A stretch of 45,145 bases of DNA, from assembly GCA_018698135.1 (NCBI GenBank), contig JABINZ010000278.1, positions 1-45,145 of the forward strand, written 5' to 3'. The notes beneath the pieces were generated by a model. It was not told the DNA's origin and searched no databases. It saw only the letters and a program-made list of their open reading frames with translations. Positions 1 to 45,145 of this stretch are shown in pieces. The stretch's first letter is position 1. The number at the start of each line of letters is the position of its first letter. The translations under genes were made by a program, and so were the position numbers. Source of the stretch: Bacteroidota bacterium (GTDB lineage: Bacteria > Bacteroidota > Bacteroidia > CAILMK01 > JAAYUY01).

Positions 1-3000
1 ATCATCTGTGGAATAGCTATGAGTTGGACTGGCTAAAGAAGAAAAACTTCCATCTCCAAAATCCCAATAATATGTCTGCGAACCTGTGTTTATAGTTGAG
101 TTATTAGTAAATACAAACTGATTCCCATTGAAACATTGTTGGGAGTCGTTGATGCTAAAAGCAGGTAATGGCTTCGGAAATACATAAGTTGTTACTAAAG
201 CAGAATCGCTACAATTGAGGTTGGAGTTTGCCAAAAGCCAGACAGTAAACGTATCATCTGAAGCATAAGTATGTGATGGATTATTGGCTGTTGATGTATT
301 CCCATCGCCAAAGTTCCATGCATAACTGAGTGAACCATAGATAATAGAAGAACTATTGGTGAATATAAATTGATTGCCAAATACACATTGTTGGGAATCG
401 TTGACACTCAAGTTTGAGATTGGATTAGGGAATATATAAACTGACTTATTGTTTGAATCACTACTGCAGCCTACATTGGATGTACTCACCAGTTTTACAG
501 TGAAAGTATCATAGCTTGCATATGAATAGACTGGATTTACTGCTGAGGATGAATTTCCATCACCAAATGTCCAATGATAAGTTTGCGTGCCGCTGTTGAT
601 TGATGAGCTGTTTGAGAATACAAATTGGTTCGTATTAAAGCATTGTTGTGAATCATTGATGCCAAAATCAGCTATGGGCTCTGGATATACAATGATTTGC
701 CTTATTGAAGTGTCTGTACACCCAATTGAGGATTGAATAATCAAGTAAACATTAAATGTGTCATCACTACTATAAGCATGTGAAGTGTTTTGTGATATAG
801 AACTGTCCCCATCCCCAAAAAACCATTTGTAGGAGGAAATAGTTCCAATACTTATGCTGGAACTATCTGTAAAAGTATAGGAGTTATTGTTAAGACATTG
901 GGCACTGTCATTAATTACAAAGGCAGCTGTTGGAATAGGCTGAGTATAAACATTTTTAGCAATTGAGTCTCGACATCCTGCATCAGAAATCGCAATTAGT
1001 TTTACAGAAAATGTATCAATTGAATTATAAAAATGTACTGGATTTGTCGTTGTAGAGAAATTTCCATCACCAAAATCCCAAACATAATTTAAACTACCGA
1101 AACTTAATGACGATAAATTTGTAAAACTATAATTAGCATTTATACATTGCGATGAATCATTGATACTAAAATTTGCAATAGGCATGTGATTTACATACAC
1201 ATTTTTGATGATGGAGTCCTGGCAGCTGTTATCTGATGAAACAATCAGTTTAACTTGGTAGTTTCCAGTGTTTGAATAGCTATGGACAGGACTTGTTTGT
1301 GTAGAATTGGATCCATCTCCAAAATCCCAATAATAGGTCATATTGCCAATAGCAACCGATGAATTATTAGTGAAAGAGAATACATTTCCATTAAAGCATT
1401 GAGAACTATCATTTACAATAAAATCAGCTACTGGATTGATAAATACGTGGGCGTTCTTGGTATTTGAATCAATACATCCTTGGTTAGTACTAACAACCAT
1501 TTTAACCTGATAAGTTGCAGTATCTGAATAAACATGTGTTGATGAGCTATCAAGCGATGAGTTTGTGCCATCTCCAAAGTCCCAGAAATAATTCAAATTG
1601 CTAGCAGGAAGATTGGCATTGTTCCAAAAAATGAAGTTGTTCGTATTCAAACATTGTGTACTGTCGTTGATCTGAAAATTGACCGTTGGCTGTGGATACA
1701 CAAGTATATTTAAGGTATCTGTAAAAGGACATGAACCAAAAGTTCGATAAGTTGTAATTGTGAATGTTTTATTAATAGGGCTTGCTGTAGTGTTTTTAAA
1801 TAGAAATATCGGATTAGCGGAATTGGGATTTATAATATCGGCTGTTGGATTCCATTGGTAAGTATAGCTTGACAAGGAGTCGTAATGAAGAAATAATGAA
1901 TCGCCCGAACAAATAAATGTATCATTCACATCATAATTAATTTCAACTTTGTCCAGCAGATAAGTTTTCTGATTACAAATACAATTTGAAAACATGCCTG
2001 TATCTTGATGAATTACAGCTATTATTGGGCAAACATGAGCTGTGTCTAGAGTGAATATTCCATTAAGACTGATTGTTTGATTATTCCGGATTGAATCCGC
2101 ATAATACAGACGTCCAAATAAAGAATCACCTGCTGAAATCAAATTATCTCTATCCGAATCATGATAAAAGGAAACCCAGGTAGTATCTCCAGTAGGAATT
2201 TTTGCTCCCCCATTTTGAATTGTCAAGGTGAGATTTACTAGCTCTGAGTCTGGGTAAATAATATTAGCGTTTGCCTGAAAAGTGATAATATTTAAATCAG
2301 GCTTATAAACTGTTAAGGAATCTGTTCGAATTCCGGTACTTGATCTGAATTCACATGTGTCGTTTGAAGCCAGACATAACAAACTATCCAATACAACCGA
2401 TTGAAAACTCAATGGATATTTTGAGCATGTAAGTACATCATCCTGATGAATGCTGAACTCAAACTCCATAAGAGCATTGCTTTGCAATCCGGGTGGAATG
2501 GTCCAATCTAATTCAGTATATCCACTGATGGTTTGTATGGATGGTTCTTTTAAAGAATCGGCCTTATAAATCTTATTGGTGGATCCGGCATTATAGTTTA
2601 TGCCTAGTGGTAATTGAAGTAATAAATGATCCACATCGCCTGTACTGTCAGGACCTAAATTAGTGAATTGAACCTTAATTGTCTCTATACCGCTGCATAT
2701 CCTAACAGTATCAGTTACTACATTTATAGTTGCAATGTAAGGCTCTGAAGCACCATAAATGCGAGTTGGAGTGCTAGTAGCAACGGATGCACTGGCTTGA
2801 GAACCGCACGCATTTTTTGCCAATGTTCTGATCGTAAATTTACTTCCAGAAATGTAATTACAGTTGCTAATTAAGCTGAATTTAATAGACAAAGAATTTA
2901 GCGAAGTATCTTCAGTTCCTGAGAGTCCATAGTTGTTAATCGTGCTGTCAATACTTTCCATATCCCATTCGTAGATTCCATTTCCTTTGTATACAGGGTC

Positions 3001-6000
3001 TGAAATTAATCTGAATGACGATGCTGAAGGGTATTTGAATAGAGAACTGGATGGAATAATGTCTAAGCCTTGAAGAATTTGTAATTGAACTTTTGTCTGA
3101 TAAGCTTTTCCTCGTAGAGAATTAGATACTTCCAGCGAATAATGAATCGTATCACATAAATAGGCCGTATCAGCAGGAGTAAAAACCTGTAATTCGAGAT
3201 TTGCCAATAAAGGTTCTAAAAACAAAAAGGTAGAATCGCTTGAACACAAAGGTGTATTGTATAGATAATTGGTATCGCATGTCCAGCCTGATGTAAGTTT
3301 TAAAGTGTCGTTAATGCAAGTATTGTGGTAAGCAAAAAGCTTGAAAGTTTTGTTTGAGGAGGTGTTAAGCGATCCCAAATTAAAATAGCCATTGGTCTCA
3401 TAAATTACCGCACTGGTTAGTGTGTTCAGGATATATAAAGGGTAAATATTTCCAGAGGCAGAGTTTACTTTTACCCAGCTATTTTCAGCTGAAGAAGTTG
3501 CTGACAAATTACTGATAGAAAATTGCCAATTGGCAGATGTGTCAATCGATTGATGGGTTGAAAGACCTTGTATTTTAAGGTTGGGTGCCGAGCTATTTAC
3601 GGTGTTATTGCTGAAGTTACTCGTCCAGATGGGAGGCATAAAGCCTGAAGTTGGGACAAATTCATACTGCCAGCTGATTTCTTTTGCTGCTGGAGTTTCA
3701 AATCCGCATTTATTGGGTATCAAAGTAAGGTAGATATAACCATGAAACCCATCATCACTTTTGTGAAGTTGACCGCTATTAAAATACTGCTCAATATCAA
3801 ACATCAAGGTATCTCCATTCTGATAGTCGGGAGTTAAGTCGTAAACATATTGAACGGAAGTTGAGCGAGTTCCTGTCGTTCGATAATAACTTAAATAAGC
3901 ACTGACTAAACTATAACCAGATGGGATAACTGCAATTGATTTGGATAATTTAGCCCAAGGTCGATATTCAAATGGGAACATATTTCCACCTGCATAATTA
4001 TTACAGCAAGGGCCAACACTTAGGTAAAATCCTTTTGATGCAGTGAATTGTTCGCAAGCTTTGGGATAATAAACAGATGTTCCATAAATCGTATAATAAT
4101 AGCCAACAATGTTGAATTGACCAATAAGTAAGTCTAATCCGCAAAAATGCTTTGCGCTATCTTGAGTTGGGTTTTGTACATAACTGAGATAGTAATCTGA
4201 ATTGACTGTAATAAAGCGAGAATTCCCCCCAATATTACTGATGATTTTATAATCCAATACAAGAAAAATAGAATCACCACTTGCATATTTATATGTGCTT
4301 GGAATACTACAACCATTTGAGTTTAAGGATGCAATTCCAAAATCATATTTGAAGGTGCTACCGCTTTTGGTATAGGAAATATTGCTGCATTGATAATAGC
4401 TTGATGCGCTGGCATCATAAATTGTAAGTTGAGTGCCTACATTGCTAAGCCTGTTTTCCGAGAATGTGTTGATTGCATAGCCATTCATCCAATTGTTCGT
4501 GCCAAAAACATTACCCTCCATGGTAATTCGTAAAGTATCACCATACATGGCTCTTTCAGTAGCAATTTTTGACATATCCAATACGCCACTGCCATCAGGA
4601 AACCCATTATTGTCGTTATCTGGTAATCCATAGCTATTTCGAACGATGCTGTATTTTGTTCGATTTAAGGCACTAGTTGTGCATTTAGTATTACAAACAA
4701 GTGGTATTTTATTAACCTGAGATCCCAATTTTTGTTCACAACTGCAAACCGTGGTTGGAACATAGCTAACTGATAAGGTAACGTCCTTATATCCTCCTAG
4801 ATTGGAGCATCCAAAACAGTCACCAACCACATTAAAACGCAATTTCGAATCCGTAAAGCTAAATCCCGATGGTCTGTTTGACGGGCTAAAATACAATACA
4901 ATATCGTTTCCTGAAATCACTTTTTGATAGGGAAACCATTGCAGATTATCATTATAATTTGTGTATGTAAAACTACTCGTATCAATCACCAGACAATTAG
5001 GACTATTTACAGTATATTTAAAGATTTGGCTACTTTGTCCCGGCCATACATAAATATCCAGAATCTCAAAACCAATTTTAGTACTAACTCCTTGTGATAT
5101 GCTATTCCCAGGCGCTAATGGCTCATTAAATCGAACCCGTTGTAATTGACGTGACATCCCAAGTGATTGAGGTTTGGTAAAAACCTGATTCCAATGACAA
5201 GGTGTTTTATACTCGGCACTATAAGACCAGCCAAAACCATTAAGATGACTTCCATCTGCACAACATGAATATACATCCCATTGCAACAGAGCCGTATCTC
5301 CTGCTTTAATTTCGGGGATTCTAACCACCACCTTTCCCTTGGGAATAGATGTGTTGAAGCAGGATCGACTGGATGTTCCCGTTGTAGAAATTGGTGTTAA
5401 TGTGGTGCTATTTCCTTTTAAAAGTAAATTGAAGGAATTTGGGTCTATATGTGTGTAGAAATTATTGTAATAGGCATAATTCTGGTTAATCGTCTGTAAA
5501 ACTGTCAAATCTATATTGATAGCATTGGCCGATCCTGTATTGATGATTCTAATTTGTTGGGGACTTGCATTACTGGCTCCATAACATCTGTTAATGTAGG
5601 GATATGCTGTAAAAACCAAGTTTGGTACGTTGGAGAGATTAATAGAAATAGAGGCAGAATTGGTGTTTGTTTGACAAACTTGATTATTACAACCCCAGGA
5701 AACCGCATAACTTTCGTCCAAAGAATCGATTCCTCCTGCAACAACAATTTCTGTTAAAACCAAACTCTCGTTATATTCAAAAATAGAATCATTATCACCA
5801 ATTCCCAGAAAGTCGGATTTACTGAGTGTAACAGTGGTTGTATTTCCTGTGGTTACAACTGAGCCTTTATTGATATTATAAACGATAACATTATCTTCTG
5901 AAGTTATAACAAAGGTGAAACTCTCCAAATATCCAGTCCCGCCATTTGTTATCGTTATTGCCCGACTTAGGGTGTCGAAACATTTATTTAATGTAGCTGA

Positions 6001-6510
6001 TTGATTAGTGATATTGGAGATTGAAATAGATGGTTTTTTGACTGTATAATTAGCGGAACTAGCTGTGAAGTAATTAGACGTGTTGTAATCAACACGATTG
6101 GTATTTGTAAGCAATGAGCTGCTAGTTAAATTGCATCCAGCCGATGCATAAAAACGAATTTTTAAACTCGTAGATGGGCTAATATTGGGTAAGCTAAATA
6201 TTGGTTTATTGAGAGTGTCTATATTATACTGGCTCACATTGGTTCCACTCACACTACCCGTATCGTAGAACATTCCATCAGGCATAATTACCTTTAATTT
6301 TACAGAACTGAGGGTAGCAGTAGTTGAGGTGTTATAAACTGTTACGGTGAAAGAATCTGAGTTTCCACATAGATAAAGAAAAGAAGGAACTGTAGATGTA
6401 ACATTAACCTGAGCAAAAGTTCCAAGATACAAAAAGACAAAAAATATCGAGGAAAGCATTGTTAACACAAGCTTTCTTGCTTTGATATCTCGAGTGTTTT
6501 TATTTTTCAT
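1..6510 (-). CDS. Giant secreted PKD-repeat surface protein, C-terminus beyond window
   Basis: Open reading frame from an ATG at 6510 to the left edge: 2170 codons with no stop in the stretches I read codon by codon, which cover most of the frame. It starts MKNKNTRDIKARK and has a hydrophobic segment ending LGTFAQ|VNV, a signal peptide with Gln at the likely mature start. Roughly the first 1,590 residues (6510 to ~1735) are beta-rich, Ser/Thr/Asn-rich DUF11/CARDB-like adhesin modules; phrases such as LGIGDNDSIFEYNESL are typical of that type. The visible C-terminal part holds seven tandem PKD domains, each with an xWxFGDG core and an NDSxQC motif. Such proteins are usually exported by T9SS and act in adhesion or gliding; the T9SS tail would lie left of the window. 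Substrate and exact role are unknown. The gene stands alone and is divergent from 6743. Confident in the ORF and the PKD domains, not in the function. Confidence 0.9.
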   Translation of the reverse strand, partial: MKNKNTRDIKARKLVLTMLSSIFFVFLYLGTFAQVNVTSTVPSFLYLCGNSDSFTVTVYNTSTTATLSSVKLKVIMPDGMFYDTGSVSGTNVSQYNIDTLNKPIFSLPNISPSTSLKIRFYASAGCNLTSSSLLTNTNRVDYNTSNYFTASSANYTVKKPSISISNITNQSATLNKCFDTLSRAITITNGGTGYLESFTFVITSEDNVIVYNINKGSVVTTGNTTTVTLSKSDFLGIGDNDSIFEYNESLVLTEIVVAGGIDSLDESYAVSWGCNNQVCQTNTNSASISINLSNVPNLVFTAYPYINRCYGASNASPQQIRIINTGSANAINIDLTVLQTINQNYAYYNNFYTHIDPNSFNLLLKGNSTTLTPISTTGTSSRSCFNTSIPKGKVVVRIPEIKAGDTALLQWDVYSCCADGSHLNGFGWSYSAEYKTPCHWNQVFTKPQSLGMSRQLQRVRFNEPLAPGNSISQGVSTKIGFEILDIYVWPGQSSQIFKYTVNSPNCLVIDTSSFTYTNYNDNLQWFPYQKVISGNDIVLYFSPSNRPSGFSFTDSKLRFNVVGDCFGCSNLGGYKDVTLSVSYVPTTVCSCEQKLGSQVNKIPLVCNTKCTTSALNRTKYSIVRNSYGLPDNDNNGFPDGSGVLDMSKIATERAMYGDTLRITMEGNVFGTNNWMNGYAINTFSENRLSNVGTQLTIYDASASSYYQCSNISYTKSGSTFKYDFGIASLNSNGCSIPSTYKYASGDSIFLVLDYKIISNIGGNSRFITVNSDYYLSYVQNPTQDSAKHFCGLDLLIGQFNIVGYYYTIYGTSVYYPKACEQFTASKGFYLSVGPCCNNYAGGNMFPFEYRPWAKLSKSIAVIPSGYSLVSAYLSYYRTTGTRSTSVQYVYDLTPDYQNGDTLMFDIEQYFNSGQLHKSDDGFHGYIYLTLIPNKCGFETPAAKEISWQYEFVPTSGFMPPIWTSNFSNNTVNSSAPNLKIQGLSTHQSIDTSANWQFSISNLSATSSAENSWVKVNSASGNIYPLYILNTLTSAVIYETNGYFNLGSLNTSSNKTFKLFAYHNTCINDTLKLTSGWTCDTNYLYNTPLCSSDSTFLFLEPLLANLELQVFTPADTAYLCDTIHYSLEVSNSLRGKAYQTKVQLQILQGLDIIPSSSLFKYPSASSFRLISDPVYKGNGIYEWDMESIDSTINNYGLSGTEDTSLNSLSIKFSLISNCNYISGSKFTIRTLAKNACGSQASASVATSTPTRIYGASEPYIATINVVTDTVRICSGIETIKVQFTNLGPDSTGDVDHLLLQLPLGINYNAGSTNKIYKADSLKEPSIQTISGYTELDWTIPPGLQSNALMEFEFSIHQDDVLTCSKYPLSFQSVVLDSLLCLASNDTCEFRSSTGIRTDSLTVYKPDLNIITFQANANIIYPDSELVNLTLTIQNGGAKIPTGDTTWVSFYHDSDRDNLISAGDSLFGRLYYADSIRNNQTISLNGIFTLDTAHVCPIIAVIHQDTGMFSNCICNQKTYLLDKVEINYDVNDTFICSGDSLFLHYDSLSSYTYQWNPTADIINPNSANPIFLFKNTTASPINKTFTITTYRTFGSCPFTDTLNILVYPQPTVNFQINDSTQCLNTNNFIFWNNANLPASNLNYFWDFGDGTNSSLDSSSTHVYSDTATYQVKMVVSTNQGCIDSNTKNAHVFINPVADFIVNDSSQCFNGNVFSFTNNSSVAIGNMTYYWDFGDGSNSTQTSPVHSYSNTGNYQVKLIVSSDNSCQDSIIKNVYVNHMPIANFSINDSSQCINANYSFTNLSSLSFGSLNYVWDFGDGNFSTTTNPVHFYNSIDTFSVKLIAISDAGCRDSIAKNVYTQPIPTAAFVINDSAQCLNNNSYTFTDSSSISIGTISSYKWFFGDGDSSISQNTSHAYSSDDTFNVYLIIQSSIGCTDTSIRQIIVYPEPIADFGINDSQQCFNTNQFVFSNSSSINSGTQTYHWTFGDGNSSSAVNPVYSYASYDTFTVKLVSTSNVGCSSDSNNKSVYIFPNPISNLSVNDSQQCVFGNQFIFTNSSSIIYGSLSYAWNFGDGNTSTANNPSHTYASDDTFTVWLLANSNLNCSDSALVTTYVFPKPLPAFSINDSQQCFNGNQFVFTNNSTINTGSQTYYWDFGDGSFSSLASPTHSYSTDD
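46..1735 (-). repeat. Seven tandem PKD-domain coding units (~84 codons each)
   Basis: The WDFGDG-type core is encoded, in frame on the minus strand, near 49-66, 301-318, 556-573, 808-825, 1063-1080, 1312-1329 and 1567-1584, so the spacing is 249-255 nt. Each unit also carries a conserved NDS(S/Q/A)QC motif and a Y(P/Q)xP linker between units. The DNA of the units has diverged while the protein motif is kept, which indicates an old, selected array rather than a recent expansion. More units may lie left of position 1. Confidence 0.9.
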
Positions 6511-6742
6511 ATTAAGATGTAAAGATACTTATTTAGGTCAATTTTTGAATTCATTCCATGGTTTATTAATTCTGTTTAACAGCAATCCCATTATTTAGAA
6601 TGGAAAGCATGATGATTTATATCAATTTTAGCCTTTTCGTAAGCTTAAATATTGATTTATATACTTATAAGATATAGTTAATTTAAAGCTCAATTGAATG
6701 CTGTAAATTAGCACTTTTTTAGAAAGATTAAATTTGGAGTGT

Positions 6743-8230
6743 ATGAGTGATAAAGTGGTAAAATCTGAATTTGAGAAGTACTTTAAGAAATACCGAAAAA
6801 ACATCATTGGCTATGATAAGAAAATAGAAACGCCCTTTGGGATGAAAAAACTTATTTATGCTGACTGGACAGCCAGCGGCCGATTATATGCACCTATTGA
6901 AAAAAAAATGTGTGAAGATTTTGGGCCTTATGTTGCCAATACGCATACCGAAACAACGCATACAGGAACGTTAATGACTTTGGCCTACAATAAAGCCAAG
7001 GCTATCATCAAGGAGCATGTGCACGCTGGCCCTGATGAAGTTATTCTTACTTCCGGTTCTGGCATGACCCGCATAGTAAGTAAATTTCAACGTATGCTTG
7101 GACTTAAAATTCCAGATCAATTCATGAAATATACAAATATTCCTGATGACGAGCGTCCAGTTGTTTTTGTTACCCATATGGAGCATCATTCCAACCATAC
7201 ATCCTGGCAGGAAACGATTGCTGATGTGGAAGTTATTCCTCCTGATGATAAGGGCGATGTGTGTATGAAAAGCTTCAAGGAATTACTTGAAAAATACAAA
7301 AGGAGAAATAAGATTTATGCAGCTGTTACGGCTTGTTCAAATGTGACAGGAATTCAGCCTTGTGTTCGTGAAATTGCAAAATTAGTGCACGAATATGGAG
7401 GTTATTGTTTTGTCGATTATGCATGTTCTGCCCCCTATGTTGAAATTAAAATGAATACGGATGATCCGAAGGAAAAATTTGATGCAATATATTTTTCACC
7501 ACATAAATATTTAGGAGGTCCGGGTTCCGCAGGGGTTTTGGTTTTTAATCGTGCGCTATATTCAAGCCGTATTCCTGATACCCCAGGTGGGGGAACTGTT
7601 ACCTGGACAGATAGTTGGGGCGATCGCTTTTATTTTGATGATATTGAAATGCGTGAAGACGGAGGTACTCCTGCTTTTTTGCAAACTATCCGAACAGCAT
7701 TAGCTGTGCAATTGAAAGATGAGATGGGGGTAGAAAAAATGATGAAGCGTGAAGAAGAAATTCTGGAAAAAGTATTTGAAGATTTCGATCAAATAAATGG
7801 ACTTCATATTTTGGCTGCAGAACAAAAAAACCGTTTGGGAGTATTTTCGTTTTATATAGAAGATTTGCATTATAATTTGGGCGTAAAACTTCTAAACGAT
7901 CGCTATGGAATTCAAACTCGTGGAGGTTGTGCCTGTGCAGGAACATATGGGCACTATCTGTTCGAAATGTCTAAAGAATTATCAGATCAGATTCAATACC
8001 GAATATTACATGGTGATTTATCGGCAAAACCAGGCTGGATAAGAATGTCAATACATCCAACAATGACCAATAAAGAAGTAAACTACATTTGTTCAGCTAT
8101 TCGTGAAGTTGCAGAAAACCACAAAGAATGGAGCAATGACTATGAGCATGATATTTCAACCAATGAATTTTCCTTTATTGGGTATCATCGCAAAGAAGAT
8201 GAGATGGTTGAAGAGTGGTTCAGGAAGTAA
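6743..8230 (+). CDS. Class-V aminotransferase fold, PLP-dependent (cysteine desulfurase-like)
   Basis: About 495 residues. PLP-enzyme landmarks are visible: ADWTASGR near the N-terminus, HMEHHSNHTSW, VDYACSAPY (the Asp that contacts the pyridine nitrogen), and SPHKYLGGPGS with the Schiff-base Lys at residue 255 counted from ATG 6743. A C-terminal RGGCACAG segment (Cys396, Cys398) lies where desulfurases carry their catalytic Cys. At this length it belongs to a long subfamily of selenocysteine lyase/cysteine desulfurase-like enzymes, not classical SufS or IscS. The reading frame can extend to a TTG at 6734, but ATG 6743 follows a GGAG and is preferred. It converges on the sufBCD operon, so it could supply sulfur to SufBCD, but it is not co-transcribed with it. 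The fold is certain; the substrate is not. Confidence 0.85.
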   Translation: MSDKVVKSEFEKYFKKYRKNIIGYDKKIETPFGMKKLIYADWTASGRLYAPIEKKMCEDFGPYVANTHTETTHTGTLMTLAYNKAKAIIKEHVHAGPDEVILTSGSGMTRIVSKFQRMLGLKIPDQFMKYTNIPDDERPVVFVTHMEHHSNHTSWQETIADVEVIPPDDKGDVCMKSFKELLEKYKRRNKIYAAVTACSNVTGIQPCVREIAKLVHEYGGYCFVDYACSAPYVEIKMNTDDPKEKFDAIYFSPHKYLGGPGSAGVLVFNRALYSSRIPDTPGGGTVTWTDSWGDRFYFDDIEMREDGGTPAFLQTIRTALAVQLKDEMGVEKMMKREEEILEKVFEDFDQINGLHILAAEQKNRLGVFSFYIEDLHYNLGVKLLNDRYGIQTRGGCACAGTYGHYLFEMSKELSDQIQYRILHGDLSAKPGWIRMSIHPTMTNKEVNYICSAIREVAENHKEWSNDYEHDISTNEFSFIGYHRKEDEMVEEWFRK

Positions 8231-8362
8231 GAATAATAATAAAGTCTGTAGTCCTCAAACTGCAATGCCTGACAACATACTTCAGACAGAGAGTGAAGAC
8301 AGCAAAGATTGCATTTCAATAAACTAGATTTTCCCAATCAGCTTAATGGAAATGAAAGCGCT

Positions 8363-9754
8363 TTACTCTCTACAGTTCAACACGCAAGTGGCACAATGTG
8401 ATAATTCACCACGAAGTCGTTTTGCGACCAGGTAAGTTATTCGATCACGTAATGCCGGGATTTTTATCTTTTCAATAATCTCACCTACAAAGGCATTCAT
8501 CAAAAGCAAACGTGCTTCTTTTTCACCAATACCTCTTGATCGTAAGTAAAACAATTCATCAACACCAAGGTATCCCACGGTGGCACCATGTGAACATTTA
8601 ACATCATCAGCATAAATTTCGAGCTGAGGCATGGCATTCATTTTTGCATTATCGGTCAGTAATAAATTATTATTTTTTTGATATGAATTGGTGTTTTGTG
8701 CGTCTTTCCTCACCTTAATTTGTCCACGAAACACACCAGTTGCCTCATCATCTAAAATAGCCTTAAATAATTCATTGCTATTTGAATTTGGTTTGCGATG
8801 ATCAATAAATGTATTGTTATCAACATGTTGTGTGCGATCCGTTAAATGCGTTCCAAAAATATTGGCTTCGGCATATTCACCATCAATTATAATAGTTGTG
8901 TTATTTCTAACAAAACCACCATTTAAGGTAATGGTATTAACAGTTACATTCGAGCGGTCTTTTTGTTCAATATGAATAGTTGAAATTAATGCACCCAAAT
9001 TATTTTGATTTTGCAAACTATAAATTTCGAGGGTGGCACCTTCATCAACAAATATTTCAGTAACCGCATTGGTTAAGCTCTTGTTATTGCTTAAGGTATG
9101 ATCACATAATACGAGTTTTACATGTGCGTTTTTCTCAACTACTACAAGGTTTCGGGGTTGAATTAACTGCTGAAAAAAACTGTTTTCTTCTTGAGAAACC
9201 AAATTCACAATTTGAACTGGTTTTTCCATTTTTGTGTTTTCTGGAAACCAAGCAAAAATTCCATCGGAATTAAACGCAGTATTCAATGCTGTCAGCGCAT
9301 CTTTTTTGTGATTGGCAATTTTCCCAAAATATTGATCAATGATGTCGTTATACAAATCCTTTGCTTCTGCAAAACTACCGACCACACTTCCATTATCAAG
9401 TCGCTGAAACATGGGAAGCGTTTTAGGATACCAACCATTGATAAGGGCTAAGTCAAAGGTGTCAAGCTCACTTACATCACATCTGAAAATTTCTTTAATG
9501 GGTGTATTCACATCATCAGGAGGTAAAAACGGATGCATGAGTTTTCCACTATTTTCAAACCATTTTCGAACATCTGTGAACCTCCAGAGTTCGTCTTTTT
9601 TAGATGGCAATCCTAATTCATTAAGTGCTTCAATAGCCTCTTGCCTAATGTTTTTAAGGATATCGCTATCATTTTTTGTTAGCAACGCCAAATTTTGCTC
9701 CAAATCTGAAGTCAATGTATGTTCGATACTTGTATTTTCTAAAATATCACTCAT
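8363..9754 (-). CDS. sufD: Fe-S cluster assembly protein SufD
   Basis: 463 residues, the usual length for SufD. It has the beta-helix core of the SufB/SufD family and the C-terminal signature: VRKDAQNTNSYQ, LLLTDNAKMNAMPQLEI, VKCSHGATVGYL (Cys/His pair) and DELFYLRSRGI. SufD pairs with SufB and the SufC ATPase to form the cytosolic SufBC2D scaffold on which iron-sulfur clusters are built. It is the last gene of sufB-sufC-sufD, 20 nt after sufC. It ends in CVLNCRE, a small Cys-containing tail. No sufS or sufE follows it in the operon; the next gene (6743-8230) is convergent. Confidence 0.95.
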   Translation of the reverse strand: MSDILENTSIEHTLTSDLEQNLALLTKNDSDILKNIRQEAIEALNELGLPSKKDELWRFTDVRKWFENSGKLMHPFLPPDDVNTPIKEIFRCDVSELDTFDLALINGWYPKTLPMFQRLDNGSVVGSFAEAKDLYNDIIDQYFGKIANHKKDALTALNTAFNSDGIFAWFPENTKMEKPVQIVNLVSQEENSFFQQLIQPRNLVVVEKNAHVKLVLCDHTLSNNKSLTNAVTEIFVDEGATLEIYSLQNQNNLGALISTIHIEQKDRSNVTVNTITLNGGFVRNNTTIIIDGEYAEANIFGTHLTDRTQHVDNNTFIDHRKPNSNSNELFKAILDDEATGVFRGQIKVRKDAQNTNSYQKNNNLLLTDNAKMNAMPQLEIYADDVKCSHGATVGYLGVDELFYLRSRGIGEKEARLLLMNAFVGEIIEKIKIPALRDRITYLVAKRLRGELSHCATCVLNCRE

Positions 9755-9774
9755 TTTTCAAAACTTAATAGCAA

Positions 9775-10512
9775 TTACTTGATCCAATCATAACCTTTCT
9801 CTTCTAATTCTAATGCCAACTCTTTTCCACCTGATTTAACAATTTGACCATTGTAGAGGATGTGCACAAAATCAGGAACAATATAATCGAGTAAACGCTG
9901 GTAGTGCGTTATTACAACGAAAGCATTATGCTCATTTTTGAGTTCATTAACACCATTGGCTACTATTCGTAAAGCATCAATATCCAATCCTGAATCGGTT
10001 TCGTCTAAAATAGCCAGAGTGGGTTCAAGCATAGCCATCTGAAAAATCTCATTCTTCTTCTTTTCACCACCTGAGAAACCTTCGTTTACAGAACGATTGG
10101 TTAAGGATGATGCAATTTCCACAATCTTCTTTTTTTCATTCATGAGCTTCAAAAAATCTCCTCCTGATAAAGGATCTAGACCTTTATATGCTTTGTGTTC
10201 ATTGATGGCTGTTCGCATGAAGTTGGTAATGCTTACTCCGGGAATTTCAACAGGATACTGGAAAGCTAAAAAGATACCCTCTTTCGATCGGGTTTCAGGA
10301 TTCATCTCTAATAAATCTTTACCCTGATAATGAACAGAACCTTCGGTAACTTCAAATAATTCTCTTCCAGCAAGAACGGATGCTAAAGTGCTTTTCCCAG
10401 AACCATTTGGGCCCATAATAGCATGCACTTCACCAGGGTTAACTTTAAAATTAAGTCCTTTCAGAATCTCACTTCCATTTATACTTGCATGTAAATTTTT
10501 TATCTCTAACAT
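9775..10512 (-). CDS. sufC: Fe-S cluster assembly ATPase SufC
   Basis: 245 residues, an ABC-type ATPase. The Walker A motif is GPNGSGKS, the signature loop is FSGGEKKKNEI, Walker B is LAILDETDSGLDIDA, and the switch His lies in VVITHYQRLL. The altered signature (GGEKK) and the DETDSGLD Walker B are characteristic of SufC rather than of transporter ATPases. It powers rearrangement of the SufBC2D scaffold in the cytoplasm. It sits between sufB (27 nt upstream) and sufD (20 nt downstream), one transcription unit by spacing. Confidence 0.97.
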   Translation of the reverse strand: MLEIKNLHASINGSEILKGLNFKVNPGEVHAIMGPNGSGKSTLASVLAGRELFEVTEGSVHYQGKDLLEMNPETRSKEGIFLAFQYPVEIPGVSITNFMRTAINEHKAYKGLDPLSGGDFLKLMNEKKKIVEIASSLTNRSVNEGFSGGEKKKNEIFQMAMLEPTLAILDETDSGLDIDALRIVANGVNELKNEHNAFVVITHYQRLLDYIVPDFVHILYNGQIVKSGGKELALELEEKGYDWIK

Positions 10513-10539
10513 GATATATTGATATTTTGATGATGGTTT

Positions 10540-11982
10540 TTAACCCACACTATTTTCTAATGTAATTGCTAGTAATTTTTGAGCTTCAACTGCAAACTCC
10601 ATTGGAAGCTTATTTAAAACCTCCTTGGCATAACCATTAACAATAAGTCCTATGGCATTTTCAGTATCTATTCCTCGCTGATTGCAATAGAATAATTGAT
10701 CTTCGGCAATTTTTGAAGTTGTTGCCTCATGCTCAACAATTGCTGTTTTATTTTCAACTTCTATGTAAGGAAAAGTATGAGCGCCACATTTGTCACCCAT
10801 TAATAATGAGTCACATTGTGTAAAATTCCGTGCATTGGTGGCATTTTTCATAACTTTCACCAAACCACGATAACTGTTTTCACTAAAACCAGCTGAAATA
10901 CCTTTTGAAATGATTTTGCTCTTGGTATTTTTTCCAATATGTATCATTTTTGATCCGGTGTCTGCTTGCTGGTGATTATTGGTTACTGCAACCGAATAAA
11001 ACTCACCTGAACTGTTTTCACCTAACAATATTACACTTGGATATTTCCAGGTAATGGCAGAACCAGTTTCAACCTGTGTCCATGAAATCTTAGAATTTGC
11101 ACCACGGCATATACCTCGTTTGGTAACAAAATTGTAAATGCCCCCTTTTCCATTTTTATCGCCCGGATACCAGTTTTGAACGGTTGAGTATTTGACATCA
11201 GCATCCTTCATCGCAACAATTTCAACAATGGCTGCATGCAATTGATTTTCATCACGCATAGGTGCTGTGCATCCTTCGAGGTAGCTGACATAACTTCCCT
11301 CATCGGCAACAATTAAGGTCCTTTCAAACTGCCCTGTTTCTGCTGCATTAATCCTGAAATAGGTTGACAATTCCATCGGGCATCGCACACCCTTGGGAAT
11401 GTAAACAAACGAACCATCACTAAATACAGCGGAATTTAAAGCACCATAATAGTTGTCAGTAAAAGGTACTACAGAACCAAGATATTGTTTAACCAATTCA
11501 GGATGCTCTTTAATAGCTTCAGAAATCGGACAGAAAATTATTCCCAGCTCTCCAAGTTTTTCTTTAAAGGTTGTGATCACTGAACTGCTATCCATAACGA
11601 TATCAACAGCAACACCAGCTAAGCGTTTTTGCTCTTCAAGAGGGATACCTAATTTCTTAAAGGTATCCAGCAATTCAGGGTCAACTTCATCAATGCTATT
11701 CAGGTTCTTTTTCTTTGAAGTAGCATAATAACTGATGGATTGAAAATCAATAGGAGGATAATGCAAATGCGCCCATTTGGGTTCTTTCATTTCCTGCCAT
11801 TTCTTAAAAGCCTTGAGTCTGAATTCAAGCATAAATTCAGGTTCCTCATTCTTGGCAGAAATCATTCGAACAACATCTTCATTCAATCCTTTTGGAGCAA
11901 TTTCTTGTTCCACATCGGTTGTAAAACCATATTTATATTTTTCTTCAGTTACTGAAGTCAATAACTTTTCGCTTTCGTCCAT
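10540..11982 (-). CDS. sufB: Fe-S cluster assembly protein SufB
   Basis: 480 residues, full length for SufB. Family landmarks are [71 protein letters not shown], and the C-terminal [19 protein letters not shown] and [10 protein letters not shown]. SufB is the scaffold subunit on which the nascent cluster forms with SufC and SufD. First gene of sufBCD. The ATG at 11982 is preceded by TAATTTTG and, a little further upstream, a perfect short inverted repeat (11995-12010) that could be an operator. Confidence 0.97.
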
Positions 11983-11994
11983 TTTGCAAAATTA

Positions 11995-12010
11995 TTCAGG
12001 ATAGCCTGAA
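11995..12010. promoter_or_regulatory. Inverted repeat upstream of sufB, possible operator
   Basis: TTCAGG-ATAG-CCTGAA, a perfect 6+4+6 inverted repeat whose edge lies 12 nt upstream of the sufB ATG on the minus strand. suf operons are commonly controlled by iron, redox or Fe-S sensing regulators. The palindrome is seen directly; its role is inferred, and no regulator gene lies next to the operon. Confidence 0.35.
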
Positions 12011-12153
12011 ATATTAATAAAAACGCCTTTTTTGGAGGTTTTTCCTTGCTTCAAAATCCAAGCCAATTTAGACTTATTCTAACTTATTCTGAAATCAGCT
12101 GACTAATTTTAAAATCGACAAAAATTTTGGCAGAAAAACTTGATCTTTGGCAG

Positions 12154-13062
12154 ATGAAGTGGATCGCTAAAGCAGTTGTGCAGAAGGCAATTTCTTTTTT
12201 ACCTTTTAAGCATCATGTCAACTACCTGTTTCAAAAGCATATTACCAAAGGTGTGTTATTAACAGATTCTTATTTTAATGCCAAATTTGAGCATTTTAAA
12301 TCTCATATAAAGTACTTTCAAAAATATAGCAAGCAATCTTTCCCTGAGACAGTACTTGAGTTAGGAACAGGTTGGTACCCAATTATTCCGCTGTCCTTTT
12401 TTCTATTGGGATCAAAAGTAATTTATACGGTGGATATATCCAGCTTGCTCAAACCAGAGCATTTGTTGGCAACCATAAAAATGTTTCTGGCTTATATAGA
12501 TAAGAATCCCACTAATGAGTTTGATAAAAATAGAATTCAAGTTTTGGAGGATATTGTTAGTAAAGAACAACTTCACAGTCTGGACGAATTACTTTCGTTG
12601 TTACACATTACTTATGAGGTAAGAGATGCAAGTGATTTACCGATGAAGGATAATGCAATAGATTTTATTGTCTCAAATAATACTTTTGAGCACATACATG
12701 AGCAGGCACTTGTAGGCATATTGTCCGAGTTTAATCGCATAAAGAAGAAGGATGGCTTGATGAGCCATTTTATTGATATGTCGGATCACTTTGCACATTT
12801 TGATTCGAAAATCACCATTTTTAACTTCCTGAAGTTCTCGGGTTTTTCATGGAAATTAATCGACAATTCTGTTCAACCACAGAATCGATTAAGAATTGTA
12901 GAATTTCGTAAAATGTATGCTGATTTGGAAATAGAAATCATTCTTGAAGAAAACAATGTTGGCCGTGAGTCGGATATTGAAAGTATTACCTTATCCAAAA
13001 AATACCAGACAATGGATCAATCAGATGTATTGGTTTCGCATTCCTATCTGATTTCAAAATAA
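12154..13062 (+). CDS. Class I SAM-dependent methyltransferase
   Basis: About 302 residues from ATG 12154; the frame also opens at TTG 12127, which would add nine residues. The SAM-binding glycine motif is VLELGTGWYPIIP (motif I), followed by VIYTVDIS with the acidic ribose-binding residue, then DASDLPMKDNAIDFIVSNNTFEHI (motifs III/IV). This is a methyltransferase type-11-like Rossmann fold with an N-terminal extension containing basic LPFKHHVNYLF. The substrate is not evident. It is a single gene, divergent from sufB and convergent with the glycoside hydrolase, only 8 nt apart at their ends. Confidence 0.8.
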   Translation: MKWIAKAVVQKAISFLPFKHHVNYLFQKHITKGVLLTDSYFNAKFEHFKSHIKYFQKYSKQSFPETVLELGTGWYPIIPLSFFLLGSKVIYTVDISSLLKPEHLLATIKMFLAYIDKNPTNEFDKNRIQVLEDIVSKEQLHSLDELLSLLHITYEVRDASDLPMKDNAIDFIVSNNTFEHIHEQALVGILSEFNRIKKKDGLMSHFIDMSDHFAHFDSKITIFNFLKFSGFSWKLIDNSVQPQNRLRIVEFRKMYADLEIEIILEENNVGRESDIESITLSKKYQTMDQSDVLVSHSYLISK

Positions 13063-13070
13063 AAGCTAAA

Positions 13071-16000
13071 TTATTCGATAACAATTATTTTTTGCATAGC
13101 TGATTTTTTACCCTCAACCCTTAATATGCAAAAATAAGTGCCCGGAATTTTTAAATCTTGTTGGCTTATTTGAGTGAAATTAATTTGGGCATCTAAAACC
13201 TCAGTGTAAACCAATGAACCAATGGAATTATATACGGCAATACTGGAATTAACATTCTCAGGTATTTTATAGAATATATTAAACCCATTGTATGTAGGAT
13301 TTGGATAAACTTCAAATTCAGGCTTAACAGCAGCAGGAAAAGGTCCATCAAATGCACAGTACCGATAACTTCTTGTTTCACTAAGCCAGCCTTTGAACCC
13401 TAATTGAAAATTTGTGTCTGTTTTTTCGTTTTCATTAGGAAACCTATTGACAATTGCATTCTTATTTAAATCAAATACCAAAATCGCATTTTTATCTGCT
13501 GCTTGTGCGTTTAAAAGTATCATCAAATCATAGGGTTCCTCAGTTAAATAATAAGATTGATTCATAACTTCTCCAAAAAGCATTCTATCATTTCCACTGA
13601 GGAAGTTTGAAAAAACTGGCTGATCAATGTTTAACGTTTTTATTTTTTGTCCATCAGTCAAATCCATAATATAAATACTACCGTAATTATCAGGCTCTGC
13701 ATCGAAATTGACAAGAACTAATTCTTTTTTTTTGAGAGGCCCTATCTCCAATTTTCCATCAATATCGGCAAGAAATATCCGATCGCATTTGCCAAGCCAA
13801 GGTTCTAAGTTTGGATTACTGAAGTCATTAGAATTTTTTTTCAGCAATGTAGTTTCAGTATGTATGTCGAATACACATAAAATGTCGGATGCTTTATGGT
13901 TTGGATTAAAAAATACAATTTCTTCCCCAGCAACAGCATTTACATTTCCCATTAAAACTGTTGTATTTTGGTTTGAAAAAAACGTGTTGACGTCTAAAAC
14001 CTGATTTGAAATTGTTTTAACAACAGAAGTATTCTTCTGAGATAAATCAAGAACAGCAATAACAGGATTATTCGAATTTCCATCGGTATTAATTAGGATC
14101 AGTTCATTCTTATCATCTCCATCATAATCCGCAATAAAAACAAGATCAGTCTCGTCAAAGAAATGATACATTGAACTTGGTAATTGTTTGAAATAAATCT
14201 GGGATTTAACGTGATCATCAATTAGATCGATAGCAATAATTGCAATTTCGTTTGACTTTTTTGATGTATTAATAATAACCAATTCTTCAATAATATTTGC
14301 ATCAATATCACCCATAAACACTTTTGTGTATTCAAGTGATAGCTTGTTATTTATATTTGGATTTTCAATTGATGAAGTTCTAAATGTTTTTAAAACGGGG
14401 CCATTATTGTCATTTGGATTAATAACAATTGCTTGAGCAAATAGAGGTTGTTTTCGATTATCCAGTGATCTATCGACAAGGACAATTTCATCTCCTTGAT
14501 TAGAAAGCGAAACATTAGCTGTAAAAAACAAATCATGATCATCCAAAAAACGATCGAATTTATTTGCTTTATGATTTATCCAATTATTCGTTTTGCCTGA
14601 AACACTAAGGTCATCAATTCGAAACGCACCCGATTGATTATTGCATTTGTTAAAGCATAGAAGTTGCTGGTTGTCGCTATCCAAATAATTAATCAGGCTT
14701 ACTTTATCTTTTTCTGAACATTCACCATCACCATATCCTAAGTAGTATATTTTAAAAGCTATTTCCTGATCAAATGAAAGGTTTGGGATAAGTATGCACT
14801 CATTTTTGTATTTGTTTTTTGAACTTTTTTGTGATTTAATTTTAATAGAATTAATTTTTTCTCCTGAATTGCAATGGTAAAAATGGATATCATAAAGGCC
14901 TGCAGATTTAACTGGAATTTCCAGATTTAAACTTTTCACTGCAGATGGCCTAAACAAAGGGTCTAATGTTTTGAGATAGGGTCGATGATATTGATGCAGA
15001 TTATTCCACCGATATTGGCTATTCAGTATATATCCATATAATTCTGTTTTTCCAATCAAGCTATAGCAAATTACTTGTTTTTCATCAGCATAATAGGGTT
15101 CAAATTGCTGATTTAATAAATCGATATCTTTCATAAAGGTTCTTATTCCTTTATAATGATGATACAAGTCTTTGGCATCGATATAACCAGCCCAATCCCA
15201 TACTGCTGAACACATGAATGAACCTGAAAATGCAGATGACCATAATGCGTGCTGAAGCTGAAAACCATGTGGATCGTAATAGAAATCTCTAAACCACGGG
15301 TAAAAGCCAAATTCTTCAGCATAGGTGGGTTTGTTTGTTTTTATGAATTCTTTTGTCAAACTCGAAGATGCTTCTGGAAGGGAATTAGGTTGATAATCGC
15401 CTGTAGGATTTTGCAAATGTTCTGGATCTCCCCAATAATAACGATGATAGGTCGAGTAGTCGATTGAATTAAATGCCAATATTTCACCAGCATATCCATT
15501 GGTTAAATGCTCAGTATGAAGTGGCAGGTCACAAAAATCAAAAGTAATAAGGTGTTTATTGATATCAATTGATTTCATGTAGGAAGAAATATCCTGAGAC
15601 CAGCTTTTAATATTTGATCTTACTTCTATTGCGAAATCAGATGTGTCCTTCCATGGGAAGGAACTAAACTCAGTGATATTAGTATTCCCTGAGAAAATTT
15701 GTTCGATTTCATTGTATAATTCAAAGGAAAGAATATTGGAAGCGTATCCCCATCTGGCCATGATATATCGTAGCCTTCTTTTAAAATAGTTTCGGGCTTG
15801 ATTATTAGCTGTAACAGGAGCGAAAAAATCCAATGGGTGATTACATTGCCCATTCACCATGTTGAATTTTCGATTGTAAGGATTCAATCCCCAATATCCA
15901 CTTAAACTGGTGGGCTGCAATAACACAAGCTCTAAATAAATGATGCTATTAGCATTAGTTGTTGAATCTTTATGCCCGTTATAACAATGCTCAATGATCC

Positions 16001-16907
16001 AATCCAGTTGCCAGGCATCTTCTAAAAACTGGGTATAATCTCCTAAATATTTTAATTGGTTAAAATCTCTCTGCTCAAGACTAAGTGCCCAATATGAATC
16101 AGTATAAACACGGATGAAATTTCCATTTCCTTTATTTCGTAAGTCATCAATGTATTGTTTGTATTCACAAGTTCCTCCAAAATAGGGATGTATGCCATTT
16201 TTAAAAGTAGATCCTCCAGAATTGAAGTAAAAAGCCATATTCTGACCTACTCCAAAAAATGGGTATCCATTATCAAACTGTAAATACAACCCATGTTTAT
16301 TGTTGCCCGGATCAGTTGCCTGATAAAAATTACTAGTTCTGACAAATCCAGGATTTGATGAATTTGTGCATTTAAACCTGAAATCTGATTGAGACAAGGA
16401 GTCGGTTCCTAATTTATCTTTACAATAAACAATAAAAGTCCAGTCTCCTATTTCAGTTGGAGCAAACCTGATTTTCCATGAAAAGCCTTTTGATTTTAAA
16501 ACTTCGGCAACTATGGATCGCTGAATTGATAATTCTGAAATTATTTCAGGATCATTTGAAATTAAAGTACTGATGGTTTGCAATGACTTAGAACCATCCG
16601 GCTTAAAGAGTAATGTTTTGTCCAAGCAAGTAGCATCATAGTCTTCGTAATAGAAACCATCAACTCTATATGTTTTGTTTGATGGAGAAATAAAAGTTGC
16701 GAAGAGATTGATGTCCTCATAATCAAAAGGATTTGTAAACTGGGCTGATAAGTCAATGCTTAATTCAATTTTTTCGTAAAGACCCACCAATTTATTCCCC
16801 AGACTATCAGTTTCTAAATTTATATGACAGTCATTAATAGATGGATTCTGGCAGAAAATCGATGAAGTTATCAGGTAAAAAAAGCAAAAGAGTACTATAG
16901 TTCTCAT
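13071..16907 (-). CDS. Secreted glycoside-hydrolase-like protein: DUF5060, TIM barrel, propeller-like repeats, T9SS tail
   Basis: 1278 residues. The signal peptide ends SIFCQ|NPS. Residues ~25-180 resemble DUF5060 (RFAPTEIGDWTF...), the N-terminal beta domain found on some GH-A clan enzymes. Residues ~185-620 look like a cellulase-type TIM barrel: FELYNEIEQ has the Asn-Glu pair of a clan A acid/base (Glu400) and YAEEFGFYPW the probable nucleophile (Glu531/532). Residues ~780-1190 contain repeated FG-GAP/VCBS-like acidic motifs such as IADYDGDDKNELILI and LADIDGKLEIG, suggesting a calcium-binding propeller. The last ~75 residues are a T9SS sorting domain (VYPNPTYNGFNIF... ending KIIVIE). Likely a cell-surface or released polysaccharide hydrolase; the substrate is unknown. 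A consensus-like promoter lies just upstream. Not in an operon. Confidence 0.85.
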   Translation of the reverse strand: MRTIVLFCFFYLITSSIFCQNPSINDCHINLETDSLGNKLVGLYEKIELSIDLSAQFTNPFDYEDINLFATFISPSNKTYRVDGFYYEDYDATCLDKTLLFKPDGSKSLQTISTLISNDPEIISELSIQRSIVAEVLKSKGFSWKIRFAPTEIGDWTFIVYCKDKLGTDSLSQSDFRFKCTNSSNPGFVRTSNFYQATDPGNNKHGLYLQFDNGYPFFGVGQNMAFYFNSGGSTFKNGIHPYFGGTCEYKQYIDDLRNKGNGNFIRVYTDSYWALSLEQRDFNQLKYLGDYTQFLEDAWQLDWIIEHCYNGHKDSTTNANSIIYLELVLLQPTSLSGYWGLNPYNRKFNMVNGQCNHPLDFFAPVTANNQARNYFKRRLRYIMARWGYASNILSFELYNEIEQIFSGNTNITEFSSFPWKDTSDFAIEVRSNIKSWSQDISSYMKSIDINKHLITFDFCDLPLHTEHLTNGYAGEILAFNSIDYSTYHRYYWGDPEHLQNPTGDYQPNSLPEASSSLTKEFIKTNKPTYAEEFGFYPWFRDFYYDPHGFQLQHALWSSAFSGSFMCSAVWDWAGYIDAKDLYHHYKGIRTFMKDIDLLNQQFEPYYADEKQVICYSLIGKTELYGYILNSQYRWNNLHQYHRPYLKTLDPLFRPSAVKSLNLEIPVKSAGLYDIHFYHCNSGEKINSIKIKSQKSSKNKYKNECILIPNLSFDQEIAFKIYYLGYGDGECSEKDKVSLINYLDSDNQQLLCFNKCNNQSGAFRIDDLSVSGKTNNWINHKANKFDRFLDDHDLFFTANVSLSNQGDEIVLVDRSLDNRKQPLFAQAIVINPNDNNGPVLKTFRTSSIENPNINNKLSLEYTKVFMGDIDANIIEELVIINTSKKSNEIAIIAIDLIDDHVKSQIYFKQLPSSMYHFFDETDLVFIADYDGDDKNELILINTDGNSNNPVIAVLDLSQKNTSVVKTISNQVLDVNTFFSNQNTTVLMGNVNAVAGEEIVFFNPNHKASDILCVFDIHTETTLLKKNSNDFSNPNLEPWLGKCDRIFLADIDGKLEIGPLKKKELVLVNFDAEPDNYGSIYIMDLTDGQKIKTLNIDQPVFSNFLSGNDRMLFGEVMNQSYYLTEEPYDLMILLNAQAADKNAILVFDLNKNAIVNRFPNENEKTDTNFQLGFKGWLSETRSYRYCAFDGPFPAAVKPEFEVYPNPTYNGFNIFYKIPENVNSSIAVYNSIGSLVYTEVLDAQINFTQISQQDLKIPGTYFCILRVEGKKSAMQKIIVIE

Positions 16908-16925
16908 CTAAAAATTATTCTTTAC

Positions 16926-16956
16926 CAAATATACATTAAACCTAAAACGTATACAA
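16926..16956 (-). promoter_or_regulatory. Bacteroidota-type promoter for the glycoside-hydrolase gene
   Basis: On the minus strand TTG (16956-16954) is followed by 20 nt and TATATTTG (16933-16926). This matches the Bacteroidota -33/-7 pattern (TTG, ~19-20 nt, TAnnTTTG). Transcription would start about 7 nt downstream, leaving a short leader before the ATG at 16907. Confidence 0.5.
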
Positions 16957-17034
16957 TTCTGGTCTATCCATTTGTTTATGAAATGTATTCATAATTCTTA
17001 TCTTCGTGGCTCATTGTAATATCTTTCAACACCT

Positions 17035-17859
17035 ATGATTAAAAGATTATTTCTCATTTTTATACTTGTTAACCTGCTTATAAATCTGGTTTTATTTTCT
17101 TGTAAAAGAGATAAGCAATCAGAGGAAAAAGAGAAAACCCAGACACCTAGCACTACGCCCAAATTTCAACAATTAAAACTTAAATTAATTCGCGAAATAC
17201 CTCATGCGGGAGATAAAAGATATACTCAGGGATTTGAGTTTTATAACGGCATATTATACGAAAGTACCGGCTTGGATAATCAATCATCTTTGAAGAAAAT
17301 TGATCCAGCCACTGGTGAGCTATTGTTATCAAAGGATTTAAATAACTTTTTTGCAGAAGGAATTACCATTTATAATGGCTACATCACTTTAATTTCATAC
17401 AGAGCGGGAAAAGCCTTTAGCTATCATCCTGAAGATTTATCTGAAAAAGGAATCGCTTTTGATTACGATACTGAAGGATGGGGATTAGCAAATAATGGTT
17501 CACAATACATCATGAGTGATGGTAGCGATAAAATATATTTTAGAAATCCATTTAGCTTTAAAGTTGAACGGACAATTAATGTAAAATATAAGGGACGACC
17601 AGTTCATTATGTAAATGAACTTGAATATGTGGATGGAAAAATTTATGCAAACATTTATGGGACAAAAAATATTCTGGTGATAAATGAAAATACAGGCAAA
17701 GTTGAAGCGGAAATTGATGCCTCCTCCATTCTGTGTTCGCATTTATCAGGAGCAAATCCAGAGGCTGTATTGAATGGCATTGCTTACAATCCTGAATCAA
17801 AAACCTTTTTTATTACGGGTAAAGAATGTCCTAATATTTACGAAGTAGTATTTGAGTAG
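17035..17859 (+). CDS. Glutaminyl-peptide cyclotransferase, lipoprotein
   Basis: 274 residues. The N-terminal signal ends in a lipobox, VLFSC, so it should be a lipid-anchored envelope protein. The body matches the beta-propeller glutaminyl cyclase family: YTQGFEFYNGILYESTG, FAEGITIYN, GWGLANNGSQYIMSDG, NELEYVDGKIYANIYGT, and LNGIAYNPESKTFFITGK. These enzymes convert N-terminal Gln of exported proteins to pyroglutamate. Most secreted proteins in this window expose Gln right after the predicted signal cleavage site, consistent with that job. The gene for a family-2 glycosyltransferase follows 8 nt downstream. Confidence 0.92.
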   Translation: MIKRLFLIFILVNLLINLVLFSCKRDKQSEEKEKTQTPSTTPKFQQLKLKLIREIPHAGDKRYTQGFEFYNGILYESTGLDNQSSLKKIDPATGELLLSKDLNNFFAEGITIYNGYITLISYRAGKAFSYHPEDLSEKGIAFDYDTEGWGLANNGSQYIMSDGSDKIYFRNPFSFKVERTINVKYKGRPVHYVNELEYVDGKIYANIYGTKNILVINENTGKVEAEIDASSILCSHLSGANPEAVLNGIAYNPESKTFFITGKECPNIYEVVFE

Positions 17860-17867
17860 TCAATTCT

Positions 17868-18587
17868 ATGAAAACATTATCGATCATAATTCCAGCTTAT
17901 AATGAGGAGAATACAATTCTGCTTATACTCAAAAAAATTAATGATGTCGAATTTCGATATGCCATTAATCAGGAAATAATTATCGTTGATGATTGTTCAA
18001 CGGACAAGACAGCAGAGATTGCAAATCAATATATTGCAGAAAACACAAGTTCGTTGATAGCTTATTTTAAACAGGATTTTAATCAAGGTAAAGGTGCAGC
18101 CATTCATCGTGGAATTAAGGAGGCTAAGGGCGATTACATTCTGGTGCAAGATGCCGATTTAGAATACGATCCAAGAGAATACAATGATTTGTTGAAACCC
18201 ATGATTGAAGCCAATGCAGATGTGGTTTATGGTTCACGTTTTATGGGAGGAAATCCACACAGGATTTTGTTTTTCTGGCATTCCATTGGCAATAAGTTCC
18301 TGACATTTATTTCCAATATGTTTACCAATCTGAATCTTACAGATATGGAAACATGTTATAAAATGTTCAAAGCAGAACATGTAAAATCTATTCAACTTAA
18401 AGAAAAACGATTTGGGTTTGAACCAGAAGTAACTGCAAAAATTTCGAGGATACCCAATATTCGAATTTATGAAATTGGAATTTCTTATTATGGAAGAACC
18501 TATGAGGAAGGTAAGAAAATTAGTGCAAAAGATGGCTTCAGGGCTCTTTATTGCATTCTTAAATACAATATTTGGTCAAGGAAATAA
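17868..18587 (+). CDS. Family 2 glycosyltransferase (dolichol-phosphate-mannosyltransferase-like)
   Basis: 239 residues, soluble. A GT-A fold is shown by IIIPAYNEENTI at the N-terminus, IIVDDCSTDKT, FNQGKGAAIHRGI and VQDADLEYDPREY, in which DAD is the metal/nucleotide-sugar motif. It lacks the C-terminal membrane segments of the longer bacterial homologues, so it resembles short DPM1-like enzymes that transfer a sugar from a nucleotide to a polyprenyl phosphate. Probably co-transcribed with the upstream glutaminyl cyclase gene (8 nt gap). The acceptor is not identifiable. Confidence 0.88.
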   Translation: MKTLSIIIPAYNEENTILLILKKINDVEFRYAINQEIIIVDDCSTDKTAEIANQYIAENTSSLIAYFKQDFNQGKGAAIHRGIKEAKGDYILVQDADLEYDPREYNDLLKPMIEANADVVYGSRFMGGNPHRILFFWHSIGNKFLTFISNMFTNLNLTDMETCYKMFKAEHVKSIQLKEKRFGFEPEVTAKISRIPNIRIYEIGISYYGRTYEEGKKISAKDGFRALYCILKYNIWSRK

Positions 18588-18796
18588 TAGAAATACCTAA
18601 TAGCAAAAATCAATTTCCAAATAATAATCATTGATCAAAAGTCAAATGACAATTAGCCGCAATTTTCTATTATGAGTGCATACGAAATCAGCTCTGAGAA
18701 GTTTGGATTTTCGACATTTGAAATGGGAACTTGTTTGCTGTTTGTAATTGTAGGATTTGAGATATAAGCAAAAAACTTTCAACGTATATTTGATAA

Positions 18797-19552
18797 ATGA
18801 AACAACGCTATTTCCTTAAAATATCATTTAACGGCAGCAATTATCATGGTTGGCAATTTCAACCTAAGCAAATAAGTGTTCAGCAAGTAATAAATGAACA
18901 CATTAGTTTAATGCTTCGTGAAACGGTTACCAGCGTTGGATGTGGCAGAACAGATTCAGGTGTTCATGCAAAAAACTACATGCTGCATTTTAATACGACT
19001 AAAGTAGTCGATGCAGACTTTGGCTGGAAGTTGAACAATTTTCTTCCGAATGATATTGCTATTCAGGAGGTCTATTTTAATCCGGATAAAATTCATGCTC
19101 GCTGGGATGCTGGTTTTCGGGAGTATGAATATATTATTAGTAAAATTAAAGATCCTTTTCATATCAAACTGGTAGCAAATACCTTCGACAAGTTTGATAT
19201 GGATCCTATGAACGAAGCTTGTAAAATACTAATGGAATATGATGATTTTGAATCGTTTAGCAAAGGGCATAATAGTCATCAGCATTATAAATGCAACTTA
19301 ATGCATGCATTTTGGACTGAATCAAAAGATGCATTTCACTTTTCAATAAAGTCCAATCGATTTGTAAGATCAATGGTACGAATGATCGTAGGGACCATGG
19401 TTGATGTTGGAAGAGGCAGAACAAGTTTGAGTGACTTCAGAAATATTATTGAGGCAAAAGATCGGGCAAAAGCAGGTCGGGTTATGCCTGCGCATGGTTT
19501 GTATTTTATGGGAGCAGGTTTCCCCATGGACAAATTAATTAAAGTTAGCTAA
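18797..19552 (+). CDS. truA: tRNA pseudouridine(38-40) synthase TruA
   Basis: 251 residues. The N-terminus (FLKISFNGSNYHGWQFQP) and GCGRTDSGVHA, with the catalytic Asp, are diagnostic of TruA. SNRFVRSMVRMIVGTMVDVGRG is the second RNA-binding/active-site block. It isomerises uridines 38-40 of the tRNA anticodon arm. Length is normal. The 209 nt upstream hold no convincing gene; TATATTTG at 18785-18792 resembles a -7 box but is only 4 nt from the ATG. Confidence 0.96.
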   Translation: MKQRYFLKISFNGSNYHGWQFQPKQISVQQVINEHISLMLRETVTSVGCGRTDSGVHAKNYMLHFNTTKVVDADFGWKLNNFLPNDIAIQEVYFNPDKIHARWDAGFREYEYIISKIKDPFHIKLVANTFDKFDMDPMNEACKILMEYDDFESFSKGHNSHQHYKCNLMHAFWTESKDAFHFSIKSNRFVRSMVRMIVGTMVDVGRGRTSLSDFRNIIEAKDRAKAGRVMPAHGLYFMGAGFPMDKLIKVS

Positions 19553-19602
19553 GTAAATATTCAAATATCAAAATATTGTGCTGATAAGCACAAGAATAGT
19601 GC

Positions 19603-19632
19603 TTGGCTTCTGCTGTTGTTTTTATATTTTTG
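19603..19632 (+). promoter_or_regulatory. Bacteroidota-type promoter for sucD
   Basis: TTG at 19603-19605, a 19-nt spacer, then TATTTTTG at 19625-19632: a good match to the Bacteroidota -33/-7 pattern. The start site would lie near 19640, giving a leader of about 30 nt before the ATG at 19671. Confidence 0.5.
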
Positions 19633-19670
19633 CAGTCTTGTAATTTCAATCAAACCAATAATTTTGAAAC

Positions 19671-20543
19671 ATGAGTGTATTAGTTAATAAAGATTCTAAA
19701 GTTCTTGTACAAGGATTTACTGGTGGAGAAGGTACATTCCACGCAACCCAAATGATTGAATACGGAACCAATGTTGTAGGTGGAGTAACTCCTGGCAAGG
19801 GGGGAAGCACTCATCTTGATCGTCCTGTTTTTAATACAGTAAAAGATGGTGTTGACACATGTGGAGCAAATGTTTCCGTTATTTTTGTTCCGGCTTCATT
19901 TGCTGCTGATGCAATTATGGAAGCTGCTGATGCCGGCATAAAGGTTATAGTGGCTATTACAGAAGGAATTCCAACGAAAGATATGATAACCGTCCGCGAG
20001 TATTTAAATGGTAAAGATGTGGTGTTGGTCGGTCCTAACTGCCCCGGAATAATTACTCCCGGAGAAGCAAAAGTGGGTATTATGCCTGGCTTCATTCACA
20101 AAAAGGGCAACGTAGGTATTATTTCCAGATCGGGTACATTGACCTATGAAGCAGTTAATCAGGTTAGTCGCGAAGGATTAGGCCAGTCGACATGTATTGG
20201 CATCGGAGGAGATCCAATTATTGGAACTACTACAAAAGAAGCAGTTCAAATGCTCATGGAAGACGAACAGACAGAAGGAATAATCATGATAGGCGAAATT
20301 GGCGGTACCATGGAAGCCGATGCTGCTTATTGGATTAAGGAAAACGGAACCAAACCTGTAGTTGGTTTTATTGCTGGTCAAACCGCACCGAAAGGAAGAC
20401 GCATGGGACATGCTGGTGCAATTATTGGAGGAAAAGACGATACAGCTGCTGCAAAGATGAAAATCATGCAAGAATGTGGGATTCATGTAGTCGAATCTCC
20501 AGCTGATATTGGCCGCAAGATGGCGGCAGTACTTAAAAAGTAA
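19671..20543 (+). CDS. sucD: Succinate-CoA ligase, ADP-forming, alpha subunit
   Basis: 290 residues, full length. The CoA-binding Rossmann N-terminus is [20 protein letters not shown]. It has [30 protein letters not shown], and the phosphohistidine loop [11 protein letters not shown]. It makes succinyl-CoA/succinate plus ATP in the TCA cycle together with the beta subunit (sucC), which is not adjacent here. The next gene, a GNAT-like protein, begins 25 nt after its stop and may be co-transcribed. Confidence 0.96.
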
Positions 20544-20568
20544 ATAATCAAAAAAGCAAATATCCTTT

Positions 20569-21690
20569 ATGCAAATTAAGGAGGTAGTTAGCAAAAAAGA
20601 CCGTCAGGACTTTCTTGATGTAGCACGCATTGTATATGATGATGATAATCATTGGGTGTGTCCATTGGACAATAACATTGATGAAATTTTTGATCCTGAA
20701 AAAAACATTTTTGCCAAAGAAGGCGATTATAATCGGTGGATACTTTTGGATGATAATCTTAATTTAATAGGAAGAGTAGCTGCATTTGTAAATAGGTCAA
20801 AAGCCCATGCTTATGAAATTCCAACTGGTGGCATTGGCTTTTTTGAATGCATAAATGATGAGAATGCAGCTTTCCTGCTGTTTGACCAATGCAAAAAATG
20901 GTTGATAGAAAAAAAAATGGAAGCCGCTCTTGGTCCTATCAATTTTGGAGAAAACGATAAATTTTGGGGTTTGTTGGTTGAAGGATTTGAAAATCCTGCT
21001 TTCGGAATGCAATATCATAAAACCTATTACAAGGCCTTTTTTGAGGCCTATGGATTTGAAGTTTTTTTCGAACAATTGACAAACCAATTATTGCTGAACA
21101 AACGCTATCCTGAACGTTTTTATAAAATTGCCGAATGGATACTAAAAAAGCCTGGTTATACCTTTAAGCCATTTTCCTATAAATACAAAAACCAATTTTT
21201 AAATGATTTTGTAGAGATCTATAACGATGCTTGGTTGGATCATGACAATTTTTCTCCTATGAAATACGAGGAAATCGAAAATCAAATTAAGGAAGCAAAG
21301 CCATTTTTGGTTGAAGATTTTGTTTGGTTTGCCTATTTTGAAAAAGAACCTATTGGGCTGGTTGTTATGATGCCTGATATTAATCCCATTATTAAAAGAT
21401 TTAATGGGAAATTGAATCTAATTAATAAGCTGCGTTTTCTTTATTTAGCCAAAAGGCGATTGTTTACACGCGCCAGAATGGTTGTTATGGGCGTGAAGAG
21501 AAAATACCAAAATAAGGGAATTGAATCTGGCTTTTTCTGGCACATGGAAAAAGTAATGGAAAAATATCCTGAATACAAAGAAGTTGAGTTATCCTGGGTG
21601 GGTGACTTTAATCCTAAAATGCTGGCTCTTCATAAAGCTTTGGGAGGAACACCTTCCAAAAAGCATATTACGTATAAACTTAAGTTTTAA
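20569..21690 (+). CDS. GNAT-fold protein (YghO-like N-acetyltransferase)
   Basis: 373 residues, no signal peptide. It resembles the large GNAT-related family typified by YghO. FLDVARIVYDDDNHWVCPLD and PTGGIGFFECINDENAAFLLFDQCKKWL form the N-terminal half, GPINFGENDKFWGLLVEGFENPAF the centre. The C-terminal half has FVWFAYFEKEPIGLVVMMPD and VMGVKRKYQNKGIESGFFW, the latter an acetyl-CoA-loop-like segment. The acceptor is unknown. It probably shares the sucD transcript. A repeat-filled region begins directly after it. Confidence 0.75.
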   Translation: MQIKEVVSKKDRQDFLDVARIVYDDDNHWVCPLDNNIDEIFDPEKNIFAKEGDYNRWILLDDNLNLIGRVAAFVNRSKAHAYEIPTGGIGFFECINDENAAFLLFDQCKKWLIEKKMEAALGPINFGENDKFWGLLVEGFENPAFGMQYHKTYYKAFFEAYGFEVFFEQLTNQLLLNKRYPERFYKIAEWILKKPGYTFKPFSYKYKNQFLNDFVEIYNDAWLDHDNFSPMKYEEIENQIKEAKPFLVEDFVWFAYFEKEPIGLVVMMPDINPIIKRFNGKLNLINKLRFLYLAKRRLFTRARMVVMGVKRKYQNKGIESGFFWHMEKVMEKYPEYKEVELSWVGDFNPKMLALHKALGGTPSKKHITYKLKF

Positions 21691-21719
21691 ATGACGTCAT
21701 AGAATATCTGTTTATTTAT

Positions 21720-21749
21720 CAACTGTTTCTCTCAATGAGGGCACTGTTG
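21720..21749. repeat. Degenerate REP-like palindrome
   Basis: CAACTG...CACTGTTG, imperfect, with the inner CTC...GAG pair. It resembles the RAYT-flanking REP palindromes at 38334 and 38976 but is more decayed. It opens the 477-nt gene-free stretch 21691-22167, the rest of which is mainly the composite repeat at 21757-22080. Confidence 0.45.
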
Positions 21750-21756
21750 CAAAATC

Positions 21757-22080
21757 TCTCAGATCTCAGAGTCACACAGCGAATTATATCATTTTCACTT
21801 ATTCTTATTAAGTGGAGACTCTGAGTGGACAAAAATCTCATCACATTTCATATTAATTTGTGCAACTTAGAATAAATAATTGTAGACTCTGAGCGGACAG
21901 TAATTGTAGGTCCGATTTGCAATCGGACACACATAATGTTGATAAACCGAATACAATTCGGTTCTACATTAGTGGTAGAGGATATTGATGCTTCTGCTTT
22001 AATAGTTTTTAATTCTCAGAGTCACACATCGAATTATGTCAGTATCTGCAAGTTTTTTTATGTGGATGCTCTGAGCGGAC
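21757..22080. repeat. Composite palindromic repeat, copy 1 (~324 bp)
   Basis: A near copy lies at 22749-23060 in the same orientation. Structure: a 66-nt element (21765-21830) bounded by CTCAGAGTC and GACTCTGAG; a linker; a double hairpin of GTCCGATTTGCAATCGGAC (21910-21928) and AACCGAATACAATTCGGTT (21945-21963), enclosed by outer TGTAG/CTACA arms; then a second 66-nt element (22015-22080) of the same kind. No convincing gene lies in it; a 71-codon ORF at 21936-22151 merely reads through the hairpins. Confidence 0.9.
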
Positions 22081-22167
22081 CAAATTATTGTTCCAGATTA
22101 GGTACTCCAATGTTGTGTTTACTAATTATCACTTGTTATTCGATCTCTTAGCTATTATATTTGAGAT

Positions 22168-22614
22168 ATGAATTTTTTTTTCATCATTCTTACTTTGCAA
22201 ATCTCGTTTTTATCTTTTGGACAAATTGATAAAACAAATACTAGATTTGAAATAAGCTTTATTGATACAAGCTTAGGATCATTTTATTCTAGTTCTGCAA
22301 CTCCTCCAGAGTTTTATGGAGGTGTTGATAGTTTATTTGCGTTTGCACAACGAACTATCTATTATCCGGAGTTGGGAATACGTGATAGTATTACTGGAAG
22401 ACTAGTACTATACTTTGAGATTGACTCTTCAGGTCATGTCATGAATGATTCGATTAAGGAAAGTTTGAGAGAAGATTTTGATCAAATCTGTTTGGACATG
22501 ATGAAACAAATGCCCAGATGGAAGCCTGCTACCATTAGTGGAAAACCAGAAGCTGTTTGTGTATTATGGCCTATCAGATTTACTTTATCCACTAAAAATG
22601 AAGAGTTGGATTGA
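22168..22614 (+). CDS. Small secreted protein with TonB C-terminal-like domain
   Basis: 148 residues. A signal peptide (MNFFFIILTLQISFLSFG|Q) is followed by a short linker and a domain resembling the TonB/TolA C-terminal fold: EFYGGVDSLFAFAQRTIYYPELGIRDSITGRLVLYFEIDSSGHV and a C-terminal MPRWKPATISGKPEAVCVLWPIRFTL. Free-standing TonB-C domains with a cleavable signal and no membrane anchor or Pro-rich spacer are common in Bacteroidota and have no fixed function; energy transduction to a receptor is unlikely without an anchor. It sits between two near-identical palindromic repeat blocks, so it may have been duplicated or moved with them. Confidence 0.75.
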   Translation: MNFFFIILTLQISFLSFGQIDKTNTRFEISFIDTSLGSFYSSSATPPEFYGGVDSLFAFAQRTIYYPELGIRDSITGRLVLYFEIDSSGHVMNDSIKESLREDFDQICLDMMKQMPRWKPATISGKPEAVCVLWPIRFTLSTKNEELD

Positions 22615-22648
22615 TTGTTTTATCTCATAGTCAAACTATACTGTCTCG

Positions 22649-22674
22649 TCAGTGTCTCTTAACAAGGACACTGA
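22649..22674. repeat. REP-like palindrome
   Basis: TCAGTGTC and GACACTGA arms around an inner CTT-AAC-AAG stem, followed by TGCA. Same layout as the REP copies next to the transposase at 38407-38970. A further degenerate relative lies around 22731-22751 (TGTC..TTCGAA..TGACA). Both are in the 509-nt gene-free stretch 22615-23123. Confidence 0.6.
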
Positions 22675-22748
22675 TGCAATAGCTCTCAAGTCAAATCACT
22701 CTGATATCTGTTTTGTCCCAACATGTCTTTCGAAGATGACACTTTAGT

Positions 22749-23060
22749 TCTCAAATCTCAGAGTCACATATCGAATTATATCAATTTTACTTATTCTTAA
22801 TTAGTGGAGACTCTGAGTAGACGAAAATCTCATCACATTTCATATTAATTTGTGCAACCTAGAATCAATAATTGTAGACTCTGAGCGGACAGTAATTGTA
22901 GGTCCGATTTGCAATCGGACACACATAATGCTGATAAACCGAATACAATTCGGTTCTACATTAGTGTAGAGGATACTGATGCTAGTTTTTAATTCTCAGA
23001 GTCACACATCGAATTATATCATTTTCACTTATTCTTATTAAGTGGAGACTCTGAGCGGAC
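22749..23060. repeat. Composite palindromic repeat, copy 2 (~312 bp)
   Basis: Direct repeat of 21757-22080 with a few substitutions and a short deletion. It contains 66-nt elements at 22757-22822 and 22995-23060 and the paired hairpins at 22902-22920 and 22937-22955, which are identical to copy 1. Together the copies bracket the TonB-domain gene. Confidence 0.9.
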
Positions 23061-23067
23061 GAAAGTA

Positions 23068-23103
23068 CAAACAAAAAGCCCCTTGAATTAAATCAAGAGG
23101 CTT
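23068..23103 (-). terminator. Rho-independent terminator of the desulfurase/DsrC operon
   Basis: On the minus strand an 11-bp stem (AAGCCTCTTGA...TCAAGGGGCTT, one mismatch, loop of 6 nt, 23103-23076) runs into TTTTGTTTG. It lies 20 nt after the stop of the cysteine desulfurase gene and so would end the operon. Confidence 0.85.
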
Positions 23104-23123
23104 CCAAAATAGATAATTGTGTT

Positions 23124-24287
23124 TTAGGCCCTTATAGAAGCAATATCTGCTATAGCTTCAATAGCTAAATCAATATGTGCTTCCGTATTAAATGGTCCAA
23201 TACTTAAGCGTACAGTTCCATGCATGTTGATGGTGCCAATACCCTCATGTACTTTTGGTGCACATTGCAAACCTGTACGGCAGGCAATATCGTAGTCTAC
23301 ATCCAGCATGGTTCCAACATCGCCAGCTTCAAATCCACCAACATTTAAACTTAAAACTGGATTCTGGTTTTCAATGCTATCGGCACAATAGGTTGTTACA
23401 TTATCAATTGCCTGTACTCCTTTTCGTAGTTTATCCCAAAGAAGCATTTCTTGTTTATGGATATTTTCAATTCCTTGTTCTTGAATCCATTTAACACCTG
23501 CATTTAGCCCGGCAACTCCAACTAAATTAAGTGTTCCGCATTCTAAAACATATGGATATTCAGTAAGGTGTGTTTTAACTGCAGAGCGTACTCCTGTACC
23601 ACCAAAGCGGGTGCCTTTTACAGGAACACCTGGCATTACATAAGATCCACCAATGCCCGTTGGACCCATCAGGCATTTATGTCCTGTAAAAATATACACA
23701 TCAATACCCATAGCTTGCATATCGATTTCAACAGCACCAGCACTTTGGCTTCCGTCAACAACAAAAATTACACCTGCTTCTTTGCAGATTTTGCCAATTT
23801 CAGCAACTGGTTGAATGGTTCCGATTATATTTGAGCAATGGTTAACCACTACCATTTTGGTATTTTTCTTAATCGCTTTTTTGATGTCATCAGGATTCAC
23901 ATATCCATACTTATCAAACGGAATATAATCCACTTCTGCAGTTCCGTCCATCTCCAAATGATAAAGAGGTCGCAAAACAGAATTATGTTCCAAACAAGTA
24001 CTGATAATATGATCTCCTTTTTCGGCCAAACCTTGCAAAATCATGTTCAGTGTATCTGATGCATTGTAACTAAAAGTTAGTCTGTTTGGATCTCCATCTC
24101 CATGAAAAAGCTCAGTAAGCATTTTGCGTGTTCCGAAAACCACTTCTTCAGTTTCGATAGCAGCATCAAATCCTGACCGACCCGGACTTACTCCATGATT
24201 GCGATAAAAACTGTCCATAAACTGATAAACAGCTTCGGGTTTAGGAAAAGAAGTTGCTGAATTGTCTAAATAGATTAAATTACTCAT
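23124..24287 (-). CDS. Cysteine desulfurase family protein (class V aminotransferase)
   Basis: 387 residues. YLDNSATSFPKPE at the N-terminus, Asp178 in FVVDGSQSAG, the Schiff-base Lys204 in TGHKCLMGPTG, and Cys342 in CRTGLQCAPK as the likely persulfide Cys. RLSIGPFNTEAHID at the C-terminus is typical of the short NifS-like subgroup related to Enterococcus EF2568, not SufS or IscS. It should release sulfur from cysteine as an enzyme persulfide. Its ATG overlaps the stop of the upstream DsrK-like gene (ATGA), so the two are translationally coupled. I infer that it loads the operon's DsrC with sulfur, but selenium or another acceptor is possible. Confidence 0.88.
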   Translation of the reverse strand: MSNLIYLDNSATSFPKPEAVYQFMDSFYRNHGVSPGRSGFDAAIETEEVVFGTRKMLTELFHGDGDPNRLTFSYNASDTLNMILQGLAEKGDHIISTCLEHNSVLRPLYHLEMDGTAEVDYIPFDKYGYVNPDDIKKAIKKNTKMVVVNHCSNIIGTIQPVAEIGKICKEAGVIFVVDGSQSAGAVEIDMQAMGIDVYIFTGHKCLMGPTGIGGSYVMPGVPVKGTRFGGTGVRSAVKTHLTEYPYVLECGTLNLVGVAGLNAGVKWIQEQGIENIHKQEMLLWDKLRKGVQAIDNVTTYCADSIENQNPVLSLNVGGFEAGDVGTMLDVDYDIACRTGLQCAPKVHEGIGTINMHGTVRLSIGPFNTEAHIDLAIEAIADIASIRA

Positions 24288-25624
24288 GTGTTTTGATTAA
24301 TCTCCAAGGAGGCGTTTATTAATTCTTTTTTATCCAATACAATAGCATCGGCAACAATTTCAGCCATTGTCATTATTTTTACATTTAGTTTATAAAATGC
24401 ATTCAACTGTATAAGCTGGTCGACACAATTATGACAAGGAGTTATAACTACTTTAGCTCCAGTTGCTTTAATTTGATCTGCCTTAATCTTGCCAATTCCC
24501 AAACGTCTATCGTTATACTCACCCATGGATAGCTGTCCACCACCACCACCGCAGCAATAGTTGTCATAGCCATAAGGCTTCATTTCTACAAAATCAATGC
24601 AGGTAGCATTAACAATAAAACGTTGTTCTTCGAAAATACCACCATTTCGAACCAGATTACATGGATCGTGAATAGTTACCCGCTCGCTATTTAATTTAGG
24701 ATTAACAATAATTCTTTTTTCTCGGATATATTTTGCCATCAGCTCAACAGAAGAAAATATATCAAAATCATATTCTTTCTTGAGGTAGTTAGGTGCCTCC
24801 CATCTGTTGGCTCTATTTCCATGACCACATTCTGCTAGAATCAAATCTTTAGCATTGAGGTTTTTTACCTCATCATACATCCGTTGAGAAATGATTTCGG
24901 CTTCTGCATTATTGCATGAAAAGAATGCATAATTGGTAATATCATACATTTTTGTCGACAAAGTCCAACTTTCTTTAGCAGCATAAAATACTTTTGCCAT
25001 GGCAGATATCGACAATGGGAAAAATTTTGGTTCACGAGGGTTTAGGGTGTACAGTATATTCTTATCCTTTTCGTTCAAAGGAATTTTTGCCTCATCATCC
25101 TCAACTTCCATTTGCAGATCTTCTTCCAACCATTCAATGGTTTCAACCAATTCATCAGTTGGTATTCCCATGTTATTTCCTGTCGTAATCGCAGTATCAA
25201 CAGTTTTTTGTAAAGAAGCAGGGGTAAGTCCCATTTCTGTTAGCATTTCCCTCCCTTTACGAATTACATAGGCTATGTCAACACCAATGGAACAATGCGA
25301 AACACAACGTCCGCACATCGTACAACCTCCAAATAAAGAGTCGACCATCTCTAAAACCACCTTGTCATCAAGCTTTTTTGCATTGGATAAAAAGGGCGCG
25401 ATTTTACCCATATTGCTATTATAGCGTTGATAAATTGAATTTACCAACTCAACTTTTTTCGCAGGAATAAATTTTGGATCTCCAAAAGCCTGATAATAAA
25501 TGCAACTTTCAGCACACAACCCACAATGAACACAAGAGTTCAAATGAGTATAAAGCTTCCCATCTTCCTGTTTGGACAGTACCTCCAAGCCTTTGGTGAT
25601 TTGTTCTTTCGTTAGTTTTTCCAT
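24284..25624 (-). CDS. DsrK/HdrD-like iron-sulfur (CCG-domain) protein
   Basis: 446 residues from ATG 25624. This start overlaps the upstream stop (TAATG); a further in-frame ATG at 25651 would lie inside the preceding gene. Two [4Fe-4S] ferredoxin motifs: Cys31-34-37-41 (CVHCGLCAESC) and Cys101-104-107-111 (CTMCGRCVSHC). The C-terminal half has CCG-type motifs: AECGHGNRA (Cys266), HDPCNLVRNGG (Cys322), CCGGGGG (Cys357-358) and CHNC (Cys397, 400). These bind the noncubane-type cluster in heterodisulfide reductases, and AECGH plus CHNC particularly resemble DsrK. DsrK is the cytoplasmic catalytic subunit that reduces DsrC disulfide/trisulfide with electrons from DsrM. The flanking DsrC and DsrM-like genes support this assignment. 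Other members of the HdrD/GlcF superfamily are the alternative. Confidence 0.85.
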   Translation of the reverse strand: MEKLTKEQITKGLEVLSKQEDGKLYTHLNSCVHCGLCAESCIYYQAFGDPKFIPAKKVELVNSIYQRYNSNMGKIAPFLSNAKKLDDKVVLEMVDSLFGGCTMCGRCVSHCSIGVDIAYVIRKGREMLTEMGLTPASLQKTVDTAITTGNNMGIPTDELVETIEWLEEDLQMEVEDDEAKIPLNEKDKNILYTLNPREPKFFPLSISAMAKVFYAAKESWTLSTKMYDITNYAFFSCNNAEAEIISQRMYDEVKNLNAKDLILAECGHGNRANRWEAPNYLKKEYDFDIFSSVELMAKYIREKRIIVNPKLNSERVTIHDPCNLVRNGGIFEEQRFIVNATCIDFVEMKPYGYDNYCCGGGGGQLSMGEYNDRRLGIGKIKADQIKATGAKVVITPCHNCVDQLIQLNAFYKLNVKIMTMAEIVADAIVLDKKELINASLEINQNT

Positions 25625-26250
25625 TAGTTCGAAGCTTTTTTGGGTGGCCAAATATTTCTCCGTCCGTAAAAGAATCCGAGATGATAGCGTGCAGCAAAGA
25701 AAAATAAAGTGTGTTTTAGTTTACTGATAGGAATATAAAGTAAAAGTAAACCGGCCAACATGAAATACACATTATGCAAAGAGTTTGTGTAAATCATATA
25801 TGCAGTAATAATGTGAAAACTGCTGACCAAAAAGTTTGCAATATAATCATCTGCATTTGTGAAAGCTTTCAGGTTTTTGCTAAACATACGTTTGACAAGA
25901 ATTCCTAATCCACAAAGACATGTTATTACTAATAGAATTGGAATTATCATGCTAAAAACACCACGAATGTTTACCCCAAAAAGAACTAAAACAAAAAGGC
26001 CAAGACTCAGAAATGTTCCCATGTGATAAATCAAACCTGCAGTATACGTAGGTAAATGCAAAAACGCAGATTCTTTCTTTTTAGGACTCATTGCTCCTGT
26101 CAAAGAATATTTAATCCCATCAACCGGATTACCAGCAGGAGTTGAAAAGTCTTTTGGGTTTCCAAGTTTCAGGATTTTGGCAAAATGCAGGATTAAGCCC
26201 AAACTACATAAGATGAGTGCTGCAATTGCAAACCATTGATACCATTCCAT
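25624..26250 (-). CDS. DsrM/NarI-like membrane cytochrome b subunit
   Basis: 208 residues with about five hydrophobic segments (roughly 5-25, 70-92, 98-118, 138-158, 160-177). His residues in or next to helices (His65, His76, His146, His159, His180) include plausible heme b ligands. The C-terminal KLKHTLFFFAARYHLGFFYGRR matches the end of NarI/DsrM-type quinol-oxidising subunits. It would pass electrons between menaquinol and the DsrK-like partner, whose ATG overlaps its stop codon (TAATG). DsrC is encoded 23 nt upstream. The direction of electron flow cannot be read from the sequence. Confidence 0.82.
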   Translation of the reverse strand: MEWYQWFAIAALILCSLGLILHFAKILKLGNPKDFSTPAGNPVDGIKYSLTGAMSPKKKESAFLHLPTYTAGLIYHMGTFLSLGLFVLVLFGVNIRGVFSMIIPILLVITCLCGLGILVKRMFSKNLKAFTNADDYIANFLVSSFHIITAYMIYTNSLHNVYFMLAGLLLLYIPISKLKHTLFFFAARYHLGFFYGRRNIWPPKKASN

Positions 26251-26273
26251 ACAATTGGATTAAGTTAGATGAA

Positions 26274-26591
26274 TTAAACGCAACCGTCTGGTTTAGGCAA
26301 ACCTGCAACACGACATGCCCCACGCGCAGGGCCTAATGGAAATAATTCATAGATTTCCTTTAAACGAATACCTGTTTCTTTGCAAATAACCCTTACCATT
26401 GGAGCCATCCCTTTTTCTTCCCAGTTTGATCGGATGATTTTAACAATAGCCCAATGCTTATCACTCATCTCTTCAATACCATCGTATTTAGCTATTAAAC
26501 GACCTACTTCATCATTCCATGAATGCGGATCAGTTAAAAATCCATCACCATCTACATCAAACGTTCTTCCTTCAATTTCTAAACTTGCCAT
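26274..26591 (-). CDS. dsrC: DsrC/TusE family sulfur carrier with both redox cysteines
   Basis: 105 residues, typical DsrC length. The N-terminus is LEIEGRTFDVDGDGFLTDP and the C-terminal arm CRVAGLPKPDGC-V has Cys93 and penultimate Cys104, eleven residues apart. TusE-type tRNA-modification proteins need only the penultimate Cys; DsrC of sulfur energy metabolism has both and can carry an intramolecular trisulfide. This copy therefore looks redox-active. In known systems DsrC receives sulfur from DsrAB or TusBCD, neither of which is in the window, and is reduced by DsrMK. It lies between the small five-Cys gene (14 nt) and the DsrM-like gene (23 nt), in the same operon. A third Cys (Cys70) is present. 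Confidence 0.93.
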   Translation of the reverse strand: MASLEIEGRTFDVDGDGFLTDPHSWNDEVGRLIAKYDGIEEMSDKHWAIVKIIRSNWEEKGMAPMVRVICKETGIRLKEIYELFPLGPARGACRVAGLPKPDGCV

Positions 26592-26605
26592 AGAGTTTAT
26601 TATAA

Positions 26606-26851
26606 TTAGTTTTCTAATTCTTCATATTTATCAATGATTTCATCCGTACTTAAAACTGTGTCAGGCATGACAAAATCGGGACAAAAATTAATTGTGCTTT
26701 TAGTTATGTATCGTTTGCAATTTTCCCAGGAATTGTCTGTCTTTTTACAATAAGATTCAAGATAATTGGCAAACGTATTATTGTTAGCAACAAAGCCTTT
26801 AGTGTGGACTAGTTTACATGAACTGTAATTCGGACAATAGTATTCTTGCAT
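26606..26851 (-). CDS. Small five-cysteine protein of unknown function
   Basis: 81 residues, no signal or membrane segment. Cys6, 12, 35, 45 and 57 occur as YYCPNYSSCKLV, SYCKKTDNSWENCKRYI and NFCPDFVMPDT; the C-terminus is acidic. The pattern suggests a metal- or Fe-S-binding or thiol-redox protein, but I do not recognise a named family. It is the first gene of the dsrC operon (14 nt before dsrC), which argues for a role with DsrC. Its ATG lies inside a perfect 19-nt inverted repeat. Confidence 0.75.
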   Translation of the reverse strand: MQEYYCPNYSSCKLVHTKGFVANNNTFANYLESYCKKTDNSWENCKRYITKSTINFCPDFVMPDTVLSTDEIIDKYEELEN

Positions 26852-26866
26852 AAGATATTCTTATGC
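26848..26866. promoter_or_regulatory. Perfect inverted repeat over the first start codon of the dsrC operon
   Basis: GCATAAGATATTCTTATGC, 8+3+8, includes the ATG (26851-26849) of the five-Cys gene. It could be an operator for a dimeric repressor, or an mRNA hairpin that hides the start codon. The minus-strand sequence just upstream has TATAATATTG, a weak -7-like box. Confidence 0.5.
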
Positions 26867-27001
26867 GCGCAATATTATAAAAAAAATATAAATAATAGAT
26901 TTTTTGTGAATTGTTTAACAGCAGCAAGAAATTCAGAGTTTGGTCAATTGTTCATCTCAAGCTTCTATATAGGTAATTCCATGATTTTGGAATTTCTTCA
27001 A

Positions 27002-28138
27002 TTAGCAATTGCAATTAGCGGTTCTTCTCGGACAATGAGGAAGTAAGTTAATATCGTTAATTGAGTAATCTTTTTCCAAACAAGCTTCGGGATCACAACA
27101 TGTATGACAAACTCGCTTATGGGCTTTGTAACTAATTAAGTCAACATCTGGTGAGAGAAAATCCTGCTTGATAGGTTCAGTTTTTAATAAGTCGGTGCTT
27201 AAATATTTTTTATTATCATCAGGAAAAACGGTCACAACAACTGAATCTTTGCCGAGTTTTTCCTGAATTATTAATGCGCCTAACAAATTTGCACCCGATG
27301 AAATTCCAACACCAATTCCCAATTGATTTGCTAATTTCTGAGCCATGATAATGGCATCACCATCATCAACACTAATTACTTCATCCAACTTGTTTAACTC
27401 AAGAATTGAAGGAATGAACTCATCTGAAATACCTTGGATTCTATGTTTTCCAACCTTATGGCCTGTGGTAAGGGTTGGTGAGTTGCTGGGTTCTAATGGA
27501 TAAATTTTAATAGCGTTGTTTTGTTCTTTAAGATACTTTCCTGTACCCATAATAGTTCCACCTGTGCCAACACCAGCAATAAAAGCATCTGGGGTTAAAC
27601 TTTGGAAACGTAATTGCCACCATATTTCAGGTCCTGTAGTATTGTAATGAGCCATACAATTATCCTCGTTTGAGAATTGATTTGGCAGAAAGGCATGTGT
27701 TTGTGTCTTGGCGAGTTCTTCCGACATGCGAATGCTTCCCTGAAATCCTCCTTGCTCTTTACTCACTAAATGTATTTCAGCGCCTAAACTTTTTATCAGA
27801 TTAATTCGTTCAGGACTCATCCAATCAGGCATAAAAATAGTAACCTGATGCCCCAATGCTTTTCCTAATGCAGAAAATGAAATGCCGGTATTTCCGCTGG
27901 TGGCTTCAATAATATGACTTTCAGGAACAATTTCTTTGCGTTCAAATGCATTTTGAAGAATGGAAAATGCCATACGATCTTTAATACTCCCTGTCATATT
28001 CAAGTTTTCTGCTTTGGCATAAATATGCCTAACAGTTCCTTTATATTTAAACTTAATATCCAATAAGGGCGTATTACCCAATAAGCAGGCAAGTCCTTTT
28101 AACCGATTTTCATAATCATTCATATTGTCTATGGGCAT
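27002..28138 (-). CDS. Cysteine-synthase-like PLP enzyme with Cys-rich C-terminal tail
   Basis: 378 residues. Residues ~15-310 are a fold-type II beta-family enzyme: GNTPLL, the PLP Lys in [36 protein letters not shown] and GVGISSGAN. These fit O-acetylserine sulfhydrylase/cystathionine beta-synthase relatives. A tail of ~35 residues holds Cys344, 347, 348, 353, 369, 376 and 378 (CHTCC-x4-C ... [10 protein letters not shown]), which ordinary CysK lacks and which suggests a metal, cluster or thiol site. It would combine sulfide with an activated serine to make cysteine. Same strand as the dsrC operon, 150 nt upstream, so linked but perhaps on a separate transcript. The start at 28138 gives MPIDNMND; Met6 is an alternative. 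Confidence 0.85.
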
Positions 28139-28350
28139 AATGGCTAGTATAAAAACGAAAATAGGATTTATCCCTGTTCGGTGTGCAATGTGAATTGTAT
28201 TAAAGCGAACTTATTGATTGATAGATGTCAATAACAAATATTTAGCGAAACATTAACCTGAACCATCCTGTTATTCGATTATCTAAAATAATTATTATAG
28301 TGAATACAATAAAAGTATTAATTTTACATTCTATTTATCAAAATAACATC

Positions 28351-29085
28351 ATGAAAAATTTACTCTGTTTATTCTTGTCTTTATTCTTGAGCTTTGTTGC
28401 TTTTTCTCAAAATTCGGATGCTGCTGATGAATTACTAACTCAACTTTTGGATGCATTTGTTGAGGATTCAGATAATAGCTTTTCCTATGTGAAAGATAAT
28501 CGAATTTTGGTTCAGGCAGATATGAAAAAGATAAAAATCAAGGAACATAAAATTGGAAATTATACCTTTATTATTGGCGAATTAAATGATATCGAAAAGA
28601 AATCTCCATATCTGGAAGTAACAAAAATCAAGGTGAATGGCGAAAACATTGAAGGAGAGCTAAAAGGGAGAAATGCTGCGAATATTCAATTCTCGATAAA
28701 AACCTCGAACACAGATAATAAGGCATTTAAAAAAACGGCTAAGGATGATTTTGATGAGTTTAAAATAATATTGAAGTATTTATTAGAGGTTGAAAAGACC
28801 AATAATGCTGTGAGGGTTCAAGATATCATCCAAAACGATACTGTTTATTTTGATATAGTTCAGGAAAACCATTGCCCAAAAACTATTGATTTTATGGGTT
28901 ATAAAATATTACTGATCAATCCTACGGCTGATAATATGGAGAAATGCAACAATAAATACATCCAAGTTCTACAATATGAGGCAAATAAGAAAACAAAAAA
29001 AATCGAGCTTAGCTATAGATTAATCAATAATGATCACATGAATAGTGTAAACGTAATTTGTAATCCCTGCAGGAGCTTTTTTTAA
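28351..29085 (+). CDS. Secreted protein of unknown function
   Basis: 244 residues from ATG 28351, chosen because the signal peptide MKNLLCLFLSLFLSFVAFS|Q begins there; a GTG start at 28300 would add 17 residues before the signal. The mature protein is Lys-rich, with an N-terminal acidic stretch (DAADELLTQLLDAFVEDSD) and two C-terminal CxxC-like spots (HCPK, CNPCRSFF). No family was recognised. It stands alone, divergent from the cysteine-synthase gene and convergent with gldE. Confidence 0.7.
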   Translation: MKNLLCLFLSLFLSFVAFSQNSDAADELLTQLLDAFVEDSDNSFSYVKDNRILVQADMKKIKIKEHKIGNYTFIIGELNDIEKKSPYLEVTKIKVNGENIEGELKGRNAANIQFSIKTSNTDNKAFKKTAKDDFDEFKIILKYLLEVEKTNNAVRVQDIIQNDTVYFDIVQENHCPKTIDFMGYKILLINPTADNMEKCNNKYIQVLQYEANKKTKKIELSYRLINNDHMNSVNVICNPCRSFF

Positions 29086-29119
29086 AATGCTCAAGAAGGC
29101 AAAAATAGTTTTCGATTAA

Positions 29120-30466
29120 TTAAAGCTGTTGTAGCATCACTCTCACTTCTTTCACTTTTTTTCTGTCAGAAGCCTCGATTTCAAAAAATAGGTTTTCATA
29201 AGTAGTCTTTTCTCCCTTAAGCGGTATTTTACCAAGCAATTCAATCATCAAGCCGCCCAATGTTTCCACACCAATAGTATATTTTGCAAATTTATCATCT
29301 GGGAGATTTAATGCTTTATTGAATTCAGTGAGAGGTGTTTTTGCTTTAAAAATGTAGTTGAAATCATCAATTTTTTGAAAGAGCTTTTCTTCTGCTTCAT
29401 CAAATTCATCGGTTATTTCACCAACAATTTCTTCCAATATGTCTTCCAGTGTTACAATACCAGAAAAACCACCATACTCATCAACTACAATGGCCATATG
29501 GACTTTTTTGGTTTGAAACTCCTTGAGTAAATCATCAATTTTTTTTGATTCTGGAACAAAATAGGCTTTACGAATTAATTTCTGCCATTCAAATTGCTTG
29601 TCCTGTCCAATATATTTCAACAAATCCTTGATATACAATATCCCAACAATTTTATCAGGACTTTCCTTGTAAACAGGAACGCGTGAAAATCTATTTTCAT
29701 TTATTTCACTAACAATCTCTTCAAAAGTCATGCTTTGCTCAAAAGAGATAACATCCATTCGAGATGTCATAACCTGATTAACATAAACATTTCGGAAATT
29801 AATTATTCGTTTTAAAATGGTTTTGTCTTCAAGACTTTGATCGTGGCGGCTGGTAATATCAATAGCTTGTTTAAACTCTTCGGCCGAAACGTTGTGGTTT
29901 TTTTTCTTGATTCTTTTTTCAATAATCTTGGTTCCCTTAACCATGAAATATGAAATGGGATAAAGCAAGCGAACCAGGAATGTCATAGGAATAGCCATTC
30001 TTTTTGCGAACAGTAAATTGTTTTGGTTGGCATAAATTTTTGGTACCAATTCGCCAAAAATTACCAATAAGATGGTGATTGTGACTACTTCAATTAAAAA
30101 TGCAATCAATTCTTTTCCTTCAAAATTCAAATACTTATTAAGCGTAATAGTGAAAAGAATAATGATAGAAATATTAATGAGGTTATTGGCAATTAGAATG
30201 GTTGCCAAAAGCTTTTTGGGTTTAGCTACTAAACGCACAATACTGAGATCGATGAAGTTTTTGCTTTTCGAAAGCTTTGCCAGACTTTTATCAGTAATGG
30301 AAAAGAAAGAGACTTCAGAACCTGAAATAATACCAGATGTAACAATGAGAAGTGCAAATAACAAAGAAAGAAGTATGAAGTTCAGATCTAAGTTTCTACT
30401 TAGAGAAATTAAAAATACCTGTAATAATTCCGAATACGGTTCAGGCTCTAGTGAGGATGTTTCCAA
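29120..30466 (-). CDS. gldE: GldE/CorC-HlyC family membrane protein with CBS domains
   Basis: 448 residues. An N-terminal DUF21 (CNNM) membrane domain with about four helices contains SGSEVSFFSI and FGELVPKIYA. It is followed by paired CBS domains (RFSRVPVYKESPDKIVGILYIKDLL; VHMAIVVDEYGGFSGIVTLEDILEEIVGEI) and a C-terminal CorC/HlyC domain. In Bacteroidota the copy directly downstream of ssb is named GldE, associated with gliding and the T9SS machinery, possibly through ion transport or GldD. The 22-nt gap after ssb supports this. No gldD follows; the next gene is convergent. Confidence 0.88.
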   Translation of the reverse strand: METSSLEPEPYSELLQVFLISLSRNLDLNFILLSLLFALLIVTSGIISGSEVSFFSITDKSLAKLSKSKNFIDLSIVRLVAKPKKLLATILIANNLINISIIILFTITLNKYLNFEGKELIAFLIEVVTITILLVIFGELVPKIYANQNNLLFAKRMAIPMTFLVRLLYPISYFMVKGTKIIEKRIKKKNHNVSAEEFKQAIDITSRHDQSLEDKTILKRIINFRNVYVNQVMTSRMDVISFEQSMTFEEIVSEINENRFSRVPVYKESPDKIVGILYIKDLLKYIGQDKQFEWQKLIRKAYFVPESKKIDDLLKEFQTKKVHMAIVVDEYGGFSGIVTLEDILEEIVGEITDEFDEAEEKLFQKIDDFNYIFKAKTPLTEFNKALNLPDDKFAKYTIGVETLGGLMIELLGKIPLKGEKTTYENLFFEIEASDRKKVKEVRVMLQQL

Positions 30467-30488
30467 AATTTATTTTTCGTGTTAAACC

Positions 30489-30926
30489 TTAAAATGGTAA
30501 ATCGTCAGCATCATTTGAGCTAACATCGGTATCTGGTGTTGAAGGAGTTGATTGATTGCTGTTATCATGCTGATTACCGCCACCAGCATTATCATCTCTT
30601 CGTCCTCCCAGCAAAACCAAATCATTTACGCGCACTTCTGTAATGTATTTTGTTACGCCATCTGATTCATAACTTCTTGATGTGAGTTTGCCTTCAATAT
30701 AAATTTGAGATCCCTTTTTGACAAATTGTTCAACCACTTTTGTGAGATTTCCCCAAACAACCAGATTATGCCATTCGGTATTGGTTACTTTTTCACCCTC
30801 CCGATTCTTATATGTCTCACTGGTTGCCATAGAAAAGCTAGCTTTGGTTGTTCCGCTGTCAAAAGTTCTTAACTCTGGGTCTTTTCCGACATTTCCAACT
30901 AGAATAACTTTATTTACAGAGGCCAT
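30489..30926 (-). CDS. ssb: Single-stranded DNA-binding protein
   Basis: 145 residues. OB-fold: VNKVILVGNVGKDPELRTF, FSMATSETYKN, TEWHNLVVWGNLTKVVEQFVKKGSQIYIEGKL. The linker is Gly/Asn/Ser-rich and the acidic DDLPF tip, which recruits repair and replication partners, is intact. It is first in an ssb-gldE unit, with a -7-like box at 30959-30966, and divergent from lipB. Confidence 0.97.
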   Translation of the reverse strand: MASVNKVILVGNVGKDPELRTFDSGTTKASFSMATSETYKNREGEKVTNTEWHNLVVWGNLTKVVEQFVKKGSQIYIEGKLTSRSYESDGVTKYITEVRVNDLVLLGGRRDDNAGGGNQHDNSNQSTPSTPDTDVSSNDADDLPF

Positions 30927-30958
30927 TTGCTTTAGATTTTAAGGTTTTAGAATTATTT

Positions 30959-30966
30959 CAAAGATA
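30959..30966 (-). promoter_or_regulatory. -7 box candidate for ssb-gldE
   Basis: TATCTTTG on the minus strand, an exact TAnnTTTG, about 33 nt upstream of the ssb ATG. No clear TTG at the -33 spacing. Confidence 0.4.
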
Positions 30967-31017
30967 GAAAAACAGCCTGAATTTACTTAATAATTAATAA
31001 TTTGATAAATATATTTA

Positions 31018-31025
31018 TAATTTTG
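31018..31025 (+). promoter_or_regulatory. -7 box candidate for lipB
   Basis: TAATTTTG, an exact TAnnTTTG, 27 nt before the ATG at 31053. Its position favours that start over the in-frame TTG at 31002, which would lie upstream of the promoter. The -33 element is weak. Confidence 0.4.
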
Positions 31026-31052
31026 CTTGAATTGAAACTGAAAAATAAAAGC

Positions 31053-31754
31053 ATGAGCTTGAAAGTGAGGTGTCAGGATTTAGGTCAGATTAAGTATGGG
31101 GATGCTTTGGCTATTCAGGAAGGTGTTTTTAATGATTACCTGGCAAGTAAAAGATCGGACAATACAAATTCAAAAATCGAATTAGATGGTCAGTTTTTTC
31201 TTTGTGAGCATAAACATGTAATTACTTTAGGGAAGAGTGGTGCTATTGAGAATCTTCTATTGAATAATGATGAACTCAAACACAAAGGTGTTGAGTTTTT
31301 TCATGCAAGCAGAGGAGGAGATATCACCTATCATGGTCCGGGGCAAATTGTTGGATATCCTATTCTAGACCTCAACCGTTTTGGACTAACAGTTAAAGAA
31401 TATGTCAATTTGCTTGAAGAAATGATTATTTATACTTTAAGAGATTATGATATTGATGCAGGTAGAATTAATGGGATGACGGGCGTATGGCTGGACTACA
31501 GCAATCTTAAATTTGCTCGAAAAATTTGCGCGATAGGAGTTAAGGTTAGCAGATGGATTAGTATGCATGGTTTTGCCTTTAATATTCAAACCGACCTGAG
31601 CTATTTCAATACCATAGTGCCATGTGGAATAAAGGACAATGCTGTTACCTCATTGTCGAAGGAGTTAGGCTATTCGGTTGATTTAAACGAAGTAAAAGAG
31701 AAATTGAAGGTGCATTTTTCTACTTTATTTAATGCTTCATTAACGACAGCATGA
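31053..31754 (+). CDS. lipB: Octanoyltransferase LipB
   Basis: 233 residues from ATG 31053. HVITLGKSG, the RGGDITYHGPGQIVGYPI loop, the Lys in RKICAIGVKVSRWISMHGFAFN, and the catalytic Cys in TIVPCGI are the family signatures. It moves octanoyl from acyl carrier protein to lipoyl domains of 2-oxoacid dehydrogenases and GcvH. The frame extends to a TTG at 31002, but the promoter-like box and the usual homologue length favour 31053. Divergent from ssb. Confidence 0.94.
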   Translation: MSLKVRCQDLGQIKYGDALAIQEGVFNDYLASKRSDNTNSKIELDGQFFLCEHKHVITLGKSGAIENLLLNNDELKHKGVEFFHASRGGDITYHGPGQIVGYPILDLNRFGLTVKEYVNLLEEMIIYTLRDYDIDAGRINGMTGVWLDYSNLKFARKICAIGVKVSRWISMHGFAFNIQTDLSYFNTIVPCGIKDNAVTSLSKELGYSVDLNEVKEKLKVHFSTLFNASLTTA

Positions 31755-31869
31755 CAGCATTAAAAGGTGTTAGAATAAAAAATTATGTTGTTTCTGACAA
31801 TATTTGCTCTTTTTGCAAAAGGCAGGGATTTTGTTGATATTGGAATTATAAAAATCTAAAAAAAAGAAC

Positions 31870-32448
31870 ATGAAAAAAAATTATACTGTTTGGATTGTAA
31901 TTGGCGTAATTGTACTCCTTGTTATAATAATAGTTGGCTATTCCAATAACGTTTATAACAAAGCAATCAATTTTCAAGAGCAAGTTGATGCAAAATGGGG
32001 AGATGTACAAACTACTTATCAGAGAAGGGCTGATCTTATTCCAAATTTAGTAGCTACGGTGAAAGGTGCCGCAGAAAACGAAAAAGAAATACTCACTAAG
32101 GTAACCAATGCCAGAGCTGGAATCAGGTCTGCTAAAACACCGGGCGAAATGGAGCTCATGGGAAGGGAAATCAATTCTGCTATTAACTTGGCATTTGAAG
32201 CTTACCCGCAAATTCGTTCTACTGAAGGTTTTAGAGATCTTCAGGCACAATTGGAAGGGACTGAAAACCGTATTGCTGTTTCGCGTAGAAATTATAATGA
32301 AGCTGTTCAGAAATTTAACCGTCATATCCGTGGAAAGTTCAGAAAGATGGCCTTGCGCTGGTTTGAAAATGAAGATGACGATTTTGTAAAACGTGAGCTT
32401 TTTGAAGCTGATAAAGGTGCAGATGTAGTTCCAACTGTTGAATTTTAA
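31870..32448 (+). CDS. lemA: LemA family membrane protein
   Basis: 192 residues. An N-terminal membrane anchor (YTVWIVIGVIVLLVIIIVGYSN) precedes the coiled, helical LemA domain: NFQEQVDAKWGDVQTTYQRRADLIPNLV, EKEILTKVTNARAG, and the C-terminal KGADVVPTVEF. Function is not well established; LemA and TPM proteins are often encoded together. It starts an operon with two TPM-domain genes (2 and 6 nt gaps). Confidence 0.93.
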   Translation: MKKNYTVWIVIGVIVLLVIIIVGYSNNVYNKAINFQEQVDAKWGDVQTTYQRRADLIPNLVATVKGAAENEKEILTKVTNARAGIRSAKTPGEMELMGREINSAINLAFEAYPQIRSTEGFRDLQAQLEGTENRIAVSRRNYNEAVQKFNRHIRGKFRKMALRWFENEDDDFVKRELFEADKGADVVPTVEF

Positions 32449-32450
32449 AT

Positions 32451-32900
32451 ATGAGCGAATCCATTTATAATTTTTTTTCTGATGAAGAAAAAAGGACGAT
32501 AAAGTCAGCTATTGAAGACGCTGAAAGGCAAACTTCAGGTGAAATCAGGGTCCATATTGATAACCATTGCCGAGGAGACGTATTGGATAGAGCCAGTAAT
32601 TTGTTTGCTCAGCTCAAAATGCACAAAACCCAACTGCGAAATGGTATTTTATTCTATCTGGCCGTTAAAGATCGCAAATTTGCTATTCTTGGAGATGCTG
32701 GAATCAATAAGGAAGTCCCAGAAGGATTTTGGGATGAAATCAGGGACGAAATGAAATCAAATTTCAAAGAAAGTAAGTTCACGCAGGGCTTAGAATCCGG
32801 TATTCTAAAATCAGGGGAACAACTGAAGAAATATTTTCCATACAAAGAAGGAGAAGACATTAATGAACTCTCAGATGATATTTCATTTGGGAAAGAGTAA
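32451..32900 (+). CDS. TPM-domain protein, cytoplasmic form
   Basis: 149 residues without a signal peptide or membrane helix. It matches the TPM fold: FFSDEEKRTIKSAIEDAERQTSGEIRVHI, NGILFYLAVKDRKFAILGDAGI and EGFWDEIRDEM. It is the soluble partner in the lemA-TPM-TPM cluster, starting 2 nt after the lemA stop. Biochemical role unknown. Confidence 0.85.
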   Translation: MSESIYNFFSDEEKRTIKSAIEDAERQTSGEIRVHIDNHCRGDVLDRASNLFAQLKMHKTQLRNGILFYLAVKDRKFAILGDAGINKEVPEGFWDEIRDEMKSNFKESKFTQGLESGILKSGEQLKKYFPYKEGEDINELSDDISFGKE

Positions 32901-32906
32901 ATCGAT

Positions 32907-33671
32907 ATGAAGAATTTAATAATTAGCTTTTTTCTTATTATAAGTGGTCTTTTTGTTCAAGCGCAAGATATTCCAAACAGGCCTAACCCTCCACGTTTAG
33001 TAAACGATTATATGGGTTGGCTTAGTCAGTCAGAGGTAGCTAATCTGGAGCAGAAACTACAACAATTTGCGCGTGAAACTTCAAACCAGATTGTCATTGT
33101 TGTTCTTAAAGATCTGGGTGGTTACGATGTTTCTGATTATGCTTTTCGCTTAGGTGAAAAGTGGGGCGTTGGTCAAAAAGATCAGGACAATGGTTTGGTT
33201 ATCCTAATAAAGCCAGGAGCTGAAGGTCAAAGTAGAATGTTTATTGCAGTGGGTTATGGTCTTGAAGGAATTATTCCTGATGCGGTAACCAAACGTATTG
33301 TGGAACATGAATTTATTCCATCTTTTAAGCAGGGAAGTTATTATCAAGGTCTTGATTTAGGTACAACTGTTTTAATGAAGCTTGCAGTACAAGAATATAA
33401 TGCCGAGGTTTATCTGGAAGAAACAAAACCTGGAATAGGTTCTGCCATATTTATTATCCTGTTTATGATTGCCATTACCTTTTTCTCTGGAATAGGTAAA
33501 GCAAGGAGTTATTCCAGGGTTAATAATGTTACATTCTGGACAGCCATGATGCTTATGAGCAGCAGCAGGGGCAGTGGTTCAGGTTATGGTGGCTTTTCAT
33601 CTGGTGGCGGTGGTTTTGGTGGCTTTGGAGGTGGAGGCTTCGGAGGCGGAGGCGCTGGTGGAGGCTGGTAG
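32907..33671 (+). CDS. TPM-domain protein, secreted, Gly-rich tail (YgcG-like)
   Basis: 254 residues. A signal peptide (MKNLIISFFLIISGLFVQA|Q) is followed by a TPM domain (VNDYMGWLSQSEVANLEQKLQQFA, ETSNQIVIVVLKDLGGYDVSDYAFRLGEKWGVGQ, DNGLVILI), a membrane segment (SAIFIILFMIAITFFSG) and a C-terminal Gly/Phe-rich tail ending GGGAGGGW. This is the YgcG-type architecture. The tail suggests a flexible or surface-associated part. Last gene of the operon; a terminator follows. Confidence 0.88.
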   Translation: MKNLIISFFLIISGLFVQAQDIPNRPNPPRLVNDYMGWLSQSEVANLEQKLQQFARETSNQIVIVVLKDLGGYDVSDYAFRLGEKWGVGQKDQDNGLVILIKPGAEGQSRMFIAVGYGLEGIIPDAVTKRIVEHEFIPSFKQGSYYQGLDLGTTVLMKLAVQEYNAEVYLEETKPGIGSAIFIILFMIAITFFSGIGKARSYSRVNNVTFWTAMMLMSSSRGSGSGYGGFSSGGGGFGGFGGGGFGGGGAGGGW

Positions 33672-33726
33672 CATGGAAGAAGTACTTAAAGTGCAAAAAA
33701 TTAGGAGTGGCTAAAGTTAGATAATA

Positions 33727-33760
33727 TGGTCGTAGTTGTTAAACTGCGGCTATTTTTTTT
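33727..33760 (+). terminator. Rho-independent terminator after the lemA-TPM operon
   Basis: GTCGTAG (33729-33735) pairs with CTGCGGC (33744-33750) using G-U pairs, followed by TATTTTTTTT. It is 57 nt after the TPM gene stop. Confidence 0.7.
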
Positions 33761-33836
33761 GCCCTACGACTCCGTTCAGGGCAGCAATCTTTAAAGATCT
33801 TATAATACAGGAATTGAAACTTGCTGAGGCATTTCT

Positions 33837-34574
33837 CTACACTTCTCTTCCAGAAGCATCCATCATTTGGAGTAATTCTGCATTTTTTGAAGCATCAATT
33901 TGTGCTGGATTTCCTTCCCACCAATTTTGCCCATCGTGTATAAAAACAACCTTATCGGCTATTTCAAAAACGGAAGTCATGTCGTGTGAATTAACAATGG
34001 TAGTTGTTTGAAATTCGTTGGTGATATCCTTAATAAGTTGATCAATTACCCGAGATGTTTTAGGATCCAAGCCAGAGTTAGGTTCATCGTAAAACAAGTA
34101 TTTAGGTTCGTTCACAATGGCACGGGCAATTCCTACTCTCTTTTGCATTCCGCCACTAATTTCAGATGGATACAATTTCCCCACTTTTATATCTAAATTG
34201 ACTCTTTCCAAACAAAATTCAACTCGTTTAGAAATTTCTTTTGGCGACTTTTGTGTGAACATTTTAAGTGGAAACGAAATGTTCTCGGCTACGGTCATTG
34301 AATTGAACAGAGCAGATCCCTGAAATAACATGCCAATTTCCAGACGAACTTTCTTTTGTTCGCGATAGTTCATTTCTGTAAAATTCCGACCATCATATAA
34401 TATACTACCCTTGTCAGGATGCAATAAACCAACTATGCATTTTAACAAAACTGTTTTACCACTTCCACTGCTACCAATAATCATGTTGATAATGCCTTTC
34501 TCATAACTTGTTGAGACATCAGTCAGCACATCCTTGCCATCAAATATTTTATATATCCGGTTTACTTCCAGCAT
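33837..34574 (-). CDS. ABC transporter ATP-binding protein, MlaF-like
   Basis: 245 residues. Walker A GSSGSGKT, signature ISGGMQKRVGIARAI, Walker B YLFYDEPNSGLDP, switch His in VNSHDMTSV. The NSGLD form and pairing with an MlaE permease 4 nt upstream identify the Mla/Ttg2-type lipid or organic-solvent-resistance ABC family. It likely moves phospholipid between the membranes. No MlaD (MCE) gene is adjacent in the window. Confidence 0.9.
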   Translation of the reverse strand: MLEVNRIYKIFDGKDVLTDVSTSYEKGIINMIIGSSGSGKTVLLKCIVGLLHPDKGSILYDGRNFTEMNYREQKKVRLEIGMLFQGSALFNSMTVAENISFPLKMFTQKSPKEISKRVEFCLERVNLDIKVGKLYPSEISGGMQKRVGIARAIVNEPKYLFYDEPNSGLDPKTSRVIDQLIKDITNEFQTTTIVNSHDMTSVFEIADKVVFIHDGQNWWEGNPAQIDASKNAELLQMMDASGREV

Positions 34575-34578
34575 ATTA

Positions 34579-35316
34579 TTAAAGTAATAGTTGAGCTAAT
34601 AAATAATCAAAAACCAAAATTAAAATAGAGCTATGAACAACTGCTTTTGTACTTGCCTTGCCTACTTCTAATGCACCTCCAGTAACTTTATAGCCATGGT
34701 ATGAAGAAACAGAGCTGATAATAAAAGCAAATGAAAATGCTTTAATAATAGCGAAAATAAGTGAGAAAGGTTTAAATGTATGTTGGGCTCCGGCTGCAAA
34801 ATCGGATATTGAGCATATACCAGTAACATGACCTATAAACATGCCTCCTACATGGCTTAATGCAATTGCGATGATTATTAAAAGTGGGATAACAATAACA
34901 GATGCAATAATCTTAGGTGCTATCAAATAGGAAGGTGCATTCACACTCATCACGTTCAAAGCATCAATTTGCTCTGTAATTTTCATGTTGCCAATTTCAG
35001 CCGCAATGTTAGACCCAACTCGTCCTGCTAACACCAAACCTGTAATTGTTGGTGCTAATTCCAACATGGTGGTTTCACTAATAATTTCTCCAATAACGGT
35101 ATCTGCAACCCAGGCTGCAACTAATTGATAAGCAATTTCAAGCGTTAGAACCATGCCCATAAAAAGCGATATAACCACAACTATCCCAAGAGATTGAACT
35201 CCAATTATGTTCATTTCCTGGAAAATGCGTTTCAAAAAAACGCGGTGGCTATCAGGCTTGCTGGCAGCATCCCTTAGTATGAAAAGATATTGTCCGAAAT
35301 ATCTGAAAAACTTCAT
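34579..35316 (-). CDS. MlaE family ABC transporter permease
   Basis: 245 residues with about five or six hydrophobic segments. MlaE/YrbE hallmarks are GVQSLGIVVVISLFMGMVLTLEIAYQL, LAPTITGLVLAGRVGSNIAAEIGNMKITEQIDAL, and YHGYKVTGGALEVGKAST. It forms the inner-membrane part of a lipid transporter with the downstream ATPase (4-nt gap). The start at 35316 gives MKFFRYFGQYLF. Confidence 0.92.
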   Translation of the reverse strand: MKFFRYFGQYLFILRDAASKPDSHRVFLKRIFQEMNIIGVQSLGIVVVISLFMGMVLTLEIAYQLVAAWVADTVIGEIISETTMLELAPTITGLVLAGRVGSNIAAEIGNMKITEQIDALNVMSVNAPSYLIAPKIIASVIVIPLLIIIAIALSHVGGMFIGHVTGICSISDFAAGAQHTFKPFSLIFAIIKAFSFAFIISSVSSYHGYKVTGGALEVGKASTKAVVHSSILILVFDYLLAQLLL

Positions 35317-35438
35317 ATGATCTTATAGATTCTCATTTGTAGGAATACAAAAGTAGTTTAAATATTATTGAATCTCAGAAATACTGAGCATAGCAAACAA
35401 CAGGAAAATAAACGGTTTATTACTAGATCAGGAGTGGA

Positions 35439-35789
35439 TTAATCGTCCTCTTCATCATTCTTATACCCCGAATCTTCTACTTCTTCGTCTTTTTCTGGTT
35501 TCATATCCTCAGGGATATCTATATCATCAGAGGAAAAATCATCACTCAAATTTCCATCATCATCGTAATCATCGTCATCTTCAATAATTTGCTCAGCTTC
35601 ACTGACAGTCATTCGGATTAAATAATATATTTCTTCCGTTTCAAATGGTAAGGCAGAAACCTGTTTCCCTTCTTTATTACTAAAACTTATTAAATGATCA
35701 ACAAAACCTTGTGGGTATGCTAATTTAACATGATCAATAACACTTTCGGGCAGTTTCTCATAATCCTTAACTATTCTCTTCTTTTCCAA
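35439..35789 (-). CDS. Acidic protein of unknown function
   Basis: 116 residues. The N-terminal ~70 residues look folded (LPESVIDHVKLAYPQGF, LISFSNKEGKQVSALPFETEEIYYLIRM); the rest is a very acidic, probably disordered tail rich in Asp and Glu. It resembles small conserved Bacteroidota proteins of unknown role; I cannot name a function. The 122-nt gap to the mlaE-like gene upstream suggests a separate transcript. Confidence 0.75.
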   Translation of the reverse strand: MEKKRIVKDYEKLPESVIDHVKLAYPQGFVDHLISFSNKEGKQVSALPFETEEIYYLIRMTVSEAEQIIEDDDDYDDDGNLSDDFSSDDIDIPEDMKPEKDEEVEDSGYKNDEEDD

Positions 35790-36083
35790 CTCATTTAATG
35801 TTTATTTGTCAATAAAAAAATATGCAGCTAACTAAAGGGTTGATAACCAGCAAATAATGCAAAAACGTTTGATTTGTTTTGCTAAAAATGATGAAGTAAT
35901 ACCTTTAATTCTCACATTTCATTATAAATGCAACCAACCAAAATTATAAAGTGATAGCAATTAAACAAGCAGTTTTGAATTTTATTTTCATTTTATTTAA
36001 CATGTGAGTAATATTCATGAATGAAATATTTATGATGATATTAGGCTGAAATTGCTATATTCGCAACTTTTAAAAGAATAAGA

Positions 36084-37280
36084 ATGAACACCAAACTATC
36101 AAACAGAGTAGAGAAATTACAGGAATCTGAAACCTTGAAGATGGCCAAACTGGCTCGCCAATTAATTGCTGATGGAAAAGATATCATAAACCTGAGTATA
36201 GGAGAACCAGATTTTGATACGCCAGATCATATCAAGGAAGCAGCCATAAAGGCTATAAATGATAATATTACACATTATCCTCCAGTTGCTGGATTTTCTG
36301 AACTACGTCAGGTAATTGCCAAGAAATACAATACAGATTTCATGTGTGATTATGATTTTAATCAGGTGATTGTGAGTTCAGGAGCAAAGCAATCGCTGAG
36401 TAATGCTATCTTAAGCTTATTAGATGTTGGAGATGAAGTAATCGTTCCTTCTCCATATTGGGTTTCATATCCTGAGATGATTAAGCTATCCGGAGCCGAT
36501 ATGGTTGTTATTAAAGCGGGGATTGATACAAATTATAAAATTACCCCTCAACAATTAGAAGAAGCAATAACGGATAAAACAAGGATGTTTTTATTCAGCT
36601 CTCCTTCCAACCCTAGTGGTGGTGTTTATTGTTTGGGCGAATTGGAAGAGTTGGCTAAGGTTTTTAGAAAGTACCCCAATATTATTATCGTAGCTGACGA
36701 AATTTATGACCATATTAATTATGTTGGTGGTCCTTGTTCTTTTGCTATGATTAAAGACTTAAGAGATAGAGTGGTAATTGTCAATGGCGTATCCAAAGGA
36801 TTTGCCATGACAGGTTGGCGAATAGGCTATATGGTTGCTCCATTGTGGTTAGCAACAGCATGTAATAAATTACAAGGCCAACTAACTTCTGGCCCATGCA
36901 CTATTTCACAAATGGCTGCACTTGAAGCTTTGTCAAGTAGTTTATCATCTACCTACAAAATGAGGGATGAGTTTAAGAAGCGTAGAGAAATTGTTGTAAG
37001 CATGTTAAGTAAAATTAGTGGTGTTAAAACAAATGTGCCTGATGGTGCATTTTATTCACTTATTGATATTACCAGTTTCTTTGGAAAAAGCTATGGAAAC
37101 TATACAATTGAGGATAGTAGCGATTTAGCTATGTTTTTATTAGAAGATGGCAATGTATCGGTTGTTACAGGAAGTGCATTTGGTGTCCCAGAGTGTGTAC
37201 GTATTTCTTTTGCTACCTCCGAAGATAACTTGCGTAAAGCCATCGGACGGATTGAATCAAGCTTAAAAAAATTAAAATAG
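36084..37280 (+). CDS. PLP-dependent class I/II aminotransferase (aspartate aminotransferase-like)
   Basis: 398 residues. ISLSIGEPDFDTP-type opening (INLSIGEPDFDTPDHI), SSGAKQSLSNAI, PSPYWVSYPEM, SSPSNPSGGVY, VADEIYDHINY, and the PLP-Lys motif NGVSKGFAMTGWRIGY place it in the AspC-like subgroup I-gamma. Likely aspartate or a related amino acid as donor. The PfkB-kinase gene starts 4 nt after it, so the two are co-transcribed. TATATTCG at 36056-36063 is a weak -7-like box. Confidence 0.9.
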   Translation: MNTKLSNRVEKLQESETLKMAKLARQLIADGKDIINLSIGEPDFDTPDHIKEAAIKAINDNITHYPPVAGFSELRQVIAKKYNTDFMCDYDFNQVIVSSGAKQSLSNAILSLLDVGDEVIVPSPYWVSYPEMIKLSGADMVVIKAGIDTNYKITPQQLEEAITDKTRMFLFSSPSNPSGGVYCLGELEELAKVFRKYPNIIIVADEIYDHINYVGGPCSFAMIKDLRDRVVIVNGVSKGFAMTGWRIGYMVAPLWLATACNKLQGQLTSGPCTISQMAALEALSSSLSSTYKMRDEFKKRREIVVSMLSKISGVKTNVPDGAFYSLIDITSFFGKSYGNYTIEDSSDLAMFLLEDGNVSVVTGSAFGVPECVRISFATSEDNLRKAIGRIESSLKKLK

Positions 37281-37284
37281 AAAT

Positions 37285-38289
37285 TTGAAATTAAGTGTTC
37301 AGGAAATAAATAAAATTTTCACTGATTTTCAGAAAAAGAAGATTCTGGTTATCGGAGATGTGATGGTTGATGCTTATTGGTGGGGAAATGTAAACCGAAT
37401 ATCACCAGAAGCACCTGTTCCTGTTGTATTAGTAAATAAACGTGAATACCGCCTTGGAGGAGCAGCAAATGTAGCCCTCAATATAAAAGAAATGGGTGCA
37501 GAGCCTATATTAGTATCTTTGGTTGGTAATGACTTTGATGGAAATACGTTACTTGGTTTGCTTGACAAAAGAGATATTGAGAAAAAATATATTGCTCAAT
37601 CAGCCAACAGGCCAACAACAGTTAAATCAAGAATAATTGCCAACGAGCAACAACAACTCATGCGAGTTGACAATGAGATTACCGCTATTATCAGCCAGAA
37701 AGAATCGGATGAAATTTATGAAAATGCTGTAAAGGCCATGAATAATGCCGATGCATTGGTTTTTGAGGATTATGATAAAGGTCTATTAAGTGCTCCTTTA
37801 ATTGAACGAATTATTACTGAAGCGAATAAGAGGAATATTCCTGTTATTGTTGATCCCAAGAAAAATAATTTTTTCGATTATAAAAATGCAACACTCTTTA
37901 AGCCCAATTTAAAAGAATTACGTGAAGGTTTAGGGCTAACTATCCCAAAACCCATACAAATAGAAGACTTAAGAGAAGCTGCTCAACAGCTTTTCGATCG
38001 CACAAATATTAAGATTGCCTTCATCACTTTATCTGAAGCAGGAGTTTATATCAATGATCGTAAGAAAGACATGATCGTTCCTTCGCACAAACGCAGTATT
38101 TATGATGTTTCTGGTGCTGGCGATACTGTTGGAGCCATTGCTGCCTTAGCAATTGCCAGCGGAATTGGAAATAGCCTTTTAGCAATGCTGACAAATATTG
38201 CAGGTGGGCTTGTTTGCGAACAAGTAGGAGTAGTTCCGATTAATCGGGATGCTTACCTGAGCGAGTGTATTCGATTATTGGCTGAATAA
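37285..38289 (+). CDS. rfaE1: PfkB-family kinase, heptose-7-phosphate kinase-like (RfaE1)
   Basis: 334 residues starting at TTG 37285; the next in-frame ATG is inside the first conserved motif, so TTG is needed. KILVIGDVMVDAYWWGNVNRISPEAPVPVV, LGGAANVALNI, TTVKSRIIANEQQQLMRVD and the catalytic DVSGAGDTVGAI are characteristic of the N-terminal kinase half of HldE. The nucleotidyl-transferase half is absent, so it would be a monofunctional D-glycero-beta-D-manno-heptose-7-phosphate kinase supplying LPS core heptose. Another PfkB sugar kinase is the alternative. Operon with the aminotransferase. Confidence 0.85.
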   Translation: MKLSVQEINKIFTDFQKKKILVIGDVMVDAYWWGNVNRISPEAPVPVVLVNKREYRLGGAANVALNIKEMGAEPILVSLVGNDFDGNTLLGLLDKRDIEKKYIAQSANRPTTVKSRIIANEQQQLMRVDNEITAIISQKESDEIYENAVKAMNNADALVFEDYDKGLLSAPLIERIITEANKRNIPVIVDPKKNNFFDYKNATLFKPNLKELREGLGLTIPKPIQIEDLREAAQQLFDRTNIKIAFITLSEAGVYINDRKKDMIVPSHKRSIYDVSGAGDTVGAIAALAIASGIGNSLLAMLTNIAGGLVCEQVGVVPINRDAYLSECIRLLAE

Positions 38290-38333
38290 ATCTATCCTAA
38301 TTTAATAACCTTATTGAGTGAGTTTTTGGGTTC

Positions 38334-38363
38334 CATCAGAGTCTCTCGGAGAGGACTCTGATG
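38334..38363. repeat. REP palindrome, left of the RAYT gene
   Basis: Perfect 10-bp arms CATCAGAGTC / GACTCTGATG with an inner CTC/GAG pair. The reverse complement matches the palindrome at 38976-39005 at about 27 of 30 positions and shares the neighbouring ATG on one side. The two therefore form an inverted pair around the transposase gene. Confidence 0.85.
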
Positions 38364-38406
38364 CATCAAATACAAACTATTCTAAGTTATTTTTCTATTT
38401 TTGAAT

Positions 38407-38970
38407 ATGACTATTAAAACTTCTCAGGACTCGGATGATTCTTTGTTCTTCTGCACTTTCACTTGTTTCAATTGGATACCTCTGTTTGAGATAACGAATT
38501 TCTACAGTGAGATTTATAAGTGGTTTGATATACTGGTAGAAAGAGAATGTAAAATCATTGCATATGTTATCATGCCAAATCACTGTCATTTTATAGTATT
38601 TGTGCCTTCTAAAGAGAATATTAGCAAATTAGTCGCAAATGGAAAGCGTTTTATGGCTTATGAGATAGTTAAACGATTACAGAATATTGGGAAATTGAAA
38701 TTGCTAAAAGATCTGGAAGAATCTGTTGATCCGAATGAAAAGAAAATAGGTAAACGGCATAATGTGTTTCAACCTTCATTTGATGCAAAACCTATATTTT
38801 CAGAAAAGTTTCTATTTCAGAAATTAGATTATATACATCATAATCCTGTTTCAGGGAAATGGAATTTAGTTGAGGTCTGTACGGAATATGAACATTCTTC
38901 AGCAAAGTATTATGAATTTGGTGAGTTTGGAATATATCCTGTAACGCATTATGAAGATGTATTTGGCTAA
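38407..38970 (+). CDS. REP-associated tyrosine transposase (RAYT, Y1_Tnp family)
   Basis: 187 residues from ATG 38407; a TTG at 38401 is also in frame. IAYVIMPNHCHFIVFVP carries the HUH metal motif (HxH). YIHHNPVSGKWNLVE and YEHSSAKYY near the C-terminus are typical of the Y1/RAYT family. These are single-stranded DNA nicking/joining enzymes that usually occur once per locus and act on REP palindromes. Inverted REP copies lie 43 nt upstream of the ATG and 5 nt after the stop, and more relatives are scattered in this window. I did not assign the catalytic Tyr with certainty. Confidence 0.9.
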   Translation: MTIKTSQDSDDSLFFCTFTCFNWIPLFEITNFYSEIYKWFDILVERECKIIAYVIMPNHCHFIVFVPSKENISKLVANGKRFMAYEIVKRLQNIGKLKLLKDLEESVDPNEKKIGKRHNVFQPSFDAKPIFSEKFLFQKLDYIHHNPVSGKWNLVEVCTEYEHSSAKYYEFGEFGIYPVTHYEDVFG

Positions 38971-38975
38971 TAATG

Positions 38976-39005
38976 CATCAGAGTCCTCTGCGAGAGACTC
39001 TGCTA
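38976..39005. repeat. REP palindrome, right of the RAYT gene
   Basis: CATCAGAGTC, CTCT-GCG-AGAG, then GACTCTG: nested stems beginning 5 nt after the transposase stop. Opposite in orientation to the 38334 copy. Confidence 0.85.
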
Positions 39006-39042
39006 AGACATTTATTGATAGTTTTGTAGTCTTTAGATAGCA

Positions 39043-40014
39043 ATGGTGGTTAAGAACTTTATCATAATTATATTTTTAATACAAATTAGTCAGTTTGTTT
39101 ATGCGCAGCGAACAGAAACTGCAATTGATTTAGCCCAGGAAAAAAGCCGCTTAGTTCTTGAAGTTGAAAATGATTTATTATTTCAGAGTGATAATTATTA
39201 TACAGGAGGAATAGCATTTTCTTACACGCATAAAGCCTTGAAGAAAACACCTGCTCAACTTATTTTAAATTCGAAGAGTAGTGAAAGTCGCAGCTTTAGT
39301 GGCTTTGGAATACAACAGCGAATATTTACACCTTATTCCATAGTGGAGCCCAATTCCATCGAAAATGATCGTCCTTATTCCGCTTATTTGCTTGCTTCTA
39401 ATTTTTCAGTATTGATAAATTTGGAAAAGAAATTAAGACTTTCAAATGAAATTGGCATTGGATGGATGGGTGAAGTAGCGAGAGGCAAAGAATTTCAAAC
39501 ATTTATTCATGAAGTTGTAGGCTCACCTATTCCAATAGGCTGGGATAATCAATTGGAAAATACTTTTTTACTCGACTATCAATTTAGAATTGAAAAGGGT
39601 TTTTTTAACGATTGGACTGCTGAACACTTTACCCCTTTTGCATCTGCACGAATTGGAACATTAACAAATAGACTGCATATTGGGGTAATGACCAGATTTG
39701 GTAATAAATCAAGGTTTTTAGTTGATGCGACAATGCCTTCCGAAACAAAAAATCATTTTATATGGGAGTGGGTTTTTGAAGCTAACCTGCAAGGTGTTTT
39801 TTATGATGCAACACTCGAAGGGGGATTGTTTAATGATGATCCTAATGCCTTATCTAAGGACGAATTTATGTCACGTCAATATCAATTGAGAACAGGAGTA
39901 AATCTCTATTATAAAAGATGCAGTTTGCGTTATATGGTTAAATTTAATTCCAATAATTTTATCACAGAATTAATTCACCGTTATGGTAGTATAAATATTG
40001 GGGTATCTTTTTAA
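39043..40014 (+). CDS. LpxR-like lipid A deacylase (DUF2219), outer membrane
   Basis: 323 residues. The signal peptide ends FVYA|Q. LEVENDLLFQSDNYYTGGIAFSYTH, FTPYSIVEPNSIENDRPYSAYLLAS, and IPIGWDNQLENTF are the conserved blocks of LpxR, a 12-strand outer-membrane barrel that removes the 3'-acyloxyacyl chain of lipid A. Many Bacteroidota members are annotated only by this fold, so the activity is inferred. A -7-like box (TAGTTTTG, 39019-39026) lies between the REP palindrome and the ATG. Confidence 0.85.
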   Translation: MVVKNFIIIIFLIQISQFVYAQRTETAIDLAQEKSRLVLEVENDLLFQSDNYYTGGIAFSYTHKALKKTPAQLILNSKSSESRSFSGFGIQQRIFTPYSIVEPNSIENDRPYSAYLLASNFSVLINLEKKLRLSNEIGIGWMGEVARGKEFQTFIHEVVGSPIPIGWDNQLENTFLLDYQFRIEKGFFNDWTAEHFTPFASARIGTLTNRLHIGVMTRFGNKSRFLVDATMPSETKNHFIWEWVFEANLQGVFYDATLEGGLFNDDPNALSKDEFMSRQYQLRTGVNLYYKRCSLRYMVKFNSNNFITELIHRYGSINIGVSF

Positions 40015-40095
40015 GACACTCCCCAAGGTTCATCTGAGTACTCTACGAATAACTCAATGGGAGATATCGATTTGCTTTTTTTGATATTAACAACC

Positions 40096-40148
40096 AAACA
40101 AAAAGGTCCAAGAACCGCTTCCGCTTAATCTTGAACCAGTTTTTGTTT
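40096..40148. terminator. Bidirectional terminator-like inverted repeat
   Basis: AAACAAAAAGGTCCAAGA (40096-40113) faces TCTTGAACCAGTTTTTGTTT (40129-40148), an imperfect stem whose outer arms are A-rich on one side and T-rich on the other. It lies between the convergent LpxR-like gene and the T9SS pseudogene. A close relative is at 45002-45043. Confidence 0.65.
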
Positions 40149-40165
40149 ATTATCCTGAACTCAGG

Positions 40166-41119
40166 TTAATACTTTATCACCTTAACCCTCTCAATTGTAT
40201 TGATATAGATCAAATTGACAAAATAGATACCTTGTGGACCATTGATTTTAAGAACAATTTCATCATTATTGTTGAATGTTTTATCAATGACAATTTCACC
40301 AAGCTCATTTAATACCTGGACAGTTAATTCTTTATAATTATTTAAAGACTTTATGTTTACTATTCCAGAGGTTGGGTTTGGGTGTAACACGAAATTACTT
40401 AGCTCAATTTCTTTCAGTCCGATTCCTGTTATGTCATAGCAAAATGAGGTGTCGATGCATCCTTTTTGTATAATTTCTACTGCATAATTTCCGTTTGTAG
40501 TTGCCGTAAAGGATTTGTTTGTATCCCCTTGAAGGATGCTGAAACCATTATCACAATCTAACCACTGGTATTTTGCTCCCGATGTATTTGCAGTCAAAAT
40601 AGGGGTATTCCTAGTGACTTTTACATCAACTGTATTTATAGTCAAATTGATGGTTATTACACTATCACAGCCAGCATAGTTTGAGATTATATCCTCATAA
40701 ATACCGCTTACAGTATAGATTTCATCACCACTAGGGGCTTTATACTTAAAGCATCGGGCTACTTTTATATTTGAACTTGTATGATAGCAGCTGTAAAATA
40801 CCCTTGCATGCCCAGCATTAATTCCACTTGCATCATTTCGTTGTGCACCAATCGCTACTTTTGATCCATCAGAACTCAAAGATACTGACCATCCGCATTG
40901 ATCTTCTATTGCCTCACCTTTTAAATCGCCTCCTTGTTTAACCCAATTACCTGAGATAAACTTAAATACATTTGCGTAGCCTGTCATTCCAGTTCCATAT
41001 TGACCAATTGCACCAGTTGCCACAGTTAAACCATCTGAACTTATCGATACAGAACTGCCAAAAAAGTCATTCGCAGCTTTTCCAAAAATATCTCCGCCCT
41101 GAGCTGTTCGTAGCTTCAA
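40166..41119 (-). pseudogene. 5'-truncated T9SS-exported protein gene
   Basis: 317 codons from a TTG at 41119, with no ATG and no signal peptide; the frame runs upstream through a palindrome to a TAA at 41143-41141. The body has two copies of a repeat (GGDIFGKAANDFFGSSVSISSDG and GGDLKGEAIEDQCGWSVSLSSDG) typical of long secreted Bacteroidota proteins with many such units, then an APSGDEIYTVSGIYED segment, an Ig-like part, and an intact T9SS tail (VLHPNPTSGIVNIKSLNN ... VKVIKY). The 5' part, including the signal, is absent. The break falls exactly in the palindrome at 41105-41129, so I call it a remnant. Expression as a cytoplasmic protein cannot be excluded. Confidence 0.65.
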
Positions 41120-41129
41120 GCTACAAACA
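41105..41129. repeat. 12-1-12 palindrome, family C copy 1
   Basis: Arms TGTTCGTAGCTT and AAGCTACAAACA around a single C, with one mismatch. Same family as 41336-41360 and 41823-41847, which are perfect. It contains the TTG from which the truncated gene is read. Confidence 0.9.
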
Positions 41130-41148
41130 ACATGGTGTAGTTATGTCA

Positions 41149-41162
41149 CAAGCGGACGCTTG
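41149..41162. repeat. Short palindrome CAAGCGGACGCTTG
   Basis: A 6+2+6 inverted repeat. A half-copy (GTCCGCTTGTGC) is at about 44948-44959 in the opposite orientation. Confidence 0.5.
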
Positions 41163-41219
41163 CGCCATTTGAGTCATTTATTTGTTTTTAATGTGTTTAC
41201 TTCAAATTCGTTTTGTCTT

Positions 41220-41248
41220 AGCAGTGTCTCTTGCAAGGGAAACTGATG
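41220..41248. repeat. REP-like palindrome
   Basis: CAGTGTC-TCTTGCAAGG-GAAACTGATG: the REP layout of the RAYT family with a decayed arm and a conserved inner CTTGCAAG stem. Confidence 0.55.
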
Positions 41249-41288
41249 GTTACATGCTCCATTATTGAGCTTTCATACTCATTCGTTT

Positions 41289-41311
41289 GGCCCAAGTTAC
41301 AAACTTGAGCC
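41289..41311. repeat. Hairpin with CAAGTT-ACA-AACTTG core
   Basis: GGC...GCC outer arms and a 6+3+6 core (41293-41307), followed by GGTTCAGACC (41319-41328), another small dyad. Part of a palindrome cluster filling 41102-41360. Confidence 0.6.
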
Positions 41312-41335
41312 AGAGTGGGTTCAGACCTAACGGGC

Positions 41336-41360
41336 TGTTCGTAGCTTCAAGCTACGAACA
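41336..41360. repeat. 12-1-12 palindrome, family C copy 2
   Basis: Perfect arms TGTTCGTAGCTT / AAGCTACGAACA around one C. It ends 7 nt before the stop of the small lipoprotein gene. Confidence 0.9.
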
Positions 41361-41367
41361 ATGGATT

Positions 41368-41775
41368 TTATTGATACATTGCAGCTCTTTGTATTAATTT
41401 ATCTTCTTCATCGAAAGCCATAATAACCTCTCCCCAATGCTCTCCTGCATATTTACCATAGTTACATTTAGAATAGAAGTAATATATAATAGTTGAACCC
41501 TTGTCTGAACCTTTAGGCTGTTTATAATTCGGTTTTCCCAGAAGCTTTATAATATAGCTTTTACTTTTTCCATTTAATGAAAAGTCTTCATCGATTCTGT
41601 CAAGTAAGTTCTCATCCCTTAGTTGATAACAACCACAGCTATCAAGTTTCCAGATATAGACACTCTCGTATTTTGGACTTATATATGGTCTTTTAGAATT
41701 CACTGAACATGAACAAGTAGGGAGAATAAAACAACTTAAAACAACTATGGTAATTAATGAGCTATTATTTTTCAT
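41368..41775 (-). CDS. Small lipoprotein, SmpA/BamE-like fold possible
   Basis: 135 residues from ATG 41775; an in-frame ATG at 41805 would put ten residues before the signal. MKNNSSLITIVVLSCFILPTCSC is a lipoprotein signal with the lipobox around PTC. The mature part has LLGKPNYKQPKGSDKGSTIIYYFYS and EVIMAFDEEDKLIQRA, reminiscent of SmpA/OmlA-type two-strand repeats, but the match is weak. It stands alone between two family C palindromes. Confidence 0.65.
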   Translation of the reverse strand: MKNNSSLITIVVLSCFILPTCSCSVNSKRPYISPKYESVYIWKLDSCGCYQLRDENLLDRIDEDFSLNGKSKSYIIKLLGKPNYKQPKGSDKGSTIIYYFYSKCNYGKYAGEHWGEVIMAFDEEDKLIQRAAMYQ

Positions 41776-41816
41776 TCTTAAAATCTGTTTCAATGTTACT
41801 TTCATGAGTTTTATTT

Positions 41817-44771
41817 CTAGGCTGTTCGTAGCTTCAAGCTACGAACAACGGAGATTTTAATTTTTGTCTCAGCAGTGTCTCCTGCAAGGGACGCTGCTGA
41901 AATATAATAAGTGCCTTGAACCAAACTTTCTTTAATAACAGTTGAAATAAGCTGCCCATTCATATTATATATACTCAAATGGACAGGACTCGTTGTATTT
42001 ATCTTGAAATGAACCCTTGAATTCATATCAACTGGGTTGGGATAAATTCTCAGGTCATTGTTAATTACCGCTGTTCGTGTTTTTGATACCAATTCTGAAA
42101 AGTCAACGGCATAATTTCCAATTCTTAGTTCATCAAACCACCCATCGAATTGAATATTGCTTCCTCCATCAACTCCTCCAATAAAAACATCATGATTCGA
42201 ATGATTGATTAATCCTGAACTACCAGCAGGAAAAGCTCTGAAATCTTCAAACATTAATTTGCGATGATCGTTGTGGACATAAAACTTGATTTTTCCTGAA
42301 CTGGAATCGCTTACCATGGCAACATGATACCATTTATTTAGTTGCAGTTGCTTGTTTTGAAAAAAACTGATCTCTTCATTATTGGAAAATTTGACCTGAG
42401 CACCAAAGCCATTTCCTTTTCCATCAAGCCAAATACCGAAAGATTGTCCTTTGTCGATGAGAATAGGATACTCCAGTTTTTTAGTACCCAGACTATTTAT
42501 TTTCACCCAGCTTTCAACGGTCCAATTACTTCCCAAATTAAGTTCGGTTGTATGTGGAATCCGTATACAATGAAAATCTGAATTTACTGAGTTATCAATT
42601 CTAAAAGCCTTCCCTAAGTGTAAATCATAGTTTTCGGCATAGCTACCGTAGTTTTGATTTTCATACGGCAAACAAGTTGTTTCAGCTGCATTTGAAATGT
42701 TTTCTTCAAAATGTAGATCTAAAATATTCTTGTTGTTTTTCTTGTACACACCCCCAACCAATGATGCTGGCATAAAACGAAAAGTATCGGAATAAAATAC
42801 AGCACTATGATCACTGATGTCAGTGGCTTTAAGATAAACTTCATCTGCCTGAATTTCGGGACAGTCAAACACAAATAAACCCTTGTTAGCCAAAACGGAA
42901 TCGGCAATAGTTTCCCATCCACTTGAATGACAATAATACTCCAATTTGAAAGCTTGTATGCCCTCAGATTGCCAATAAATGGGTTGTTCTGTTGCCGATT
43001 CAAAATAGGTGTTTGATTTTGGATAATTAAAGCTGATTGTTTTTTGATTATAGACCTGAAATACTTTAGATCGCCTGTAAACATTTGGATTAAGCATATC
43101 ACTTAGCCGTACTTTATAGTTTTCTGATGCATGGTCAGGAATTGTCCAACTGTAACTCCCACTTGAAGCATGGATGTTTTCGGCAATTTTGTTCCAGGTT
43201 CTTCCCGAATCGGATGAAAACTCCAACAGTAGGTTGGTAATTGAACTACTCGTCCATTGTATAATTAGTTCATCTTTTTTCTCCAGATATTCGCCTCCCT
43301 GAGGGTAAGTGAGTGTGAGTTCTTTCCCTTCCCACTCAGGAAATATGTATATGATTACGTCCTGATTCATGCCATAAGGAAATGAGTCAATATCAATCCA
43401 GAATTCATCATCTCCCATGGAAATATCTGTGTGGAACAAATCATTTTTATCATAACCATCACAAACATAAAAGTGTCCTGCACCTCCATTCCAATAGCGT
43501 TCCTCGAGTCCGCCTATCATAATGGGTCGACCATGGCTTATTTCATTTTTGAATATGTCAATCCATTCGTGTTTGCTATATTCATCCCTGAAAATCATTC
43601 GTGCCGAATCGGAATAATGAAAATAATCTTTTAAAGCCTTAGGCATTCCAGACATACCATCGTGATAATATTTTGATGATGTGCCCACTTCAACTGATAA
43701 GTGAGAGGAAGGACCATATTCCTCTATTGAGGGATTTGCTGAAAATGTATTGGGCATTAAATCATATAAGTAATCTGAGCTATCGTAGTTCACATTCCAG
43801 TGTACAGAATCCGTCCAGAAGTCAAGCTGACCACTGGGGAATCGTGGATGTTCCCAAAAATGAACCAATCGGGTCATCATGGTCATACCACAGCTATTGC
43901 CTTTGTGTATGATGCCAGTCGATTGATCAATGGGGAAAAATTTCCTTAGCGGATCCATATATACTTTCCATTTATCTCTGAGGAGAGGTTGTACTTCATC
44001 TTTTAGCTCAGCATAATTAATGGCAGAAACTACATCATCTCTATATTTCCTATAGGTTTTACTGATTCGCAGTTCATCTATCCAGCCATCGAAATAAGTA
44101 TTACTATTGTTTCCAAAGCCAATATATAGTTTCTCATTACTGTTGAAAAGTGCTGTTGGAACATAACCTCTACTGGCAAATATTTCCCGATAATTCTCGT
44201 CTCTGATTAGTAAGTATAAATGTTTTTGTTGAATTTCAAAGTAAATAGCCATGTGATACCATTTACCTGCTTCCAGTGTGTTTTGAACGCTTCCTGCATC
44301 AGTACCTCTGGGATGAGCATCATCAACACAATTTGCATTTGCCTGCATGGAGTTTGAAGCTGACGAAAAAGTGATTTCATAATCGGCTGGCCAATTATCA
44401 CCCTTCCTTAGAATGATAGGGTATTCGGTGTGATTTTGCCCCCAGGAGTTTATTTTAAACCAACATTCAATGGCAAAGCCCGTACTGAAATTCAAGTCAT
44501 TATAAAATGGAACCTCTATCCAAGACTGTTTTGAAGAGGTTGAATTATCAATACGAATACATTTTCCATGATTGCTCAAAGATGTTTCGTAGGAGATACC
44601 ACTTCCATGAATTATTCCATTATTCCCCACACTTGCAGAATTGTTTGCATTATTCTCAAAATGCATGAGTAATACGGTATTGTTATCGGGAGTGTAAGGA
44701 CCGCCATTTTCCTGGGCTGAAAGATTTAAAAAAACGATGATGAAAAGAAGCAGAAAGTAGGATTTGGCCAT
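41817..44771 (-). CDS. Secreted LamG / C10-peptidase-like / LamG protein with abnormal T9SS tail
   Basis: 984 residues; the signal peptide ends LNLSA|Q. Residues ~30-240 and ~700-900 are LamG-like jelly rolls (WYHMAIYFEI...FDGWIDELRIS; WYHVAMV...FDGWFDELRIG). Residues ~258-480 resemble streptopain-type C10 peptidases: VQPLLRDKWKVY, KGNSCGMTMM with Cys294, and GAGHFYVCDGYDKN with His433, the expected Cys-His pair. Residues ~480-680 are Ig-like (two ITNLLLEFSSDSGRTW-type units). A T9SS domain begins at LRIYPNPVDMNSRVHF, but after LVQGTYYI the last ~28 codons (SAASLAGDTAETK...SLKLRTA) are REP and palindrome DNA, so the sorting signal is probably altered. Probable surface or secreted protease; the C10 assignment rests on motifs only. 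Confidence 0.8.
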   Translation of the reverse strand: MAKSYFLLLFIIVFLNLSAQENGGPYTPDNNTVLLMHFENNANNSASVGNNGIIHGSGISYETSLSNHGKCIRIDNSTSSKQSWIEVPFYNDLNFSTGFAIECWFKINSWGQNHTEYPIILRKGDNWPADYEITFSSASNSMQANANCVDDAHPRGTDAGSVQNTLEAGKWYHMAIYFEIQQKHLYLLIRDENYREIFASRGYVPTALFNSNEKLYIGFGNNSNTYFDGWIDELRISKTYRKYRDDVVSAINYAELKDEVQPLLRDKWKVYMDPLRKFFPIDQSTGIIHKGNSCGMTMMTRLVHFWEHPRFPSGQLDFWTDSVHWNVNYDSSDYLYDLMPNTFSANPSIEEYGPSSHLSVEVGTSSKYYHDGMSGMPKALKDYFHYSDSARMIFRDEYSKHEWIDIFKNEISHGRPIMIGGLEERYWNGGAGHFYVCDGYDKNDLFHTDISMGDDEFWIDIDSFPYGMNQDVIIYIFPEWEGKELTLTYPQGGEYLEKKDELIIQWTSSSITNLLLEFSSDSGRTWNKIAENIHASSGSYSWTIPDHASENYKVRLSDMLNPNVYRRSKVFQVYNQKTISFNYPKSNTYFESATEQPIYWQSEGIQAFKLEYYCHSSGWETIADSVLANKGLFVFDCPEIQADEVYLKATDISDHSAVFYSDTFRFMPASLVGGVYKKNNKNILDLHFEENISNAAETTCLPYENQNYGSYAENYDLHLGKAFRIDNSVNSDFHCIRIPHTTELNLGSNWTVESWVKINSLGTKKLEYPILIDKGQSFGIWLDGKGNGFGAQVKFSNNEEISFFQNKQLQLNKWYHVAMVSDSSSGKIKFYVHNDHRKLMFEDFRAFPAGSSGLINHSNHDVFIGGVDGGSNIQFDGWFDELRIGNYAVDFSELVSKTRTAVINNDLRIYPNPVDMNSRVHFKINTTSPVHLSIYNMNGQLISTVIKESLVQGTYYISAASLAGDTAETKIKISVVRSLKLRTA
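41823..41847. repeat. 12-1-12 palindrome, family C copy 3, inside coding sequence
   Basis: Perfect arms TGTTCGTAGCTT / AAGCTACGAACA. It encodes the C-terminal RSLKLRTA of the LamG/C10 protein, and the stop follows immediately. Confidence 0.9.
41870..41899. repeat. REP-like palindrome inside coding sequence
   Basis: CAGCAGTGTC / GACGCTGCTG arms (one G-T pair) with inner CCT-GCA-AGG. It encodes SAASLAGDTA in the tail of the LamG/C10 protein. Confidence 0.8.
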
Positions 44772-44808
44772 GATTTGTAGCTTTAATGGTTCTATGGTTT
44801 CTTCATAT

Positions 44809-44816
44809 CAAAGGTA
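44809..44816 (-). promoter_or_regulatory. -7 box candidate for the LamG/C10 gene
   Basis: TACCTTTG on the minus strand, an exact TAnnTTTG, 38 nt upstream of the ATG at 44771. No clear -33 TTG. Confidence 0.35.
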
Positions 44817-44892
44817 CGAATTGCAAAATAAATATTGATATGTTGAATGAACATGTTGCCTTTCACTCCATACTGAGTCACTTAAAAATTCA

Positions 44893-44925
44893 AGATTTGA
44901 CAACTTTCAAAAAGTTGTCAAATCT
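44893..44925. repeat. 15-3-15 perfect hairpin
   Basis: AGATTTGACAACTTT / AAAGTTGTCAAATCT around CAA. It lies in the gene-free end of the window (44772-45145), which otherwise holds the promoter box and the family D repeats. Confidence 0.85.
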
Positions 44926-45001
44926 GACCCCTTAAAATTGCGAAAGTGTCCGCTTGTGCAATTAGGAACTATTTTACAAGCCTTCTATCTTGTTTAAAAA
45001 A

Positions 45002-45091
45002 AAACAAAAAGGTCCAAGAAGAATCTTGAACCAGTTTTTGTTTTTTACATGCTAGGACTTGTGTGGAAAAATCTTGAACCAGTTTTTGTTT
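45002..45091. repeat. Family D inverted repeat plus an extra half-copy
   Basis: A full unit at 45002-45043 (AAACAAAAAGGTCCAAGA facing TCTTGAACCAGTTTTTGTTT) and a second right arm at 45072-45091. Same family as 40096-40148. The T-rich flanks make it terminator-like. The gene it would serve is beyond the right edge. Confidence 0.75.
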
Positions 45092-45145
45092 TTTTCAAGC
45101 TTTGACTTGTTAGGGAACATTTCATGAAAGAATATACTTTATTAA

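Follow-up and report, generated by a model that had tools for sequence, protein, structure and literature searches.

GTAG REP doublets within duplicated composite repeats of a Bacteroidota genome

The window, meaning the whole 45,145-nt stretch of Bacteroidota DNA analysed here, contains two composite palindromic repeats. Very probably, these are head-to-head doublets of GTAG REPs, organised as a BIME or REPIN and likely to be RAYT substrates, that were fused to a second palindrome and duplicated, with the TonB gene between them as a bystander. The GTAG REP doublet family is real and well supported. It is of a kind already known, with a stem family that is new locally. The result adds a Bacteroidota REP/REPIN family with a probable RAYT.

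Anatomy of the composite repeats

An earlier note on this DNA described a nested palindromic composite, present as direct repeats of ~315 nt that were 992 nt apart. The arrangement was borne out. The whole blocks are 88% identical (genome search) and include an ungapped 218-nt pair (21757-21974 and 22749-22966) that is 94% identical. The figure of 992 nt is also correct, but it is the spacing from the start of one block to the start of the other. The features are listed in Table 1. The 66-nt element occurs in four copies across both blocks. The double hairpin occupies 21910-21928 and 21945-21963 in copy 1, and 22902-22920 and 22937-22955 in copy 2. Copy 1 is flanked by genes of the same direction (20569-21690 and the gene at 22168, both on the + strand) and copy 2 by convergent genes (22614, + strand; 23124, − strand).

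Table 1. Features of the composite repeats and of the RAYT-like gene region, with positions in the window.
Feature	Position	Strand	Remarks
Composite block, copy 1	21757..22072	+	66-nt element, half element, REP doublet, 66-nt element
66-nt 'b' element	21767..21830	+	CTCAGAGTC...GACTCTGAG; matched by exact-arm scan
Half 'b' element, copy 1	21882..21898	+	right arm only (GTAG-ACTCTGAGCGGAC), directly 5' of doublet
REP 1, copy 1	21906..21928	+	GTAG foot and GTCCGATT-TGC-AATCGGAC hairpin
REP 2, copy 1, inverted	21945..21967	−	AACCGAAT-ACA-ATTCGGTT hairpin, then CTAC (GTAG foot, − strand)
66-nt 'b' element, diverged right arm	22017..22080	+	right arm GATGCTCTGAG; not matched by exact-arm scan
TonB_C-domain gene between blocks	22168..22614	+	148 aa; Pfam TonB_C, E 1.1e-10
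'a'-type palindrome near copy 2	22650..22673	+	CAGTGTCTCTTAACAAGGACACTG; type as flanks window RAYT
Composite block, copy 2	22749..23052	+	last 66-nt element runs on to 23062
66-nt 'b' element	22759..22824	+	matched by exact-arm scan
Half 'b' element, copy 2	22874..22890	+	as in copy 1
REP 1, copy 2	22898..22920	+	
REP 2, copy 2, inverted	22937..22959	−	
66-nt 'b' element	22997..23062	+	matched by exact-arm scan
'a'-type palindrome	38337..38360	+	5' of window RAYT gene
RAYT-like Y1 (HUH) transposase gene	38407..38970	+	type differing from P0001 (see text)
'a'-type palindrome, inverted	38979..39002	−	3' of window RAYT gene

The copies differ at 12 of the 218 ungapped positions, of which the 62-nt doublet contains one and the remaining 156 nt contain 11. 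As had been observed, the double hairpin is unchanged between copies. The accompanying hint of selection is not supported by this pair alone, which does not show an excess of conservation in the hairpins over the flanks (Fisher p = 0.19). The DNA fold of 21880-21972 has a z-score of −5.2, and none of 200 shuffles folded equally well. The RNA fold gave z = −2.9. A three-way junction, held by outer TGTAG/CTACA arms, had been offered as a possible fold. As the organising idea, this is unsupported. The outer stem appears in the RNA fold only, is absent from the DNA fold, and pairs through the TGTAG at 21881, not the one at the hairpin foot. The supposed arms are the feet (GTAG) of two REPs that are inverted relative to each other.

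A family of GTAG REPs in the genome

With the feet included, the first hairpin reads GTAG-GTCCGATT-TGC-AATCGGAC, and the second, taken from the opposite strand, reads GTAG-AACCGAAT-TGT-ATTCGGTT. Each REP consists of GTAG, an 8-bp stem and a 3-nt loop. Two inverted REPs form the head-to-head doublet. The earlier note had proposed a search elsewhere in the genome and in relatives. We ran it, and the double hairpin and its REPs recur in both. A block unique to its locus and devoid of structural conservation elsewhere is ruled out by the genome-wide copies and by covariation. Using GTAGGTCCGATTNNNAATCGGAC, with up to 3 mismatches, the whole genome (G000) gave 17 forward and 15 reverse matches, several of which re-read the same place from the opposite strand; the reversed-pattern control gave 0. 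A perfect stem with foot was found at 12 places (whole-genome pattern search, up to 3 mismatches; reversed-pattern control, 0). For the second REP, 4 matches were forward and 16 were reverse, against 0 in the control.

We scanned 15 G000 stretches, 14 chosen for having search matches plus the window, for family stems with no foot required. This identified 43 stems with varied loops. GTAG was on exactly one side of 35 and on both sides of none. For 27 GTAG-footed rows, 99.1% of cells were paired, 30 cells had changed on both sides, and three of the eight pairs contained both-side changes. None of 500 shuffles equalled the observed pairing percentage or covariation score. Taken alone, the count of pairs changed on both sides was no better than in shuffles (468/500). 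Sliding the partner by one column reduced pairing to 52.3% or 35.2%. The 27 rows come from the 35 footed stems; seven of the eight omitted are perfectly paired, and the other (C268:1735) has only 5 pairs. The eight stems without GTAG are also outside this set. A recount of all 43 rows, from a scan that compares both arms with palindromic templates and hence leans towards paired arms, gave 334 of 344 cells paired, which none of 2000 shuffles equalled. The structural constraint on the hairpins suggested earlier is thus borne out by covariation across the family.

The REPs have a preferred orientation and placement. Among 16 dimers with members within 100 nt, 13 were head-to-head (GTAG outside), three were tail-to-tail (GTAG inside) and none was tandem. 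None of 38 placed REPs was within an open reading frame of at least 110 aa; 17 were between convergent reading frames, eight between unidirectional ones and one between divergent ones, with 12 not classifiable. Doublets were also found without the 66-nt element at C54, C161, C174 and C176, in differing flanks. These bear on an alternative in which an inert, decayed repeat was duplicated in tandem or by gene conversion and the doublet itself is immobile. The composite flanks common to the copies, and the lack of a cognate RAYT in the assembly (see below), fit such a history. Conversely, doublets free of the 66-nt element argue against it, and it accounts for the pair, not the family. We consider it unlikely.

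The blocks could instead be structured RNAs, such as hairpins in 3' UTRs, terminators or a three-way junction with a regulatory role, that are retained for a local function on the TonB gene. The RNA fold score, a position downstream of mainly convergent genes, and the G-U pairs present in the family stems are all in keeping with this. However, Rfam returned 0 matches, with E up to 1, for 21000-23800. The sole terminator-like site in 21500-23300 (23074-23105) is outside the blocks, and the doublet adjoins other genes at many loci. Furthermore, a one-sided GTAG foot and RAYT linkage are unexpected for a UTR element. Such a function is very improbable as the explanation for the blocks. The doublets may have a secondary RNA role, with a possible effect on transcripts.

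BIMEs and REPINs number hundreds of copies per genome. The family described here has tens of copies, not hundreds, that are dispersed and extragenic within one genome. It further differs from BIMEs and REPINs in that the cognate RAYT is absent from the assembly and the doublet is fused to a second palindrome. The use of two inverted REPs as a unit, dispersed in one genome, matches BIMEs and REPINs as presented in the available text of Bertels & Rainey (2011; PMC3116915).

A close parallel is the GTAG REP super-family. In the available text of Di Nocera et al. (2013; PMC3733652), its members have a GTAG foot at one end, a stem of 6-9 bp and a loop of 2-3 nt. Complementary stem variants occur, head-to-head dimers are favoured, head-to-tail dimers are rare and heterodimers are common. 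The elements are intergenic, mainly between convergent or unidirectional genes, and are linked to RAYTs. Foot, stem, loop, complementary stem variants, dimer make-up and orientation, placement and RAYT linkage of the window's family are alike. The same text describes dimers of GTAG elements lying inside other palindromes, as well as GTAG units next to stem-loops of unrelated sequence, and these are mosaic precedents for the window's composites. The stems may equal one of the 24 consensus families in Figure 1 of that paper. Among the matches listed, the exact stem strings GTCCGATT, GACCGAAT and AACCGAAT were not found, by title, in bacterial-repeat literature. Likewise, GTAGGTCCGA, GTCCGATTTGCAATCGGAC and GTAGGACCGAAT led to no bacterial-repeat paper by title among the matches listed, none of which contained the 19-mer. 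The phage records and viral contigs searched contained no match.

RAYT genes in relatives and in the window's genome

Exact matches to the pattern were present in 3 of 100 genomes, namely the window's own and only two other relatives. In G001, of the same genus, the pattern occurs six times, with five occurrences around one gene. This gene encodes a 190-aa RAYT (P0001) and has REPs of the window's family on both sides. P0001 narrowly passes the NCBIfam model REP_Tyr_transpos (NF047646; 80.6 bits, cut-off 80) and contains the motifs NHVH, FWQ and YILNNP. The closest named record, the metagenome-assembled Bacteroidetes bacterium BS150m-G14, is 100% identical to the G001 protein. A PDB sequence search with P0001 found none. 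G006 represents a different family within the order, and a RAYT in it is 53% identical to P0001 (NF047646, 88.7 bits). At its sides are GTAG hairpins, GTAGATCGGAAT-TGC-ATTCCGAT and GTAGCTCGGAAT-TGC-ATTCCGAG, with the same 8/3/8 geometry and other stem letters. The G001 and G006 pair, with REP geometry alike, different stems and RAYTs 53% identical, is a compact test case for co-change of RAYT and stem.

We scanned the 26 long matches from named genomes (L132-L157) among 80 returned loci. Records from Hymenobacter, Ignavibacteriales/Melioribacter and betaproteobacteria are included. GTAG hairpins were within 600 nt of the RAYT at 13 of the 26 loci, and the other 13 had no GTAG hairpin by the scan criteria. 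The near regions, totalling 43.7 kb, contained 37 such hairpins, compared with four in the remaining 82.6 kb.

A RAYT of the cognate type was not found in the window's own assembly, where the best match has 26% identity. The assembly is a draft of 287 contigs, 96.95% complete. The window's REPs may be relics, or the cognate gene may be in an assembly gap; either way, this genome gives the look of such REPs where the assembly is without a cognate RAYT. The genome has 13 Y1_Tnp matches. A strict-foot hairpin scan found the GTAG doublet at none of the 13 loci, its sole match being of another sequence. The loci inspected closely with a looser scan had other palindromes, or none by the criteria used. 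A remnant of a RAYT start in C268 was rejected as the cognate gene; it adjoins palindromes like those of the C163 RAYT (TTTGTAGTC). The remnant (L056:1359-1433) spans 25 aa with 68% identity to the C163 RAYT and lies between REP arrays.

In the available text of PMC6006769, TnpA-REP/RAYT proteins of subclass 2.4 (group 4) have the motifs NH[IFV]H, WQ and YIxNNP, are accompanied by canonical long and double-foot REPs, and have Bacteroidetes hosts. P0001 fits this subclass, to which it is assigned by motifs only. At L138, from a Melioribacter roseus metagenome-assembled genome, a single hairpin within the RAYT gene (match at 2501-3142) carries two opposite GTAG feet. This resembles the 'double foot' REP insertions described for subclass 2.4 in that text.

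The doublets are most likely non-autonomous substrates of an HUH/Y1 RAYT of the subclass 2.4 / group 4 type. Such an enzyme would recognise the GTAG foot and hairpin on single-stranded DNA, and would then copy or move the doublet. Single-stranded GTAGGTCCGATTTGCAATCGGAC is a candidate substrate of the G001 RAYT. That a G001-type RAYT would act on the doublets is suggested by analogy with the E. coli enzyme, which recognises single-stranded REPs with a GTAG foot and cuts near the foot (PMC8266576). The experimental RAYT work described in the available text of that source deals with group 2 and group 3 enzymes from gammaproteobacteria.

The second palindrome group and the fused composite

Their arms place the 66-nt elements in a second group of palindromes (CAGWGTC...GACWCTG). 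The arms of the 'b' element are CTCAGWGTC and GACWCTGAG, with ~60 nt between arm ends. Exact-arm matches were found at 10 places (20 rows, with both strands printed). At the variable position, five have A-T and five have T-A, all paired; shuffled sequence gave 0. A pattern search for the short 'a' form (CAGWGTCTCTNNNAGAGGACWCTG, with 2 mismatches allowed) matched 24 places in G000, 16 in G001 and 0 in G002, G003 and G006; the control gave 0. The 'a' form also shows paired changes, with 2 of 13 unpaired at the variable position.

From the shared arms, the group is probably that of the RAYT-like gene at 38407-38970. The product scores 67.0 bits against REP_Tyr_transpos (NF047646), below the cut-off of 80, and 32.3 bits against Y1_Tnp, above the cut-off of 23. 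The available text of PMC6006769 describes RAYT subclass 2.6 (group 5) with 'atypical secondary structures' in Bacteroidetes, and that of PMC3733652 describes TIR-flanked RAYTs. The window RAYT and its 'a' and 'b' palindromes resemble these in having side palindromes without a GTAG foot and copies in the genome. The protein has NHCH and YIHHNP, outside the motif printed for subclass 2.6 in PMC6006769.

There are two composites in C278, the window's contig, and three in C268. The junction between half 'b' element and doublet is the same in the window's blocks and in C268, where a whole 'b' element precedes it at three places. The sequence shared by the two contigs extends beyond the doublet. 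Because C278 and C268 have both the junction and this further sequence in common, we conclude that the fused unit was duplicated. The doublet would have inserted next to a 66-nt palindrome from a second group of REP-like elements, for which RAYTs of the 38407-38970 type are probably the cognate enzymes. The fused composite would then have been duplicated to give two copies in the window and three in C268. An apparent fusion of palindromes of two RAYT types in one amplified composite is the less usual aspect of this locus. Rather doubtfully, the composite might be a chimeric non-autonomous element that joins the GTAG doublet of a subclass-2.4 enzyme to the CAGWGTC/GACWCTG palindromes of the 38407-38970 enzyme, such that one RAYT could spread the REPs of the other even after gene loss.

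The earlier note placed emphasis on the bracketing of a TonB gene. This is probably incidental because the same doublets adjoin other genes at other loci. A compound mobile unit, made of the two composites and the gene, would be consistent with direct repeats that enclose exactly one gene. The sucD and acyltransferase-like neighbours have conserved counterparts in G002, at 84% and 55% identity, and are followed there by a different gene, which we take to be folE-like, with no TonB gene. Conversely, G000 has no second close copy of the TonB_C gene (next best, 37% identity), and the three C268 composites are without this gene. Gene orders in G003, where the aminotransferase neighbours differ, and in G002 diverge by more than the insert, and no clean empty site was seen. 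There was no sign of the TonB_C gene moving with the repeats. We regard a compound unit as extremely unlikely, and the gene is probably a bystander.

Two further repeats were observed in the window. Another palindrome (TGTTCGTAGCTTCAAGCTACGAACA) is present three times, at 41105-41129, 41336-41360 and 41823-41847, and resembles those near the C225 RAYT (L017). Short direct repeats (AATCTTGAACCAGTTTTTGTTT) occur as a tandem pair and a distant copy (45018-45113 and 40127-40152).

What the first reader, a model, noticed from the sequence alone, without database searches (positions are those of the whole stretch)
23124..28138. A DsrC-DsrMK-like module joined to a cysteine desulfurase and a cysteine synthase in a Bacteroidota
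Seen: five tightly packed minus-strand genes (small five-Cys protein, DsrC, NarI/DsrM-like cytochrome b, DsrK-like CCG protein, desulfurase), with a cysteine-synthase-like gene just upstream. Known: DsrMK(JOP) exchanges electrons between quinones and DsrC; DsrC normally gets sulfur from DsrAB or TusBCD. Neither is here. Inference: a desulfurase loads DsrC from cysteine, the membrane DsrMK-like pair reduces the DsrC trisulfide with menaquinol (or oxidises it), and the synthase recaptures sulfide. I do not recognise this as a described pathway.
Basis: partly seen in the sequence, partly recalled or inferred. Interest (0 to 1): 0.85.

Follow-up and report, generated by a model that had tools for sequence, protein, structure and literature searches.

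The report
Cysteine-fed DsrC membrane redox operon
Many uncultured anaerobic Bacteroidota carry a compact operon joining a cysteine-desulfurizing enzyme, the sulfur carrier DsrC and a two-part membrane electron-transfer complex, with no sulfite reductase in any of the 51 genomes checked, which suggests an undescribed way to couple cysteine sulfur to the respiratory chain.

Summary
The genes are real and in place: minus strand 26851-23124, small five-Cys protein, DsrC, NarI-type cytochrome b, CCG iron-sulfur protein, cysteine desulfurase, overlapping or 14-23 bp apart. The unit is widespread: in 65 of 81 related Bacteroidota loci, DsrC-cytb-CCG-desulfurase keep order and strand while flanks differ. 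All 75 aligned module DsrCs keep both redox cysteines; Bacteroidota DsrCs (outside the Chlorobi-like group) without a CCG partner in the locus have lost the second one. The desulfurase subfamily tracks the CCG protein (7/7 genomes with it, 0/10 without).

Two corrections. The membrane pair scores closer to TmcBC/HmcEF than DsrMK. The 'cysteine synthase' is 60% identical to Fusobacterium Fn1055, a cysteine (hydroxyl)lyase, so it more likely releases sulfide than recaptures it; it adjoins the module in only two loci.

Best reading, inferred and untested: the desulfurase makes DsrC persulfide from cysteine, and the membrane pair reduces the resulting DsrC disulfide or trisulfide with menaquinol (cysteine to alanine + H2S). 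No described system of this composition was found in the held library. Direction and chemistry remain unproven.

The parts
26606..26851 (-). Small protein of 81 aa with five invariant Cys (C6,C12,C35,C45,C57); unknown family, predicted helical
   Evidence: 34 relatives in the 81 loci, each immediately before dsrC; no Pfam family; AlphaFold2 pLDDT 86, no Foldseek match
26274..26591 (-). DsrC with CysA (C104) and CysB (C93), plus an extra conserved Cys70
   Evidence: PF04358/TIGR03342; C-terminus ARGAC[RK][VI]AGLPKPDGCV in 75/75 aligned; nearest PDB chains are DsrC/DsvC
25624..26250 (-). NarI-type cytochrome b membrane subunit, HmcE/TmcC-like
   Evidence: HmcE profile hits 39/39 members, TmcC 19/39, no DsrM hit; His76 and His180 invariant, His65 72/75; model matches NarI (Z 9.2-10.1) and EtfD 9ojn (Z 9.0)
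24284..25624 (-). Cytoplasmic 2x[4Fe-4S] + CCG (heterodisulfide-reductase-type) protein, TmcB/HmcF/DsrK-like; probable ATG start at 25624
   Evidence: TmcB 288, HmcF 279, DsrK 231 bits; CxxCxxCxxxC twice and C331-X34-C366C367-X38-C406xxC409 conserved in at least 95% of 82 sequences
23124..24287 (-). Cysteine desulfurase (PLP, class V), TIGR01977 subfamily, active-site Cys342
   Evidence: TIGR01977 412 bits, above cut-off 377; GL[QH]CA loop in 67/69; tracks the CCG protein
27002..28138 (-). Cysteine (hydroxyl)lyase-like PLP enzyme, Fn1055 type, with a Cys-rich C-terminal tail; optional neighbour
   Evidence: 60% identity over 330 aa to PDB 5b53; a comparable gene adjoins the module in only one other locus, L163, there downstream of the desulfurase
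23074..23105 (-). Terminator-like hairpin 18 bp after the desulfurase
   Evidence: 13-pair stem, T-rich tail; count in the region not above shuffles

Best explanation
A self-contained quinone-linked cysteine-desulfuration module. Inferred steps: (1) the desulfurase converts cysteine to alanine and holds the sulfur as an enzyme persulfide; (2) the persulfide passes to CysA (C104) of DsrC; (3) CysB (C93) attacks, releasing H2S and leaving a DsrC disulfide (or forming a trisulfide); (4) the CCG protein, fed by menaquinol through the NarI-type cytochrome b, reduces DsrC back to dithiol. Net: cysteine + MKH2 -> alanine + H2S + MK, an electron sink for an anaerobe and possibly a proton-motive redox loop if quinol is oxidised on the outer side as in NarI. 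Shown here: gene identities, conserved operon, catalytic residues, absence of sulfite reductase and TusB. Inferred: every transfer step, the direction and energy conservation.
For: Operon conserved with shuffled flanks in 65 of 81 loci. CysA and CysB in all 75 module DsrCs. Of 41 DsrCs aligned from the window and the phylum-survey loci (none from the Chlorobi-like group), the only four with CysB (window, L070, L050, L052) are the only four with a DsrK-like gene in the same locus; the other 37 have A, S, T or L there. The desulfurase is at least 69% identical in 7/7 genomes with the CCG protein (five of them with scattered genes) and at most 35% in 10/10 without it. No NIR_SIR domain and no TusB in 51 genomes, own genome included. 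SQR type III is present in only 15 of the 51 and occurs without the module in G400 and G404, so the unit is independent of that sulfide-oxidation enzyme. Own genome has MenD. Precedent: E. coli IscS plus cysteine, or sulfide, persulfidates A. vinosum DsrC, with sulfur held at the penultimate Cys (PMC3397948). DsrC has been suggested as cytoplasmic partner of Tmc/Hmc (PMC4215793). In the window the next gene resembles another cysteine-desulfurizing enzyme.
Against: No biochemistry. Menaquinone markers (MenD or MqnA/D) were found in only 34 of 51 module genomes; several small rumen or digester MAGs show neither, so they scavenge quinone, use an unrecognised route, are incomplete, or the partner is not menaquinol. 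In five genomes the CCG gene lies apart from dsrC and the desulfurase. Four loci (L092, L097, L099, L102) lack an adjacent desulfurase although the contig continues. Direction cannot be read from sequence.
Confidence: 0.5

Rival explanations
1. Oxidative direction: the membrane pair oxidises DsrC thiols (plus sulfide) to persulfide or trisulfide and reduces menaquinone, as proposed for DsrMKJ in sulfur oxidisers; DsrC-bound sulfur then feeds other enzymes.
For: Five loci (L139, L146, L149, L157, L162) have DsrE2- and TusA-like genes next to the module; in L162 these are followed by FlpD and HdrA-like genes, with a type III SQR-DUF1641-DsrC'-DsrE2 set upstream. DsrMKJ is proposed to form trisulfide with quinone reduction in cable bacteria (PMC13293266).
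Against: SQR in only 15/51 module genomes; no DsrAB to use a trisulfide; a desulfurase already supplies sulfur at the sulfane level.
Confidence: 0.2
2. Biosynthetic sulfur relay: desulfurase and DsrC act like IscS-TusE to supply sulfur (tRNA, cofactors), with the membrane pair resetting over-oxidised DsrC.
For: DsrC/TusE family and a desulfurase together; E. coli TusE is the last carrier of such a relay (PMC3397948).
Against: TusB absent in 51/51; CysB conserved, which PMC3397948 reports as almost always replaced in organisms lacking DsrAB; module found in only 2 of 395 genomes sampled from the class although thiolation is universal; Suf genes lie elsewhere in the window and two other desulfurase homologs occur in the genome.
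Confidence: 0.15
3. The cytb-CCG pair serves another cytoplasmic partner (ferredoxin, ETF or a small thiol) and DsrC/desulfurase are only regulatory or detoxifying partners.
For: M. smegmatis EtfD (9ojn) matches the CCG protein by sequence (E 6.5e-14) and the cytochrome b model by fold (Z 9.0); the CCG gene is alone in five loci.
Against: Synteny with a CysA/CysB DsrC in nearly all other loci, and DsrC present elsewhere in 4 of those 5 genomes.
Confidence: 0.15

Closest known systems
Tmc/Hmc transmembrane complexes of sulfate reducers (TmcBC, HmcEF)
   Same: CCG iron-sulfur protein plus a NarI-like cytochrome b are the nearest profiles; DsrC suggested as cytoplasmic partner (PMC4215793)
   Different: No cytochrome c (TmcA/HmcA) or other subunits in the operon; host lacks sulfite reductase; all curated cut-offs missed by a wide margin
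DsrMK(JOP)
   Same: Membrane quinone-DsrC oxidoreductase logic; both DsrC cysteines
   Different: CCG protein scores 231 bits on DsrK against 705-715 for Chlorobi-like controls; cytochrome b of 208 aa against about 330 in the control DsrM, no DsrM hit; no DsrAB
IscS-TusA-TusBCD-TusE sulfur relay
   Same: Desulfurase as source, DsrC-family carrier
   Different: TusB absent, CysB present, dedicated membrane reductase
Fusobacterium nucleatum Fn1055 cysteine (hydroxyl)lyase
   Same: 60% identity over 330 aa to the neighbouring PALP enzyme, Asp of GISDEFIP kept
   Different: Window enzyme carries an additional Cys-rich C-terminal tail; not part of the core module

Membership tests
DsrC (TIGR03342/PF04358) | Profile above curated cut-off and penultimate CysA | tested here: met
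   99.7 and 116.6 bits; C104 in 75/75
DsrC, dissimilatory type | Second Cys (CysB) 11 residues before CysA | tested here: met
   C93 in 75/75
DsrC, dissimilatory type | DsrAB in the same genome | tested here: not met
   PF01077 0/51
DsrMKJOP | DsrK equivalog (NF045796, 400 bits) | tested here: not met
   231 bits; controls 715 and 705
DsrMKJOP | DsrM equivalog (NF038037) | tested here: not met
   No hit in 39 members at E 0.001; control 464 bits
DsrMKJOP | DsrJ, DsrO, DsrP | not tested
   Not in the operon; no genome-wide search was made
Tmc/Hmc complex | TmcB or HmcF equivalog score | tested here: not met
   288 of 735 and 279 of 750 bits
Tmc/Hmc complex | Cytochrome c subunit in the operon | tested here: not met
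   Gene content of the window operon
Tus relay | TusB (PF04077) | tested here: not met
   0/51
Cysteine desulfurase TIGR01977 | Score above cut-off, active-site Cys | tested here: met
   412 against 377 bits; GL[QH]CA in 67/69
Cysteine synthase CysK | cysK equivalog TIGR01139 (350.95 bits) | tested here: not met
   302 bits; nearest structure is Fn1055
NarI-type cytochrome b | Fold match and conserved His | tested here: met
   Z 9.2-10.1 to NarI, above unrelated rows that start at 8.2, moderate for a helical bundle; His76, His180 invariant
NarI-type cytochrome b | Haem b and quinone binding | not testable with these tools
   needs protein

The most novel reading that the evidence does not exclude
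A respiratory pathway in which cysteine-derived sulfane sulfur, carried by DsrC, is the terminal electron acceptor for menaquinol in anaerobic Bacteroidota lacking any sulfite reductase: cysteine respiration to alanine and H2S.
Probability: 0.35. Interest if true: 0.88.

Novelty: new variant of a known kind. Interest (0 to 1): 0.74.

Why it matters
PMC3397948 (2012) states that the second DsrC cysteine is found only with DsrAB, with few exceptions; this module is a large, operon-linked exception and gives that cysteine a function to test. It also offers DsrC as a concrete partner for a TmcBC/HmcEF-type complex, whose cytoplasmic partner was described as unknown (PMC4215793), and predicts H2S formation from cysteine coupled to the quinone pool in rumen, termite-gut, digester and sediment Bacteroidota that sulfite-reductase markers would miss.

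Tried and rejected
Sulfate or sulfite reduction: rejected, no NIR_SIR domain in 51 genomes. Dependence on the SQR-DsrC'-DsrE2 cluster: rejected as a requirement. Sulfide recapture by the PALP enzyme: disfavoured. Structure of the small protein: model confident, no Foldseek match. PDB sequence search of the cytochrome b: no hit. Rfam and tRNA scans of the window: none. The DsrC + Bacteroidetes + cysteine desulfurase + DsrK paper search returned no paper, and the cysteine-as-electron-acceptor search none that by title or abstract describes this module; the library holds only open-licence papers, so this is weak evidence of novelty. No TmcB/HmcF reference sequences were available for a tree; HMM ranking with Chlorobi-like and dsrAB-linked controls was used instead. 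The scan of one collection kept the best 80 of 182 relatives and does not exclude the module outside Bacteroidota. The DsrCs of the Chlorobi-like group were not included in the CysB comparison.

Full report
The six genes are present as described. The core, 26851-23124 on the minus strand, is tightly packed: 14 bp between the small protein and DsrC, 23 bp to the cytochrome b, a one-base TAATG overlap to the CCG protein if its conserved ATG at 25624 is used, and a four-base overlap to the desulfurase. The PALP gene upstream is separated by about 150 bp. Co-transcription is inferred from spacing only.

A collection scan with the CCG protein gave 182 relatives, of which the best 80 were kept; nearly all are named as Bacteroidota or Ignavibacteria MAGs (one is titled only 'bacterium'), and one is an isolate-type genome, OttesenSCG-928-B11. 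Adding L070 from the same family, 65 of 81 loci keep DsrC, cytochrome b, CCG protein and desulfurase in the same order and strand within 5.5 kb, while the neighbouring genes differ between genomes. The small protein is recognisable in 34 loci, always just before DsrC. Five loci carry the CCG gene alone; four of these genomes have DsrC elsewhere and all five have the desulfurase at 69-73% identity. Ten genomes of the same order without the CCG protein have only distant desulfurases, at most 35% identical. The module is rare overall: 2 of 395 genomes drawn from the class.

The catalytic residues are conserved: both C-terminal DsrC cysteines in 75/75, the desulfurase active-site loop in 67/69, two [4Fe-4S] motifs and the CCG ligand pattern in at least 95% of CCG proteins, and two invariant His in the cytochrome b. 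In the 41 DsrCs aligned from the window and the phylum-survey loci, which do not include the Chlorobi-like group, 37 lack CysB and four have it; those four are the ones with a DsrK-like gene in the locus. L052 is a true dsr operon with DsrA. An additional Cys70 follows the same pattern and is unexplained.

No sulfite reductase domain (PF01077) and no TusB (PF04077) was found in 51 module genomes, including the window's own, while the searches rang in 11 and 3 of 14 control genomes. Type III SQR is present in 15 of the 51 and also in two genomes without the module, so the module does not depend on it. Menaquinone markers are found in 34 of 51, including the own genome, which has MenD; the gap is a weakness of the quinol reading.

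Membership: the CCG protein scores TmcB 288, HmcF 279, DsrK 231 bits, all under cut-off; DsrK controls score 715 and 705, and the dsrAB-linked L052 protein ranks DsrK first at 304. The cytochrome b matches HmcE in 39/39 members and never DsrM, and its model matches NarI and EtfD. It should be called TmcBC/HmcEF-like; that it works like DsrMK is inference.

The neighbouring 'cysteine synthase' is 60% identical over 330 aa to Fn1055, reported to convert cysteine and water to serine and H2S (PMC9865163), and keeps the Asp that is Asn in the 5b55 variant. It more likely consumes cysteine than recaptures sulfide. It adjoins the module in only two loci.

Mechanism (inferred): desulfurase to DsrC CysA, release of H2S through CysB, re-reduction by menaquinol through cytochrome b and CCG protein. 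Loading of DsrC persulfide with a desulfurase has an in vitro precedent with A. vinosum DsrC and E. coli IscS (PMC3397948). The oxidative direction, a biosynthetic relay and a different cytoplasmic partner remain open.

Noticed in passing
G000:C66:3283-5539 (L089): Second gene set in the same genome: type III SQR, DUF1641-like protein, DsrC with only CysA, DsrE2-like protein; such sets occur independently of the module.
   Followed up: partly
window 6734-12000: SufB, SufC and SufD genes beside a 498-aa class V PLP enzyme; similar long class V enzymes sit next to the module's DsrC in several loci (e.g. L139, L151, L162, L163).
   Followed up: partly
window 27002-28138 C-terminus; L163:10558-11715: Cys-rich tail (RVCxTCC...C) appended to the Fn1055-like enzyme, absent from the aligned Fn1055 structure sequence.
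   Followed up: no
window 26274-26591, residue 70: Extra Cys70 conserved in module DsrCs and in L050/L052, not in the other Bacteroidota DsrCs aligned.
   Followed up: partly
L138, L161: The lone CCG gene follows a gene that looks like a MalY/PatB C-S lyase (read by eye, not scanned).
   Followed up: no
L162:9172-15851: DsrE2, TusA, FlpD and two HdrA-like genes directly after the module.
   Followed up: partly
window 38401-38970: ORF resembling a REP-associated tyrosine transposase (read by eye, not scanned).
   Followed up: no
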